This document shows, piece after piece, positions 1 to 64,000 of a stretch of DNA of 64,000 bases. Numbering within the stretch: position 1 is the first letter of the stretch; each line of letters begins with the position of its first letter. The notes below the pieces were generated by a model that saw only the letters and a program-made list of their open reading frames with translations, was not told the origin of the DNA and did no database searches. The DNA lies in NCBI RefSeq assembly GCF_030128875.1, contig NZ_CP124620.1:3038001-3102000 (forward strand). The letters run 5' to 3'. Both the position numbers and the translations under genes were made by a program. The DNA comes from Stenotrophomonas sp. BIO128-Bstrain (GTDB lineage Bacteria > Pseudomonadota > Gammaproteobacteria > Xanthomonadales > Xanthomonadaceae).

Positions 1-540
1 TCCACAGACAGTCCCTCCACGACCGCGTATCGCGCCGTGAATGACCAGATGCACGCCGGGATGGGGGCGCAGTTCACTGGCAACCCCGACGTAGACTTCA
101 TGCGCGGCATGATTCCGCACCACCAAGGCGCGATCAACATGGCCAAGGTAGCGCTGCAGTACGGCAAGGACCAGGAGGTCCGCAAGCTGGCCCAGGAGGT
201 CATCACCGCGCAGGAAGGCGAGATCGCCATGATGAACAAGTGGCTGGGGGAAAATGGCCAACCTGTGGCGGCCGGTAGCTCAGGCGATGCCTCGACGGCC
301 GTCTATCGTGCCGGGAACGATCGCATGCATGCAGACATGATGATCAACTTCAGCGGCGATGCAGACGTCGATTTTATGCGCGGCATGATCCCGCACCACC
401 AGGGCGCGATCGACATGGCCAAGGTGGCGCTGCAGTACGGCAAGGACCAGGATGTTCGAAAGTTGGCCCAGGAAGTCATTTCCGCGCAGGAAAGCGAGAT
501 TGCCATGATGAGAAATTGGCTGACTGCTCGGGGCAAATAA
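1..540 (+). CDS. Tandem DUF305 protein, 5' end outside window
   Basis: Two DUF305 modules about 92 residues apart make up nearly the whole visible protein. Each contains [16 protein letters not shown] followed by a KVALQYGKD...RKLAQEVI helix and EIAMM. The Met- and His-rich motif suggests metal (possibly copper) binding, which is inferred from the family. The frame is open to base 1. A GTG at 37 is possible, but upstream codons ([12 protein letters not shown]) match the linker before module 2 ([11 protein letters not shown]), so the true start, and probably a signal peptide, lie left of the window. The glutaredoxin gene follows after 10 bases, suggesting a small redox/metal cargo operon in the ICE. 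Confidence 0.85.
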
Positions 541-550
541 AGGCGCAACC

Positions 551-817
551 ATGCCCCAGGCCAGCACGCCGCACATCCTCATCTACAGCACTCCGACATG
601 CCCAGACTGCCGGGCGCTGAAGGAGTGGCTGTCCCAGCAGGGCATTGCGTTTGCAGAGCGCGACCTGACCAACCCTAAGATTTCCGCAGAGGTCAAGTCT
701 CGAACCGGTACGCGCGTGGCCCCGATCACGATCATCGACGACGAGGTCTTCTATGGCACTTTCGCGAGCCAGAAGCCCAGGTTGATAGAGGCGATAGGAC
801 TTTCGACAAGTCAATGA
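551..817 (+). CDS. Glutaredoxin-family protein
   Basis: An 88-residue thioredoxin fold of glutaredoxin size. The N-terminal strand HILIYSTPTCPDC carries a CPDC redox motif in place of the usual CPYC. The later TRVAPITIIDD segment matches the cis-Pro strand of glutaredoxins (normally TVPxIFI). It probably reduces disulfides or glutathione mixed disulfides in the cytoplasm. It lies 10 bases after the DUF305 gene and converges on the relaxase gene with a 6-base gap. The pairing suggests a role in metal or oxidative stress, which is inference. The substrate is unknown. Confidence 0.85.
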   Translation: MPQASTPHILIYSTPTCPDCRALKEWLSQQGIAFAERDLTNPKISAEVKSRTGTRVAPITIIDDEVFYGTFASQKPRLIEAIGLSTSQ

Positions 818-823
818 ACGGCC

Positions 824-2806
824 TCAAGAAATGCTCGGCTCGCGTTGCCGGCCAATTTCCCAAGATACGCTGCCGCCGCGCACCGTCGCGGCGATCTGAT
901 GCCCCAGGCGTTGTTCGATCACCGGCCGCCACGGCACGAGGCTGAATCCCATGCCGTTGTCCAGCATTGCGTAGCGCCCGCTGGCGAGCATGACCGAGCG
1001 CCGATAAATGCCGGCCACGCGATGCCCGTCCGTCACCGGGCGGTGCTCCAGCCCGGTATCGGCGGCAATGCCCTTGGCGGCCTGCGCCAGCTCTCGATTA
1101 CGCAGCGTGCCCAGCAGGTTGCGGGCGAGGATGACGCGCTGCCCGCGCCGCTGCGCCAGCCCCTGTTCTTCGAGGAAGTCGGCGCGCTGCTGCATGGCCT
1201 GCTTCGCATCGCCACCAAAGCCCAGGTCGCCCAGCCCGCGGCCGCCGCCGATCAACTGCTGGTCAAGCCAGGTCGCGCCGATGACGCGGGCCTGCCGCTC
1301 GATGGGCAGGTGCGACTTCAGTTCCACGGCCACGCCACCCAGGCGCTGCGCGTCGTACTGGCGGCCACGCTCGGCCAGGTCGTCCGGCACCTTCCATAGC
1401 CCTTCGGCCATGCGCTCCACGATGCCCGCCCGGCGCAGGGCTTCCAGCCGCCGAACGTGGGCGGCGACAACCTCCTGCGGGTCGCGACCGGGCTTGGCCC
1501 GGCCCTGTTCAATGGCCAAGTGATGATCGGCGCGGTACAGGCCATCGCTCGCCAGCGCAGCGACGTTCTTGTCGGCCGCGCGCACGTCGGCCGAACCCTT
1601 CACCTCCACTACCGCGCCGGTGGGATAGTTCGCCAGCTCGTCGCGGGCGTTCAATGCGACGTAGTGGGCCTTGCCATCTGCGCCGTCGATGACCAGATAG
1701 CCGCGGTCGTGCAGCTCGTCGGCCAGCCCCTTTGCAGCCACTCGGCCGATGACGGTACGGCCGTCGTCGCCCGGCTCGAACACCGCCAGCTCGCGCGGCT
1801 GGCCGCTCATGGCGTGCTGCATGGTGCGGATGATGTCGCCACGCTCGCCCAGGGCGCGCAAGGTCTTCTCGGCATCCGCATGGATGGCCCAGGTGCCGGG
1901 CTGCATTTCGTCGGCCAGGCCCAGGCGCTGCAAGCGCTGCAGGCGGCCGATCAGCAGTAGGCGCTGGCGTTGCAGCCGGGGTTCGTTGAAGCGTTCGACC
2001 TGCACCCGGCCATCCTCGCCGGCCTCGCGTTGCAGTGTGCGGTCGAGGCTCGTCCATCGCTCTTGCTGCACCTCGCGCCCCAAGGTCTGCTGGATCTCCA
2101 GTTCGGTGCGCGGCCCCAGCCATTCGGTCGCCAGTTCGGCAGCACGATGGCGAAAGCCGTGGGCGATGTAGTCGCCCGCGATGATGAGGTCTTTGCCGGT
2201 GTCGTCGCGCCCGCGCACGATCAGGTGGGTATGCGGGTTGTCGGTGTTCCAGTGATCGACCGCCACCCAATCCAGCCGCGTGCCCAGGTCGGCTTCCATG
2301 CGGTTCACCAGATGCCGGGTGTAGGTGCGCAGGTCGTCCAGTTCTGCCCCGTCCTCGGGCGAAACGATGAAGCGGAAATGATGGCGGTCATCGGCGCAGC
2401 GTTCCTTGAAGGCATCCAGGTCGGCTTCGTCAGCCTGTGGCCCGTAGGCCCGGCCCTGTTCGCCATCGCGGCCCGCGCCGTCTCGCTCGATGTAGCGCAG
2501 GTGCTTGGCGAGCGATCGCGGGCTGGCCCGCTGGTGATTGACCAGCAGCGTCTTGATGGTCACGCGCCGAGACATGGGCGTCAGCTCCGCGCCCGCGAAG
2601 CGCGCCGCCGTATGGCCGCGCCCCAGGCGCGAACCGGGGCGCTGGCCGGTGCCAACAGCCCCAGGACGGCGCACCGCCGACTTACCGCTGCTAGCCTTGC
2701 CGGCCTGCTTGAGCACCTTGGAAACGAAGCTCTGCCCCTGGCCCTTGCCCCGGTTCTTCGGGGCGCTGGGGCGCACCCGGAAATCGTCGTCGCGGCGGTC
2801 GGTCAT
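824..2806 (-). CDS. Conjugative relaxase, RlxS/VirD2-like (DUF3363)
   Basis: This 660-residue protein should nick the ICE at oriT and carry the DNA strand into the recipient. Within the relaxase domain, RYIERDG (Tyr105) is the candidate nucleophile, HHFRFIVSPEDG lies at 142-153, and DHW...NPHTH (His185, His192, His194) forms the metal site. The long C-terminal part is the DUF3363 region found in Tn4371-type elements. The ATG at 2806 is chosen because AGGGAGAA precedes it and homology begins there; the frame stays open 125 codons further upstream without recognisable protein. The C-terminus SWEIGRQREPSIS looks complete. Downstream on the other strand lies the DUF305/glutaredoxin cargo instead of the coupling-protein gene. 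Confidence 0.9.
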   Translation of the reverse strand: MTDRRDDDFRVRPSAPKNRGKGQGQSFVSKVLKQAGKASSGKSAVRRPGAVGTGQRPGSRLGRGHTAARFAGAELTPMSRRVTIKTLLVNHQRASPRSLAKHLRYIERDGAGRDGEQGRAYGPQADEADLDAFKERCADDRHHFRFIVSPEDGAELDDLRTYTRHLVNRMEADLGTRLDWVAVDHWNTDNPHTHLIVRGRDDTGKDLIIAGDYIAHGFRHRAAELATEWLGPRTELEIQQTLGREVQQERWTSLDRTLQREAGEDGRVQVERFNEPRLQRQRLLLIGRLQRLQRLGLADEMQPGTWAIHADAEKTLRALGERGDIIRTMQHAMSGQPRELAVFEPGDDGRTVIGRVAAKGLADELHDRGYLVIDGADGKAHYVALNARDELANYPTGAVVEVKGSADVRAADKNVAALASDGLYRADHHLAIEQGRAKPGRDPQEVVAAHVRRLEALRRAGIVERMAEGLWKVPDDLAERGRQYDAQRLGGVAVELKSHLPIERQARVIGATWLDQQLIGGGRGLGDLGFGGDAKQAMQQRADFLEEQGLAQRRGQRVILARNLLGTLRNRELAQAAKGIAADTGLEHRPVTDGHRVAGIYRRSVMLASGRYAMLDNGMGFSLVPWRPVIEQRLGHQIAATVRGGSVSWEIGRQREPSIS

Positions 2807-3254
2807 CGCCGTTCTCCCTGCAAGCTCTGGCGTGTCCTGTCGTGCGAAGCACGCGGACATGCCTGCATTGGCGCGACCCTCGCGCCGAACGCGGCACGGC
2901 AGCGAAGCCGCTCCGTGCTGCGTTCCCCCCATGTGCAGACAGGCTTTCGAAGCGGCCCGGTGCCGCGTCCTTTTGTCTTGCCTTCCGCCTTTGCCCCTCG
3001 CTGGCGCTCCGGGCAGCGGCGGCCCGGCGGCGCTGCTACACGAGCAGCCAGCGCCCCGGCGAACGCGGCGATGGCCGCAGGCCGGGCGCGTTCGAGGCAA
3101 GACGTCTGCACGTTGGACGGCTGCGCCGGATGCAGCGCGACGTGCAGTGCGAATGCACCCGCACGGCAGGCGCGACGACACAGCAGCGGCCAGCGGAATG
3201 ACACGCCCGATGGCACGAGAAGATGCACGGCAACGTGCAGCGAGTCGGCGGCCA
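2807..3254. other. Non-coding relaxase leader, candidate oriT
   Basis: No convincing gene is seen in these 448 bases. The relaxase-proximal part holds three close hairpins: CGTGC-GAA-GCACG at 2841-2853, a 7-bp stem with CCC loop at 2870-2886, and a nested stem at 2887-2925 (GAACGC/GCGTTC outside, GCACGG/CCGTGC inside). Further out, 2931-2970 is imperfectly inverted-repeated at about 3076-3118, each containing GTGCAGAC. oriT of mobile elements often lies just upstream of the relaxase gene and is rich in inverted repeats. No nic consensus was recognised, so the oriT assignment is inference. Confidence 0.35.
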
Positions 3255-3845
3255 TCATGGGCTTGTCTCCAGCCACACTGGATGCGCGACGCCGATCACG
3301 GCAGATGCGCTGACCGGGCCGAAGTAGCGGCTGTCGAACGATGCCGGATTGGTCACGCTCAACAGGAACAGTTCGCCCGGTTCGAGACGGCGGCAAAGCT
3401 GCAAGGATGGCAGCGCCCGGCCCAGCCGGTCGGCTGGCAGCACGGCGGCCGAAGGCACGCCGTCGATGCGTACCTGACCGGCGACGATGCAGACGTGTTG
3501 CGGCGCGACCGCGCCCACACGCTTGAGCAGCGGCACGCGGGTCGGCAGGTAGCCGCGCTGCGCAGCGAGCGCGGCGGCCGTAGCCGGAAGCGGCACCAGC
3601 ACGATGCTGTCCACGGACAACCGACGTGGCAGCGAGGCGGTGCGCGGGTCGATGCGATACCAGCCGACCGCCACGCTGTCGGACGGGTTGTAGGTCAGAC
3701 GCGGCAGCGGCGACACGAAAGCCGCCCAGGCCAGCGCAGCGAAGCCGATGGCGGCCAGTGTCGCCACGACGATGCGAGCGCGCAGGCGCGAGCGAGGACG
3801 CGGCGCAACGGCGGGCGCGTTGGCCGTGGTGATCGGGGCCGTCAT
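3255..3845 (-). CDS. traF: TraF-like S26 peptidase, conjugal transfer
   Basis: A 196-residue S26-family serine peptidase related to TraF of RP4, which matures the conjugative pilin. One membrane helix spans roughly residues 25-44. The segment NPSDSVAVGWYRI follows with candidate nucleophile Ser57, and LLKRVGAV supplies the candidate general-base Lys108. The C-terminal NPASFDSRYFGPV...VIGVAHPVW matches the conserved end of the family. The active site should face the periplasm. Its ATG overlaps the stop of the DUF2840 gene as ATGA, so the two are translationally coupled in the parA-RHH-DUF2840-traF unit. Confidence 0.88.
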   Translation of the reverse strand: MTAPITTANAPAVAPRPRSRLRARIVVATLAAIGFAALAWAAFVSPLPRLTYNPSDSVAVGWYRIDPRTASLPRRLSVDSIVLVPLPATAAALAAQRGYLPTRVPLLKRVGAVAPQHVCIVAGQVRIDGVPSAAVLPADRLGRALPSLQLCRRLEPGELFLLSVTNPASFDSRYFGPVSASAVIGVAHPVWLETSP

Positions 3846-4387
3846 GGCAGCACCTTCCCGGCCAGCCAGGCGGTATGCCGCTCGGCGGTGTATTCGGGCA
3901 GCGCAAGGCGAGCCGCAAGACGGTTGCCCAGCGTGCGCCAGTACGCGGGCGACACGTCGATGGCGGCGATGCCCAGCGCCTCAATGGCGTCGATGCGTTC
4001 CAGCACGGCGCGCACGTTGGCATCGCCTTCGGTGTGCAGCAGCAGGCGCGCGCCCGGCTGCACACCGGGAATGCGCTGCGCTGCGTCCAGCGGTGTGCAA
4101 GCCTGCATCACCATGAGCTGCCAGCGGATCGTGCCGTAATCGTTGGCCTGCCAGCGGATGCGGCAGAGCATCGCGCCCGGCAGGAACACCGCGCAGCGCC
4201 GCCAGTCGTCCAGGCGCAGCGTGCGCGCAGGTTCGCCGAAGCGCAGGTAGAGCTTGAAGCGGTGTTCGAGGTAGGCCAGCGAAACGCGCGTCAACGGCAC
4301 GTTGCCGGCCTGTCCGGCGAGTGCCGAAAGCGCAGGCAACGGCGCAGCCGGTGCCGCGTTCGCGGCAGGCAAAGCGGATGCGGTCAT
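3842..4387 (-). CDS. DUF2840 family ICE protein
   Basis: A 181-residue protein of the DUF2840 family, found almost always between parA and traF in Tn4371-type ICEs. The first 30 residues are Ala/Pro-rich. The conserved core starts around VSLAYLEHRFKLYLRFG and ends with YWRTLGNRLAARLALPEYTAERHTAWLAGKVLP. No membrane segment or catalytic motif is visible and the molecular role is unknown. The ATG at 4387 overlaps the upstream stop by ATGA, and its own stop overlaps traF the same way, so the four genes form a tightly coupled set. Confidence 0.82.
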   Translation of the reverse strand: MTASALPAANAAPAAPLPALSALAGQAGNVPLTRVSLAYLEHRFKLYLRFGEPARTLRLDDWRRCAVFLPGAMLCRIRWQANDYGTIRWQLMVMQACTPLDAAQRIPGVQPGARLLLHTEGDANVRAVLERIDAIEALGIAAIDVSPAYWRTLGNRLAARLALPEYTAERHTAWLAGKVLP

Positions 4388-4668
4388 GGTGTGTTCTCCC
4401 TGCGGTGCTCGGGAAACTCCCGCTCCAGCAGGCCGCGCAACAAGTCGGCCACGGTCATGCCTTGCGTGAAGGCCGACACCTTGATGCGCGCCCGCATGGC
4501 GGGCGTAATGTCGAGGGTCAGGCGCGCGGTGTAGAGGTCGCCTTTGCCCAGCGCATCGGCGTCGCCCTGGCGAATCCACGCCTCGGCGTGCGGATTCGCG
4601 GGCGGACGTGCGCCGATGCCGACGCGCTTGCCCGTGCGTTTGCGGTTGGGTGGCTGCTGCGCTGTCAT
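4384..4668 (-). CDS. Small DNA-binding protein, putative ribbon-helix-helix
   Basis: A 94-residue basic protein. The first 30 residues are rich in Arg, Lys and Pro. The C-terminal half (YTARLTLDITPAMRARIKVSAFTQGMTVADLLRGLLEREFPE) has a short strand followed by two helices, as in ribbon-helix-helix regulators that partner ParA (ParG/CopG-like). The start at 4668 overlaps the parA stop by ATGA. By position it is a candidate centromere-binding partner or repressor for ParA, which is inference. The separate ParB-like gene at 11059-13134 is another possible partner. Confidence 0.7.
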   Translation of the reverse strand: MTAQQPPNRKRTGKRVGIGARPPANPHAEAWIRQGDADALGKGDLYTARLTLDITPAMRARIKVSAFTQGMTVADLLRGLLEREFPEHRRENTP

Positions 4669-5303
4669 GTCGGCCACCGCAGCAGTTCGTCCACCAGGGC
4701 GGTGATTTCGCGGGCAGCGGCACTGTCGGGCGCTGTCTCGCGTGCGAGCCGGCCAGCGGCCACGCTGTCGGCGAAGACGATGCGCTGATGCACCTCCGAA
4801 CGCAGCGCGGGCAGCGGCTGTTCGGCCAGCGATTGCCGCGCCTCGCGGCCGATGATGGTGGTGCTGACGCGCCGGTTGATGACGAAGGCCGCACGCAGCG
4901 CAGGCCGGAACACCTGCGCCTCGCGGATCAGCGAAACCATTTCCGAGCTGGCCCACAGGTCGTAGGGGCTGGGCTGCACCGGGATCAGCACGCGCTCGGC
5001 CGCCAGCAGCGCGGAGCGCGCCAGGGCGGCGATGCGCGGCGGGCCGTCGATGATGACGTGATCGGCTCGCCTGGCGAGTTCTGGTGCTTCCTGATGCAGC
5101 GTTTCGCGGGCAAGGCCCACGGCGCTGAACAGCCGTGGCAAGCCCTGCTGGCTGCGGCGCTGCGTCCAGTCCAGCGATGAACCCTGCGGGTCGGCATCGA
5201 GCAGGACGACATGCTGGCCGCGCAGCGCCAGTTCGCCCGCAATGTGCGTGGCGAGCGTGGTCTTGCCGACGCCGCCTTTCTGGTTGAGCAGAGCGAGGAT
5301 CAC
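4665..5303 (-). CDS. parA: ParA-family partition ATPase
   Basis: A 212-residue ParA/Soj-type ATPase that should help maintain the element when excised. The N-terminus ILALLNQKGGVGKTT holds the deviant Walker A motif (KGGVGKT). DADPQGSSLDWT and VIIDGPPR give the Walker A' and B regions. The chosen start is GTG at 5303, preceded by AGGGAGGG at good spacing and matching where the family begins. An ATG 69 bases upstream (5372) would add residues with no family resemblance. Upstream lie the repA iterons; downstream the putative RHH gene overlaps by four bases. Confidence 0.9.
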   Translation of the reverse strand: MILALLNQKGGVGKTTLATHIAGELALRGQHVVLLDADPQGSSLDWTQRRSQQGLPRLFSAVGLARETLHQEAPELARRADHVIIDGPPRIAALARSALLAAERVLIPVQPSPYDLWASSEMVSLIREAQVFRPALRAAFVINRRVSTTIIGREARQSLAEQPLPALRSEVHQRIVFADSVAAGRLARETAPDSAAAREITALVDELLRWPT

Positions 5304-5467
5304 GGCGCGGCCCTCCCTGCTGGAAAGCCGGTCTTTCGCTTCTGCGTTTGGTGCCGTTGGGCGGTTGTCCACCGAAACGGCGCGCTTCTACTAAAAGTTA
5401 TGTATTTACTGTTAGGGAAGTTAAGGGACGCGAAAACCCAACGCTGGCGCGGCTTTTCGGCCGATTT

Positions 5468-5533
5468 TGTTGCCTGATAGCACGAGGATTTGTTGCCTGA
5501 TAGCACGAGCCTCCTGTTGCCTGATAGCACGAG
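5468..5533. repeat. Three iterons, candidate oriV of the ICE
   Basis: The 19-base unit TGTTGCCTGATAGCACGAG occurs three times without mismatch, starting at 5468, 5491 and 5515 (spacing 23 and 24). The cluster sits between repA and parA, just past the repA stop. Direct repeats of this size, spaced by about two helical turns beside a RepA gene, are typical iterons bound by the initiator. The stretch 5388-5430 toward parA is locally AT-rich and could be the melting region or the parA promoter. Confidence 0.8.
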
Positions 5534-5556
5534 TGAATTAACAGGTTTTCCCGCAG

Positions 5557-6429
5557 TTATCCCCGTGCCGTGGGCGGCACGGGCCGGAAGGTCAGCAGTT
5601 CGGTTTTCTCGCCGGGCATGCGCTCGATGCTCAGGACGTAGCCGGGCAACGACTGCCGTGCTACCAGGACGCGCAGGTCGGCGGCGAAGTCGTAGAAGCG
5701 CGCCACGCTGCCCGACTTGCGGTACAGGTGCTGGAAATCGAATTGCCAGCCATGCTCCTGCCGGCCGCCATGCTTGCGCACCAGCCGGTACAGCCAGCGC
5801 TCGATGCCGCCCGTGAGCCGGAAGTACGTCGGGTCGATGGTCAGCACCAGGGCGGCATCCACCACGCCCGCATAGAACCAGTCCGGCAGGATCAGCTCGA
5901 TGCCCAGCGGCGTGCCGCTGGCATCGGCCAGCTCCTTCCACTCGTTGATCCACGAGAAGCGATGCAGGCGCCGGCCTGTTGTCTCTCGGATGGACGTGGC
6001 CACCGTGGTCGATTGCAGGCGATCCAGGGCCGCCTTGAGGCGCTGGTAGTCGCGCAGCGACGTACCGCGCCCGATGAAGCGCAGGATCTCGTAAGGTCGC
6101 ACCTGCATCAGCCGCGAGGTCGGGATGCCCGCGTCGCGGGCTTCCACGATCTGGCTGGCGGCCCAGATCAGGATGTCGGCATCCCAGATCGTGGCGATGC
6201 CGTGTTCCTGCGTGCCTTCCACGCGGATGGTGATGCCGCCGGCGCGGAAGTCGATCGGCGCCGTGCGCCGCGACTTCGCCAGCGAGAAGAACGGAAAGGC
6301 CATCAAGTCCTGGCTGTCGCGCGGTGCCATGCCGTCGCCCGGCAGCGCGCGGAACAGGTCGAGCTGTTCCCGCTGCTGTGCTGGTCGCTGCCAATGCGGC
6401 AGCGATGGACTGGACATGGCGAGGGCCAC
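5557..6429 (-). CDS. repA: Replication initiator RepA (RPA family)
   Basis: A 290-residue replication initiator of the RPA/RepA family carried by Tn4371-type ICEs. The core runs from about residue 35 (LMAFPFFSLAKSRRTAPIDF) through IATIWDADILIWAASQI, RFIGRGTSLRDYQRLKAALDRLQSTTVATSI and ILPDWFY to YRLVRKHGGRQEHGWQF, which fits a tandem winged-helix initiator. It would bind the three iterons immediately downstream (5468-5533) and permit replication of the excised circle. The regulator gene ends 14 bases upstream and may be co-transcribed. An alternative start at the second Met (residue 5) cannot be excluded. Confidence 0.88.
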   Translation of the reverse strand: MALAMSSPSLPHWQRPAQQREQLDLFRALPGDGMAPRDSQDLMAFPFFSLAKSRRTAPIDFRAGGITIRVEGTQEHGIATIWDADILIWAASQIVEARDAGIPTSRLMQVRPYEILRFIGRGTSLRDYQRLKAALDRLQSTTVATSIRETTGRRLHRFSWINEWKELADASGTPLGIELILPDWFYAGVVDAALVLTIDPTYFRLTGGIERWLYRLVRKHGGRQEHGWQFDFQHLYRKSGSVARFYDFAADLRVLVARQSLPGYVLSIERMPGEKTELLTFRPVPPTARG

Positions 6430-6443
6430 CGGCGAGCCGTCGA

Positions 6444-6728
6444 TCAGCGGCGATCACGGTAGTCACCCGCATGGCGCTCGGCGTACTCGGGGTCGGACGT
6501 GGCATCGAATCTGCGCGCATCGGCCCAGGCATCGAGGTCGGCCACGGCATACATGACGCGGCGGCCGAACTTGCGGAACTTGGGGCCTCCGCCGATCACG
6601 CGCTGTTTTTCCAGCGTACGCGGCGACAGGCGCAGGTAGTCGGCGGCTTCGTCGTTGGTGAGATAGCGTTGGGGCTGCGCGGGCGCAGCGACAGCAGCGG
6701 CGGCAGGCCGCAAGGGAGCGGGTCGCAT
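6444..6728 (-). CDS. AlpA/excisionase-like helix-turn-helix protein
   Basis: A 94-residue MerR/AlpA-type DNA-binding protein. After an Ala/Pro-rich tail, RYLTNDEAADYLRLSPRTLEKQRVIGGGPKFRKFGRRVMYAVADLDAWADARR is the standard helix-turn-helix plus wing seen in AlpA and excisionase families. Such proteins often control integrase expression or excision. The ATG at 6728 is preferred because GGAGGT stands seven bases upstream; the frame remains open 19 codons further. It lies between DUF2285 and repA on the same strand, so it could instead regulate repA. Confidence 0.85.
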   Translation of the reverse strand: MRPAPLRPAAAAVAAPAQPQRYLTNDEAADYLRLSPRTLEKQRVIGGGPKFRKFGRRVMYAVADLDAWADARRFDATSDPEYAERHAGDYRDRR

Positions 6729-6839
6729 GGGAAGTACCTCCATCAAGCCCGGCCACACCACGCGGCCGGATAGAGGCACTTTCAAGAAAGCGGGGCTTCT
6801 TGCTAAGGGACGAATTGCAGGGACTGCAAAACGTCCCCC

Positions 6840-7610
6840 TTACTGCGATGCAACTGGCGGAAGCTGCGCCAGGCTGCGATAGCCGCCGCGCATCAGCGCC
6901 TCGCCACGGCGCACCAGCCGCCGCACGCGGGCACGCAAGGCGCTGTCCTTGTGCCAGTCGGCGGCGACGGCATCGGCACCGAACAGCCCTTCGGCCACTT
7001 CGCGCAAGGACGCGCCCGCCAGGGTCGCGTCGAGCGCCTGCAAGGTGTGCAGCTCCAGCACCGCGGCCGACGTAGGCCGGGGACGGGCCGCCGCCATAGG
7101 CGCGGCAACCGTGGCGGCGGCCAGGGCGTCCAGCTCGGCCGCGAGCGTGCGATAGCGCGCGCAGGGCGTGGCGCAGGCGCGGGTGGCGTAGAGGTAGGCC
7201 ATGCCGTCTTCCAGGCCAGGCCCGAGCGCGAGCCGCAGGCAGCAGCCGGGCCAGTACGACACTAGCACCAGGCGCTTGCCGTCGTGGATCAGTTGCTTGC
7301 GGCCAGGCACGCGCCAGAACTCGAAGGCATGGGCTTCGGGCGGTGGGTCGGCATCCGGGTAAAGCTGCACAACGGCATCGTGATCGGGAAACCAGGCCGG
7401 ATGCGCGTCGCGCGCATCCAAGGCTGGATCTTCCAGCAGGCGCAGACCCCATGCCTGCGCTGCGTCCGGTCGGCGGCGACGGCGCAGCCAGTCGCGGCGG
7501 TAGCCGGGATTCCTGCGCAGGTATTCCCAGGCCAGCGCAGGGCCGTCGAGGTGCAGAACGTAGAGATAGGCCGCTGTCGGATACCAATGTTCGGCGCTGC
7601 GATCAGTCAT
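6840..7610 (-). CDS. DUF6499/DUF2285 ICE regulator-like protein
   Basis: A 256-residue protein with two recognisable parts. The N-terminal WYPTAAYLYVLHLDGPALAWEYLRRNPGYRRDW is the DUF6499 signature. The C-terminal section from about residue 185 (AAVLELHTLQALDATLAGASLREVAEGLFG...ALRARVRRLVRRGEALMRGGYRSL) is DUF2285, which resembles a helix-turn-helix. Related proteins in ICEs of this family are thought to activate transfer or excision genes. That function is not visible in the sequence itself. GGAGG precedes the ATG at 7610. Confidence 0.85.
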   Translation of the reverse strand: MTDRSAEHWYPTAAYLYVLHLDGPALAWEYLRRNPGYRRDWLRRRRRPDAAQAWGLRLLEDPALDARDAHPAWFPDHDAVVQLYPDADPPPEAHAFEFWRVPGRKQLIHDGKRLVLVSYWPGCCLRLALGPGLEDGMAYLYATRACATPCARYRTLAAELDALAAATVAAPMAAARPRPTSAAVLELHTLQALDATLAGASLREVAEGLFGADAVAADWHKDSALRARVRRLVRRGEALMRGGYRSLAQLPPVASQ

Positions 7611-7953
7611 GGCGGAACCTCCCTGTGCTTGGGATGCGCCGCCACGGATTCCGCTGCACGGGAGCTATCGAATCGCCATCAGGTCGTCATCAAGAAAGGT
7701 TAAGCTGTAACTGTCGGTGTCAAGACCGTTTGGCTCCTGCGCGTTGCGGAAATCGTCTGAATGCGACGGCTGCGCCACCCGGAAATGGTGCGCGGCATCG
7801 GATACCGTGCCGCAGGCCGCGCCAAAGATCATGACTGTTTGCAACAGGCTGGCACCGCTTCGGTGCATCAATGCCGATTGAGACCGTACAGATCTTGGCT
7901 AAGACTGAAATAGTCACAATGCGCCCCGGTTGGCCGGACTGCGCTGGCTTTCA
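7611..7953. other. Gap without recognisable gene
   Basis: These 343 bases separate DUF2958 from DUF2285. Short open frames of 65-68 codons exist on the minus strand but have no recognisable motif, good ribosome-binding site or family resemblance. The part around 7850-7925 is locally AT-rich and may contain the promoter for the DUF2285 gene. No clear -35/-10 pair was identified. Confidence 0.5.
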
Positions 7954-8304
7954 TCAGTCCGTGATCGCGCCGTTCTCCTGCGCCAGCCGGACGTACTCCG
8001 ACAGCGGGCGCAGCGCCTGGAAATAACGATCCCATCGCACCGGCAGCTTGCGCGGCCCGACGATGCCCGCCAGGTCGGACAGCTTGACCGTCCCGAGCGC
8101 AGGCATCCCGATACCGAGGTCGATCAGGCCATAGGCCGTGTCGCCATCCGCAGGATCGAGCGATACCAGCAGCCAGGTCACATGCGCGTCCGGGGTGAAC
8201 AGGCGCACCACGGGCAGCGGGTCGAGCCGCTGCCCAGTGGCGAGCGCCGCGCCGTGGGCCAGCAGCCGGGCGCGTTCATCAGCGGTGACAAGCGGCAGGG
8301 TCAT
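7954..8304 (-). CDS. DUF2958 family protein
   Basis: A 116-residue DUF2958 protein, common in ICEs and plasmids. Landmarks are LPLVTADERARLLAHG near the start, DPLPVVRLFTPDAHVTWLLVSLDPADGDTAYGLIDLGIGMPALGTVKLSDL in the middle and LPVRWDRYFQALRPLSEYV at the end. The family has no established activity. The ATG at 8304 is chosen because GGAGAG lies seven bases upstream; another ATG five codons further up overlaps that site. Divergent from it, across a 247-base region with several palindromes, is the XRE regulator. Confidence 0.85.
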   Translation of the reverse strand: MTLPLVTADERARLLAHGAALATGQRLDPLPVVRLFTPDAHVTWLLVSLDPADGDTAYGLIDLGIGMPALGTVKLSDLAGIVGPRKLPVRWDRYFQALRPLSEYVRLAQENGAITD

Positions 8305-8424
8305 GGGCAGTCTCTCCACGAAACCGACGATGCGCGGATGCGCTCTGGTGCCGAAGAGCAGAAGCGCCGAAGCGGAATTGTCGGAAGCCGGAAAGACACG
8401 GATGCGATTCCCCGGTTCTGTCGG

Positions 8425-8442
8425 AATCCGCAGATGCGGATT
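8425..8442. promoter_or_regulatory. Inverted repeat in DUF2958/XRE divergent region
   Basis: AATCCGCA-GA-TGCGGATT is a perfect 8-bp inverted repeat with a two-base centre. It lies between the divergent DUF2958 and XRE genes, 120 bases from the DUF2958 start. It could be an operator or an RNA hairpin in the DUF2958 leader. Only position and symmetry support this. Confidence 0.4.
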
Positions 8443-8496
8443 TCCGTAAAAGCACGAAAGCGGGTCTTTTAGCCATGAATGAACACTATAGATTGT

Positions 8497-8510
8497 AGCC
8501 CTATAGGGCT
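8497..8510. promoter_or_regulatory. 14-bp perfect palindrome, candidate XRE operator
   Basis: AGCCCTATAGGGCT is a perfect 14-bp palindrome 41 bases upstream of the XRE gene. ATTG and CAAT flank it nearly symmetrically, offset by one base. Its size and position suit an autoregulatory operator bound by a small XRE dimer. This assignment is inferred. Confidence 0.5.
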
Positions 8511-8524
8511 CAATAGGCTGTCAT

Positions 8525-8548
8525 CTTGGTTTTTGTGGGGAAACCAAG
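8525..8548 (+). promoter_or_regulatory. Hairpin over the XRE ribosome-binding site
   Basis: CTTGGTTT and AAACCAAG form an 8-bp stem around TTGTGGGG, ending three bases before the GTG start of the XRE gene. The only Shine-Dalgarno-like run (GTGGGG) is inside the loop and next to the descending stem. This could weaken or regulate translation of the regulator, or act as a second operator. Confidence 0.5.
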
Positions 8549-8551
8549 TTA

Positions 8552-8845
8552 GTGACAGCGAAACACTCATTGGCAACGGCAATACGGACAGTCAGGAAGG
8601 CGCGAGGCTTGAGCCAAGAAGCGTTCTCCGACGTGTCCAGCCGCACCTACATGAGTACGCTGGAGCGCGACTTGAAAAGCCCGACTCTGCATAAGCTGAC
8701 CGAGCTGTGCGAGGTCATGGAAGTGCATCCGCTGACGCTGTTGACGCTGGCCTACGCCGGCGACGACACGCACAAGGCCGACGAGCTGCTGGCGCAGGTG
8801 CGACAGGAGTTCGAGGCCGTGCTGAAAGAGCGCGGCGCGCCCTAG
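8552..8845 (+). CDS. XRE-family transcriptional regulator
   Basis: A 97-residue protein with a Cro/C1-type helix-turn-helix (SLATAIRTVRKARGLSQEAFSDVSSRTYMSTLERDLKSPTLHKLTELCEVMEVHPLTLL) and a short acidic C-terminal helix. The start is GTG at 8552. It is transcribed away from the DUF2958 gene across a region with a 14-bp perfect palindrome and a hairpin close to its own start, so autoregulation and control of the DUF2958-DUF2285 side are plausible. The Cro-like size suggests a repressor without a sensory domain. Confidence 0.88.
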   Translation: MTAKHSLATAIRTVRKARGLSQEAFSDVSSRTYMSTLERDLKSPTLHKLTELCEVMEVHPLTLLTLAYAGDDTHKADELLAQVRQEFEAVLKERGAP

Positions 8846-8860
8846 CGCGTCTGAATGCCC

Positions 8861-8982
8861 GCAAGCGGAGCGCGCAGCGCCGCCAGGCGCGAAGGCGTGA
8901 GGGATTGAAGCCGAATGGACATGACGCCATTGGCGGCATGGGGCGCAGCCCGAAAGCCCGGCGGCGCAATGCGCCGACACGC
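8861..8982. repeat. Dispersed ~120-bp non-coding element, copy A
   Basis: This stretch begins GCAAGCGGAGCGCGCAG and ends GCGCCGACACGC. It matches copy B (10112-10232): a 35-base internal block (8884-8918) is identical, and a 51-base 3' block ending at the GACACGC has only two differences. The conserved block contains GCGCA/TGCGC palindromes, suggesting folded RNA or a protein-binding DNA element. It lies downstream of DUF736 and of the XRE gene. No protein reading is convincing in any frame. Confidence 0.75.
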
Positions 8983-9086
8983 CATGCTGTTCCTACTGCC
9001 ACGGGCTTCGAGCCATTCGACCATCACCAATGCAATGCTGGCCTTGGACATGCGGGACATGGGGCAACTGCCGAAACCCTGTGCGT

Positions 9087-9111
9087 GCGGTGCTGCGATC
9101 AGCAGCACCGC
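9087..9111 (-). terminator. Stable hairpin downstream of DUF736
   Basis: GCGGTGCTGC and GCAGCACCGC pair perfectly (10 bp) around GATCA, 37 bases past the DUF736 stop. No T-tract follows on either strand, so it may stabilise the 3' end or terminate only weakly. Confidence 0.4.
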
Positions 9112-9147
9112 GCCTCGCCGCAATGGGCGGGGCGCGGTGGGCGGCCG

Positions 9148-9462
9148 TCAGGCCGCCTTGGGCTTGCTGCGCGACCAGATCAGCTCGTGCGTGCCGTTCT
9201 CGCCTTCGATCAGGCGGGCATAGACCGTTGCCGGGAACGAAGGATCGTCGATGGCCACCGACAGGTAATCCCGCCCGGCCTCGCTGGTTTTCTTCCACGC
9301 CGCGCCGAAGTCGTGGCCGGCCGCTTGCAGGCGGAAGTCCGGGGCGCTTTCGTTCTCGCCTTTGTCGTTGGGAACGAGCTTGACCTTGACGTTGAGGGTC
9401 AGGGTGCGGAGCTGGCCGGTGAAGCCGTCTTTCTCTGCGGTGAAGGTGCCGATGTTAGCCAT
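9148..9462 (-). CDS. DUF736 family protein
   Basis: A 104-residue DUF736 protein, a near-universal small gene of this ICE class. It reads [18 protein letters not shown], then [22 protein letters not shown], then GAAWKKTS, then [11 protein letters not shown] and ends [13 protein letters not shown], full family length. The fold is probably a small beta-rich domain, and the function is unknown. AGGAGA precedes the ATG at a suitable distance. Its leader contains a ~210-base imperfect inverted repeat (9494-9706), so expression may be controlled at the RNA level. Confidence 0.9.
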
Positions 9463-9493
9463 GATGATTTCTCCTTTCGGGTTGAACAAGGTC

Positions 9494-9706
9494 GCGCCAG
9501 TGCGTCCTTGTTGTGATCCGTCCGGCGGGGGATGGGCTAGCCGCACCGCGTAGCGGTCGCAACAACGTGGAGAACCTGGAAGCGAAAAGAGTTTGTCCCG
9601 CGAGGAATGCGCGCAGCGCAGGGGAAATTGTTTTCGCTGGAAGGTTGCGACCATGAAGCCCAGCCACCGCCAGGATTCACAACAACACAAGGACGTACTG
9701 GCCGCC
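9494..9706. repeat. Long imperfect inverted repeat in DUF736 leader
   Basis: The outer arms, about 9494-9563 and 9644-9706, match as inverted copies. GCGCCAGTGCGTCCTTG corresponds to the complement of the GGACGTACTGGCCGC side; TTGTGATCC and ATGGGCT elements also recur in order. Symmetry continues inward (GGAAGCGAAAA versus the complement of TTTTCGCTGG) almost to the centre near 9605. As RNA this would be one hairpin with ~100-base arms ending about 30 bases before the DUF736 start. Confidence 0.65.
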
Positions 9707-10111
9707 CGCTCCCGAATGGAGACATGGCCGACTCGGCATCCCCGCGCGACGGTATCACCGGCCTGCGCCCTGACACGGGCAAGGACAATGCCCAGCGACA
9801 AGATGAAAGCATCCCTGTCGCTGCTTGCGGCCCTTTGCGTGAGGCGTGGCGTGGAAGCTCCATTGCAAGGCCGGGCGGCCATCCTGTCGATTGGGGGTGA
9901 ACAGTCCTTCATGACGTACAGGCGACAAACCGCCAGCGTCGTGGACGGCGCGCATTCCTGCAACCTGCCGCAGCAAGCGCCAGCGTGTTCGTCAGCGCCC
10001 CGTCTATCGCGGAGGGGGCTGGCCGGGCCGATCCGGCGTAGCCGGTTCGGCTGCATCAAGGGGCGCCAAGCATCGCGCGGCGGGGATAGCCCGCAGGGTT
10101 TTCCCCTGGAG

Positions 10112-10232
10112 GCAAGCACAGCGCGCAGCTCCGCAGGCGCGAAGGCGTGAGGGATTGAAGCCGAATGGCCGTGACGACAAAGGCGGCACGGGGCGCAGCC
10201 CGAAAGCCCGGCGGCGCAGTGCGCCGACACGC
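10112..10232. repeat. Dispersed ~120-bp non-coding element, copy B
   Basis: This is nearly identical to copy A (8861-8982) over its central and 3' blocks. The shared order is GCGCGCAG, AGGCGCGAAGGCGTGAGG, GATTGAAGCCGAATGG, then GGGGCGCAGCCCGAAAGCCC and the GCGCCGACACGC end. It ends 16 bases from the stop of the ClbS-like gene. The two copies flank DUF736 with its leader. Confidence 0.75.
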
Positions 10233-10248
10233 AAAGAACGAAGACTTG

Positions 10249-10761
10249 TCAGGCGATGGCGTTGGCCTTCTTCCACTTGCGCACCCGCACCCGCGCATTG
10301 GCATAGGGTGATGACGTATTGAACTGGATCATCCGACCTTGGGTGTACTTTTCATACCAGGGCACACCATACAGCGAGGCATCGTTTTCCTGTTCGACCA
10401 GTGCCACGATGCGGGCATGCACATCAGCGAACAGCCGCAGCAAATCAGCATAGGCCACACCAGCATGGTCGGCATAAAACTTCTGCGCCAGCTTGCCCAG
10501 CTCGTTCCACTTGTAGCCGGTTTCAGGGAAATCGACTGGTAGCCCTTTTGCTTTGCCATCGCACCATTTCAGCACCAACAGATTCCATCCGATCAAATAA
10601 GCCACCAGATCGGACACGCTCATCTGTGTGCCTTGCGCATGCCCCTCTAGCGTCGCTTCACGAGCATGCTCGGTTGGCACGCTGGTGAGATCCACCATCA
10701 ATTTCTGATAGGTGGTACGAATAGCATCCAGCAATTCCTGTTTGTTCTGTGGCACCGCCAT
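10249..10761 (-). CDS. ClbS/DfsB-family four-helix protein
   Basis: A 170-residue protein of the ClbS/DfsB (DinB-like four-helix bundle) family. Landmarks are VPQNKQELLDAIRTTYQKLMVDL, TQMSVSDLVAYLIGWNLLVLKWCDG, FPETGYKWNELGKLAQKFYADH and YEKYTQGRMIQFNTSSPYANARVRVRKWKK. The founding member ClbS protects producers of the genotoxin colibactin, whereas most homologues have no known substrate. Nothing here suggests a colibactin pathway, so this is cargo with a possible detoxifying or DNA-protecting role. Composition is less G+C-rich than neighbours, consistent with separate acquisition. GAGGAT precedes the ATG. Confidence 0.82.
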   Translation of the reverse strand: MAVPQNKQELLDAIRTTYQKLMVDLTSVPTEHAREATLEGHAQGTQMSVSDLVAYLIGWNLLVLKWCDGKAKGLPVDFPETGYKWNELGKLAQKFYADHAGVAYADLLRLFADVHARIVALVEQENDASLYGVPWYEKYTQGRMIQFNTSSPYANARVRVRKWKKANAIA

Positions 10762-11058
10762 ACCGATCCTCTATAACACCTCGGCGAAACTGCCGATTGA
10801 AGCCTGCATTTTCGCGCTGTGACGGCCTTGTGGCCAGTCGAGTATGAAGTCCGCCCGAGATACTTGGGAGTCGCCAAGTCGCCTGACCGAAGGTGGCGGC
10901 GTGGCGGTTTGGACTGTGGATGTCCAACCGGGCGCTGCCACTGCCGCGACCGGATTTTTGACCACCGGCTCCAAGCAGGAACGGCATGGAGCCGGTGCTG
11001 ATCGGACAGCAAAGCGCCTTGGCCGAAACCAAGGCGCTTGTTTGCATAGTTGTGAAGA
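10762..11058. other. Gap between ParB-like and ClbS-like genes
   Basis: These 297 bases hold a strong hairpin (11012-11039) past the parB stop. The rest has no recognisable gene. A 67-codon minus-strand frame (10771-10974) is present but shows no motif or ribosome-binding site. Confidence 0.45.
11012..11039 (-). terminator. Hairpin terminator of the parB unit
   Basis: AAGCGCCTTGG pairs perfectly with CCAAGGCGCTT (11 bp, loop CCGAAA), 19 bases beyond the parB stop. On the minus strand the stem runs into TTTGCTGTC, a short T-run, so it is probably a moderate intrinsic terminator. Confidence 0.6.
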
Positions 11059-13134
11059 TCACGCGGCCAGTGCCTCGACCTGCGACTGTTCATCAACTGC
11101 GGCGGCCTCCTCCGGCACCTCGGCTTCCGCTTCCCTCGACACGTCCTGCGCGGCCGGCTGCGGGGCTTCGGCCTTAAAGATGGTGGGCATCCATCCGGTG
11201 CCGTCCGCCAGCCGTTCGGCTTCGCTGGCAATGTCTCCCTTCTTCAACTTCGCCAGCCGGGTGACGTCCGCCGGGGCGTACTGCTCCACGGCTTGCAGAA
11301 TCGCGGCCTTCGGTACATGCCTGAAATAACCCTCATTGGTGGGCCTCCACCATGCGGCCATGTCCAAGCCGACAGCCTGTGCCAGTTCCGCTCCCGGTTG
11401 CCGCTGCGTGGTGCGGGGTGTCACCACGTCCACCGTGACGGCCACGCATACCGCCAGCAGCCGCACCAGTTCATCTTGCGGCTTCGCCAGCAGCACGGCG
11501 AACAGTTCGGCGCTGTCCTCCGGCAAGCCTTCGCCTGCGACCTGCTGCAACTCGCGCAACGCCACGGCGGCGGGCGAATCCGGTATGTCCGGGGCGATAC
11601 CTTCCAGCCGGTCTTGCACTTTTAGGCTCACGCCCAGCGGCAACGCATCACTACGGGGGCCGTAGTGGCTTCCCTGCAAGATGGTCTGCACCATGCCATG
11701 CACCAGCGCGGCCAGTGCAACATGCGGATGCCGGGCGACTTCGATTTGCAGTGCGGCGGTGCGGTGGGCGCTCAACCGTTGCGCCAGCTTGTCGGACATG
11801 GCGGCGGTCTTGGGCTGCTCGTCGTCTTCGCCTTCGTCGTCGTTCCCGGCTTCGCTTTCGCTGCCGAAACCCTGCCGCAGCCTTTCCAGCGTGCGCAGCG
11901 CCTTGGCTTCGGCTTCGCGCAGCAGCCCGCGATGAATCACGGCCTTCCCGTTGTGGTCGATGGTGACGATGGCACCGGCTGCGGCCTTCACGGTCGCCCC
12001 GTAGTCCTGCAAGCCATCTTCCAGCGCCTGCAACTGCTCGCCCAGGGCTTCGCCTTCTTCCTGCAAGGCATCGGCCTTTTCCTCGTCGTCAGCGTCCAGC
12101 GCGTCATCCACGGCTGCGGCCAGTTCGTGCAGCTTGGTTTGCAGCTTTTCGATACGCTGCGCCGCGCGCTTGGTCGGCTCGCGGCGCTCCCTCGGCGCTC
12201 GCTGGAAAGCGTGCAGGTCGGCATGGGTCACGGCGGGCGTGGCATCCACCCACGCCCAGCCTTCGGCCTTCACCTCTGCGGCGATGCCTGCCAGCTTGTC
12301 TTGCGCCAGCCGTTCCAGCAGCGCGGCATCGGTCAGATACACGCCCGCATCGCCTTCCGCGAACAGGTCGCGGCGGATGCCGCCGCCTGCGGCTTCGTAG
12401 GTGTCCAGCCCCACGAACCGCACCAGCGGATGCCGGTAAGCGTCAATCTCGCGCTCGGTGAGGCGGTCGCGCAATTGGGAAGGGTTGCGCTGCCACGTCG
12501 GCGCGTCGTAGAAGGCGCTTTCCTGCGCGGCGTGGTCGTCGGTGATGGCAAGGGCCATCAACTGGTCAAGGCTCACGGCTTCGGCGCGGTAGTCGGCCAG
12601 CAGGCGCGGCGAGACGTTCGCCAGCTTCAAGCGGCGCTGCACCACCAGCGGGGACACGCTGAAATCGGCGGCTATGTCCTCGATGGGTCGGCCTTCGGCC
12701 ACCAGTGCCGCGAAGGCTTCAAACTGGTCGGCGGGGTGCATGGCTTCACGCTGCACGTTCTCGGTGAGGCTGGCCGTGCGGGCGGTGCCATCGGCCACCA
12801 GCAGGCAAGGCACTTCCCATTCCTTGCTGATGCGGCGCTTCTTCGCCAGCAGCTTCAACGCGGCCAGCCTGCGGCCACCGGCGACGACTTCGTAATTTTC
12901 GCCATCGGCGGCGGCGATGACGATGAGGTTTTGCAGCAGGCCGACACGCTGGATAGATGCGGCCAGTTCGGGGATGGACATGCGCGGGGTCTTGCGCACG
13001 TTGCGCCCGGTCGGACGCGACACCAGCCGCGACAGCGGAACCAGAATCAGATTCTTCGTCGGGTCAGCGGCTTCCAGCGGGATAGCGGCGGCGGTGTTGA
13101 GGGCGCGGGCTTCGGTTTGGGTGATGGCATTCAT
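11059..13134 (-). CDS. ParB/RepB/Spo0J-family partition-like protein
   Basis: A 691-residue ParB-superfamily protein, much longer than chromosomal ParB (about 300). The N-terminal ParB/Srx-like domain (residues ~28-130) includes LVSRPTGRNVRKTP, ELAASIQRVGLLQNLIV, EVVAGGRRLAALKLL and LTENVQREAMHPADQFEAF. A helix-turn-helix follows (IEDIAADFSVSPLVVQRRLKLANVSPRLLADYR). The long C-terminal half has a coiled-coil stretch and an acidic segment (NDDEGEDDEQ). ICE proteins of this type may act in maintenance, regulation or DNA processing; the exact role is unknown. AGGAG precedes the ATG. DUF932 lies 80 bases upstream on the same strand. Confidence 0.88.
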   Translation of the reverse strand: MNAITQTEARALNTAAAIPLEAADPTKNLILVPLSRLVSRPTGRNVRKTPRMSIPELAASIQRVGLLQNLIVIAAADGENYEVVAGGRRLAALKLLAKKRRISKEWEVPCLLVADGTARTASLTENVQREAMHPADQFEAFAALVAEGRPIEDIAADFSVSPLVVQRRLKLANVSPRLLADYRAEAVSLDQLMALAITDDHAAQESAFYDAPTWQRNPSQLRDRLTEREIDAYRHPLVRFVGLDTYEAAGGGIRRDLFAEGDAGVYLTDAALLERLAQDKLAGIAAEVKAEGWAWVDATPAVTHADLHAFQRAPRERREPTKRAAQRIEKLQTKLHELAAAVDDALDADDEEKADALQEEGEALGEQLQALEDGLQDYGATVKAAAGAIVTIDHNGKAVIHRGLLREAEAKALRTLERLRQGFGSESEAGNDDEGEDDEQPKTAAMSDKLAQRLSAHRTAALQIEVARHPHVALAALVHGMVQTILQGSHYGPRSDALPLGVSLKVQDRLEGIAPDIPDSPAAVALRELQQVAGEGLPEDSAELFAVLLAKPQDELVRLLAVCVAVTVDVVTPRTTQRQPGAELAQAVGLDMAAWWRPTNEGYFRHVPKAAILQAVEQYAPADVTRLAKLKKGDIASEAERLADGTGWMPTIFKAEAPQPAAQDVSREAEAEVPEEAAAVDEQSQVEALAA

Positions 13135-13214
13135 GGTGATAACTCCTAACGGTTCAGGGATGCAGCAGCGAGGGATGCGGCAAGGGCTGCTGCCTGCCCC
13201 TGCCGCGTGGGGAA

Positions 13215-14045
13215 TCAGGCTTTCAACTGGCGCAGGCCATCGGCCAGCATCCAGAGGGCGCGATTGAGGCGCACATCGGAATCAATGCCCTGCACGGGGC
13301 GGGTTTGCTGGCGGCGTCCGCTGGCGCTGCGACCGTGCAATCCGCCTTTGGTCAGGTTTTCTTGGGTGCGGTTGAACACGCTCCACAAGTCCGGTCGGCG
13401 GTCATCGAACCGGCGCGGCATCAGGATTTGGCTTTCCGTGATGGGCGCGGGCTTGTTGTCGGTGGGGTCGTACTTCAAGGCCAGCGCGGAACGGGCGAAC
13501 ACTTCGGCTTCGCCTTCGTCCAGCGTGATGGCGCGCATGGCATCGCGGGAATCCTTCACCCGGTCGAAGCCGCGCAAGACTTCGTAAGCGCCTTCGATGA
13601 CATGCCCGGAAACGTCGCCCTTGTGGGGCACGCGCACATCGGCCACGGTGTCGCCGCACACAAGGCCATTGCTGCACACGAACCGGAACATTCCGGCCAG
13701 CATCTGATAGCTGCTCGTCCCGTCATGGGAGTTCAGCAACACGATTTCATTGGCTTCCGCGCCGTTGATCTGGCTGGCGTGGCGCAGGCGAATCATGTGC
13801 TTGGTGTGCTCGCGCTTGCCTTCGTCGCGCACGCGGGTCTGCGTCACCATAAAAGGTTGAAACCCCTCCTTGCGAAGCTCGGCCAGCACGGCGGCGGTGG
13901 GGATATAGGCGTATCGCTGCGAACGGCTTTCATGCGGCGCGTCCGCGAAGATGGACGGCGCTACGCGGTGAATCTGGTCATCGGTCAGCGGGTAATCGCT
14001 GCGCAGCGAGGGGGAACGGGAAGCGAATCGGGATGCGAGTTGCAT
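13215..14045 (-). CDS. DUF932 family protein
   Basis: A 276-residue DUF932 protein (phage/plasmid-like TIGR03299 relatives), found beside the long ParB in ICEs. Landmarks are SRSQRYAYIPTAAVLAELRKEGFQPFMVTQTRVRD, HMIRLRH, EIVLLNSHDGTSSYQMLAGMFRFVCSNGLVCG and HKGDVSGHVIEGAYEVL. The family has no proven activity and is suspected to act on element DNA. TCAGGAGA precedes the ATG at 14045. A ~100-base-arm inverted repeat starts 84 bases upstream (14129-14384). It probably shares a transcript with the ParB-like gene. Confidence 0.88.
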   Translation of the reverse strand: MQLASRFASRSPSLRSDYPLTDDQIHRVAPSIFADAPHESRSQRYAYIPTAAVLAELRKEGFQPFMVTQTRVRDEGKREHTKHMIRLRHASQINGAEANEIVLLNSHDGTSSYQMLAGMFRFVCSNGLVCGDTVADVRVPHKGDVSGHVIEGAYEVLRGFDRVKDSRDAMRAITLDEGEAEVFARSALALKYDPTDNKPAPITESQILMPRRFDDRRPDLWSVFNRTQENLTKGGLHGRSASGRRQQTRPVQGIDSDVRLNRALWMLADGLRQLKA

Positions 14046-14128
14046 GGTCTTTCTCCTGACGAAAAGGGTTTGCTATTCACACCGCACACCGGATTCCTAG
14101 ATTCGGAGCCCAGCCTTTCGGCTGTTCT

Positions 14129-14384
14129 GTGCGGTTGGCACGAGGAACCCGGTTGGCCCTGTTGCCACCGTCTTTCCTGAGTTCATCGCCCGCGGCCAGA
14201 GGAGCGCGCGGACGGGGGCCGTCAAGGAAACAAGCGCAGGGTTGGTGCGGCCCGCAGCGCAGCGAGGACACGGCCCTGCGCGCCTTGACGGCACACGGGA
14301 GCGGGCTACGGTCGCGGAGAAGGTGATGAAGTCAGGGGAGACGGCTGGACATGGCAACGGCCGTCCCTGTGTGCCGAACCGCAC
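14129..14384. repeat. Long imperfect inverted repeat in DUF932 leader
   Basis: Arm 14129-14227 and arm 14283-14384 are imperfect inverted copies. Read on the same sense, both show GTGCGGTT, then GGCAC, GTTGCCA, CCGTCT, CCTGA, TTCATC, CGCG and a final GCCGTCAAGG in the same order. The loop is 14228-14282. Like the DUF736 leader, the whole could fold into one long RNA hairpin or DNA cruciform in front of an ICE gene. Confidence 0.65.
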
Positions 14385-14500
14385 GCAAGCGAAGCGCGCA
14401 GGCCCGAAGCAGGAAGCCGGGCCGAAGGCGTCAGCCGAGCGGAGCGAGGGAACGATGGAAGCCCGTCAGGGGCGAGACGCCGTAGGCGGCTCGATGCGCC
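14384..14500. repeat. Diverged copy D of the dispersed element
   Basis: It begins GCAAGCGAAGCGCGCAGG and includes CCGAAGGCGTCAG, GGAACGATGG and GGGGCGAGACGCC. These keep the order but not the exact sequence of copies A-C. It abuts the DUF932 inverted repeat. Homology to the other copies is weaker, so this could be a related but distinct element. Confidence 0.4.
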
Positions 14501-14662
14501 ACGCGCACGACAGCGCGACCGGCCATCTCCCAGAGGGCCGGGGACGCCCGGATTGCATTGGCGTGGGTACCTCAGAGCCGGTTCATAAACAGTCGCTCGG
14601 GTACCGACAAATCCGGCAGGGTTTAATACGCTGTGAAGCGTCTAAAACATCAAGGACAGACC

Positions 14663-15472
14663 GTGAGTTCGTCTCAAACCGTGAATCCGCAGCAAGTCTG
14701 CGAAGACCTCCTCCTGGAGGGGAAGCAGTACAACATCGAGCACCACATTCTGCCCAGCGAGAACGCGGTCGCGGATCGACTGCTGGCGCGTGGCGTCGAA
14801 TTGAAAGATGCCTACGATGAATTGCATGGAAAGCTCCACGCCCGCCCGCCGGCGCTCCAGGTCTTTCTCGGCCTCGTGTTGAGCACGGCCGCTTTCTGGA
14901 ATCCACAGAAAATGCTGCAGGCGCGCACCGCCCGCAACGACCTCACCAACGTCAATCAGCAAGTCGCGAGGAAGGCGACTGAGTTGGCAGAACTTCTGGA
15001 TCAACGCAGCGATCTGCACAACACCTCAGGTTTCAGCAGCGAAACCCACTATCACGTTGGAGACGTGATCGAGGCGGCATCCCAGAACAACCACCTGTTC
15101 CAATCATACGTACAAGAGAAGCTTGATGCCCTCCGGGGCCAGTTCGATCTGAAGTATTGGCCCTCATTGGGCGACTTCATGCGCGAATTGGCATCGGATG
15201 CTGAGAAGGCGGAGATGGCGGCCACAGACCCACTGACGGCCGCCGCCACTGCGGCGACCCGTCCCTCCAAGGCCGATTTCTTCAAGGCACTGTTCGCTTC
15301 GATCGAGGAAAACAGCACGGAGAACTACGGCCAACTGCCAAGGGCGTTCAAGCTGACCGATCGGACATTGGCCTCATTGGCGAACTGCGCTCTGGATCTC
15401 GGCCCCGACGAACTGGTGGACGAAGCCTACGTGAAGCGCCTCCGTCAGCGTGAGCGCAACGGAACCGAGTAG
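14663..15472 (+). CDS. Hypothetical ICE protein
   Basis: About 269 residues, not recognised. The protein is helical and soluble-looking, with a central hydrophobic segment (ALQVFLGLVLSTAAFWNPQKML) too interrupted to be a clear membrane helix. A helical region follows (NQQVARKATELAELLDQRSDL), then FDLKYWPSLGDFMRELASDAEKAEM and an Ala/Thr-rich linker. GTG at 14663 is preferred because AAGGA lies six bases upstream; GTG at 14633 would add ten residues without a good site. It stands divergent from DUF932 and converges on the RadC-like gene. Function unknown. Confidence 0.65.
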   Translation: MSSSQTVNPQQVCEDLLLEGKQYNIEHHILPSENAVADRLLARGVELKDAYDELHGKLHARPPALQVFLGLVLSTAAFWNPQKMLQARTARNDLTNVNQQVARKATELAELLDQRSDLHNTSGFSSETHYHVGDVIEAASQNNHLFQSYVQEKLDALRGQFDLKYWPSLGDFMRELASDAEKAEMAATDPLTAAATAATRPSKADFFKALFASIEENSTENYGQLPRAFKLTDRTLASLANCALDLGPDELVDEAYVKRLRQRERNGTE

Positions 15473-15483
15473 CACGGCACAGT

Positions 15484-15505
15484 AAAAAGAGGGCCGAAGC
15501 CCCCT
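15484..15505 (-). terminator. Terminator of the RadC-like gene
   Basis: On the minus strand a 7-bp stem closed by TTCG (with one G-T pair) is followed directly by TTTTT, a good intrinsic terminator just past the RadC-like stop. It also separates the convergent unknown gene ending at 15472. Confidence 0.7.
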
Positions 15506-15509
15506 TGGA

Positions 15510-16019
15510 TCAGATCAGGCCATGTTCGGCAAAGGACGTGGTGGTGGTGCCTGCGACGATGATGTGATCCAACACGCGCACCTCCACCAGCTCCAATGCC
15601 TCCTTCAGCCTCTGGGTCAATGTCCTGTCGGCACTGCTCGGCTCGGGATTACCGCTCGGGTGGTTGTGCGAAACGATGACCGCCGCCGCGTTGAGCCGCA
15701 GCGCCTCCTTGACCAGCTCGCGCGGATACACCGATGCGCCGTCGATGGTGCCTCGGAACATCTCGGCGTACTCGATCAGCCGATGCTGCGTGTCCATGAA
15801 CAGCACCGCGAACACCTCATGCTCGAAGCCGGCCAGCTTGGCATGCAAGTATTCCTTGACCGCCGCCGGCGATGTGAACGACGTACCGCGTTGCATCTTG
15901 CGCTCAATGGCCTGGCGCGCGGCCTCCAGAATCTGCTCGGCAGTCGCCAGCAGGTAGCGGCCCTGCGCGTCACGCACCATCAGCGAGGAATCGAACGAGG
16001 AAAAGGACAGTTGCGACAT
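15510..16019 (-). CDS. RadC-like JAB-domain protein
   Basis: A 169-residue protein with the RadC/YeeS JAB fold: KEYLHAKLAGFEHEVFAVLFMDTQHRLIEYAEMFRGTIDGASVYPRELVKEAL, then VIVSHNHPSGNPEPSSAD, the JAMM-type metal motif (HxHPSG...SxxD), then LVEVRVLDHIIVAG. The helix-hairpin-helix part of full RadC is absent, as usual in ICE and island versions. It may be a DNA-processing or anti-restriction factor, with no proven activity. Its start lies three bases below a strong leader hairpin (16023-16070) that includes the likely ribosome-binding site. Confidence 0.88.
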   Translation of the reverse strand: MSQLSFSSFDSSLMVRDAQGRYLLATAEQILEAARQAIERKMQRGTSFTSPAAVKEYLHAKLAGFEHEVFAVLFMDTQHRLIEYAEMFRGTIDGASVYPRELVKEALRLNAAAVIVSHNHPSGNPEPSSADRTLTQRLKEALELVEVRVLDHIIVAGTTTTSFAEHGLI

Positions 16020-16022
16020 GAT

Positions 16023-16070
16023 CGTGCTCCGGTTGCTCGGGCGGAATTGCCCGGAACCGTGGCGAGCACG
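16023..16070 (-). promoter_or_regulatory. Leader hairpin masking the RadC-like start
   Basis: On the minus strand CGTGCTC pairs with GAGCACG, CGGTT with AACCG and CGGGC with GCCCG around a short loop, giving one 48-base interrupted hairpin. The GGAG that should serve as Shine-Dalgarno lies inside the 3' arm and the ATG follows three bases later. The arrangement suggests translational control. Confidence 0.55.
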
Positions 16071-16354
16071 GCGCAGCGCAAGCAGTCAGGGATCGGAGAC
16101 GGCCATCAGGCCGCAAGCGTGCGAGCACGCGCAGTCATTGACGGCGAGAACGCCGTGATACGGTGAAGGGAACAGCAAGACCGCCTACACCCTCCCATTG
16201 CACACACAGGCCCTTGTGCAAGCGGAGCGCGCAGGCCCGTCAGGGCCGAAGGCGTCAGGGGTCAAAGTCGAATGGCCGCGACTCGGAACGAGGCGCGGGG
16301 CGCAGCCCGCGAACCCGACGGCGGCACGCCGGGGCGCACTGGATTTGTTGCGCG
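16071..16354. other. Junction between ICE core and CBASS cargo
   Basis: 284 bases with no gene. The first part is the RadC leader. Copy C of the dispersed element occupies 16218-16341, and the cap3 stop follows 13 bases later. Base composition drops visibly in G+C from here into the CBASS genes, so the cargo boundary is close to 16341. Confidence 0.5.
16218..16341. repeat. Dispersed element, diverged copy C
   Basis: It begins TGCAAGCGGAGCGCGCAGG and keeps CGAAGGCGTCAGGG, GTCGAATGGCCGCGAC and GCGGGGCGCAGCCCG in the same order as copies A and B, with substitutions and small gaps. It ends 13 bases before the cap3 stop and so marks the inner edge of the defence cargo. Confidence 0.6.
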
Positions 16355-16822
16355 CTATTCCACAGGGGCAAGTACCAAACCTCGGCCTGATTTCGGCACC
16401 AACTCAGCGTATAGAGATTTTCGTCCGACGATGACAGCGACCATTGGCCGCTTGTCCCGACGCTTCGCTGATAAGCGGTTCCATTCCGATCTGTCCAGAC
16501 CAGAAGGATGAGGATGATCCTCTGGATGAGTGTGCCATTCCCCCAAGTAGCGGATAGTCCCGTTACTTGCCGTCCATCGCGCCAGGGCAATAGATTCGTG
16601 ACCAAAGGGCATCCGTTCGAATAGACATCGGAATCTCTTGTCATGTTCCGTAGGGGCCGTGGCTTCCTCGATAATCATGTGAGCCCCATGAACCGAACCA
16701 AGCAGAATTCCACCAGCTTCACAGGCGGTATCAACAATCTGAATATGCTGGCAAAAAGTCTCCAGTGTGGAATCCGTAAAATGCAGCAGCGTCCTCCTGT
16801 CGCCACTGGCCCAGGAACTCAT
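16355..16822 (-). CDS. cap3: CBASS Cap3, JAB/JAMM deconjugating peptidase
   Basis: A 155-residue JAMM isopeptidase-type protein. With the start used here, Glu35 (CEAGGILLG), His97 and His99 (EWHTHPEDHPHP), Ser107 and Asp110 (SGLD) form the complete metal site. In type II CBASS, Cap3 removes the cyclase from targets to which Cap2 has joined it, antagonising activation. The ATG at 16822 gives an ATGA overlap with the cap2 stop; two in-frame ATGs six and three codons upstream (16840, 16831) are alternatives. It is the last gene of the operon. Confidence 0.9.
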   Translation of the reverse strand: MSSWASGDRRTLLHFTDSTLETFCQHIQIVDTACEAGGILLGSVHGAHMIIEEATAPTEHDKRFRCLFERMPFGHESIALARWTASNGTIRYLGEWHTHPEDHPHPSGLDRSEWNRLSAKRRDKRPMVAVIVGRKSLYAELVPKSGRGLVLAPVE

Positions 16823-18450
16823 GAATTGCATACAGGACATTCCGGGTTCCGCAGCGGATCACAGTCGGGCGTGGCAGATTGCTGGGTACGGTCGATGATC
16901 CTCGTTCGAAGTGCGGGTGAATGGACGCCGTTAACCCAATCAAGCGCCATCTCTGCGCCCAGGCTGGCAGCATGCACTGACACCGAGGCAGGAAACGGCA
17001 CGTATAAGCCCTCGCATCCGTGCCCCGCCAAGATGGCAGGAAGAGGATCAACGGTAGAGCGGAGTTCACCTCTTCTATTGCTATGCCAAAGACATCGGTA
17101 GCAAGCACCAGATGCGTGCGTTCTCAATAGTGCGCGGACAGCCGTACCCGGTCCCTCTATCCAGACCGAAAGCATGGGCGTAGGTAGTAGATGATGGTCG
17201 CACAGCCAGTGCCCAAGGGATTCCTCCCCGGTGGCATCTATGAGAAGGTCCAGTTCTCCCAACTTGGCCTGCCTGACATCAACGGGAAGAGAACGAATCT
17301 CGGCCCCTGGCGCCAAGCGTTTCAGTTCCTTCGCCATAGCCTCGGCTTTGTTAGACAGCAGGTCTGGAAATCCCAAGCGATGGCGCCCGATGTTCTGCGG
17401 GAGAAGGCAGTCGAAGTCCACTAACGTGAGTTTTCCGCCGCATGTTCCCGCCCCGGCCTTGACCAGCATGTCCGACAAATATCCGCCGATCGTGCCGCAT
17501 CCCACGACGGCCAAGTTCTTGCCTGCAAGCGTTTTTGACTTAGGCATGTTCCGCTGGGCAAGGTAGCGATCGTCGATTCTGACCACTGAGATGGGTATCA
17601 CCTTCAACCCATAGCTGGAATCCTTTCGATCTGCGAGCTTGCTCTTTTTCACCGGACGTTGGCGGTCATAGAGAACCACGAAGCCATACGTCATCAACGG
17701 GGATTCGATGACGATCAGAACGCCATTGGCCTTTTTCCTTTCTCCTTCCTTGATGCGTTCGTGAATCTTGCGTCGGCACCGAGGGTCAAGGGTGCTTTGC
17801 CACGCCAAGATATCCCTCACTGTTTCAGGAGGCCAATGGCCGGTCAGAGGACGGGGTTGAGCACCCGTCTTTACCCGGTAAGTCAGCACCGTTCTATCGG
17901 TGACTTGGTAGCCGAGCGACTTCAGTTTTTCTGTTGTTCGATCTTCGTTGTCGGTGATGAACCACAAGGGATTCCCATTGGCCTGCGCGACGATGCAGTT
18001 CTGCCGCCCCAAATCCTCGCCTTGCATGTCCACGAAGCAAAGCCCACCGTGCCAGTAGGCGAAGAACTCTTCCGCGAGATCTTCGATCATCTCTCCCTTC
18101 AGGATCTGCCCGAACAAGACGGCCGCGTGTTGCAGGCATGCCAGCGACTGTCCGACAGGATCGTAGATGTCCAGGACGACCGTGCCCTTGGCGAGATAGC
18201 AAAGCCCGCCATCTGCGCCAAGATGAGGAACTGCAGCCGGCAGTTCGGAGGGGATTTCCAGGAGCCGGATGCGAGGTAAGTCAAAGAATGTGGGGTCGAG
18301 TTGGACTTCGCACGGACAACCCTTGCCCGCACCGGGTGGGTTCAAACACCCGTGCAGCTTGAACCAGCCGTCATCCGTCTTGCCAACAAACACGAAGCCT
18401 TGCTGCTCGAAGGCCTCGATCACGTCTGCGACCGCTGGGGCGCCGCTCAT
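16819..18450 (-). CDS. cap2: CBASS Cap2, E1-E2 fusion ligase
   Basis: A 543-residue ubiquitin-transfer-like enzyme. The N-terminal ~170 residues are an E2-like domain with candidate catalytic Cys84 ([13 protein letters not shown]). After a linker, the E1-like ThiF domain has the nucleotide loop [16 protein letters not shown], the [17 protein letters not shown] strand and [15 protein letters not shown]. Cysteines in SGACYRCLW and [11 protein letters not shown] are candidates for the E1 thioester site. Cap2 conjugates the C-terminus of the cyclase to cellular targets and primes signalling. Its start overlaps the cyclase stop by ATGA. Confidence 0.92.
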
Positions 18451-19589
18451 CCGGCCTTCGTTCGTCCGACCAGTTCGCTCGGACCAGCGGCGGCGGGAGC
18501 GGCGGCGATGGTGGCGACGATGGATACCACCTTGACCCGATCCGGCTCATTCGGAAAACGCGGACCGAATTCGCCCTGCATCCAGATGCAAGCTTGGGAA
18601 GGGCTGCTGGCGTCGGTTGCGCCGCGAAGGACCTTCTCAAATTCTTCGAACGCCTTTGCGGCTTCTTCGACACAGGCTTTGCCCAGCCGTGCCGTAAGCG
18701 ATTCGGATTCATCCACAGGGTTGTTCACCCCCGCACGCAACCGGGCCGGCAGTGCCACGACGACATCCAGCAACGCGAGGTCGTCGCGCCGATCACGCTT
18801 TTCAAATAGAGGGGCCGCGGCGGCCATCAGCAGGATCGAAGAGGGCCCGCCGCTGGACCACCTCCAATCACGGAATGCCTTCAAGTAACGAACTACGCGG
18901 CGGAACTGCTCCCCCTTGGCGTCCACTTCGCCCAGGAACCATTCCTTCACAGGCCTAGGGTCAGAGGGCATCCAGTTGCATTCACGATGAGCCAGAAGCA
19001 CCTTGTCAGCGGGCAGCGCTGTCCAAGCATCCCGTTCTGCCATGTTCACCGCTTCCGTCAGCGAGTCGTAGCCATATCGCTCCATCGAGGCCTTTGCGAG
19101 CGTGACAAATTCTTCGTCGGGAATAGCGTACAAAGGAATATCAATGTGGGCATACGCTGAAATGACGATACGGATGCACGTCGGCTTGTCGGTGACAAGC
19201 TTCCACTGCTTTTCCTCGACCAGCGGCCTCAATGCTTCTTCTGCAGCAGCAAAGAACACTGTCGTAGCCGTGCTGGGGCGTTTCGTCTGCGAGACGAAAC
19301 TCAACGGCAGATAGCACCCATCATCGACATCCGCTTGTTGCGGGCGTTGGGCCGGAGAATTCAGCGTCTTGTATGCCCACGACCCTTGCGTGAAGAAGCG
19401 TGGCTGCGGCACGTCCTCCGTGTATCCGTTTACCCTCAGCACGCGAGGGATGCCTGTGCGCAGGCAGTCCCTGACATCAGTGCGTGCGCTGGCGATCCAG
19501 GCGCGCTGCTCGGGCGTCAAATCCAGCTCATCATGGATGCAGGACTCGTCGTCAACAGTGGTAAAGAAAAGCGGACTCAGGTTCAGCAT
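18447..19589 (-). CDS. dncV: CBASS CD-NTase, DncV-like cyclase
   Basis: A 380-residue cGAS/DncV-like nucleotidyltransferase. GSWAYKTLN (Gly69-Ser70) and [11 protein letters not shown] (Asp87, Asp89) form the nucleotide and metal site, with Asp150 in HIDIPLY as the third acidic residue. All three are intact, so it should be active. Pairing with a patatin suggests cGAMP as product, as for DncV-CapV, but product identity cannot be read from sequence. The protein ends in ...TKAG; a terminal Gly suits Cap2-mediated conjugation. Its ATG overlaps the capV stop by seven bases. Confidence 0.92.
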
Positions 19590-20584
19590 GCGGCCTCCGG
19601 AACATTCTTGTTGGGGCCGTGATAGAAGATGGGGGCGCCGGCCTGGTGCGCTCGAAACGGTTGAAAAAGAGGATCGCCAAGCGCGCGCTGGGCCGCGTGG
19701 CTACCGCGATCCTTGAGCGTATTCGTGGCGCCAATGGAAACCCGATCCAGCGCCTTCACGTCCTTGCTCTGATCCGGCGTTGCCTTGTCGTCGATCTGGA
19801 AGTAGTTGTTCCCCAACAGCTGTCTCAGCATGTAGTCCACGGACGATTCCTGGGCGGAGATCACCAGATCGAAGAGTCCTCCGCGCCACTTACCGAATCC
19901 TCGGTCAAGGCTGGCGCCGCCACGGACAGTCGCACCAATTGTCATCGTGCCGATGGAAAGAACCCGAATCCGCGCATCCTGTTTCGGTGCCAGGAACGTG
20001 TTGACTTCATGCAACCCGAACAGACCAGGAGCATTACCCACCAGCCCTCCATCCGCGAAGACACCGCGGTCGTTACGCGCCAGCGGAAAGTAGACGGGCG
20101 CGGCAGCGGTCGCCAACGCAACATCGACGATCTTCATGCGGTGATCAAATTCAAAGGAAGGGTGGTGAGGTGTCTTGAAAAACTGTCCGCGACCTGTCGA
20201 GTAGTTGACTGCTGGTACAAGAACACGATGCTTCAGGTCGCCTACGGTGGTTCTCTGGAAGCGTTCGGTCAGCACTTCTCGCAACCCTGCCGAATCATGC
20301 TTTGCAGTCAACCAGAATCCCAGAAGCCGTCTTGAAAGACTGCGGCAACCAAAGATGCGGCTGCCTTCGTCTTCGAACAGTGCTTTGAGTTCGCTGGCAG
20401 GGATTTCCGCTGCCAGTCCCAAAGCCAACATCCCTCCTGCCGATGTGCCACAAATCAGGTCAAAGTGGGAAGCGATAGGCCGGCCCAGCACGGCTTCAAG
20501 CTCGGCAAGAACCGTGGCCGTATAAAGGCCGCGATAGCCTCCCCCCGACAGGGAGAGCACATGGTAGGTAGGGATGTCAGTCAT
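19583..20584 (-). CDS. capV: CBASS effector CapV, patatin-like phospholipase
   Basis: A 333-residue patatin phospholipase. [10 protein letters not shown] (14-19) is the oxyanion loop, GTSAGG contains nucleophile Ser48, and ADGG holds the dyad Asp178. The remaining C-terminal half is the usual CapV extension. When bound by the cyclic dinucleotide made by the cyclase, CapV degrades inner-membrane phospholipids and kills or arrests the infected cell. It is the second gene of the operon, starting six bases after the DUF2188 stop, with GAGAGG overlapping that stop as a plausible ribosome site. Confidence 0.92.
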
Positions 20585-20590
20585 GACGTC

Positions 20591-20815
20591 TTAACCTCTC
20601 GGGGGAAAGGAGTCGTTGCCGTGGCTATCCTTGTCACGGATACGGCCATCTGGACGATGGATGACGAGTTCGGACTTCTGGTTGCGTGCAATATCCCGCG
20701 CTGCATCTATTGCTTGCTGCTGCGTGTCATGCACAGAGGTCGCCCGCTCGTTGCCGGCGCCTTTAACGGCCCAACCGTCTTGATGAGGAACAACATGCTG
20801 ATTTTTTCCGGCCAT
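20591..20815 (-). CDS. DUF2188 protein heading the CBASS operon
   Basis: A 74-residue basic DUF2188 protein: NQHVVPHQDGWAVKGAGNERATSVHDTQQQAIDAARDIARNQKSELVIHRPDGRIRDKDSHGND. The family is small (about 60-80 residues), common in phages and islands, and uncharacterised. The pattern of HVVP...GWAVK...A...T...QAI..AR...E..IH..DG.I is complete. AGGAG lies eight bases before the ATG, and capV starts six bases after the stop, so it should be the first gene of the CBASS mRNA. A part in CBASS is inferred only from this position. Confidence 0.8.
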   Translation of the reverse strand: MAGKNQHVVPHQDGWAVKGAGNERATSVHDTQQQAIDAARDIARNQKSELVIHRPDGRIRDKDSHGNDSFPPRG

Positions 20816-20895
20816 GATGGCACTCCTACAATGGAACTATGGAAGTCCCAGCCAGCCGGCTGGGTTGTCAATGGCCGCCCGCTGTAGCACAATAC

Positions 20896-20913
20896 GTTGC
20901 TCATGCAGACAAC
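20896..20913. promoter_or_regulatory. Candidate CapH operator, site 1
   Basis: GTTGCTCATGCAGACAAC has the same 18-bp frame (GTTG, ten-base centre and right arm ending AGACAAC) as site 2, with a less symmetric left arm. It lies 81 bases upstream of the DUF2188 start. Confidence 0.5.
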
Positions 20914-20961
20914 AGGAAGACCAAGCCAATCCAACCTGTAGCAGGCGAAAAATCTGCTTCC

Positions 20962-20979
20962 GTTGTCTGGCTAGACAAC
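20962..20979. promoter_or_regulatory. Candidate CapH operator, site 2
   Basis: GTTGTCTGGCTAGACAAC is an 18-bp inverted repeat with perfect 7-bp arms (GTTGTCT/AGACAAC). It lies 147 bases from the DUF2188 start and 123 from the capH start, the kind of site expected for a dimeric XRE repressor acting on both genes. Confidence 0.55.
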
Positions 20980-21102
20980 AATGTATCAGAGCATGTGCGC
21001 TGGCGCAACACCTGCGCAACATGCGCCTTTGGACTCGACTGAATGTGGGGTTGATGCAACAGAGGGCTACGGCCTTCCCCCGCAACGCAAGGATCAGAAC
21101 TC

Positions 21103-21495
21103 ATGCCACAAACAGGCTTGGGCGTCGCTATCAAGACGCTACGCGAACGCAGAACCCTTTCCCTGCGTGAAATTGGGCAGCTATCGTCAGTGGACCATGC
21201 ATACGTCTACCGCCTCGAAACTGGCGAAAAAACAAACCCCTCCCAAGACCTGATTGAAAAGCTATTGAAGGTTCTTAAGCCGACGGAGAGAGATGCTGCA
21301 CTCGTAACTTGGCTGGTTGACCATGCGGACGCCGACCCGAACCTCGTCGAATTTGTGCTACAAGATTCGTCTATTGGTATCGACGTATTTACGATGGCGG
21401 CCGGCGTCAGGCATCGGGGTAACGCAAGGCCTGATCCCGCCACATTGATTACCCGGATCAAAAAGGCCCTTGAGGACGACGACGAGGACGATTGA
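21103..21495 (+). CDS. capH: CapH-like XRE regulator of CBASS
   Basis: A 130-residue protein. Its N-terminal Cro/C1 helix-turn-helix (LGVAIKTLRERRTLSLREIGQLSSVDHAYVYRLETGEKTNPSQDLIEKLLKVL) is followed by a helical C-terminal part (VTWLVDHADADPNLVEFVLQDSSIGIDVFTMAAGV) and an acidic end. It is divergent from the CBASS operon and followed two bases later by a HEIAH peptidase. This is the arrangement of CapH-CapP, in which CapH represses CBASS and is cleaved by ssDNA-activated CapP. The identification rests on architecture and neighbourhood. AAGGA precedes the ATG. Confidence 0.8.
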   Translation: MPQTGLGVAIKTLRERRTLSLREIGQLSSVDHAYVYRLETGEKTNPSQDLIEKLLKVLKPTERDAALVTWLVDHADADPNLVEFVLQDSSIGIDVFTMAAGVRHRGNARPDPATLITRIKKALEDDDEDD

Positions 21496-21497
21496 AC

Positions 21498-22367
21498 ATG
21501 GACGAATCGGATGTCAGACAGAAAGCACGCGCGTTCATTGCGAAAGTCGATGTTTCTAACATCCGAGAAGACCTGTCTCCCTATGTGACCGCTGCTAATG
21601 CCAAGGTCAAGAAAGATGAGCTTGGCGAAGGAGAGTCTGGCTATACCATTACCAAGCCGAACGGGAAGCACATAATCACCGTGAACTCCCTGGAGACTGA
21701 GGAACGCCAGCGTTTCACTATTTGCCACGAGATAGCGCATATCGTGCTCGACCTAGAATCGAGTCACGAGGAAGTCCCGTCCTGGTCTTATGCCAAACGG
21801 CATCCCAACGAGATCGCCTGCGACACATTTGCCGCTGAACTGCTGATGCCTTATCAGCGATGGCTTTCTGTCGTTCCCAAGGAAGAGCCTTCCTTGGACC
21901 TTATCCAGCGCATGGCCGATTTGTTTGGCACTTCATTTCCCGCGGCTGCGTCGAGATTCGCCAGTCTCAGCGATGTGCCGTGTGCCTTCGTCACCATGGA
22001 GCGTGGCGCAGTACGGTATGCGGCACGCTCCACGTCTTTGAGACAAGCTGGGGCCTGGATATCACCCAGGTCGGTGATCCCGGCTGGCTCAGTGGCTCAT
22101 CGAGTCAGATCCTCTGGGAACAGTACAACTGATACGGGGGAAGTCTCCCAGGACGTATGGTTCGACAACTGGGAAAAGGGCCTCGATCTCTGGGAACTTT
22201 CAAGGCACTACGCACGCACTGACACCACTATTTCGTTGCTATGGTTTGACGGCGAAGACCTGCCGGAGATCGAAGTGAACCGCTTCGGCGTGCGAGTGGA
22301 AGACGATGGCGGCCTACCAGAATTAACTGGTGAGTTGCCGTGGCCAGGGCGTAGCAAGCGTCGCTAG
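21498..22367 (+). CDS. capP: CapP-like ImmA/IrrE zinc metallopeptidase
   Basis: A 289-residue COG2856 metallopeptidase. ERQRFTICHEIAHIVLDLESS gives zinc ligands His77 and His81 with Glu78 as base; NEIACDTFAAELLMP (Glu105-Asp109) gives the third ligand region. The C-terminal ~150 residues form a separate domain that could sense the signal. In described CapH-CapP pairs, CapP cleaves CapH when it binds single-stranded DNA and so induces CBASS after DNA damage. The ATG at 21498 follows the capH stop by two bases; a TTG six bases earlier is less likely. It converges on the YhcG gene. Confidence 0.82.
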   Translation: MDESDVRQKARAFIAKVDVSNIREDLSPYVTAANAKVKKDELGEGESGYTITKPNGKHIITVNSLETEERQRFTICHEIAHIVLDLESSHEEVPSWSYAKRHPNEIACDTFAAELLMPYQRWLSVVPKEEPSLDLIQRMADLFGTSFPAAASRFASLSDVPCAFVTMERGAVRYAARSTSLRQAGAWISPRSVIPAGSVAHRVRSSGNSTTDTGEVSQDVWFDNWEKGLDLWELSRHYARTDTTISLLWFDGEDLPEIEVNRFGVRVEDDGGLPELTGELPWPGRSKRR

Positions 22368-22398
22368 CTAAGCCTGGCAGCATCACGCTGCAACTGCC

Positions 22399-23568
22399 CT
22401 AGTTTTCGCTGGGCGTATTGTGGGATGCCGGTCTACGTGATTCGAGCAGACGCCGCGTGTTCTCCAGCTCCTTTTGTAGCAGCTCCGCATCCGGCAGCAC
22501 GGTGCGGTAGTTCGCCGCCATAACCTTGGTTGGCAAGCCATCCAGCGCATACCGCGCCAAAGCATGGCCCTTGTCGGCACACAGGATCAGGCCCACCGGC
22601 GGATTCTCGTCCGGGTAGGCCCAATGCTCCTTGGCATAGTTGCAGTACATATGCATTTGCCCCACATCGGCATGGGTCAAGCCACCCAGCTTCAGGTCGA
22701 TGATGACCAGGCAGCGCAGCTTGCGATGGAAGAACAACAGATCCACCCGATACCAAGTCTGGTCGATGCGCAGCCGACGCTGCCGCCCAACGAAGGTGAA
22801 GCCTTCACCCAGCTCCAGCAGGAAGTCCTCCAGCCGCTGGATCAATGCCGCTTCCAGGTCGGATTCCGAATACTCGTCCTTGAGGTCGAGGAACTCCAGT
22901 ACATACGGGTCTTTGATGGCGTCGTTGGGTGTGACGGCATCCTCGGGCTTAGCAACCGAACCCTTGACCAGCATCGCCGCCTTGTCCTTGGACAAGGCCG
23001 TCCGCTCGTAGAACTGGCTGCCGATCTGTCGATCAAGCTGGCGCACGCTCCAGCCACCGCGCAGCGCCTCTGTCTCATAGAACTGACGGGCATGGTCATC
23101 CTTGACCGACAGCAGCCGGACATAGGCTGACCACGGTAGAGCGAAGGCCTGGGCCAGTTCGGAGAGGTCGAATTTCCGAGACACCGTCTCGGAATTCTCT
23201 ATGGGCAGTCCGTCTCCAGATTCCCGAGACAGTGTCTCGGCAATTGCCTCAACGGGGTAAGCGACGAAAAAACGCCGCATGTTCTCCAGGTTGTCCGGGC
23301 TGAAACCGCGCCCAAATCGTGCCGTCAGGTCGGCGGACAACCGCGCCATCAACTGCTCGCCGTAACCGGCCCGCCGTCTGCCTTTCTGCTCGGCTTCGAC
23401 GATCCGGCGGCCAATCTCCCAATAGCTGGCCGTCATCAGCGCGTTGACACTGCGCGCCGCCGCCTGACGCGCCGCGTCCAGCAGCTCCACGATGCCGCCG
23501 TGGATGCCGGCATAGCCAGCCGGTAAGGCAGCGGGTTTCCGTGTTGCCACGGGTGTCTTCCTTGTCAT
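22399..23568 (-). CDS. YhcG/DUF1016 PDDEXK nuclease-domain protein
   Basis: A 389-residue YhcG-family protein. The N-terminal DUF1016_N region covers IVELLDAARQAAARSVNALMTASYWEIGRRIVE and FGRGFSPDNLENMRRFF. The C-terminal PDDEXK nuclease domain has the RIDQTWYRVDLLFFHRKLRCLVIIDLKLG core and GQMHMYCNY. Its physiological role is poorly known, and it frequently occurs in defence and mobile regions. The ATG at 23568 has GGAGGTG ahead of it and overlaps the integrase stop (ATGA), so the two are coupled. An internal repeat encodes ETLSRESG and ETVSRKFD with palindromic DNA. In-frame sequence upstream of 23568 lies inside the integrase gene. Confidence 0.88.
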   Translation of the reverse strand: MTRKTPVATRKPAALPAGYAGIHGGIVELLDAARQAAARSVNALMTASYWEIGRRIVEAEQKGRRRAGYGEQLMARLSADLTARFGRGFSPDNLENMRRFFVAYPVEAIAETLSRESGDGLPIENSETVSRKFDLSELAQAFALPWSAYVRLLSVKDDHARQFYETEALRGGWSVRQLDRQIGSQFYERTALSKDKAAMLVKGSVAKPEDAVTPNDAIKDPYVLEFLDLKDEYSESDLEAALIQRLEDFLLELGEGFTFVGRQRRLRIDQTWYRVDLLFFHRKLRCLVIIDLKLGGLTHADVGQMHMYCNYAKEHWAYPDENPPVGLILCADKGHALARYALDGLPTKVMAANYRTVLPDAELLQKELENTRRLLESRRPASHNTPSEN

Positions 23569-24764
23569 GCTGTCACCTCCATAGAACGGGATGCCCCGGT
23601 AATCGCCAGTCGCCGATTCGCCACCAGTTCGGCCGCATCCCGCACGGGCTTGTCCTCGGTATGAACATAGTGCATAAACATCGCCACCGTCTTGTGCCCT
23701 GTGAGCTTCATGCCCACCTTGGTTGGCACGCCTGAGTTGGCAATGTCGGTAGTCGCTCGGTGACGGATGCCATGCGTGCCGACGTGCGGGACGCCAGCGG
23801 CCTTGAGCACGCGCGTCCAGCCGCCATAGTGTTCGCCGTGGGTCATGTGCCGGGTCGGGTCGTTCGGCGACGGCAGGACATAGGGGCAACCTTCCCGGCG
23901 CGGCGCTGTGGACAGCAGCCGATAGGCTTCCTCGCTCATGGGCTTGGAAATGCCGCCGGTCTTGCTGTCGGGCCAGACGACACGGCGGTTTTCCAGATCA
24001 ATCCAGCCCCACTCCAGCGGGCAGATTTCGGAGCGGCGGGCGGCGAACTCGAATTGCAGGCGGATCGCCAGGGGGATGACGTAGTTTTCCAGTCCTTCGG
24101 CTTCCAGCGTCCCCAACTGGCGGAAGATCCGCACCAGTTCATCGTCCACGATAAGCCGGGTTTCCTTGCCGGGTGGGTACATCGGGACATGGCGGCATGG
24201 ATTCGTCCCATCGGGGCGCAACCCCCACACTTCGGCCAGGTTGAACATCTTGCGCAGCACGCCGAAGGTGCGGTTGGCCTCGGCCTGCTTGTAGGCCAGC
24301 TTCTTCATCAGTGCCGCCACGTCCGGGCGCTTCACGTCCTGCACCTTCATCCGGCCCATGATCGGGATGATGCAGCGGTCGATGACGCCCTGATAGCCAC
24401 GCTGCGTGCTGGGCTTGTTACGCTGCTTGGAGTAGTCCTCCATGAAGGTGTGGCAAAACTCCTTCATGGTTGGTGCCTTGCGGGCGGCGTTCTTGGCCGC
24501 ACTGGGGTCGCCGCCCTTGCGCACCTCGGCCAGCCACTCCTGCGCCATCGTGCGTGCCTGATCGACGGTCAGTTCCCCGTACTGGCCCAAGGCGGGCTTA
24601 CGGCGCTCGCCCGCGTTCGTGCGGTACTGGAGCATGAACACCTTGCGGCCTGCCGGGGTGATCTTGCACAGGAAGCCGGGCACCACGGTGTCCCGCAGTT
24701 CGATGGCCTTGTCTTGGGGTTGTGCCGCATCTACTGCGGACTTGGTGAGCTTGATCTTCGCCAT
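23565..24764 (-). CDS. int: ICE tyrosine integrase
   Basis: A 399-residue phage-type tyrosine recombinase that should insert and excise the element. The N-terminal DUF4102 arm-binding domain covers residues ~1-85 (KIKLTKSAVDAA...VVPGFLCKITPAGRKVFMLQYR). The core-binding domain is followed by the catalytic domain with FAARRSEICPLEW (first Arg), HGIRHR (His-x-x-Arg), GHKTV (His/Lys region) and MHYVH (nucleophile Tyr). All catalytic residues are present, so it should be functional. It is the last ICE gene and reads away from the chromosomal junction near 24765-24940. Confidence 0.92.
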   Translation of the reverse strand: MAKIKLTKSAVDAAQPQDKAIELRDTVVPGFLCKITPAGRKVFMLQYRTNAGERRKPALGQYGELTVDQARTMAQEWLAEVRKGGDPSAAKNAARKAPTMKEFCHTFMEDYSKQRNKPSTQRGYQGVIDRCIIPIMGRMKVQDVKRPDVAALMKKLAYKQAEANRTFGVLRKMFNLAEVWGLRPDGTNPCRHVPMYPPGKETRLIVDDELVRIFRQLGTLEAEGLENYVIPLAIRLQFEFAARRSEICPLEWGWIDLENRRVVWPDSKTGGISKPMSEEAYRLLSTAPRREGCPYVLPSPNDPTRHMTHGEHYGGWTRVLKAAGVPHVGTHGIRHRATTDIANSGVPTKVGMKLTGHKTVAMFMHYVHTEDKPVRDAAELVANRRLAITGASRSMEVTA

Positions 24765-24940
24765 GATGACTCCTCGGAAAGCCCGGTTTCCAAGAGCCGC
24801 ATGGGAGCCACGCGAGGGGAAGCCGGGTCAAGTTTCGGAAAGCACCGGCATATGTTGAACTCGCCTAAGTGATTGATAAACTTGCTGTATAGAGCCTTGG
24901 CGTAGTCCAGCGAATTGCGGTACTGGAGTCATCGTGAAAC
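24765..24940. other. Probable ICE-chromosome junction (att region)
   Basis: The integrase ends the element and the mdh terminator at 24941 begins clearly chromosomal sequence, so the right attachment site must lie here. GGAAA-GCCCGG-TTTCC (24776-24791) forms a short hairpin just upstream of the integrase. No tRNA gene is present and the other att copy is outside the window, so the core cannot be defined. Confidence 0.5.
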
Positions 24941-24970
24941 AAAAAAAACGCCGGGCAATGCCCGGCGTTT
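24941..24970 (-). terminator. Intrinsic terminator of mdh
   Basis: CGCCGGGC-ATT-GCCCGGCG on the minus strand followed by eight T residues is a textbook terminator, 48 bases past the mdh stop. It is intact beside the ICE junction. Confidence 0.9.
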
Positions 24971-25017
24971 CTTCCATCAGGCACCGACCAACGGCCAGCA
25001 CCTGTCGCGGCGTGCGA

Positions 25018-26057
<1,040 letters not shown>

Positions 26058-26067
26058 CGGGATCGGA

Positions 26068-26562
26068 TCAGGCGCTGGGGATCAGCTTGTTCCACTCCGC
26101 CACGCGCTCGGCCTGGGCGGCCAGCACGGCGTCGGTGTCGCCTTCCAGGGTGATCGAATGGATCACATCGCCCTGCTTGACCGAGTCCACGATGGCCTGG
26201 CCGTCCAGGACCTGGCCGAACACGGTGTGCTTGCCGTCCAGCCAATCGGTCTTGATGTGGGTGATGAAGAACTGGCTGCCGTTGGTGTTCGGGCCGGCAT
26301 TGGCCATCGACAGCGAACCGACCTGATGCTTCACGCCATTCTTTTCATCTTCGAACTTGTAGCCCGGGCCGCCGGTGCCACGACCCTGCGGGCAGCCGCC
26401 CTGGATCATGAAGTCGGGGATGACGCGGTGGAAGATCAGGCCGTCATAGAAGCCGTGCTTGACCAGGTTCACGAAGTTGGCGACCGTCAGCGGGGCCTTG
26501 TCGGCGAACAGCTCGACCTTGATCGGGCCCTGGGTGGTGTCGAAAGTGGCGATGAGGGACAT
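26068..26562 (-). CDS. ppiB: Peptidyl-prolyl cis-trans isomerase B (cyclophilin)
   Basis: A 164-residue cytoplasmic cyclophilin that catalyses Xaa-Pro isomerisation. [30 protein letters not shown] contains the catalytic Arg and the core loop; [17 protein letters not shown] and [12 protein letters not shown] complete the active site. No signal peptide is present, which separates it from periplasmic PpiA. The ATG at 26562 begins [19 protein letters not shown], the conserved family start. An in-frame extension upstream has no family match. Confidence 0.95.
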
Positions 26563-26715
26563 GCAAATCCTTGGGGTACGGGGGTTTGTCGTTAGCCCCA
26601 TAGGATACACCGCGCCCCCTGACCAACGGGCGCCTGTTGGACAAACGCGTCGCCACGCGCCAAGGCACCTCCGCGCCGGCACGCATACGCTTTGCTGAAT
26701 GCCTCAGGGGCGGCG

Positions 26716-26792
26716 GTCGTGCCGGCCGTTGGCCAGCAGCCAGGCAAAACCTGCCGGGGTTCATGGGGTCGCCGGCCAGCGGCCGGCACTAC
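26716..26792. repeat. Pair of inverted SMAG-type REPs
   Basis: Two palindromic units face each other: GTCGTGCCGGCCGTTGGCC from 26716 (a GTCG variant of the GTAG head) and, inverted, GCCGGCCAGCGGCCGGC ending in ACTAC at 26792. This matches the SMAG repeats of S. maltophilia, which often occur as head-to-head pairs. The pair lies between divergent ppiB and typA. Confidence 0.8.
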
Positions 26793-26825
26793 CTGAATGC
26801 CCGTCCGGCAAGGCTTGCGAGGCAC

Positions 26826-26856
26826 TTTTCGCGATTGGTCATCTTGGCCGTATAAT
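26826..26856 (+). promoter_or_regulatory. Probable typA promoter
   Basis: A perfect TATAAT at 26851-26856 sits 46 bases before the typA start. The -35 region is weak (TTTCGC or TTTTCG around 26826-26832, spacing 18-19). Confidence 0.5.
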
Positions 26857-26902
26857 GTTGGACTTCTTTTTCCAAATCCGGCGCCGACTGGCCCCCTTTC
26901 GC

Positions 26903-28750
<1,848 letters not shown>

Positions 28751-28762
28751 TAGGACCCTGTC

Positions 28763-29248
28763 GTGACCGACAAGCCCTACAACCCGGATCCTCACAAGCA
28801 TCCGGGGCTTCACCTGATCGCCTTGCTGGAAGCCAGCAAGGCGGTTCTGGCGCTGTTGGCTGCGACCGGGCTGGAAATGCTCGGCCCGCAGCCCCTGCGC
28901 GATGCGGTCAATGCCTTGATCCGCCGGTTCAGTCTGGACCCGGATCACGGCACCCTGCCCTCGCTGCTCAACATGATCAGCCCCGATGCCGTGCATCTGG
29001 CGGCTGCTGCGATGGTCGCCTATGGCGTCCTGCACCTTTTCGAGGCCTGGGGCCTCTGGCGCGCCAAAGCCTGGGCCTCCTGGCTGGGCTGCGTCACCGC
29101 CGGCATCTACCTGCCGTTCGATATCTACGCCATTCTCCGTCACCCGGGCTGGGCCTCGTGGTCGGTGCTGGTGATCAATCTGATCGTGGTCGGCGTGCTC
29201 GCCCGCGATATCCGCAAACGCCATGGCAAGGCCGCCAACGCGGCTTGA
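28763..29248 (+). CDS. DUF2127 membrane protein
   Basis: A 161-residue inner-membrane protein of the DUF2127 family. HPGLHLIALLEASKAVLALLAATGLEML is the first hydrophobic segment, VHLAAAAMVAYGVLHLFEAWGLWRAKAWASWLGCVTAGIYLPFDIYAI gives two more, and SWSVLVINLIVVGVLARDI the last, four in all. The conserved GLHLIALLEA and YLPF(D)IY patterns are family hallmarks. Function unknown. It starts with GTG 12 bases after typA and is probably read through from it. Confidence 0.85.
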   Translation: MTDKPYNPDPHKHPGLHLIALLEASKAVLALLAATGLEMLGPQPLRDAVNALIRRFSLDPDHGTLPSLLNMISPDAVHLAAAAMVAYGVLHLFEAWGLWRAKAWASWLGCVTAGIYLPFDIYAILRHPGWASWSVLVINLIVVGVLARDIRKRHGKAANAA

Positions 29249-29303
29249 GTTGCCAAGCGCCGTCTGTGCTGGTTAGCCTGTCGGCCGGTTCGGGGGGACA
29301 GGC

Positions 29304-30926
29304 ATGCGCCTGACACTGACATCACTGATGCTCATCGCACTGGCCGGCTGCAGCCCGGGCCCGGCGCCCCTGCACGCCCGTGAGTCGCCTGCCGCGGCAC
29401 CGCCCACCAGCGCGCCGATTCCCTTCGCCTACGCCGAAGCCGACATCGCCGATCTGCAGGCGCGCATGGCCAGCGGCGAGCTGGACAGCGTCACCCTGGC
29501 CCGCGCCTACCTGGACCGCATCGCTCGCCTCGACCGCGCCGGCCCGCGCCTGCGCGCGGTCATCGAGCTCAACCCGGACGCACTACGCGAGGCCGCCCAA
29601 CTGGACGCCGAGCGCCGCCGGGGCCAGCTCCGCGGCCCGCTGCACGGCATCCCGGTGCTGCTCAAGGACAACATCGGCGCCAGCCCCATGAGTACCACCG
29701 CCGGCTCGCTCGCACTGGAAGGCTTCCGCCCCGACGATGCGTTCCTGGTCAAACGGCTGCGCGCGGCCGGCGCGCTGATCCTGGGCAAGACCAACCTGAG
29801 CGAATGGGCCAACTTCCGCTCCAGCCAATCGGTCTCTGGCTGGAGCGCGCGTGGCGGACAGACCCGCAACCCGTATCGGCTCAGCCACAGCCCCTGCGGC
29901 TCCAGCAGCGGCAGCGCGGTGGCGGTGTCGGCCAACCTGGCGGTGGCGGCGATCGGCACGGAAACCGATGGCAGCATCGTCTGCCCGGCCGCCGTCAACG
30001 GCGTGGTCGGGCTGAAACCGACCGTCGGCCTGGTCAGCCGCGAAGGCATCCTTCCGATCTCCTTCAGCCAGGACACCGCCGGCCCGATGGCGCGCAGCGT
30101 CGCCGATGCGGCGGCCCTGCTGACCGCCATGGCCGGCCGCGACGAGGCCGACCCGGCCACCGCGACCATGCCCGGGCGCGCGGTCTACGACTACACCTCC
30201 CGCCTGAACGCCGATGGCCTGCGCGGCGCGCGGGTCGGCGTGCTGTATGGCGACCTGATGCAGAAGCCGGGCATCGCCCCGGCCCTGCAGCATGCCGTGG
30301 CCGTGCTGCGCGACGCCGGCGCCACCGTGGTGCCGGTGCAGTTGCCGACCCAGGGCCAGTGGCAGGACGCCGAGCGCATCGTGCTGATGCACGAGTTCAA
30401 GGCCGGGCTGCAGCGCTACTTCACCACCTACCAGGCCCCGGTGCGCAGCCTGGAGGACGTGATCGCCTGGAACCGGCAGCACGCGGGCAAGGAGCTGGCG
30501 CTGTTCGACCAGGACCTGATGGAAACCGCTGCCGCCATGGGCGGGCCGGGCACCCCTGCGTACATCCGCGCACGCAGTGACGCACGCCGCTTGGCCGGCC
30601 CCGAGGGCATCGATGCGGTGCTGCGCGAGCAGAAACTGGATGCGCTGGTGGCCCCGACCACCGGCGTGGCCTGGCCGATCCGGCCGGGCAGTGGCGATGA
30701 CTTCCCGGGCGAGAGCTACAGCGCTGCCGCCGTGGCCGGCTACCCGAGCCTGACCGTGCCCATGGCGCACGTGAACGGCCTGCCGCTGGGCCTGCTGTTC
30801 ATGGGCACCGCGTGGAGCGAGCCGCGCCTGATCGAACTGGGCTACGCCTACGAGCAGCGCACGCGGGCGCGCCGCCCACCACGCTTCCAGACCGACAGTC
30901 TGCTGACGAACGCCGTCGCGCCCTGA
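29304..30926 (+). CDS. Lipoprotein amidase (amidase signature family)
   Basis: A 540-residue amidase-signature hydrolase. The N-terminus ends in a lipobox (LAGC, Cys16), so it is probably an anchored envelope protein. The Ser-cisSer-Lys triad is Lys121 (VLLKDNIG), Ser201 (CGSSSGSA) and Ser224 (TETDGSIVCPAAVNGVVGLKPTVG). The envelope location argues against a GatA role and for hydrolysis of an external amide. Substrate is unknown; peptide amidases of Stenotrophomonas belong to the same family. A GTAG-type REP begins eight bases after the stop and may protect or terminate the mRNA. Confidence 0.88.
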   Translation: MRLTLTSLMLIALAGCSPGPAPLHARESPAAAPPTSAPIPFAYAEADIADLQARMASGELDSVTLARAYLDRIARLDRAGPRLRAVIELNPDALREAAQLDAERRRGQLRGPLHGIPVLLKDNIGASPMSTTAGSLALEGFRPDDAFLVKRLRAAGALILGKTNLSEWANFRSSQSVSGWSARGGQTRNPYRLSHSPCGSSSGSAVAVSANLAVAAIGTETDGSIVCPAAVNGVVGLKPTVGLVSREGILPISFSQDTAGPMARSVADAAALLTAMAGRDEADPATATMPGRAVYDYTSRLNADGLRGARVGVLYGDLMQKPGIAPALQHAVAVLRDAGATVVPVQLPTQGQWQDAERIVLMHEFKAGLQRYFTTYQAPVRSLEDVIAWNRQHAGKELALFDQDLMETAAAMGGPGTPAYIRARSDARRLAGPEGIDAVLREQKLDALVAPTTGVAWPIRPGSGDDFPGESYSAAAVAGYPSLTVPMAHVNGLPLGLLFMGTAWSEPRLIELGYAYEQRTRARRPPRFQTDSLLTNAVAP

Positions 30927-30933
30927 CGGGCGT

Positions 30934-30958
30934 GTACCGACCAACGGTCGGTACCTAC
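30934..30958. repeat. SMAG-variant palindrome after the amidase gene
   Basis: Read on the minus strand it starts GTAG and carries GTACCGACC/GGTCGGTAC arms around GTT. The tetranucleotide head plus palindrome is the SMAG pattern with a different arm sequence. It stands immediately after the amidase stop. Confidence 0.7.
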
Positions 30959-31043
30959 CCGATAACGTACGCCCCCGCCCAGGCAATCCCGGCCTTGGCA
31001 TGCCCCGCCTCGGTGATTCCGGCCGTTCGTGCGCCCCGCCTCG

Positions 31044-31121
31044 GTAGTGCCGGCCGCTGGCCGGCAACCACGCAATCCCGGCACAGGGTCCATGCGTTTG
31101 CCGGCCAGCGGCCGGCACTAC
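31044..31121. repeat. Head-to-head SMAG REP pair
   Basis: Unit 1 (31044-31065) reads GTAGTGCCGGCCGCTGGCC and on. Unit 2 (31100-31121) is its exact inverse, ending CACTAC. The 34-base spacer shows CATGCG but no gene. The pair fills the convergent gap between the amidase and MscS genes and could serve as a bidirectional 3' stabiliser. Confidence 0.85.
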
Positions 31122-32263
31122 CGGGATGCATCGCCCGGGTCCGGCAGGATCGCCGGCTCACCATCCTCGGCCCCGGGCGAGCGCACATCCTCGGCCGGCT
31201 GCGAGCGCGGCCGGCGCGTGGGCGTCACTTCCTGGTTGAGCTCGGCACGGGTGCGCGGCAGCGCCTGCGGATGCTCGCGCGCCAGGAAATCGAGCATCCG
31301 CTCGCGCACGATGCAGCGCAGATCGAATGCATCGCCGGAGTTGCGCGCGCTCACCAGCAGGCGCACCTGCAGGGTGTGCTCGCTGGTTTCGGTCACCTGG
31401 GTTACGCAGACCTGGCCGTCCCACAGTGCCTCGCCTTTGCAGATCCGCTCCAGTTCAGCGCGGATCGCCGGGATCGGCGCGGTGTAATCCAGCCACAGGA
31501 AGGCAGTGCCAAGCAGGTCCGCACTGCGCCGTGTCCAGTTCTGGAACGGGTGCTCGATGAACCACGTCAGGGGCACCACCATCCGCCGCGCATCCCAGAT
31601 CCGCACCACCACGTAGCTGCTGTTGATCTCCTCCACCCGGCCCCACTCACCTTCCACGATCACCACATCGTCCAGCCGGATCGGCTGGGTCAAGGCGATC
31701 TGCAGGCCGGCGATCAGGTTGCCGAACACCGGCTTGGCCGCGATACCGGCGACCAGGCCGATGATGCCGGCCGAGGCCAGCAACGCGGTGCCGATCTGGC
31801 GCACCATCGGGAAGGTCAGCAGGATCAGCGAGACGCCGACCAGGATGATCGCGCCCATCAGCACGCGGCTCAGCACCCGGGTCTGGGTCTGGATGCGACG
31901 CGCTTCGAGATTGTCGGCCACCTCCATCGGGTGGTCGCGCAGGATCGCCTGCTCGCCGGCAGCGACCGCGCGCACCAGCAGCCAGATGAAGCAGCCGGTC
32001 AGGCCGATATGCAGCAGGCGCAGTGACTGATCCAGCCAACGCCCGTGCAGCGGCGTGGCTTCCAGCGCAGGAATCAGCAGCAGCAGCGGCAGCGCGAACG
32101 CCAGCGGCCGGCTGATCACGCGCGCGATGCGGGCGCGGCGGTAATCGCGGTTTTTCAAGCGCCGCGTCAACGCCATCAGCAACCACCAGCCCGTGATCCC
32201 GATCACCAGTGCGATCGAGATCGGCCATAGATACAGCGCTGCCTGCTGCCAGTCCACGGTCAC
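31118..32263 (-). CDS. MscS-family mechanosensitive channel
   Basis: A 381-residue small-conductance mechanosensitive channel homologue. Hydrophobic segments lie near residues 8-28, 45-65, 75-97 and 125-150. The pore helix and beta domain follow: GTALLASAGIIGLVAGIAAKPVFGNLIAGLQIALTQPIRLDDVVIVEGEWGRVEEINSSYVVVRIWDARRMVVPLTWF. The Gly/Ala-rich pore helix and GNLIAG...P(I)R.GD-like motif are typical. It should release solutes on hypo-osmotic shock. GTG at 32263 with AGGAG six bases upstream is preferred over a TTG eight codons earlier. The C-terminal tail is Pro/Arg-rich and its stop lies inside a REP. Confidence 0.85.
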   Translation of the reverse strand: MTVDWQQAALYLWPISIALVIGITGWWLLMALTRRLKNRDYRRARIARVISRPLAFALPLLLLIPALEATPLHGRWLDQSLRLLHIGLTGCFIWLLVRAVAAGEQAILRDHPMEVADNLEARRIQTQTRVLSRVLMGAIILVGVSLILLTFPMVRQIGTALLASAGIIGLVAGIAAKPVFGNLIAGLQIALTQPIRLDDVVIVEGEWGRVEEINSSYVVVRIWDARRMVVPLTWFIEHPFQNWTRRSADLLGTAFLWLDYTAPIPAIRAELERICKGEALWDGQVCVTQVTETSEHTLQVRLLVSARNSGDAFDLRCIVRERMLDFLAREHPQALPRTRAELNQEVTPTRRPRSQPAEDVRSPGAEDGEPAILPDPGDASR

Positions 32264-32343
32264 TGCACGCTCCTGTGTTCTTCGCAAGGAAGTCCACAGG
32301 ATGCCGGTACCACCATGACCGGGGTGTCAGACGAATGTAAGGT

Positions 32344-32360
32344 GCGTGTCGAGGACACGC
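32344..32360 (-). terminator. Hairpin after DAHP synthase gene
   Basis: GCGTGTC-GAG-GACACGC, a perfect 7-bp stem seven bases past the stop. The following minus-strand sequence (ACCTTACATTC) has few T residues, so termination may be weak. Confidence 0.4.
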
Positions 32361-32367
32361 CCCCGGG

Positions 32368-33759
<1,392 letters not shown>

Positions 33760-33973
33760 CACGGACTTCCGGGGTGTGGGGCCGGTCATGGTCGCAGAGC
33801 GCGCCGCCGCCGCAAAGGGCTGGGCCGGCCTGCGTGGCTGAACACCGGTCAACGGGCGCGGCGATCGGCCAGATCGCGCATGGTCCAGCGGCCGCGGACA
33901 GGCGCATGATTTGTTACGGAGTAACACTTGCCAGGCCGGCCCCCTCCCCCCTTTGCCCAGCCAAGCCATCCTC

Positions 33974-36100
33974 ATGAAGCCCTCCCTGCTTGCTACCGGT
34001 ATTGCTGTTTCCCTGGCCTTGACCGGCCTGCCCGCCCTCGCCGCCGCCCCTGCCAACGCCACCCCCGCCGTCACCGATCTGGATGCCGTCACCGTCAGCG
34101 CCCAGCTCGACCAGGCGCGCAACGCCCTGTCGCCGGATATCGGCAGCAGCCAGTACCAGATCACCGCCGAAGACATCCAGAACCTGCCGCTGGGTGCCTC
34201 CACCCCGTTGAACCAGGTGCTGCTGCAGGCACCGGGCGTGGTCCAAGACTCGTACGGCGGCGTGCACGTGCGCGGCGACCACGCCAACCTGCAGTACCGG
34301 CTCAACGGCGTGCTGCTGCCCGAATCGATCTCCGGCTTCGGCCAGACCCTGGACGCCCGCGCGATCAAGAGCCTCCGCCTGATGGATGGCGCCCTGCCGG
34401 CACAGTTTGGCGAGCGCACCGCCGCCGTGGTCGACATCACCACCCGCAGCGGCGCCGAGCTGGGCAATGGCGGCAGCGCCGGCCTCACCGCCGGCTCCTA
34501 CGGCAAGGTCAACCCCAACGCCTCGTGGTGGGGCAGCCAGGGCCGCTGGAGCTGGTACCTGACCGGCAACTACGACCAGAACCAGATCGGCATGGAAAAT
34601 CCCACCGCCTCGCGCCGGCCGGACCACGATGACACCCACCAGGGCAAGGCGTTCGCCGACCTGACCTACCTGGTCAACGACGCCACCCGCCTGAGCCTGT
34701 TCGCCGGCTTCTCCAACAACCGCTTCCAGATTCCGGTCAACCCCGGCCAGAGCCCGCAGTTCGGCTACCTGGATACGGTGAACGCCGACTCGGCCGCGCT
34801 GGACGAGAACCAGCGCGAGACCACCCGCTTCGGCATGCTGGTGCTGCAGGGAACAGTGGGCGACACCGCCTACCAGGTCTCGGCCGGCCAGCGCTACAGC
34901 GACCTGTCCTTCGACCCGGACCTCGCCGGCGACCTCATCTTCAACGGCGTGGCCTCGCAGGTGGAGCGCAGCAATCGCGCCAACAGCGTGCAGGCCGATT
35001 TCTCCACGCCGCTGGGTGAGAACCACACGCTGCGCTATGGCTTGTACGTCAACGCCGAGCGCGCCCGCGCCGGCAGCGACACCTGGGTCTTCCCGGTCGA
35101 TGCCGACGGCCAGCAGGCCAGCACGACGCCGCTGCGCATCCTCGACGCCAATGCCTTCAACGCCACCACCACGGCTGTCTACCTGCAGGACGAATGGCGC
35201 CTGGGCGACGACTGGACGATCAACTACGGCCTGCGCGGCGACCGTTACAAGGCCTTCAGTGGCACCGAGGGCCAGCTCAGCCCGCGCCTGGGCGTGGTCT
35301 GGAACGCCAGCGACAGCACCACCGTGCACGCCGGCTACTCGCGCTACTTCACCCCACCGGCCAGCGAACTGGTGGCCAGCAGCGACATCGCCCTCTATGA
35401 GGGCACCACCAACCAGCAACCGGCCGGCGGCAGCACGATCCCGCTGTCCGAGCGCAGCGATTACTACGACATCGGCGTCTCCCAGCAGATCGGCGATCAC
35501 CTCACCCTCGGCCTGGACGCCTATGACCGCAAGGTCGACCGGCTGCAGGACGAAGGCCAGTTCGGCGCCGCCTATATCTACTCGACCTTCAACTATCGCT
35601 ACGGGCATATCCACGGCGTGGAATTCAGCGCCGACTACAGCAATGGCCCGCTCAGCGCCTACGTCAACGCGGCCTACAACAAGGCCATGGGCAAGCAGGT
35701 CATCACCGGCCAGTACAACCTGGATCCGGAAGCACTGGCCTATGTCCAGGACAACTGGATCCACCTGGACCACGACCAGAAACTGACCTCCTCCGGCGGC
35801 ATCAGCTACGCCTTCGCCGGCCACAATCGTCTTGGCGCCGACTACGTCTTCGGTAGCGGCCTGCGCTCGGACGCCGACGGCGTCCCCAACGGTGGCGAAC
35901 TCCCCGCCTACCTCCAGCTCAACCTGAGCGCCGGCCACGACTTCAACGCCGACAGCGGCCACCCGCTGCACGCACAGCTGGCCCTGGTCAACGCACTGGA
36001 CCGCAGCTACCAGCTGCGCGACGGCGGCGGGATCGGCGTCTTCGCCCCGCAGTGGGGCCCGCGCCGTGGCGCCTACCTCAGCCTGCAGCAGGACTTCTGA
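33974..36100 (+). CDS. TonB-dependent outer-membrane receptor
   Basis: A 708-residue TonB-dependent transporter. The signal peptide ends about residue 23 (GLPALAAA), followed by a TonB-box-like DLDAVTVSA. The plug domain shows ITAEDIQNLPLGASTPLNQVLLQAPGVVQDSYGGVHVRGDHANLQYRLNGVLLP and LMDGALPAQFGERTAAVVDITTR. A 22-strand barrel follows and ends in Phe (YLSLQQDF), as needed for BAM insertion. Substrate is unknown; no siderophore or vitamin genes adjoin. The ATG at 33974 gives the clean signal peptide. Confidence 0.9.
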   Translation: MKPSLLATGIAVSLALTGLPALAAAPANATPAVTDLDAVTVSAQLDQARNALSPDIGSSQYQITAEDIQNLPLGASTPLNQVLLQAPGVVQDSYGGVHVRGDHANLQYRLNGVLLPESISGFGQTLDARAIKSLRLMDGALPAQFGERTAAVVDITTRSGAELGNGGSAGLTAGSYGKVNPNASWWGSQGRWSWYLTGNYDQNQIGMENPTASRRPDHDDTHQGKAFADLTYLVNDATRLSLFAGFSNNRFQIPVNPGQSPQFGYLDTVNADSAALDENQRETTRFGMLVLQGTVGDTAYQVSAGQRYSDLSFDPDLAGDLIFNGVASQVERSNRANSVQADFSTPLGENHTLRYGLYVNAERARAGSDTWVFPVDADGQQASTTPLRILDANAFNATTTAVYLQDEWRLGDDWTINYGLRGDRYKAFSGTEGQLSPRLGVVWNASDSTTVHAGYSRYFTPPASELVASSDIALYEGTTNQQPAGGSTIPLSERSDYYDIGVSQQIGDHLTLGLDAYDRKVDRLQDEGQFGAAYIYSTFNYRYGHIHGVEFSADYSNGPLSAYVNAAYNKAMGKQVITGQYNLDPEALAYVQDNWIHLDHDQKLTSSGGISYAFAGHNRLGADYVFGSGLRSDADGVPNGGELPAYLQLNLSAGHDFNADSGHPLHAQLALVNALDRSYQLRDGGGIGVFAPQWGPRRGAYLSLQQDF

Positions 36101-36211
36101 GCGGTGCCCTGACACCTTGCGACCGGATCAGGCCGGGAACATCCAGACCTGACCGCAGCCTCCGACCTGGCCGCGCAACGCGTGCCAGGCCGGAGACGGC
36201 CGGATGCGACC

Positions 36212-36721
36212 TCAGTGGCGGCGACGCGCACGGAACGCCGTCACCAGCGCCCACAGCGCCAATGCCGCGAACCACACCAGGCTCCACATCGGCATCGTCA
36301 GGCCCAGGAACTGCCAATCGATGTTGCCGCAGTTGCCGGTACCGGTCAGCACCGTGCGGAACACCTCGAACGGCCCCATCGTCTCGCTGAGGAAGCTCAA
36401 CGGTGGCCCGCAGCTCGAGCCCATGTCCTGCGGCAGCAACTGCACATACACATGGCGCCCGGCAATGCCGATACCGACAGCCGCCGCGATGAAGGCCAGC
36501 ACGCCATACGTCTTCCGCCCGGCCGGATCACGCGGACCGTGCAGCGCCCCGATCAGGAACAGCAGCCCCAGCGCCGCGAACGCGATCCGCTGGAAGATGC
36601 ACAACGGGCACGGCTCCAGCCCCATCTTCAGCTGCAGGAAGATCGCATACCCCAACAGCGCCGCGCAGACCAGGAACCCCAGCAGGAACTGGGCGCGGAA
36701 ACTCCAACGCAATGGATTCAT
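36212..36721 (-). CDS. dsbB: Disulfide bond formation protein DsbB
   Basis: A 169-residue inner-membrane quinone reductase that reoxidises periplasmic DsbA. Four membrane helices are visible. The first periplasmic loop has EPCPLCIFQR (CxxC pair); the second has the Cys of SSCGPP and the Cys of GNCG, giving the second redox pair. The ATG at 36721 (MNPLRWSFRAQFLLGF) gives the usual length. A start 29 codons upstream would add a hydrophobic extension not found in DsbB. Confidence 0.9.
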   Translation of the reverse strand: MNPLRWSFRAQFLLGFLVCAALLGYAIFLQLKMGLEPCPLCIFQRIAFAALGLLFLIGALHGPRDPAGRKTYGVLAFIAAAVGIGIAGRHVYVQLLPQDMGSSCGPPLSFLSETMGPFEVFRTVLTGTGNCGNIDWQFLGLTMPMWSLVWFAALALWALVTAFRARRRH

Positions 36722-37036
36722 TGCCAACACTCGTGAAAGTCCAGGCGCCAAGATTAACAGGGCCGTGACCGCCCACGTCCATGCGCAGCTGCCGACCATC
36801 GGCGCCACCGGCCGGACAGCGAGTTCCGTGCAGCACGCCGAACCACACGAACGTGGCGATGGTGCCGAGGAGCCGGCCAGCGGCCGGCACTACCCACGCG
36901 TCGAGACCGGCACGTGCTGCGCTTTACCCCCATGCGCACCGATCCGGTGTGCAGGCGTTCCCGCCAACCTGCCCGCGCCAACGCCCCACCCCCACCCGCA
37001 GCGCCACGCTCTTGCCGTCATCAAACCCCAGAAACG
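36722..37036. other. dsbB-rplQ intergenic region
   Basis: 315 bases without a gene. A SMAG unit lies at 36872-36893. The dsbB promoter should lie in 36722-36870, but no clear boxes were seen. The rplQ terminator begins at 37037. Confidence 0.5.
36872..36893. repeat. SMAG REP unit
   Basis: GCCGGCCAGCGGCCGGC followed by ACTAC, the exact inverse of the unit at 31044-31065. A single unit between dsbB and rplQ. Confidence 0.8.
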
Positions 37037-37061
37037 GAAAAACCCGGCACAAGGCCGGGTT
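37037..37061 (-). terminator. Terminator of the alpha operon
   Basis: AACCCGGC-CTTGT-GCCGGGTT followed by TTTCC on the minus strand, 30 bases past the rplQ stop. It ends the rpsM-rplQ operon. Confidence 0.88.
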
Positions 37062-37091
37062 CTTCACCGAATAACAGGTACAGCTCGAAGA

Positions 37092-37478
37092 TTACTCTTC
37101 GACGGCTTCAGCCACAGCAGCCGGGCGATCGACCAGCTCCACATAGGCCATCGGCGCATTGTCGCCAGCGCGGAAACCGCACTTCAGCAGACGCAGGTAG
37201 CCGCCCGGACGGTTCGCGTAACGCGGGCCCAGGGTGGTGAACAGATTGCCGACGGCTTCGTTGTCGCGCAGGCGAGCAAACGCCAGACGACGGTTGGCAA
37301 CCGAATCAACCTTGGCCAGGGTGATCAGCGGCTCGGCAACGCGGCGCAGTTCCTTGGCCTTCGGCAGGGTGGTCTTGATCAGCTCGTGCTTGAACAGCGA
37401 CGCGGCCATGTTCTTGAACATTGCTTCGCGATGGGCGCTGGTGCGGTTGAACTTGCGACCGGACTTCATATGACGCAT
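37092..37478 (-). CDS. rplQ: 50S ribosomal protein L17
   Basis: A 128-residue L17. [28 protein letters not shown] is the conserved start and [24 protein letters not shown] the core. It lines the peptide exit region of the 50S. A 201-base gap with a stable hairpin separates it from rpoA, more than usual for this operon. Confidence 0.97.
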
Positions 37479-37633
37479 GACGGTGATTCCTGAAGTGAAT
37501 GTTGGATCGGTTGGGTATCGCTGTCGCCATCCTGGCGTTGCTGCTTGGACTGCGGATGGTCCGGTGCCAGCCGTCCTGGCTGGCCGTCACCGCAGGCTAT
37601 CGACCTGTCGGTGCGGGGTGTTGCCGGTGAAGC

Positions 37634-37655
37634 CCCCGCACCCGAAGGTGCGGGG
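37634..37655 (-). promoter_or_regulatory. Stable hairpin between rpoA and rplQ
   Basis: CCCCGCACC and GGTGCGGGG form a 9-bp perfect stem closed by TTCG on the minus strand, 25 bases past the rpoA stop. No T-tract follows. It could act as an mRNA processing or stability element between rpoA and rplQ. Confidence 0.5.
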
Positions 37656-37679
37656 TCAAGCATCTTGCGTAGCGCTGGA

Positions 37680-38678
37680 TCAGCCGAGCATGCCGTGCTG
37701 GGCGACACCGGCCGGCGGCCAGTTCTCCAGCTTCATGCCGAGCGAAAGGCCGCGCTGTGCGAGGACTTCCTTGATCTCGGTCAGCGACTTCTTGCCGAGG
37801 TTCGGGGTCTTGAGCAGCTCCACTTCGGTCTTCTGGATCAGATCGCCGATGTAATAGATGCTCTCTGCCTTGAGGCAGTTGGCCGAACGCACGGTCAGTT
37901 CCAGGTCGTCGATCGGGCGCAGCAGCACCGGATCCACGCCGTTGTTGGCCGGCTTGGCCGCACCGCGGTCGCGGTGGGTGAAGTCACCGAAGACCGACAG
38001 CTGATCGCTGAGGATGTCGGCGGCAGTGCGCACGGCTTCCTCGGCATCGATCGTGCCGTTGGTTTCGATGTCCAGCACCAGCTTGTCCAGATCGGTACGC
38101 TGTTCAACGCGGGCCGCTTCCACCGAATAGGCGACGCGACGGACCGGCGAGAACGAGGCGTCCAGGACCAGACGGCCGATGGCACGGGTTTCTTCATCCG
38201 GACGACGACGCGCGGCCGCCGGCTGGTAGCCGAAACCACGCTCGATCTTCAGACGCATATTGATTGCCGTGTCCTTGGTCAGGTGGCAAATGATATGGTC
38301 GTTGTTGAGGACTTCGACGTTGTGGTCCAGCTTGATATCAGCAGCGGTCACGACACCCGGACCCTGCTTGGACAGCGACAACGTAGCGTTGTCACCGGTA
38401 TGCATGCGGATGGCCACGTCCTTCAGGTTGAGCAGGACTTCCAGCACGTCCTCCTGCAAGCCTTCGAGCGTGGTGTACTCGTGCAGTACGCCATCGATTT
38501 CGACTTCCGTGATGGCGAAGCCCGGGATGGACGACAGCAGCACGCGACGCAGGGCGTTGCCCAGCGTATGCCCGTAACCACGCTCCAAGGGTTCGATGAC
38601 GACCTTGGCGCGGGTATCGGTAAGGCGTTCGATCTGCGGACCGCGAGGACGCAGAACCTGGTTGGCGGTAACCGTCAT
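37680..38678 (-). CDS. rpoA: RNA polymerase alpha subunit
   Basis: A 332-residue alpha subunit. The N-terminal assembly domain includes [27 protein letters not shown]. The C-terminal domain [50 protein letters not shown] binds UP elements and activators. The ATG at 38678 ([13 protein letters not shown]) is the family start; 16 upstream codons belong to the gap after rpsD. It follows rpsD by 54 bases. Confidence 0.97.
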
Positions 38679-38732
38679 GTTGCGGGTTCTCCTGCGAACC
38701 TCCGGTGTGACCCGGAGGTTCTCCAATGTGAA

Positions 38733-39362
38733 TTACTTCGAATACAACTCGACGATCAGCGCTTCGTTGATATCCGCAGGCAGGTCCGAACGATCCGGCA
38801 CGGCCTTGAAGATGCCGGCGAACTTGCCGGAATCAACTTCAACCCACGACGGACGCAGGTCATGCGTGGCAGACACGGTCAGGGCTTCCTGAACGCGCAG
38901 CTGCTTGGCAGCCTTCTCGGACAGAGCGACGGCGTCGCCAGCCTTGACCTGGTACGAAGCCAGGTTGACCGACTTGCCGTTCACGGTGACGCCGCGGTGC
39001 GAGACCAGCTGACGGGCAGCCGGACGGGTCACAGCGAAGCCCATGCGATAGACGACGTTGTCCAGACGGGTTTCCAACAACTGCAGCAGGTTCTCGCCGG
39101 TGTTGCCCTTCTTGGTCGAGGCCTTCTTGTAGTAGTTGCGGAACTGACGCTCCAGCAGACCGTAGATACGCTTGACCTTCTGCTTTTCGCGCAGCTGGGT
39201 AGCGTAGTCGGACAGCTTGCCCTTACGGGCAGTGGCGCCGTGCTGGCCGGGCTTCTGCTCCAGCTTGCACTTGGAGTCCAGCGCACGGGCCGGGCTCTTG
39301 AGGGAAAGGTCGGCGCCTTCGCGGCGGGCGAGCTTACAGGTAGGACCGATATAACGAGCCAT
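38733..39362 (-). CDS. rpsD: 30S ribosomal protein S4
   Basis: A 209-residue S4, a primary 16S rRNA binder that nucleates 30S assembly and in E. coli represses the alpha operon. The start [18 protein letters not shown] and the S4 RNA-binding domain ([47 protein letters not shown]) are intact. Spacing to rpsK is 14 bases. Confidence 0.97.
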
Positions 39363-39376
39363 TTCTTATCGCTCCT

Positions 39377-39766
39377 TTAGACGCGACGCTTCTTCGGCGG
39401 ACGGCACCCGTTGTGCGGGATTGGCGTCACGTCGATGATGTTGGTGATCTTGTAGCCCACGTTGTTCAGCGAGCGCACGGCCGACTCACGACCCGGACCC
39501 GGGCCCTTGATGCGGACTTCCAGGGACTTGACGCCGTAGTCGAGCGCGGCACGGCCGGCCTTCTCGGCAGCCACCTGGGCAGCGAACGGGGTGGACTTAC
39601 GCGAACCGCGGAAGCCAGCGCCACCGGAGGTCGCCCACGACAGAGCGTTGCCCTGACGGTCGGTGATGGTCACGATGGTGTTGTTGAAAGAAGCATGGAC
39701 GTGGGCGACGCCGTCAGTGACGACGCGCTTGATCTTCTTCTTGGTCTTAGCGACGGGCTTAGCCAT
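39377..39766 (-). CDS. rpsK: 30S ribosomal protein S11
   Basis: A 129-residue S11 on the 30S platform. [45 protein letters not shown] is diagnostic; the C-terminus [20 protein letters not shown] type ([19 protein letters not shown] here) is complete. It lies 12 bases after rpsM. Confidence 0.97.
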
Positions 39767-39778
39767 TTCTTAGGTCCC

Positions 39779-40135
39779 TTACTTCCTGATCGCCTTGCGC
39801 GGGCCCTTGCGGGTGCGGGCGTTGGTACGGGTGCGCTGGCCACGAAGCGGCAGACCGCGACGGTGACGCAGACCGCGGTAGCAGCCCAGGTCCATCAGGC
39901 GCTTGATCGCGATACCGATTTCACGGCGCAGATCGCCTTCCACGATGTACTTGCCGACTTCGAGACGCAGACGCTCGATTTCCGGCTCCGACAGATCGCG
40001 GATCTTGGTGGTCGAGGTCACGCCTGCGGCGTCGCAGACCTTCTTCGAACGGGTACGGCCGATGCCGTAAATGCTTTGCAACCCGACCCAGACGTGCTTC
40101 TGGGCTGGCAGGTTGACGCCTGCAATACGCGCCAT
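39779..40135 (-). CDS. rpsM: 30S ribosomal protein S13
   Basis: A 118-residue S13 of the 30S head, first gene of the alpha operon. [34 protein letters not shown] starts it, and [28 protein letters not shown] ends it as a basic tail. The 345-base gap upstream to secY implies its own promoter. Confidence 0.97.
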
Positions 40136-40480
40136 GACGCGGTTCTCCAGCTGAGTGATGGCCGACAGCGCACCATGGGCGCGCCAATCCGGCAGGATGG
40201 ATCAAAAAAGTGAACTAGCGATTCTATCAAGGTCTCGGTTTACTGGGAAGCCCGTGGAACCTTGAGGTTCCATGGACCCGGCGTGGGGAGTGTGCCCATG
40301 CTCCGGCGCCGGATGTCGTTGACTGCAGAGGTTGCCCTCGCCGCCGCCCGCGCTACTCCCGCGCGGGACCACCACATCACACCCCCACCCGAAACCGCTG
40401 CAGGGGCCGCCCTTCGATTTGGAAGGCCAGTCCGGGAACCGGAGGGCCTTCACAACAAGAAGACTAGTGTAACAGGTCAA
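40136..40480. other. secY-rpsM gap, no rpmJ
   Basis: 345 bases with no gene. The rpmJ (L36) gene that often follows secY is absent: no frame encodes the short Lys/Arg/Cys-rich L36. An interrupted hairpin at 40422-40451 (GAAGGCC/GGCCTTC plus TCCGG/CCGGA) and a 7-bp hairpin at 40255-40272 are present. TTGATA near 40225 on the minus strand may be a -35 for rpsM, but no good -10 was found. Confidence 0.55.
40422..40451 (-). terminator. Hairpin after secY
   Basis: GAAGGCC pairs with GGCCTTC and, inside, TCCGG pairs with CCGGA around GAA. It starts about 30 bases past the secY stop. No T-run follows on the minus strand, so it could be a transcript 3' end only if Rho or processing assists. Confidence 0.4.
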
Positions 40481-41836
40481 TCAGCCGCGGGCAAAACCGC
40501 CGCGGTTGCCGCCCTTCAGGTTGGCCTTCTTCAACAGGCTCTCATACTGGTGCGACATCAGGTGCGCCTGGATCTGGGCGATGAAGTCCATCACCACCAC
40601 CACCACGATCAGCAGCGAGGTGCCGCCGAAGTAGAACGAGGCGCCCAGCTGGGTGCGCAGGATTTCCGGCAGCAGGCAGACGATCACCAGGTACAGCGAA
40701 CCGGCAGCCGTCAGGCGGGTCAGCACGGCATCCACGTAGTCGGCGGTGGCCTTGCCCGGACGGATGCCCGGAATCAGCGCGCCCGACTTCTTCAGGTTGT
40801 CGGCGGTTTCCTGCGAGTTGAACACCAGCGCGGTGTAGAAGAACGCAAAGCCACTGATCAGCGCAGCGAACACGATCATGTGCAGCGGCTCGCCCGGGCC
40901 GAGGGCGTTGGCGACCTTCTGCAGCCACGTGGCCGAGCTGGCCTGGCCGGACCACATCGCCAGCGTCGTCGGGAACGCCAGGATGCTCGAGGCGAAGATG
41001 GCCGGGATCACGCCCGCCATGTTCAGCTTCAGCGGCAGGAACGAGGTCTGGTTCATGTACGCGTTGCGGCCACCCTGGCGACGTGCGTAGTTCACCGTGA
41101 TGCGGCGTTGGCCCCGCTCGACGAACACCACGAAGTAGGTGAAGGCCAGCACCACCAGCACGATCAGCAGCAGGGCGATGAAGCTCATGTTGCCGTCGCG
41201 GTAGGCTTCCACGGTGTGGATGACCGCGCCCGGCAGGCCGGCCACGATGCCGGCGAAGATGATCAGCGAGACACCGTTGCCGATGCCGCGCTCGGTGACC
41301 TGCTCACCGACCCACATCAGGAAGATGGTACCGGCGGTCAGCGCGACGATGGCGGTGAGCACGAAGCCCATGCCCGGTGCGTAGACGACCGGGGCACCGC
41401 CCGGGGAGACCTGGTTCTGCAGCGCCAGCGCGATGCTGCCGCCCTGCACCACCGCCAGCAACACGGCGCCGATGCGGGAATATTGGGTGATCTTGCGACG
41501 ACCCGATTCACCTTCCTTCTGCATCGATTTCAATGCCGGGAAGATGTGGACCGCCAGCTGCATCACGATGGATGCCGAGATGTACGGCATCACGTTCAGC
41601 GCGAAAATGCTGAAACGGTGCAGGGCGCCGCCCGAGAACATGTTGAACATGTCCACGATGCCGCCGCCCTGCGCCTGCATGAGCGCAAGCATGGCATCGG
41701 GATTGACGCCAGGCACCGGCACATAACAGCCGATGCGGTAGACGATCAATGCCCCGATGACGAACAGCAGGCGCTGGCGGAGTTCCGTGAACTTGCCGAG
41801 CCCGCCGCCGAGGTTACCAATGCCAGCTTGCGCCAT
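40481..41836 (-). CDS. secY: Preprotein translocase subunit SecY
   Basis: A 451-residue SecY with ten membrane helices, the channel of the Sec translocon. [29 protein letters not shown] is the first helix region and [27 protein letters not shown] the plug/TM2 region. The cytoplasmic loop [24 protein letters not shown] and [27 protein letters not shown] are diagnostic. It starts three bases after rplO and is the last gene of the spc operon here. Confidence 0.97.
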
Positions 41837-41839
41837 GTC

Positions 41840-42283
41840 TTACTCCTGTACGCTGCCGCCGGCAGCTTCGATCGCGGCCTTGGCACTGGCCGTTGCAGCG
41901 ACGCCCTTCAGGGTGAAGGCCTTGGTCAGGTCACCCTTCATGACGATCTTGGCACGCTTGGCGGTGCTCGGGACCAGCTTGGCAGCGCGCAGCGCGGCAA
42001 AGTCGATCTCGCCGGCTTCCAGGCGTTCCAGCTGGTAGGACAGCACTTCAGCGGTGTCCTTGGCGATCTTGGAACGGAAACCGACCTTCGGCAGACGACG
42101 CTGCATGGGGGTCTGACCGCCTTCGAAGCCTGCCTTGATCTTGCCGCCACCCTTACGGGCGAACGAACCCTTGTGGCCGCGGCCGCAGGTCTTGCCCAGG
42201 CCGGAGCCGATACCACGACCGACGCGGGTGCGCTCTTTACGAGCGCCCGGTGCCGGGCTCAATTCATTCAGATGCATGGTCAT
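41840..42283 (-). CDS. rplO: 50S ribosomal protein L15
   Basis: A 147-residue L15. MHLNELSPAPGARKERTRVGRGIGSGLGKTCGRGHKG is the conserved Gly-rich start. The ATG at 42283 (MTMHLNEL) has GAGGAA seven bases upstream, better than an ATG five codons earlier. It lies four bases after rpmD. Confidence 0.96.
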   Translation of the reverse strand: MTMHLNELSPAPGARKERTRVGRGIGSGLGKTCGRGHKGSFARKGGGKIKAGFEGGQTPMQRRLPKVGFRSKIAKDTAEVLSYQLERLEAGEIDFAALRAAKLVPSTAKRAKIVMKGDLTKAFTLKGVAATASAKAAIEAAGGSVQE

Positions 42284-42287
42284 TGGA

Positions 42288-42479
42288 TTATTCCTCAACC
42301 TTGACGAGGTAGTGGACCTTGTTGATCAGGCCGCGAACCTGCGGGCTGTCCTTCAGTTCACGCACATCGTTGAGCTTGTTCAGGCCCAGGGCACGCACCG
42401 ACAGGCGGTGACGCGACTGGGTGCCACGCAGGCCAGCCACCAGGCGGACCTTGACGGTCTTGACGGTTTCATTAGCCAT
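42288..42479 (-). CDS. rpmD: 50S ribosomal protein L30
   Basis: A 63-residue L30. [55 protein letters not shown] covers the whole family domain. Its start overlaps the rpsE stop by eight bases, implying translational coupling. Confidence 0.96.
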
Positions 42480-43011
42480 GGTTGAGATCCTCCACCTTCT
42501 TGCCGCGCTTGGCCGCGATGCGGACCGGCGACTGCATTTCGGTCAGACCCTTCAGCGTGGCGCGAACCAGGTTGATCGGGTTACGCGAACCGACGGCCTT
42601 GGCCAGCACGTTCTTGACGCCAACGGCTTCCAGGACGGCGCGCATGGCACCACCGGCAATCACACCGGTACCTTCGGAGGCCGGCATCATGAACACGCGG
42701 GCTGCGCCGTGGCCGGACTTCACCGGGTGCCACAGGGTGCCGTTGTTCAGATCGACGGTGGCCAGGTTCTTGCGAGCCTGTTCCATCGACTTCTGGATCG
42801 CGACCGGCACTTCACGCGCCTTGCCGTAACCGAAGCCGACCTTGCCTGCGCCGTCACCGACCACGGTCAGTGCGGTGAAGGTGAACTGGCGGCCGCCCTT
42901 GACGGTCTTGCTGACGCGGTTGACCGCGACCAGCTTTTCGATCATGCCGTCGTCGACTTTCTCTTCGCGGCGATCGCGATCGCGACCCCGCTGCTGACGT
43001 TCTTCTGCCAT
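42472..43011 (-). CDS. rpsE: 30S ribosomal protein S5
   Basis: A 179-residue S5, important for decoding accuracy. The N-terminus is a charged Arg/Glu-rich stretch ([18 protein letters not shown]). The S5 double-stranded RNA-binding domain ([39 protein letters not shown]) follows. A 158-base gap with a strong hairpin lies upstream toward rplR. Confidence 0.96.
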
Positions 43012-43137
43012 GTTGATTCCTTGATTGATTGAGTATGTACGGCTCAGGGCCGCTTATAGCTGTGAGATGGAGCGGTGATTCGAGCGCCCCTGCAGAAGAA
43101 GGACGTCGCCCGGCGCAACCCGCGCCGGCAGGCAGGC

Positions 43138-43162
43138 GGAAGCGGGGACCAGCCCCGCTTCC
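43138..43162 (-). promoter_or_regulatory. 10-bp hairpin between rplR and rpsE
   Basis: GGAAGCGGGG and CCCCGCTTCC pair perfectly around a five-base loop, eight bases past the rplR stop. No T-tract follows on the minus strand. The 158-base gap is unusual within spc operons, so this could attenuate or stabilise the mRNA. Confidence 0.5.
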
Positions 43163-43169
43163 TTATCCC

Positions 43170-43523
43170 TTAGAACTGCAGGCCGCCTTCGCGGGCTGCA
43201 TCAGCCAGTGCCTTGATGCGGCCGTGGTAGCGGTAGCCCGAGCGGTCGAAAGCGACCTTCTCGATGCCCGCAGCCTTGGCGCGCTCGGCGACCAGCTTGC
43301 CAACCTTGGCGGCGGCGTCGCTGTTCTTGCCGTTCTTCAGGCCTTCCTTGACGTCGGCCTGGGTGGTGTTGGCAGCTGCCAGCACCTTGGAGCCGTCGGC
43401 GGTGAAGACCTGGGCGTACAGGTGCTGACCGGTGCGCAGCACCGACAGACGCGGCACGCCGAGCACACGGATGTGGGCACGGGTCGACTTGGCACGACGC
43501 AGACGAGCGATGTTCTTGTTCAT
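43170..43523 (-). CDS. rplR: 50S ribosomal protein L18
   Basis: A 117-residue L18 that binds 5S rRNA in the central protuberance. [33 protein letters not shown] and [28 protein letters not shown] are the family hallmarks. It lies 31 bases after rplF. Confidence 0.97.
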
Positions 43524-43554
43524 GATCTTTTTCCTTGAAAGCTGAGGGCGTGAG

Positions 43555-44082
43555 TTACGCCTTCTTGGCTTCCTTACGAATGATGACTTCGCCGGCGTAC
43601 TTCACACCCTTGCCCTTGTAGGGCTCCGGCGGACGGAAGCCACGGATCTTGGCGGCAACTTCGCCAACGCGCTGCTTGTCGGTGCCCTGGACCAGCACTT
43701 CGGTCTGGGTCGGGGTCGAAATGGTGATGCCTTCCGGCGCCACGAACAGGACCGGATGCGAGAACCCGAGCGACAGGTTCAGGTCCTTGCCCTGCATGGC
43801 GGCACGGTAACCGACGCCGACCAGCTCGAGCTTGCGCTCGAAGCCTTCGGTCACGCCGTGGACCATGTTGGCCAGGATGGCGCGCACGGTGCCGGTGAGG
43901 GCGACCAGCGAGGCATCGTTGGCGGCCAGGGTGGCAACGCCGTTGTCGACAGTGATTTCAACGCCAGCAACCTTGGCAAGCGACAGGGTGCCCTTCGGGC
44001 CCTTCACGCTGACGGATTCCGGCTGGATGTTCAGTTCAACGCCCTTGGGCAGGTTGACTGGCTTCTTGGCTACGCGGGACAT
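43555..44082 (-). CDS. rplF: 50S ribosomal protein L6
   Basis: A 175-residue L6 with the two duplicated L6 domains. [17 protein letters not shown] opens it, and the second domain ends [25 protein letters not shown], the conserved C-terminus near the GTPase centre. It lies 18 bases after rpsH. Confidence 0.97.
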
Positions 44083-44100
44083 AGTTGTTTCCTTCTCGCC

Positions 44101-44499
44101 TTAGGCCACGAAGCACAGGACTTCGCCGCCGACGCCCAACTGGCGCGCCTGCGCATCAGTCATGATGCCCTTGGAGGTGGAGATGATGGAGATACCCAGG
44201 CCGTTGAGGACCTTCGGCAGCTCGGACTTGCCACGGTACTGGCGCAGACCCGAACGCGAGAAGCGCTTCAGGGTCTCGATGACCGGCTTGCCTTCGAAAT
44301 ACTTCAGGACGATTTCAAGCTCGGCCTTGTTGTTCTCGATCTTGGTCACGCGCAGATCGGTGATGTAGCCTTCGGCCTTCAACACCTCTGCGATTGCCAC
44401 CTTGATCTTGGACGACGGTGCTTTCACCGTCTGCTTGCCAACCGCGGCCGCATTCTTGATGCGTACCAGCAGGTCGGCGATGGGATCAGTCATGCTCAT
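44101..44499 (-). CDS. rpsH: 30S ribosomal protein S8
   Basis: A 132-residue S8, a primary 16S rRNA binder and in E. coli the spc operon repressor. The ATG at 44499 ([17 protein letters not shown]) is the family start. [33 protein letters not shown] closes it. Unusually, a canonical terminator and a 263-base gap separate it from rpsN upstream, so rpsH probably has its own promoter. Confidence 0.97.
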
Positions 44500-44648
44500 A
44501 GTCGATACCTTTGAGTGCACCGATATCCGCTTTCGCGAAAATCTTGTGTCTACCTGGGATGGGCCAGGGCCCTTGTTGCCTGTTCAGCGGACCAACGGCC
44601 CGCTCTACGCCAGCCCCCGTGACGGAGCAAGACGCGGGAGTATACGGC

Positions 44649-44675
44649 AAAAAGAGCCCGACTTGCGTCGGGCTC
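44649..44675 (-). terminator. Intrinsic terminator between rpsN and rpsH
   Basis: GAGCCCGAC-GCAA-GTCGGGCTC on the minus strand is followed directly by TTTTT. It lies about 88 bases past the rpsN stop and 150 before rpsH. This is a full intrinsic terminator in the middle of what is usually one spc operon. Confidence 0.85.
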
Positions 44676-44762
44676 CCTTAATCCGGGATCAGGGCCGGAA
44701 AACCGACCCCTCTCCCCTGCCCCGTGCCGTGAAGGCGCGAGGCAGTGGAAGGGACGAATCCC

Positions 44763-45068
44763 TTACCAGCTGGCCTTGCGCAGGCCCGGCACGTCGCCAC
44801 GCATGGTGGCTTCACGCAGCTTGTTACGGCCCAGGCCGAACTTGCTGTACACGCCACGCGGGCGGCCCGAGAGCTCGCAACGGTTGCGGTGACGGCTCGG
44901 CGACGAGTCGCGCGGCAGCTTCTGCAGCTTGATGACGGCCTCGGCCTTTTCGTCGTACGACGCGGTCGTGCTGGAGATGATCTTCTTCAGCTCTTCACGC
45001 TTGCCGGCGTACTTGACGGCCAGCTTCGCACGCTTGAGGTCGCGGTTGACCATGGAGGTCTTTGCCAT
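44763..45068 (-). CDS. rpsN: 30S ribosomal protein S14
   Basis: A 101-residue S14 of the long, zinc-free type: no CxxC pairs are present. [30 protein letters not shown] and [41 protein letters not shown] are diagnostic. It lies 18 bases after rplE and is followed by a terminator. Confidence 0.97.
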
Positions 45069-45086
45069 TTCGGATTCCTCGACGTA

Positions 45087-45629
45087 TCAGTTACGGAACG
45101 GGAACTTGAACGCTGCGAGCAGCGCCTTCGCTTCCGCATCGGTCTTGGCGGTGGTGGTGATGGCGATATCCATGCCACGGATCGCGTCGACAGCGTCGAA
45201 GTCGATTTCCGGGAAGATGATCTGTTCCTTCACACCCATGTTGAAGTTGCCGCGACCGTCGAAGGAACGACCCGAGACACCACGGAAGTCGCGCACGCGC
45301 GGCAACGAGATGTTGATCAGACGGTCCATGAACTCGTACATCTTTTCACGACGCAGCGTGGTCTTGCAGCCGATCGGCCAACCATCGCGGATCTTGAACG
45401 ATGCCACCGAGACGCGGGACTTGGTCACGATCGGCTTCTGACCGGAGACCTTGGCCATATCGGCGACGGCATTTTCCAGGATCTTCTTGTTCGTGGCTGC
45501 TTCGCCGACACCCATGTTCAGGGTGACCTTGACCAGCTTCGGAACCTGCATCGGATTGGTGTAGCCGAACTGCTTCATCAGCGCCGGCACCACTTCTTCC
45601 TTGTAAAACTTTTCGAGACGGGAATTCAT
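45087..45629 (-). CDS. rplE: 50S ribosomal protein L5
   Basis: A 180-residue L5 that binds 5S r[44 protein letters not shown] starts it. [31 protein letters not shown] and [20 protein letters not shown] complete the fold. It lies 11 bases after rplX. Confidence 0.97.
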
Positions 45630-45640
45630 CAGCTCATTCC

Positions 45641-45958
45641 TCAGGCGTCGAGCGCCTCACCGCTGGAGCGGAACACACGCAGTTTGCGTCCATCCTCCAG
45701 CACCTTGAAGCCAACGCGCTCGCCCTTGCCCGAAGCCGGGTTCAGCACATTCACGTTGGAGATATGGATCGACGCTTCACGCTCGACCACGCCGCCGGCA
45801 ACGCCTGCCTGCGGGTTCGGCTTGGTGTGGCGCTTGACGATGTTCACGTTGGCGACGATCACACGATCGCCGTCGACGCGGACGACTTCGCCCTGCTTGC
45901 CCTTGTCCTTGCCGGTGTTGACGACGACCTGGTCGCCCTTCTTGATACGGTTAGCCAT
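45641..45958 (-). CDS. rplX: 50S ribosomal protein L24
   Basis: A 105-residue L24 with the KOW motif ([52 protein letters not shown]). It is an early assembly initiator of the 50S. It lies 16 bases after rplN. Confidence 0.97.
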
Positions 45959-45974
45959 GATTATCTCCTGGCGC

Positions 45975-46343
45975 TCACAGAACTTCGGGAGCGAGCGAGA
46001 CGATCTTCATGAACTTCTCGGAACGAAGTTCACGGGTCACCGGTCCGAAGATGCGGGTGCCGATCGGCTCTTGCTTGTTGTTGAGCAGGACCGCGGCGTT
46101 GCCGTCGAAACGGATCAGCGAGCCATCGGCGCGACGCACACCCTTGCGGGTACGCACCACGACGGCGTCATACACTTCACCCTTCTTGACTTTGCCGCGC
46201 GGGATTGCGTCCTTCACGGTGACCTTGATGATGTCGCCGATGTGGGCATAACGGCGCTTGGAACCACCCAGCACCTTGATGCACATCAGTTCCTTGGCAC
46301 CGGAGTTGTCCGCGGCGTCGAGGTAGCTCTGCATCTGGATCAT
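45975..46343 (-). CDS. rplN: 50S ribosomal protein L14
   Basis: A 122-residue L14, complete and highly conserved. [71 protein letters not shown] identifies it. It contacts 30S h14 and the factor site. It lies 13 bases after rpsQ. Confidence 0.98.
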
Positions 46344-46356
46344 GATTCAGATCTCC

Positions 46357-46626
46357 TTATTCAGCCGCACGCGTGATGACTTCCACCACGCGCCAGTTCT
46401 TGGTCTTGGACATCGGAGCAATCTCGGCCACGCGCACGACATCACCTTCGTTGCAGGTGTTGTCGGCGTCGTGTGCGTGCAGCTTGGTCGAACGCTTGAT
46501 GTACTTGCCGTACAGGGCGTGCTTGACCAGGCGCTCCACCAACACGGTGACCGTCTTGTCCATCTTGTTGCTGACGACACGGCCTTCGACCGTGCGCAGC
46601 GTCTTGCTGTCGTTGTTATCGCTCAT
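46357..46626 (-). CDS. rpsQ: 30S ribosomal protein S17
   Basis: An 89-residue S17 with an OB fold. [73 protein letters not shown] covers the family. The ATG at 46626 has AAGGA eight bases upstream; an ATG three codons earlier abuts that site. It lies 11 bases after rpmC. Confidence 0.96.
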
Positions 46627-46637
46627 CGCGGCCATCC

Positions 46638-46823
46638 TTACTTGGTGCTGCCGAGCAGGGTCTTGACGCGAGCGATCTCGCGACGAACCCGGCGGGTTTC
46701 GTGGGTCTTCGGCAGCTGGCCAGTGACCTGCTGCATACGGAGCGAGAACTGCTCCTTACGCAGGTCGATCAGGTGGCTCTTCAGGTCGTCAGCCGACTTT
46801 TCGCGAAGTTGTTTGATATCCAT
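46638..46823 (-). CDS. rpmC: 50S ribosomal protein L29
   Basis: A 61-residue L29 near the exit tunnel. [57 protein letters not shown] is the whole family pattern. Its ATG shares one base with the rplP stop. Confidence 0.97.
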
Positions 46824-47236
46824 CAGAGCACCGTCCGGGTCACGAAAGTGGTGGTCACGGAGAGCTTGGCGGCAGCCAGGCGGAACGCCTCACGTGCCAC
46901 GTCTTCTGCGACGCCTTCGATTTCATAGATCATGCGGCCGGGCTGGATCTGGGCTACCCAGTACTCCACGTTGCCCTTACCAGAACCCATTCGGACTTCG
47001 ATGGGCTTCTTGGTGATCGGCTTGTCGGGGAACACTCGGATCCACATCTTGCCGCCGCGCTTGACGTAGCGGCTGATCGAGCGGCGGGCCGCTTCGATCT
47101 GACGCGCGGTCAGCTGACCATGAGCGGTTGCCTTCAGGCCGTACTCGCCGAAGCTGACGGCGTTGCCGCTCCAGCTCAGACCATCGTTACGGCCCTTGTG
47201 TACCTTGCGGTATTTGGTTCGCTTGGGTTGCAACAT
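46823..47236 (-). CDS. rplP: 50S ribosomal protein L16
   Basis: A 137-residue L16 at the peptidyl-transferase/5S region. [78 protein letters not shown] identifies it. The Arg substrate of L16 hydroxylase is in RMGSGKGN. It starts five bases after rpsC. Confidence 0.97.
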
Positions 47237-47241
47237 TGTCG

Positions 47242-47976
47242 TTACCTCGCTTCACGAGCCGGGCGCGACGGACGGTCACCGCGGTCGCCGCGATCGTTAC
47301 GATCGTTGCGCGGGGAGTCGTCCTGCTTTTCCTGGCCAACCTGGGAGAAATCGAAGACTTCGCCCTTGTAGATCCAGACCTTGATGCCGATGATGCCGTA
47401 GGTCGTCTTGGCTTCAGCGAAGCCATAGTCGATGTCGGCACGCAGCGTATGCAGCGGCACGCGGCCTTCGCGGTACCACTCCGAACGGGCGATTTCCGCG
47501 CCGTTCAAGCGGCCACCGACGTTGACCTTGATGCCCAGGGCACCGAGGCGCATCGCGTTGCCGACCGAGCGCTTCATTGCGCGGCGGAACATGATGCGAC
47601 GCTCCAGCTGCTGCGCGATCGACTCGGCAACCAGCTGTGCGTCCAGCTCGGGTTTACGCACTTCGGTGACGTTGATGTGCGCCGGGACGCCCATCATTTC
47701 GCTCACTTCCTTGCGCAGCTTCTCGATGTCCTCACCGCGCTTGCCGATCACCACGCCCGGACGGGCGGTGTGGATCGTCACGCGAGCGGTCTTTGCCGGA
47801 CGCTCGATCAGGATCTTGCTGATGCCGGCCTGCGCAAGCTTCTTGCGCAGCATGTCCCGCACCTTCAGGTCGGCTGCCAGATAACCAGCGAACTCGGCCT
47901 TGTTGGCGTACCACTTGGAGTTCCAGTCCTTGGAAATGCCGAGGCGGATACCAATCGGATGAACTTTATGACCCAT
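47242..47976 (-). CDS. rpsC: 30S ribosomal protein S3
   Basis: A 244-residue S3 of the mRNA entry site. [26 protein letters not shown] opens it; the KH domain contains [23 protein letters not shown]. The C-terminal tail is unusual: after [17 protein letters not shown] comes a low-complexity Arg/Asn/Asp run ([18 protein letters not shown]) about 20 residues longer than the E. coli form, probably disordered. Confidence 0.97.
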
Positions 47977-47993
47977 GGTGTTTTCCTTTCCGC

Positions 47994-48329
47994 TTACTTG
48001 CCGGCGCCCACAACCACAGTGATGTGGCTGGTGCGCTTGAGGATGCGGGTGCCGCGGCCTTTCGCCCGCGCCATGAAACGCTTCAGGGTCGGACCTTCAT
48101 CTACCATGATGGTCTGTACCTTCAGCTCGTCGACGTCGGCGCCCTGGTTGTTCTCGGCGTTTGCAATAGCCGACTCCACCACCTTCTTGATCAGGTGGGC
48201 AGCCTTCTTGTCCGAGAACTTCAGCAGGTTGACCGCACGCTCGGCCGGCAGGCCACGCACCTGGTCAGCGACCAGGCGGGCTTTCTGCGCAGAGATGCGC
48301 GCGGAGCGCAGGATTGCTTTCGCTTCCAT
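47994..48329 (-). CDS. rplV: 50S ribosomal protein L22
   Basis: A 111-residue L22, whose hairpin lines the exit tunnel. [36 protein letters not shown] opens it and [23 protein letters not shown] carries the loop. The ATG at 48329 is chosen because GGAGAG lies six bases upstream; the ATG two codons earlier abuts it. Confidence 0.96.
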
Positions 48330-48341
48330 TGTCATCTCTCC

Positions 48342-48611
48342 TTACTTGCCCGACTTCTTGTCACCACCGTGACCCTTGAAGGTCCGGGTGATGGCAAATT
48401 CGCCGAGCTTGTGGCCGACCATGTTCTCGTTGACGAGCACCGGAACGTGGTTCTTACCGTTATGAACGGCGATGGTGACGCCTACCATTTCCGGCAGGAT
48501 CATCGAACGGCGCGACCAGGTCTTGATCGGCTTCTTGCTACCCGCAGCGGCTTCCACCTTCTTGATGAGGTGGTGATCGACAAACGGGCCCTTCTTGAGT
48601 GAACGTGCCAT
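48342..48611 (-). CDS. rpsS: 30S ribosomal protein S19
   Basis: An 89-residue S19 of the 30S head. [22 protein letters not shown] and [51 protein letters not shown] are conserved. It lies six bases after rplB. Confidence 0.97.
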
Positions 48612-48617
48612 GGTCGA

Positions 48618-49445
48618 TTAGCCCCTACGATCGCGGACGATGAATTGCTGGGTGCGCTTGTTATGGCGCGTCTTGTAACCCTTGGTCGGGACACCCCACG
48701 GGGTGACCGGATGCGGGTTGCCCTGGCCGGCCTTCGCCTCACCACCACCGTGCGGATGGTCAACCGGGTTCATGGCAGCACCACGAACGGTCGGGCGGAC
48801 ACCACGCCAGCGCTTGGCGCCAGCCTTGCCCAGCTTTTCCAGGTTGTGTTCGTCGTTACCGACTTCACCGATGGTGGCACGGCACTCGACCGGCACCTTG
48901 CGCATTTCACCCGAGCGCAGGCGCAGGGTGGCGTAGATGCCTTCACGAGCGACGAGCTGCACGGCAGCGCCGGCGGCACGCGCGATCTGTGCACCCTTGC
49001 CCGGCTTCAGTTCGATGCCGTGGACAGTGGTACCGACCGGGATGTTGCGCAGCGGCAGGGTGTTGCCGGTCTTGATCGGCGCATCCGAACCCGCGATCAC
49101 CTGGTCACCGGCCTTCAGGCCCTTCGGTGCGATGATGTAGCGGCGCTCGCCGTCGACGTAGCACAGCAGGGCGATATGGGCGGTGCGGTTCGGATCGTAT
49201 TCGATGCGTTCCACGCGCGCCGGAATGCCTTCCTTGTTGCGCTTGAAGTCGATGACACGGTAGTGCTGCTTGTGACCACCACCCACGTGACGGGTGGTGA
49301 TGCGGCCGTGGTGGTTACGACCACCGGACTTGCTCTGCGGCTCCAGCAGCGCGGCATGCGGCGCGCCCTTGTGCAGATCGGGCGTGACCACGCGCACGGC
49401 CGAACGACGGCCGGGAGAAGTGGGTTTGAATTTCATCAATGGCAT
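48618..49445 (-). CDS. rplB: 50S ribosomal protein L2
   Basis: A 275-residue L2, essential for subunit joining and peptidyl transfer. [23 protein letters not shown] opens it, and the conserved [24 protein letters not shown] contains the functionally important His. It lies ten bases after rplW. Confidence 0.98.
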
Positions 49446-49455
49446 GGGATGTACC

Positions 49456-49755
49456 TCAGGCCTTGGCCGTTACATCGATGGACTGGCCATCGGCGAGACG
49501 CACGTACGCCTTGCGCCAATCGCCGCGGCGGCCGGTGCGGTTACGGAAGGACTTGTTCTTGCCCTTCACGTTCAGCACGTTGACCGACTCGACCTTGACG
49601 TCGAACAGCTGCTCGACCGCGGCCTTTACATCGGCCTTGGTGGCTTCGTTCGAAACTTCGAAGACATACTGGTTGGAATGTTCCTGCAGGCGCGCGGTCT
49701 TTTCGGAGACTCGCGGAGCGCGCAGCACGCTGAAGACTTTTTCGTTGCTGCTCAT
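49456..49755 (-). CDS. rplW: 50S ribosomal protein L23
   Basis: A 99-residue L23, the docking site for trigger factor and SRP at the tunnel exit. [66 protein letters not shown] covers the domain. The ATG at 49755 overlaps the rplD stop by ATGA; an ATG three codons earlier is less likely. Confidence 0.96.
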
Positions 49756-50357
49756 GCCAGCCACTCCTCGACCTTCTTGACCGCATCAGCGGTGATGACG
49801 ACCGTGTCGGCACCGACCAGCGACACCGGGTCCAGGCCCTGCACGTCACGCACTTCCACGTAGGGAATGTTGCGGGCCGACAGGTACAGGTGCTCGGAAG
49901 CATCTTCGGTGACGATCAGCGGACGCTTGCCCACTTCCAGGCCGGCCAGCTTGGCGATCAACGACTTGGTGTTGGTCGCTTCGACATCGAAGGACTCCAC
50001 GATCGTCAGACGGCCCTGGCGGTTCAGCTCGGACAGGATCGCGCACATGGCTGCACGGTACTGCTTACGGTTGACCTTCTGCTCGAAGCTGCGCGGCTTG
50101 GCCGCGAAGGTGACACCGCCGCCGATGAAGATCGGAGCCGTCAGTGCGCCATGACGCGCGCCGCCGCCCTTCTGCTTCTTCGACTTCTTGGTGGTACCAG
50201 CCACTTCAGAGCGAGTCTTCTGTGCCTTGGTGCCGGCGCGACCGGCGTTACGGTAAGCAACGACGACCTGGTGAACCAGATCTTCGCTGAAATCGCGACC
50301 GAACACGGCATCGGAGACCGAGACCTTGTTGTTGCTACCCGTGATAACGAGTTCCAT
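49752..50357 (-). CDS. rplD: 50S ribosomal protein L4
   Basis: A 201-residue L4, whose loop reaches the tunnel and which in E. coli represses the S10 operon. The loop segment [44 protein letters not shown] is present. The ATG at 50357 has GGAGAG six bases upstream; the ATG two codons before abuts it. The long S10 leader (51344-51507) is a candidate target for L4 control. Confidence 0.96.
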
Positions 50358-50369
50358 CGTCATCTCTCC

Positions 50370-51020
50370 TTATGCCTTGCTAGCCGGACGAACGATCACG
50401 TCACCACCCGCTGCGCCCGGAACGGCACCACGGATCGCGATCAGACCACGCTCGACATCGACCTTCACCACTTCCAGGTTCTGGGTGCTCTGCTGCACCG
50501 AACCCATGTGGCCGGACATCTTCTTACCCGGGAAAACGCGACCCGGGGTCTGGCGTTGGCCCAAGGAACCCGGCGCGCGATGCGACAGCGAGTTACCGTG
50601 GGTTGCATCGCCCATACGGAAGTTGTAGCGCTTGATGGTGCCCTGGAAGCCCTTACCCTTGGTGACACCCTGGACGTCGACCTTCTGGCCAACTTCAAAG
50701 ATGTCCGCCTTGACTTCGCCGCCGACGGCGAAATCGCCGAGCTGCGCGTCTTCAACGCGGAATTCCCACAGGCCACGGCCCGCGTCGACCTTCGCCTTGG
50801 CGAAGTGACCGGCTTCCGGCTTGTTGACCAGGGCAGCGCGACGCGCGCCGACGGTCACCTGCACGGCGCTGTAGCCGTCAGCTTCGACGGTCTTGATCTG
50901 CGCGATGCGGTTCGGGGTGGCTTCAATCAGGGTTACCGGGATGGCCTGGCCATCTTCGGTGAACACGCGGCTCATGCCAGCCTTGCGGCCCACGAAGCCC
51001 AACGAATATTTCTTCGTCAT
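50370..51020 (-). CDS. rplC: 50S ribosomal protein L3
   Basis: A 216-residue L3 beside the peptidyl-transferase centre. [27 protein letters not shown] opens it. [55 protein letters not shown] is the conserved loop, with the methylated-Gln position (Gln in [12 protein letters not shown]) present. It lies 11 bases after rpsJ. Confidence 0.97.
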
Positions 51021-51031
51021 GGTCGTAGTCC

Positions 51032-51343
51032 TCAGGTCAGCTTGATCTGAACGTCGACGCCGGCAGCCAGTTCGAGCTTCATCAGCGCGTCCACGGTCTT
51101 GTCGTTCGGGTCAACGATATCGAGCACGCGCTTGTGCGTGCGGGTCTCGTACTGGTCACGCGCGTCTTTGTCGACGTGCGGGGAGACGAGAATGGTGTAA
51201 CGCTCGATCTTGGTCGGCAGGGGGATCGGGCCACGCACTTGCGCGCCGGTCCGCTTTGCCGTTTCTACGATCTCGCTGGCCGAACGGTCGATCAAACGAT
51301 GATCGAACGCCTTCAGCCGAATCCGGATCTTTTGGTCCGCCAT
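51032..51343 (-). CDS. rpsJ: 30S ribosomal protein S10 (NusE)
   Basis: A 103-residue S10, a 30S head protein that also acts as NusE in antitermination. [66 protein letters not shown] identifies it. The ATG at 51343 is the family start; the frame is open 20 codons upstream into the leader. A strong promoter at 51508-51537 and a ~165-base leader precede it. Confidence 0.97.
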
Positions 51344-51373
51344 GACGGTGGGTTCCTTCGTTAAAAGAGCGAC

Positions 51374-51400
51374 GGACAAGGCCTCTGGGTTGCCTTGTCC
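51374..51400 (-). promoter_or_regulatory. S10 leader hairpin
   Basis: GGACAAGGC and GCCTTGTCC pair perfectly (9 bp, nine-base loop) 31 bases before the rpsJ start. A second stem (GCCGC/GCGGC) lies near 51420-51446. Together with the ~165-base leader this suggests a structured 5' UTR, as in S10 operons that L4 controls in gamma-proteobacteria. L4 binding is inference. Confidence 0.5.
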
Positions 51401-51507
51401 CATGAATATCCTGAATGCAGACGCCGCACATTCCTGCGCGGCGACAAGATCTTTCCGTAGACCTCAAAAATCGAGGCAGACCGGTTTCCCGATCTGCCCA
51501 GACAAAA

Positions 51508-51537
51508 AGTATAGCGCGCATACAAGTTGGCAGTCAA
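51508..51537 (-). promoter_or_regulatory. Strong sigma-70 promoter of the S10 operon
   Basis: On the minus strand TTGACT (51532-51537) and TATACT (51508-51513) are 18 bases apart, close to consensus. Initiation would be near 51500, giving a leader of about 160 bases before rpsJ. Confidence 0.85.
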
Positions 51538-51628
51538 CAGGGTCACTGTTGACAAAGCCTGAATGGCGCGACCCTTCCTGGTCTGGGGAACACGAGGAGC
51601 ATCCTGCGCCTCTTTTCCCATTTAATTA

Positions 51629-51662
51629 CGCCCCGATGCCCTACCCAGGCAACATCGGGGCG
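51629..51662 (-). terminator. Terminator of tuf
   Basis: CGCCCCGATG and CATCGGGGCG form a 10-bp stem 15 bases past the tuf stop, with short inner pairing. The minus-strand 3' side (TAATTAAATGG) is T/A-rich rather than a pure T-tract. It separates the str operon from the S10 promoter. Confidence 0.7.
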
Positions 51663-51676
51663 CAGATTCTAGCAGA

Positions 51677-52867
51677 TTACTCGAGGATCTTGGAGACCAC
51701 GCCGGCGCCGACGGTACGACCGCCTTCACGGATGGCGAAGCGCAGACCTTCGTCCATTGCCACCGGGTTGATCAGGGTGACAACCATCTTCACGTTGTCG
51801 CCCGGCATCACCATTTCCACACCTTCCGGCAGTTCGCAAGCACCGGTGATGTCGGTGGTACGGAAGTAGAACTGCGGACGGTAGCCCTTGAAGAACGGGG
51901 TGTGGCGGCCGCCTTCATCCTTGGACAGGACGTAGACTTCGGCGTCGAACTTGGTGTGCGGCTTGATCGAACCCGGCTTGGCCAGGACCTGGCCACGCTC
52001 GACGTCGTCACGCTTGGTACCGCGCAGCAGCAGACCGGCGTTGTCACCTGCCTGACCCTGGTCCAGCAGCTTGCGGAACATTTCCACGCCGGTCACGGTG
52101 GTCTTCTGGACCGGACGGATACCGACGATTTCGATTTCTTCGCCGACCTTGATCACGCCGCGCTCGATACGACCGGTCACCACGGTGCCGCGGCCCGAGA
52201 TCGAGAACACGTCTTCCACCGGCATCAGGAAGGGCTTGTCGACGTCACGCTCCGGGGTCGGGATCCAGCTGTCGAGAGCTTCGACCAGCTTGATCACGGC
52301 CGGCACGCCGATCTCGCTCTGGTCGCCTTCCAGCGCCAGGCGGGCCGAACCCGAGATGATCGGGGTGTCGTCGCCCGGGAAGTCGTACTTGCTCAGCAGC
52401 TCGCGGACTTCCATTTCAACCAGTTCCAGCAGCTCGGCGTCATCGACCATGTCTGCCTTGTTCAGGAAGACGACGATGTACGGCACGCCGACCTGACGCG
52501 ACAGCAGGATGTGCTCGCGGGTCTGCGGCATCGGGCCGTCAGCAGCAGAGCAGACCAGGATCGCGCCGTCCATCTGGGCAGCACCGGTGATCATGTTCTT
52601 GACGTAGTCAGCATGGCCCGGGCAATCGACGTGGGCGTAGTGACGAACGGTGGATTCGTATTCGACGTGCGCGGTCGAGATCGTGATGCCACGTGCCTTT
52701 TCTTCCGGCGCGGCGTCGATCGCGGAGTAATCCTTGAATTCGCCACCGAAGCGCTCGGCACCGATCTTGGTCAGTGCAGCGGTCAGCGTGGTCTTGCCGT
52801 GATCGACGTGACCGATGGTGCCGACGTTGACGTGCGGCTTGGTGCGCTCGAACTTACCCTTTGCCAT
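51677..52867 (-). CDS. tuf: Elongation factor Tu
   Basis: A 396-residue EF-Tu. [18 protein letters not shown] (G1), ARGITI (G2), [24 protein letters not shown] (G3) and NKADMVDD (G4) are complete. The C-terminal domains end [21 protein letters not shown]. It delivers aminoacyl-tRNA to the A site. It follows fusA by 53 bases and is the last gene of the str operon. Kirromycin-type contact residues were not checked individually. Confidence 0.98.
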
Positions 52868-52920
52868 TGTTGTATACCTTGGATATCAGAAAAGAATGAG
52901 GTGGAGTCCTGAGCTTATGC

Positions 52921-55062
52921 TCAGGACTTCTTGACCACGGCTTCGGCGATGTTCGACGGAGCCGGCTCGTAATGGTCGAATTCCATCGTGAACGTTGCAC
53001 GACCCTGGGTCTGCGAACGCAGCGAGGTCGCGTAGCCGAACATTTCACCCAGCGGAATCATCGCATTGATGATTTCAGCCGAACCGTCACCGGTCACGCT
53101 CGAACCCTGCAGCATGCCGCGACGACGGCTCACGTCGCCCATCACGTCACCCTGGTAATCGCTCGGGGTCACGATCTCGACCTTCATGATCGGCTCCAGC
53201 AGGACCGGCTTGGCCTTGGAGAAGCCCTGCTTGAAGGCCATCGAGGCGGCCAGCTTGAACGCCATTTCCGAGGAGTCGACGTCGTGGTACGAGCCGAACA
53301 CCAGCTTGACCTTGACGTCCACGACCGGGAAGCCCGCCAGCGGACCGCTGGTGATGGTTTCGCGCAGACCCTTTTCGATCGACGGAATGAATTCCTTCGG
53401 AATCACGCCACCGGTGATGTCGTTGATGAACAGGAAGTCGTCCTTGATCAGCGGCCCGATCTTCGGGTCGGCACGATCTTCGGCGGTGATCGGCGACAGC
53501 TCGATCACGACGTGACCGTACTGACCCTTACCACCGGACTGCTTGGCGTGCTTGTAGTCCGACTTGACGTCCGCGGCCTGGATGGTTTCGCGGTAGGCCA
53601 CCTGCGGCTTGCCGACGTTGGCTTCAACGTTGAACTCGCGCTTCATGCGGTCCACGATGATGTCCAGGTGCAGCTCGCCCATGCCCGAGATGATGGTCTG
53701 GCCGGATTCTTCGTCGGTCTTGACGCGGAACGACGGATCTTCCTGCGCCAGACGGCCCAGGGCCAGACCCATCTTTTCCTGGTCGGACTTGGTCTTCGGT
53801 TCGACGGCCATCGAGATCACCGGCTCCGGGAACACCATGCGCTCCAGGATGATCGGGTGGTCCTGCGAGCACAGGGTGTCGCCGGTGGTGGTGTCCTTCA
53901 GACCCACCGCCGCGGCGATGTCACCGGCCAGCACTTCCTTGATTTCTTCGCGATCGTTGGAGTGCATCTGCAGGATGCGGCCGATGCGCTCCTTCTTGCC
54001 CTTCACCGAGTTCAGCAGCTGGTCGCCGGCGTTCAGCGTGCCCGAGTAGACACGGAAGAAGGTCAGCGCGCCGACGAACGGGTCGGTGATGATCTTGAAG
54101 GCCAGGGCCGAGAACGGCGCCTTGTCATCGGACTTGCGGCTCAGCGCAACGGTTTCATCGTCGACGTCGGTACCGGTCACGTCCGGCACGTCGATCGGCG
54201 ACGGCAGCAGCTGCACCACGCCGTCCAGCATGGCCTGCACGCCCTTGTTCTTGAACGCCGAGCCGCAGTACATCGGCACGATGTCGGTGGCCAGGGTGCG
54301 CACGCGCAGGGCTTCGACGATTTCGGCCTCGGTCAGCTCTTCGCCGCCCAGGTACTTTTCCATCAGCTCTTCGCTGGCTTCAGCCGCAGCTTCGATCATG
54401 TAGGTGCGGGCCTCTTCGGCCTCCGCCTGCATGTCCGCCGGGATCTCCAGGTACTCGAACTTCATGCCCTGCGAGGCTTCATCCCAATGGATGGCCTTCA
54501 TCTTGATGAGGTCGACCACGCCCTTGAAGTTGTCTTCCGCGCCGATCGGCAGCTGCATCGGGACGGCGACAGCACCCAGCTTGGCCTTCAGCTGGCCAAC
54601 GACCTTGGTGAAGTTCGCGCCGGTGCGGTCCATCTTGTTGACGAACGCGATGCGCGGCACCTTGTAACGGTTGGCCTGGCGCCACACGGTTTCCGACTGC
54701 GGCTGCACGCCACCGACGGCGCACAGCACGAAGACGGCACCGTCGAGCACGCGCAGCGAGCGCTCCACTTCGATGGTGAAGTCGACGTGCCCGGGGGTGT
54801 CGATGATGTTGAAGCGGTGCTCCGGCAGGGACTTGTCCATGCCCTTCCAGAACGCGGTGGTGGCAGCGGACTGGATCGTGATGCCACGCTCCTGCTCCTG
54901 CTCCATCCAGTCCATGGTGGCAGCGCCGTCGTGCACTTCACCGATCTTGTGGCTCTTGCCGGTGTAGAACAGGATGCGCTCGGACGTGGTGGTCTTGCCG
55001 GCATCGATGTGGGCCATGATGCCGAAATTGCGGTAACGCTCGATGGGAGTGGTGCGGGCCAC
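52921..55062 (-). CDS. fusA: Elongation factor G
   Basis: A 713-residue EF-G that drives translocation and, with RRF, recycling. [23 protein letters not shown] (G1), [11 protein letters not shown] (G2), [25 protein letters not shown] (G3) and [10 protein letters not shown] (G4) are complete. Domain IV contains [12 protein letters not shown]. Three tandem hairpins lie in the 136-base gap to rpsG upstream. Confidence 0.98.
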
Positions 55063-55096
55063 GGGAGCCTCTCAATTTCTTGGAATTCGGATGGCC

Positions 55097-55172
55097 GAAC
55101 GCCGCCTTTCGGCGGCCTTCGGATTGGCGCGGCACCCCAGGTGCCGCGGGGCAGCACCTAGATGGTGCTGCC
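55097..55172 (-). promoter_or_regulatory. Three tandem hairpins between rpsG and fusA
   Basis: GCCGCC-TTTC-GGCGGC near 55101-55116, GCGGCACC/GGTGCCGC near 55130-55148 and GGCAGCACC-TAGAT-GGTGCTGCC at 55150-55172 follow one another with little space. None has a T-tract on the minus strand. They could set mRNA processing or bind a ribosomal protein such as S7, which is inference. Confidence 0.5.
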
Positions 55173-55198
55173 GTGCCTGTTTTGCAAGGCCGTCAAAC

Positions 55199-55666
55199 TC
55201 ACCAGCGGTAGTGCGCGAAGGCCTTGTTGGCTTCGGCCATGCGGTGGGTTTCTTCGCGCTTCTTGATGGCGCCACCACGATTTTCCGAGGCGTCCAGCAG
55301 TTCGGCAGCCAGCTTCTTCGGCATGGTGTTCTCACCACGCTTGCGCGCCGAGTCGATCAGCCAACGCATCGCCAGCGCCATCTTGCGCGAGGAACGCACT
55401 TCGACCGGCACCTGGTAGGTGGCACCACCGACGCGGCGGGACTTGACTTCGACCGACGGAGCCACGTTTTCCAGAGCCTTCTGAACCAGCTCGACGGAAT
55501 TCGGGTTCTTTTCGCCGATCACGTCCATGGCACCGTAGACGATCTTTTCAGCGACCGACTTCTTGCCGCTCAGCATCACCATGTTGATGAAACGAGCGAT
55601 GGTTTCACTTCCGTGCTTCGGATCCGGCAGGACAGAGCGCTGCGGCGTATTACCTTTACGAGACAT
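55199..55666 (-). CDS. rpsG: 30S ribosomal protein S7
   Basis: A 155-residue S7, a primary binder nucleating the 30S head. [50 protein letters not shown] and [37 protein letters not shown] identify it. It lies 12 bases after rpsL. Confidence 0.97.
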
Positions 55667-55678
55667 GTGTACTTTCCC

Positions 55679-56053
55679 TTAGCTCTTCGGACGCTTGGCG
55701 CCGTACTTGGAACGGCCCTGGCGACGCTTGGCAACGCCGGAGGCGTCCAGCGAGCCACGCACGGTGTGGTAACGCACACCCGGCAGATCCTTGACGCGAC
55801 CGCCACGGATCAGGACCACGGAGTGCTCCTGCAGGTTGTGGCCTTCGCCGCCGATGTAGCTAATCACTTCTTCCTGGTTGGTCAGGCGAACCTTGGCAAC
55901 CTTGCGAAGCGCCGAGTTCGGCTTCTTCGGAGTGGTGGTGTACACGCGCGTGCAGACGCCACGGCGCTGGGGGCACTTATCGAGGGCCGGGGAGGCACTC
56001 TTATAAGTGGTTGCCTGCCGCGGCTTGCGGACAAGCTGATTGATCGTCGCCAT
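55679..56053 (-). CDS. rpsL: 30S ribosomal protein S12
   Basis: A 124-residue S12 of the decoding centre. [57 protein letters not shown] and [32 protein letters not shown] are conserved. Lys43 and Lys88 (Met = 1) are wild type, so no classical rpsL streptomycin-resistance change is present. The frame extends upstream but the family starts at 56053. A strong promoter lies about 93 bases upstream. Confidence 0.97.
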
Positions 56054-56145
56054 CAGTATGTTCTTCTGAGAGAGGCCAATGAAAAGACTGGCCATGAATG
56101 CGGAAATGTGCGAGCAGGCGAAAGACCGGCCTGCTGAGACAGACG

Positions 56146-56175
56146 ATTGTAGCAACCCGGCGAAAACGCAGTCAA
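56146..56175 (-). promoter_or_regulatory. Strong sigma-70 promoter of the str operon
   Basis: On the minus strand TTGACT (56170-56175) and TACAAT (56146-56151) are separated by 18 bases, the same layout as the S10 promoter. Transcription should start about 85 bases before rpsL. Confidence 0.85.
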
Positions 56176-56373
56176 ATGCGCACGCGCCAAGCCAGCCCTG
56201 ATCCCGGGCCGTTACAGGGGAGCCTTTTCCATGCCCCCCGTTCAGGTTGTCAAGCCGGTCCGTTGAAAGACCGGCGGGCATCCTACCTCATCGGCAGGCG
56301 GACGACCAGTGGCCGGTGCCTGCTGATTTGCCGGGAGGGCCACCGACCGGAGCCGGCGCCCTGCCCTGCCGCG

Positions 56374-56393
56374 GGCCCGGCCGGAGCCGGGCC
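56374..56393 (-). terminator. Hairpin after rpoC
   Basis: GGCCCGGC and GCCGGGCC form a perfect 8-bp stem with loop TCCG, six bases past the rpoC stop. The following minus-strand sequence lacks T residues, so termination efficiency is uncertain. Confidence 0.45.
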
Positions 56394-56399
56394 TGCGTA

Positions 56400-60647
<4,248 letters not shown>

Positions 60648-60736
60648 GGTGTTTCTCCGAAAGGAGGAAATCTTGTCGATGGGGCTGTCGGTTCAGATGT
60701 GGCGGCGCGGCTGCCGGGGCAGCCGCGCCTGCGCGA

Positions 60737-64000
<3,264 letters not shown>

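Follow-up and report, generated by a model that had tools for sequence, protein, structure and literature searches.

A candidate CapH-CapP switch opposite a type II CBASS operon of Stenotrophomonas, with paired putative operators and face-to-face promoters

Among the described controllers of CBASS, the closest to the locus considered here is CapH-CapP, represented by the solved N-terminal domain of CapH from E. coli MS115-1 (7t5u) and by CapP of Thauera sp. K11 (7t5t); there, as here, a helix-turn-helix (HTH) repressor and an M78/COG2856 peptidase are encoded side by side next to CBASS. It has already been published that CapH-CapP pairs serve a variety of immune operons, including Bub operons (PMC13373217), and ssDNA is reported to act on CapP/CapH via a "cysteine switch loop" (PMC13273310, 2026). 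DdrO of Deinococcus is likewise an HTH repressor cut by an ssDNA-stimulated IrrE-type protease, PprI (PMC10904395), but DdrO governs a set of DNA-repair genes, whereas the pair examined here faces one immune operon. The ImmR-ImmA pairs of integrative and conjugative elements (ICEBs1, TnSmu1) share the common logic of a repressor plus a metallopeptidase (PMC10233336); those control element genes and excision, while the operators proposed here sit at an immune operon. CapW (a WYL protein) and CapK-CapS are also damage-responsive controllers of immune operons, but they are different proteins with a different mechanism (PMC13373217). Opposed promoters have precedents as well: in phage 186, pR and pE converge near the repressor decision and pR interferes with pL (PMC7708051), and convergent promoters have likewise been described for some restriction-modification systems (PMC12707154). 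What differs from such convergent-promoter switches in our case is that each predicted start falls inside a putative CapH site.

In this study, we analyzed a stretch of 64,000 nt of Stenotrophomonas DNA (hereafter the window) in which such a gene pair lies opposite CBASS. With a probability of roughly three in four, we read the pair, its operators and its opposed promoters as a CapH-CapP damage-responsive switch for CBASS and for its own operon. The kind of module is already known; compared with the solved CapH-CapP, the window pair belongs to a distant clade with its own pair of GTTGTCT dyads, and these putative operators, the predicted promoter layout and the missing switch Cys set the clade apart as a variant.

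The gene pair and the operon it faces

An earlier note on this DNA had described an XRE regulator followed 2 nt later by a HEIAH COG2856 peptidase, the two facing a CBASS operon across 287 bases. The open reading frame coordinates, the Pfam domains (HTH_31/HTH_3 in CapH, Peptidase_M78 in CapP) and the HEIAH motif at CapP residues 77-81 confirm the pair, and both the distance and the divergent orientation hold (intergenic region 20816-21102; Table 1). The CBASS side is headed by a DUF2188 gene, which had been left unnamed, with 6 nt between it and capV and with overlaps of 7, 4 and 22 nt along capV, cdnA, cap2 and cap3. Judged by its profile matches, DUF2188-capV-cdnA-cap2-cap3 is a type II CBASS operon.

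Table 1. Genes, predicted promoter elements and putative operators at the locus, in window coordinates
Feature	Position	Strand	Description	Basis
cap3	16355..16840	-	JAB isopeptidase	PADLOC JAB 2.2e-59
cap2	16819..18450	-	E1-E2	PADLOC E1-E2 2.9e-230
cdnA	18447..19589	-	DncV-like CBASS cGAMP synthase	NCBIfam cGAS 1.8e-120
capV	19583..20584	-	patatin-like phospholipase effector	NCBIfam CBASS_lipase 5.6e-123
DUF2188 gene	20591..20815	-	small protein (PADLOC PDC-S16), 74 aa, first CBASS-side gene	PF09954 1.6e-28; PDC-S16 1.1e-41
-35 of P+	20865..20870	+	TTGTCA, toward capH	promoter scan, conservation
-10 of P+	20888..20893	+	CACAAT; predicted start ~20900, inside O1	
operator O1 (putative)	20896..20913	.	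GTTGCTCATGCAGACAAC	less perfect dyad
operator O2 (putative)	20962..20979	.	GTTGTCTGGCTAGACAAC, perfect 7-bp arms	dyad match
-10 of P-	20980..20985	-	TACATT on minus strand, toward CBASS; predicted start ~20973, inside O2	
-35 of P-	21003..21008	-	TTGCGC on minus strand	promoter scan, conservation
capH	21103..21495	+	XRE-type HTH repressor, 130 aa; ATG 21103, TGA 21495	PADLOC capH, HTH_31/HTH_3
capP	21498..22367	+	M78/COG2856 zinc metallopeptidase with C-terminal part, 289 aa; ATG 21498, TAG 22367	

Both proteins are matched over the full length of the corresponding PADLOC models, CapH by capH (E 2.6e-21, model 2-103 of 103) and CapP by capP (E 1e-75, 252 bits, model 2-242 of 242), with the next model for CapP at 36 bits. 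The closest PDB sequence match of CapP is the solved CapP, 7t5t (1.1e-14; 7e-22 with a 20-row profile), in an alignment that spans residues 65-251 and thus runs past the peptidase domain, and IrrE ranks behind it (1.8e-5; 2e-9 with the profile). CapH is less distinctive: its HTH resembles many repressors, and the solved CapH, 7t5u, is second at E 0.0038 and sixth with the profile, in an alignment limited to the HTH. The AF2 model of CapH (pLDDT 88) is all helical, an HTH followed by C-terminal helices, and its first four Foldseek matches are DdrO, all weak (E 6e-3 to 0.055; TM 0.36-0.39), the sequence match to DdrO lying mainly in the HTH; VIA-align of the model likewise picks up mostly the HTH and hardly compares the C-terminal part. 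The identification as CapH-CapP is drawn from the full-length profile matches and the top sequence match among solved structures, both of which support the assignment made in the earlier note.

The divergent arrangement is widely conserved. One scan of genome contigs, mostly from Pseudomonadota, yielded 65 homologous loci, with CapH found in 63, and 59 of the 65 were testable, with the start of capH and 700 nt or more upstream of it present. A divergent DUF2188 gene was present in 53 of these 59 and capV followed it in 52 of the 53, which argues that the arrangement is not due to chance. Matches to cdnA, cap2 and cap3 were all present in 43 of the 52 DUF2188-capV loci; among the remaining nine, a contig end cuts six (L003, L011, L018, L036, L039, L050) but not the other three (L047, L052, L053). 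At L044, capV, cdnA and most of cap2 are missing. By this co-occurrence, capH-capP and the CBASS-side genes move together as one cassette. The DUF1016 gene that adjoins capP in the window was matched in only 1/65 loci and an integrase in 4/65, and because they are so rare at homologous loci we place both outside the module. Separately, at L018 the DUF2188-capV start is conserved (91-93% identity) and is followed by cdnA at 61% and cap2 at 45%, an apparent recombination within the CBASS operon.

These data bear on an alternative in which the two genes form an ImmR/ImmA-type regulator for the integrated element, associated with the integrase at 23565-24764 and having no effect on CBASS. An integrase and a RadC gene do lie nearby, and several homologues carry the source names ImmA/IrrE or ImmA. 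Nevertheless, the lead of the capP profile over the next model, the mere seven CapP matches in the phage collection (all partial, none covering more than 80% of CapP) and the rarity of integrases at loci where the DUF2188-capV side is so regularly found speak against it, as do the operator matches: allowing up to 2 mismatches, those inside the window are confined to the two in the capH/CBASS intergenic region, and the integrase has none. Plasmid records gave 87 matches, every one below 60% identity. A better alignment with phage or ICE regulators, raised in the earlier note as the finding that would overturn its assignment, was thus not what we observed; we regard the ImmR/ImmA explanation as very unlikely and, from sequence comparison, take the pair to be a CapH-CapP module.

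Beyond the pair, the window carries a DUF1016/YhcG nuclease gene (22399-23889) and the tyrosine integrase, and the gene after the integrase resembles malate dehydrogenase by eye. Per kilobase, the G+C content lies between 54 and 62% across 16-23 kb and between 60 and 72% in the rest of the first 40 kb, and this low G+C stretch with its integrase suggests an integrated island. A 99-nt repeat occurs in three copies in the element left of CBASS (8884-8982, 10134-10232 and 16241-16339), the second and third being 93% and 68% identical to the first.

Paired putative operators and opposed predicted promoters

The intergenic region contains two copies, 66 bp apart, of a dyad with the consensus GTTGTCT-N4-RGACAAC. 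O2 is the sole zero-mismatch site in the 4.49-Mb genome; allowing up to 2 mismatches, the genome holds 88 sites, against 52 for a reversed control pattern, so that the weaker genomic matches are largely due to chance. At the same threshold, no dyad beyond O1 and O2 was found anywhere in the window. We surveyed the capH upstream regions of 62 loci (the window and 61 of the 65), which comprise 52 unique sequences. Both dyads are present in 51 of the 52, including the window, and L058 has neither. From start to start they are 66 bp apart in 43 regions, 65 or 67 bp in four and 68 bp in one, with outliers of 57, 77 and 78 bp in one region each, about one helical turn off. The gap between these clusters suits helical phasing of the putative sites; the independent cases are few. 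A best dyad score of at least 13/14 was reached by 50/52 real regions and by 0/2000 first-order Markov sequences.

To what extent these dyads belong to CapH, and not to the cargo that it faces, can be judged from more distant loci. Ten loci of the same clade (L051, L056, L060, L064, L065, L081, L082, L151, L154, L156), with CapH 36-77% identical to that of the window, all carry two dyads 66-78 bp apart, the second dyad of L151 being weak (9/14). Their cargo varies: a SMODS cyclase with E1-E2 and Cap4-SAVED at L051, DUF6791-ThiF operons with or without multiubiquitin at L056, L060 and L081, and a CapV relative (35-38% identity) at L151 and L154; the facing operon was left unclassified at L065, L082 and L156. 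For the converse comparison, we used a class sample of 20 stretches, each surrounding a match to the CapP or the CapV model, and scanned 900 nt upstream of capP, whose start was approximate for three of them. The top dyad score was 13-14 in 5/5 same-clade loci and 8-10 in 15/15 other-clade loci, and one of the latter, L146, lacks the dyad even though it matches PADLOC capH/capP and faces a CBASS of the DUF2188-capV-cdnA type. The candidate operators follow the CapH clade, not the cargo, and it is this double comparison, in which other cargo keeps the dyads and another clade with the same cargo loses them, that best supports them as putative CapH sites. Two further observations concern other operators and cargo. 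At L064 (6793-7455), the gene opposite CapH-CapP and its two operators encodes a TIR-like ThsB, which may be cargo of the Thoeris type. L142, whose CapH belongs to another clade, carries at 6531-6550 a palindrome unlike the dyads above, ACGTTCGGTGTACCGAACGA, and this may be the operator of that clade.

Two conserved sigma-70-like promoters point at each other, and each is directly followed by one of the dyads. Over 49 unique regions, the best plus-strand promoter (in the window, TTGTCA-17-CACAAT) stops 2 nt short of O1, with a mean match of 8.08/12 against a background of 2.79 (sd 1.16). The best minus-strand promoter ends 0 nt before O2 (TTGCGC-17-TACATT in the window), with mean matches of 6.92 for a spacer of 17 and 7.02 for a spacer of 18 against a background of 2.92 (sd 1.12). 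A promoter scan of a single sequence would be unconvincing alone. When the test was repeated on 14 divergent loci, so that close relatives would count for less, the summed match was 101 for P+ and 108 for P-, compared with null means of 79.6 and 79.8 (sd 4.1; 0/1000 each), while outward-pointing control promoters at the same 14 loci gave sums of 79 and 81, the null value. Weak single cases occur, with P+ at 4/12 in L064 and 6/12 in four loci, and P- at 6/12 in three. Conservation was also seen in 15 regions less than 80% identical to one another, where O1 and O2 reach about 1.6 bits and the hexamers 1.2-1.7, compared with 0.77-0.94 in the spacers and 0.67-0.95 in the remainder; 0/10000 circular shifts attained the observed mean. 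Taking starts as 7 nt after each -10, i.e., at about 20900 (+) and 20973 (-), the first 74 nt of both transcripts would overlap antisense.

The earlier note had proposed that CapH could repress both divergent transcripts, and the two conserved putative operators, one at each predicted face-to-face promoter, support this. One could argue that CapH binds the dyads and yet governs mainly its own gene, with CBASS constitutive or driven from elsewhere and showing no rise upon damage, and in the window P- is indeed weaker than P+ (7/12, compared with 9/12). However, divergent loci that differ in cargo also have O2 at P-, and the P- hexamers are conserved, which makes control of mainly its own gene improbable.

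DNA damage commonly works through LexA, and this common route of the damage response might act on CBASS directly, with capH-capP of minor importance. A search of the intergenic region (20816-21102) for LexA-like boxes returned none, either for CTGTN8ACAG (1 mismatch) or for TTAGN6TACTA (2 mismatches), and we consider direct LexA/SOS control the most remote of the explanations weighed here.

The CapP zinc loop and the proposed switch

H77, E78, H81, H90 and E105 of CapP are invariant across 20 sequences down to 42% identity, and the Ile of HEIAH varies. In VapB52, the zinc ligands are reported to be H216, H220, E245 and C229 (PMC13273310). By its position relative to E245, E105 of CapP matches the third zinc ligand, and C229 lies 9 residues past H220. 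In contrast to CapP with a cysteine switch, none of the 20 sequences of the window clade has a Cys within 24 residues after HExxH, and all 20 have a His at +9 after the second His of that motif (H90 in the window, codon 21765-21767); the more distant same-clade loci L151, L154 and L156 share this His by eye. Among other-clade loci, a Cys is found 12-15 residues after the second His in 11/15, with none in L145, L148, L149 and L150. In the alignment with 7t5t, the loop Cys of 7t5t stands opposite S88 of the window protein, two residues before H90, in loops that differ in length. We suggest that His90 may hold zinc in resting CapP, in the role of the Cys.

Whether the trigger is ssDNA can be questioned on the same grounds. 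A CapH-like switch whose protease responds to something else, for example a phage protein or a small ligand, would fit a clade that is far from the solved CapP and lacks the Cys through which ssDNA is reported to act (PMC13273310). On the other hand, the distant relatives CapP, PprI and VapB52 are all reported to be ssDNA-responsive (PMC13373217, PMC10904395, PMC13273310), and the invariant His may fill the role of the Cys. We therefore give another trigger an outside chance and retain ssDNA, whose activation of CapP is proposed by analogy with described CapP and PprI (PMC13373217, PMC10904395, PMC10233336, PMC11153139).

In the CapH-CapP switch as we envisage it, CapH of an undamaged cell would occupy O1 and O2 and cover the starts of P+ (capH-capP) and P- (DUF2188-capV-cdnA-cap2-cap3), repressing its own operon as well as the CBASS operon. 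The ssDNA generated upon DNA damage or phage infection would activate CapP; active CapP would cut CapH, both promoters would open and CBASS would be expressed. CapH newly made from the opened P+ would then reset repression once the ssDNA is gone. Probably, then, CapH blocks both start sites and its cleavage by CapP opens both. CapH binding, CapP cleavage, the ssDNA trigger, cooperativity between the sites and interference of the opposed transcripts are steps that we infer, and our guess for the region of CapH that is cut is the conserved loop AGVRHRGNARPDP (CapH 100-112).

DUF2188 and the possible sharing of the controller

The DUF2188 family is already a defence candidate in PADLOC (PDC-S16). 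In 369 genomes of the class, we found 18 DUF2188 copies in 17 genomes, one copy having stop codons, and CapP-model matches at 1e-20, partial ones included, in 31 genomes. The two occur together in 10 genomes, compared with 1.4 expected (hypergeometric 5e-8, not corrected for kinship). Nine of the 18 copies lie 0.5-2.8 kb from a peptidase gene, three of these (G420, G558, G515) resembling one shared island, and the link is partial because the other nine have no CapP match nearby. DUF2188 also accompanies distant relatives of this CapP and other kinds of cargo, preceding CBASS (the window and L146), a multiubiquitin/E2-ThiF operon (L155) and an HNH gene (L152). Conversely, tblastn with the window DUF2188 found none within ~1.5 kb in 23/25 CapV loci (one of which, L089, has an M78 gene), while the remaining two carry DUF2188 together with CapH-CapP; it was also missing at the 5 CapV plasmid loci examined of 91 records. 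One of these five is L075, on a plasmid of Paraburkholderia phenoliruptrix, where a WYL regulator replaces CapH-CapP opposite a related CBASS (CapV 66%) and no DUF2188 match was found at the locus. This is a natural swap of controllers.

A more ambitious reading would join these observations into a distinct, mobile CapH-CapP clade with a "histidine-switch" protease (invariant His90) and "double-lock" operators, serving as a controller shared among immune systems. Two helically phased operators would each lie over the start of one face-to-face promoter, and CapH would bridge O1 and O2, which are some six helical turns apart, so that the response would switch sharply between on and off. The controller would have been passed among unrelated systems (CBASS with CapV, CBASS with Cap4, DUF6791-ThiF operons and ThsB), and DUF2188 would be a partner co-expressed first on opening, tied to CapH-CapP more than to CBASS. 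We offer this joint reading tentatively, as possible and as less probable than not in its entirety. In the literature sampled, which was seen in part and did not include the primary CapH/CapP paper, we found no account of the operator pair, of promoters facing each other, of the His or of an association between DUF2188 and CapH-CapP, and this is weak evidence for their novelty.

Immune operons that kill their host must remain off until they are required. At this locus, the DNA logic of such a switch is legible in the sequence as two putative operators and two opposed promoters at near-constant spacing, a layout that yields exact predictions for the operator letters, the start sites, their phasing, the 74-nt antisense overlap and His90 as a protease lock, and it flags DUF2188 as an unstudied candidate partner of damage-induced immunity.
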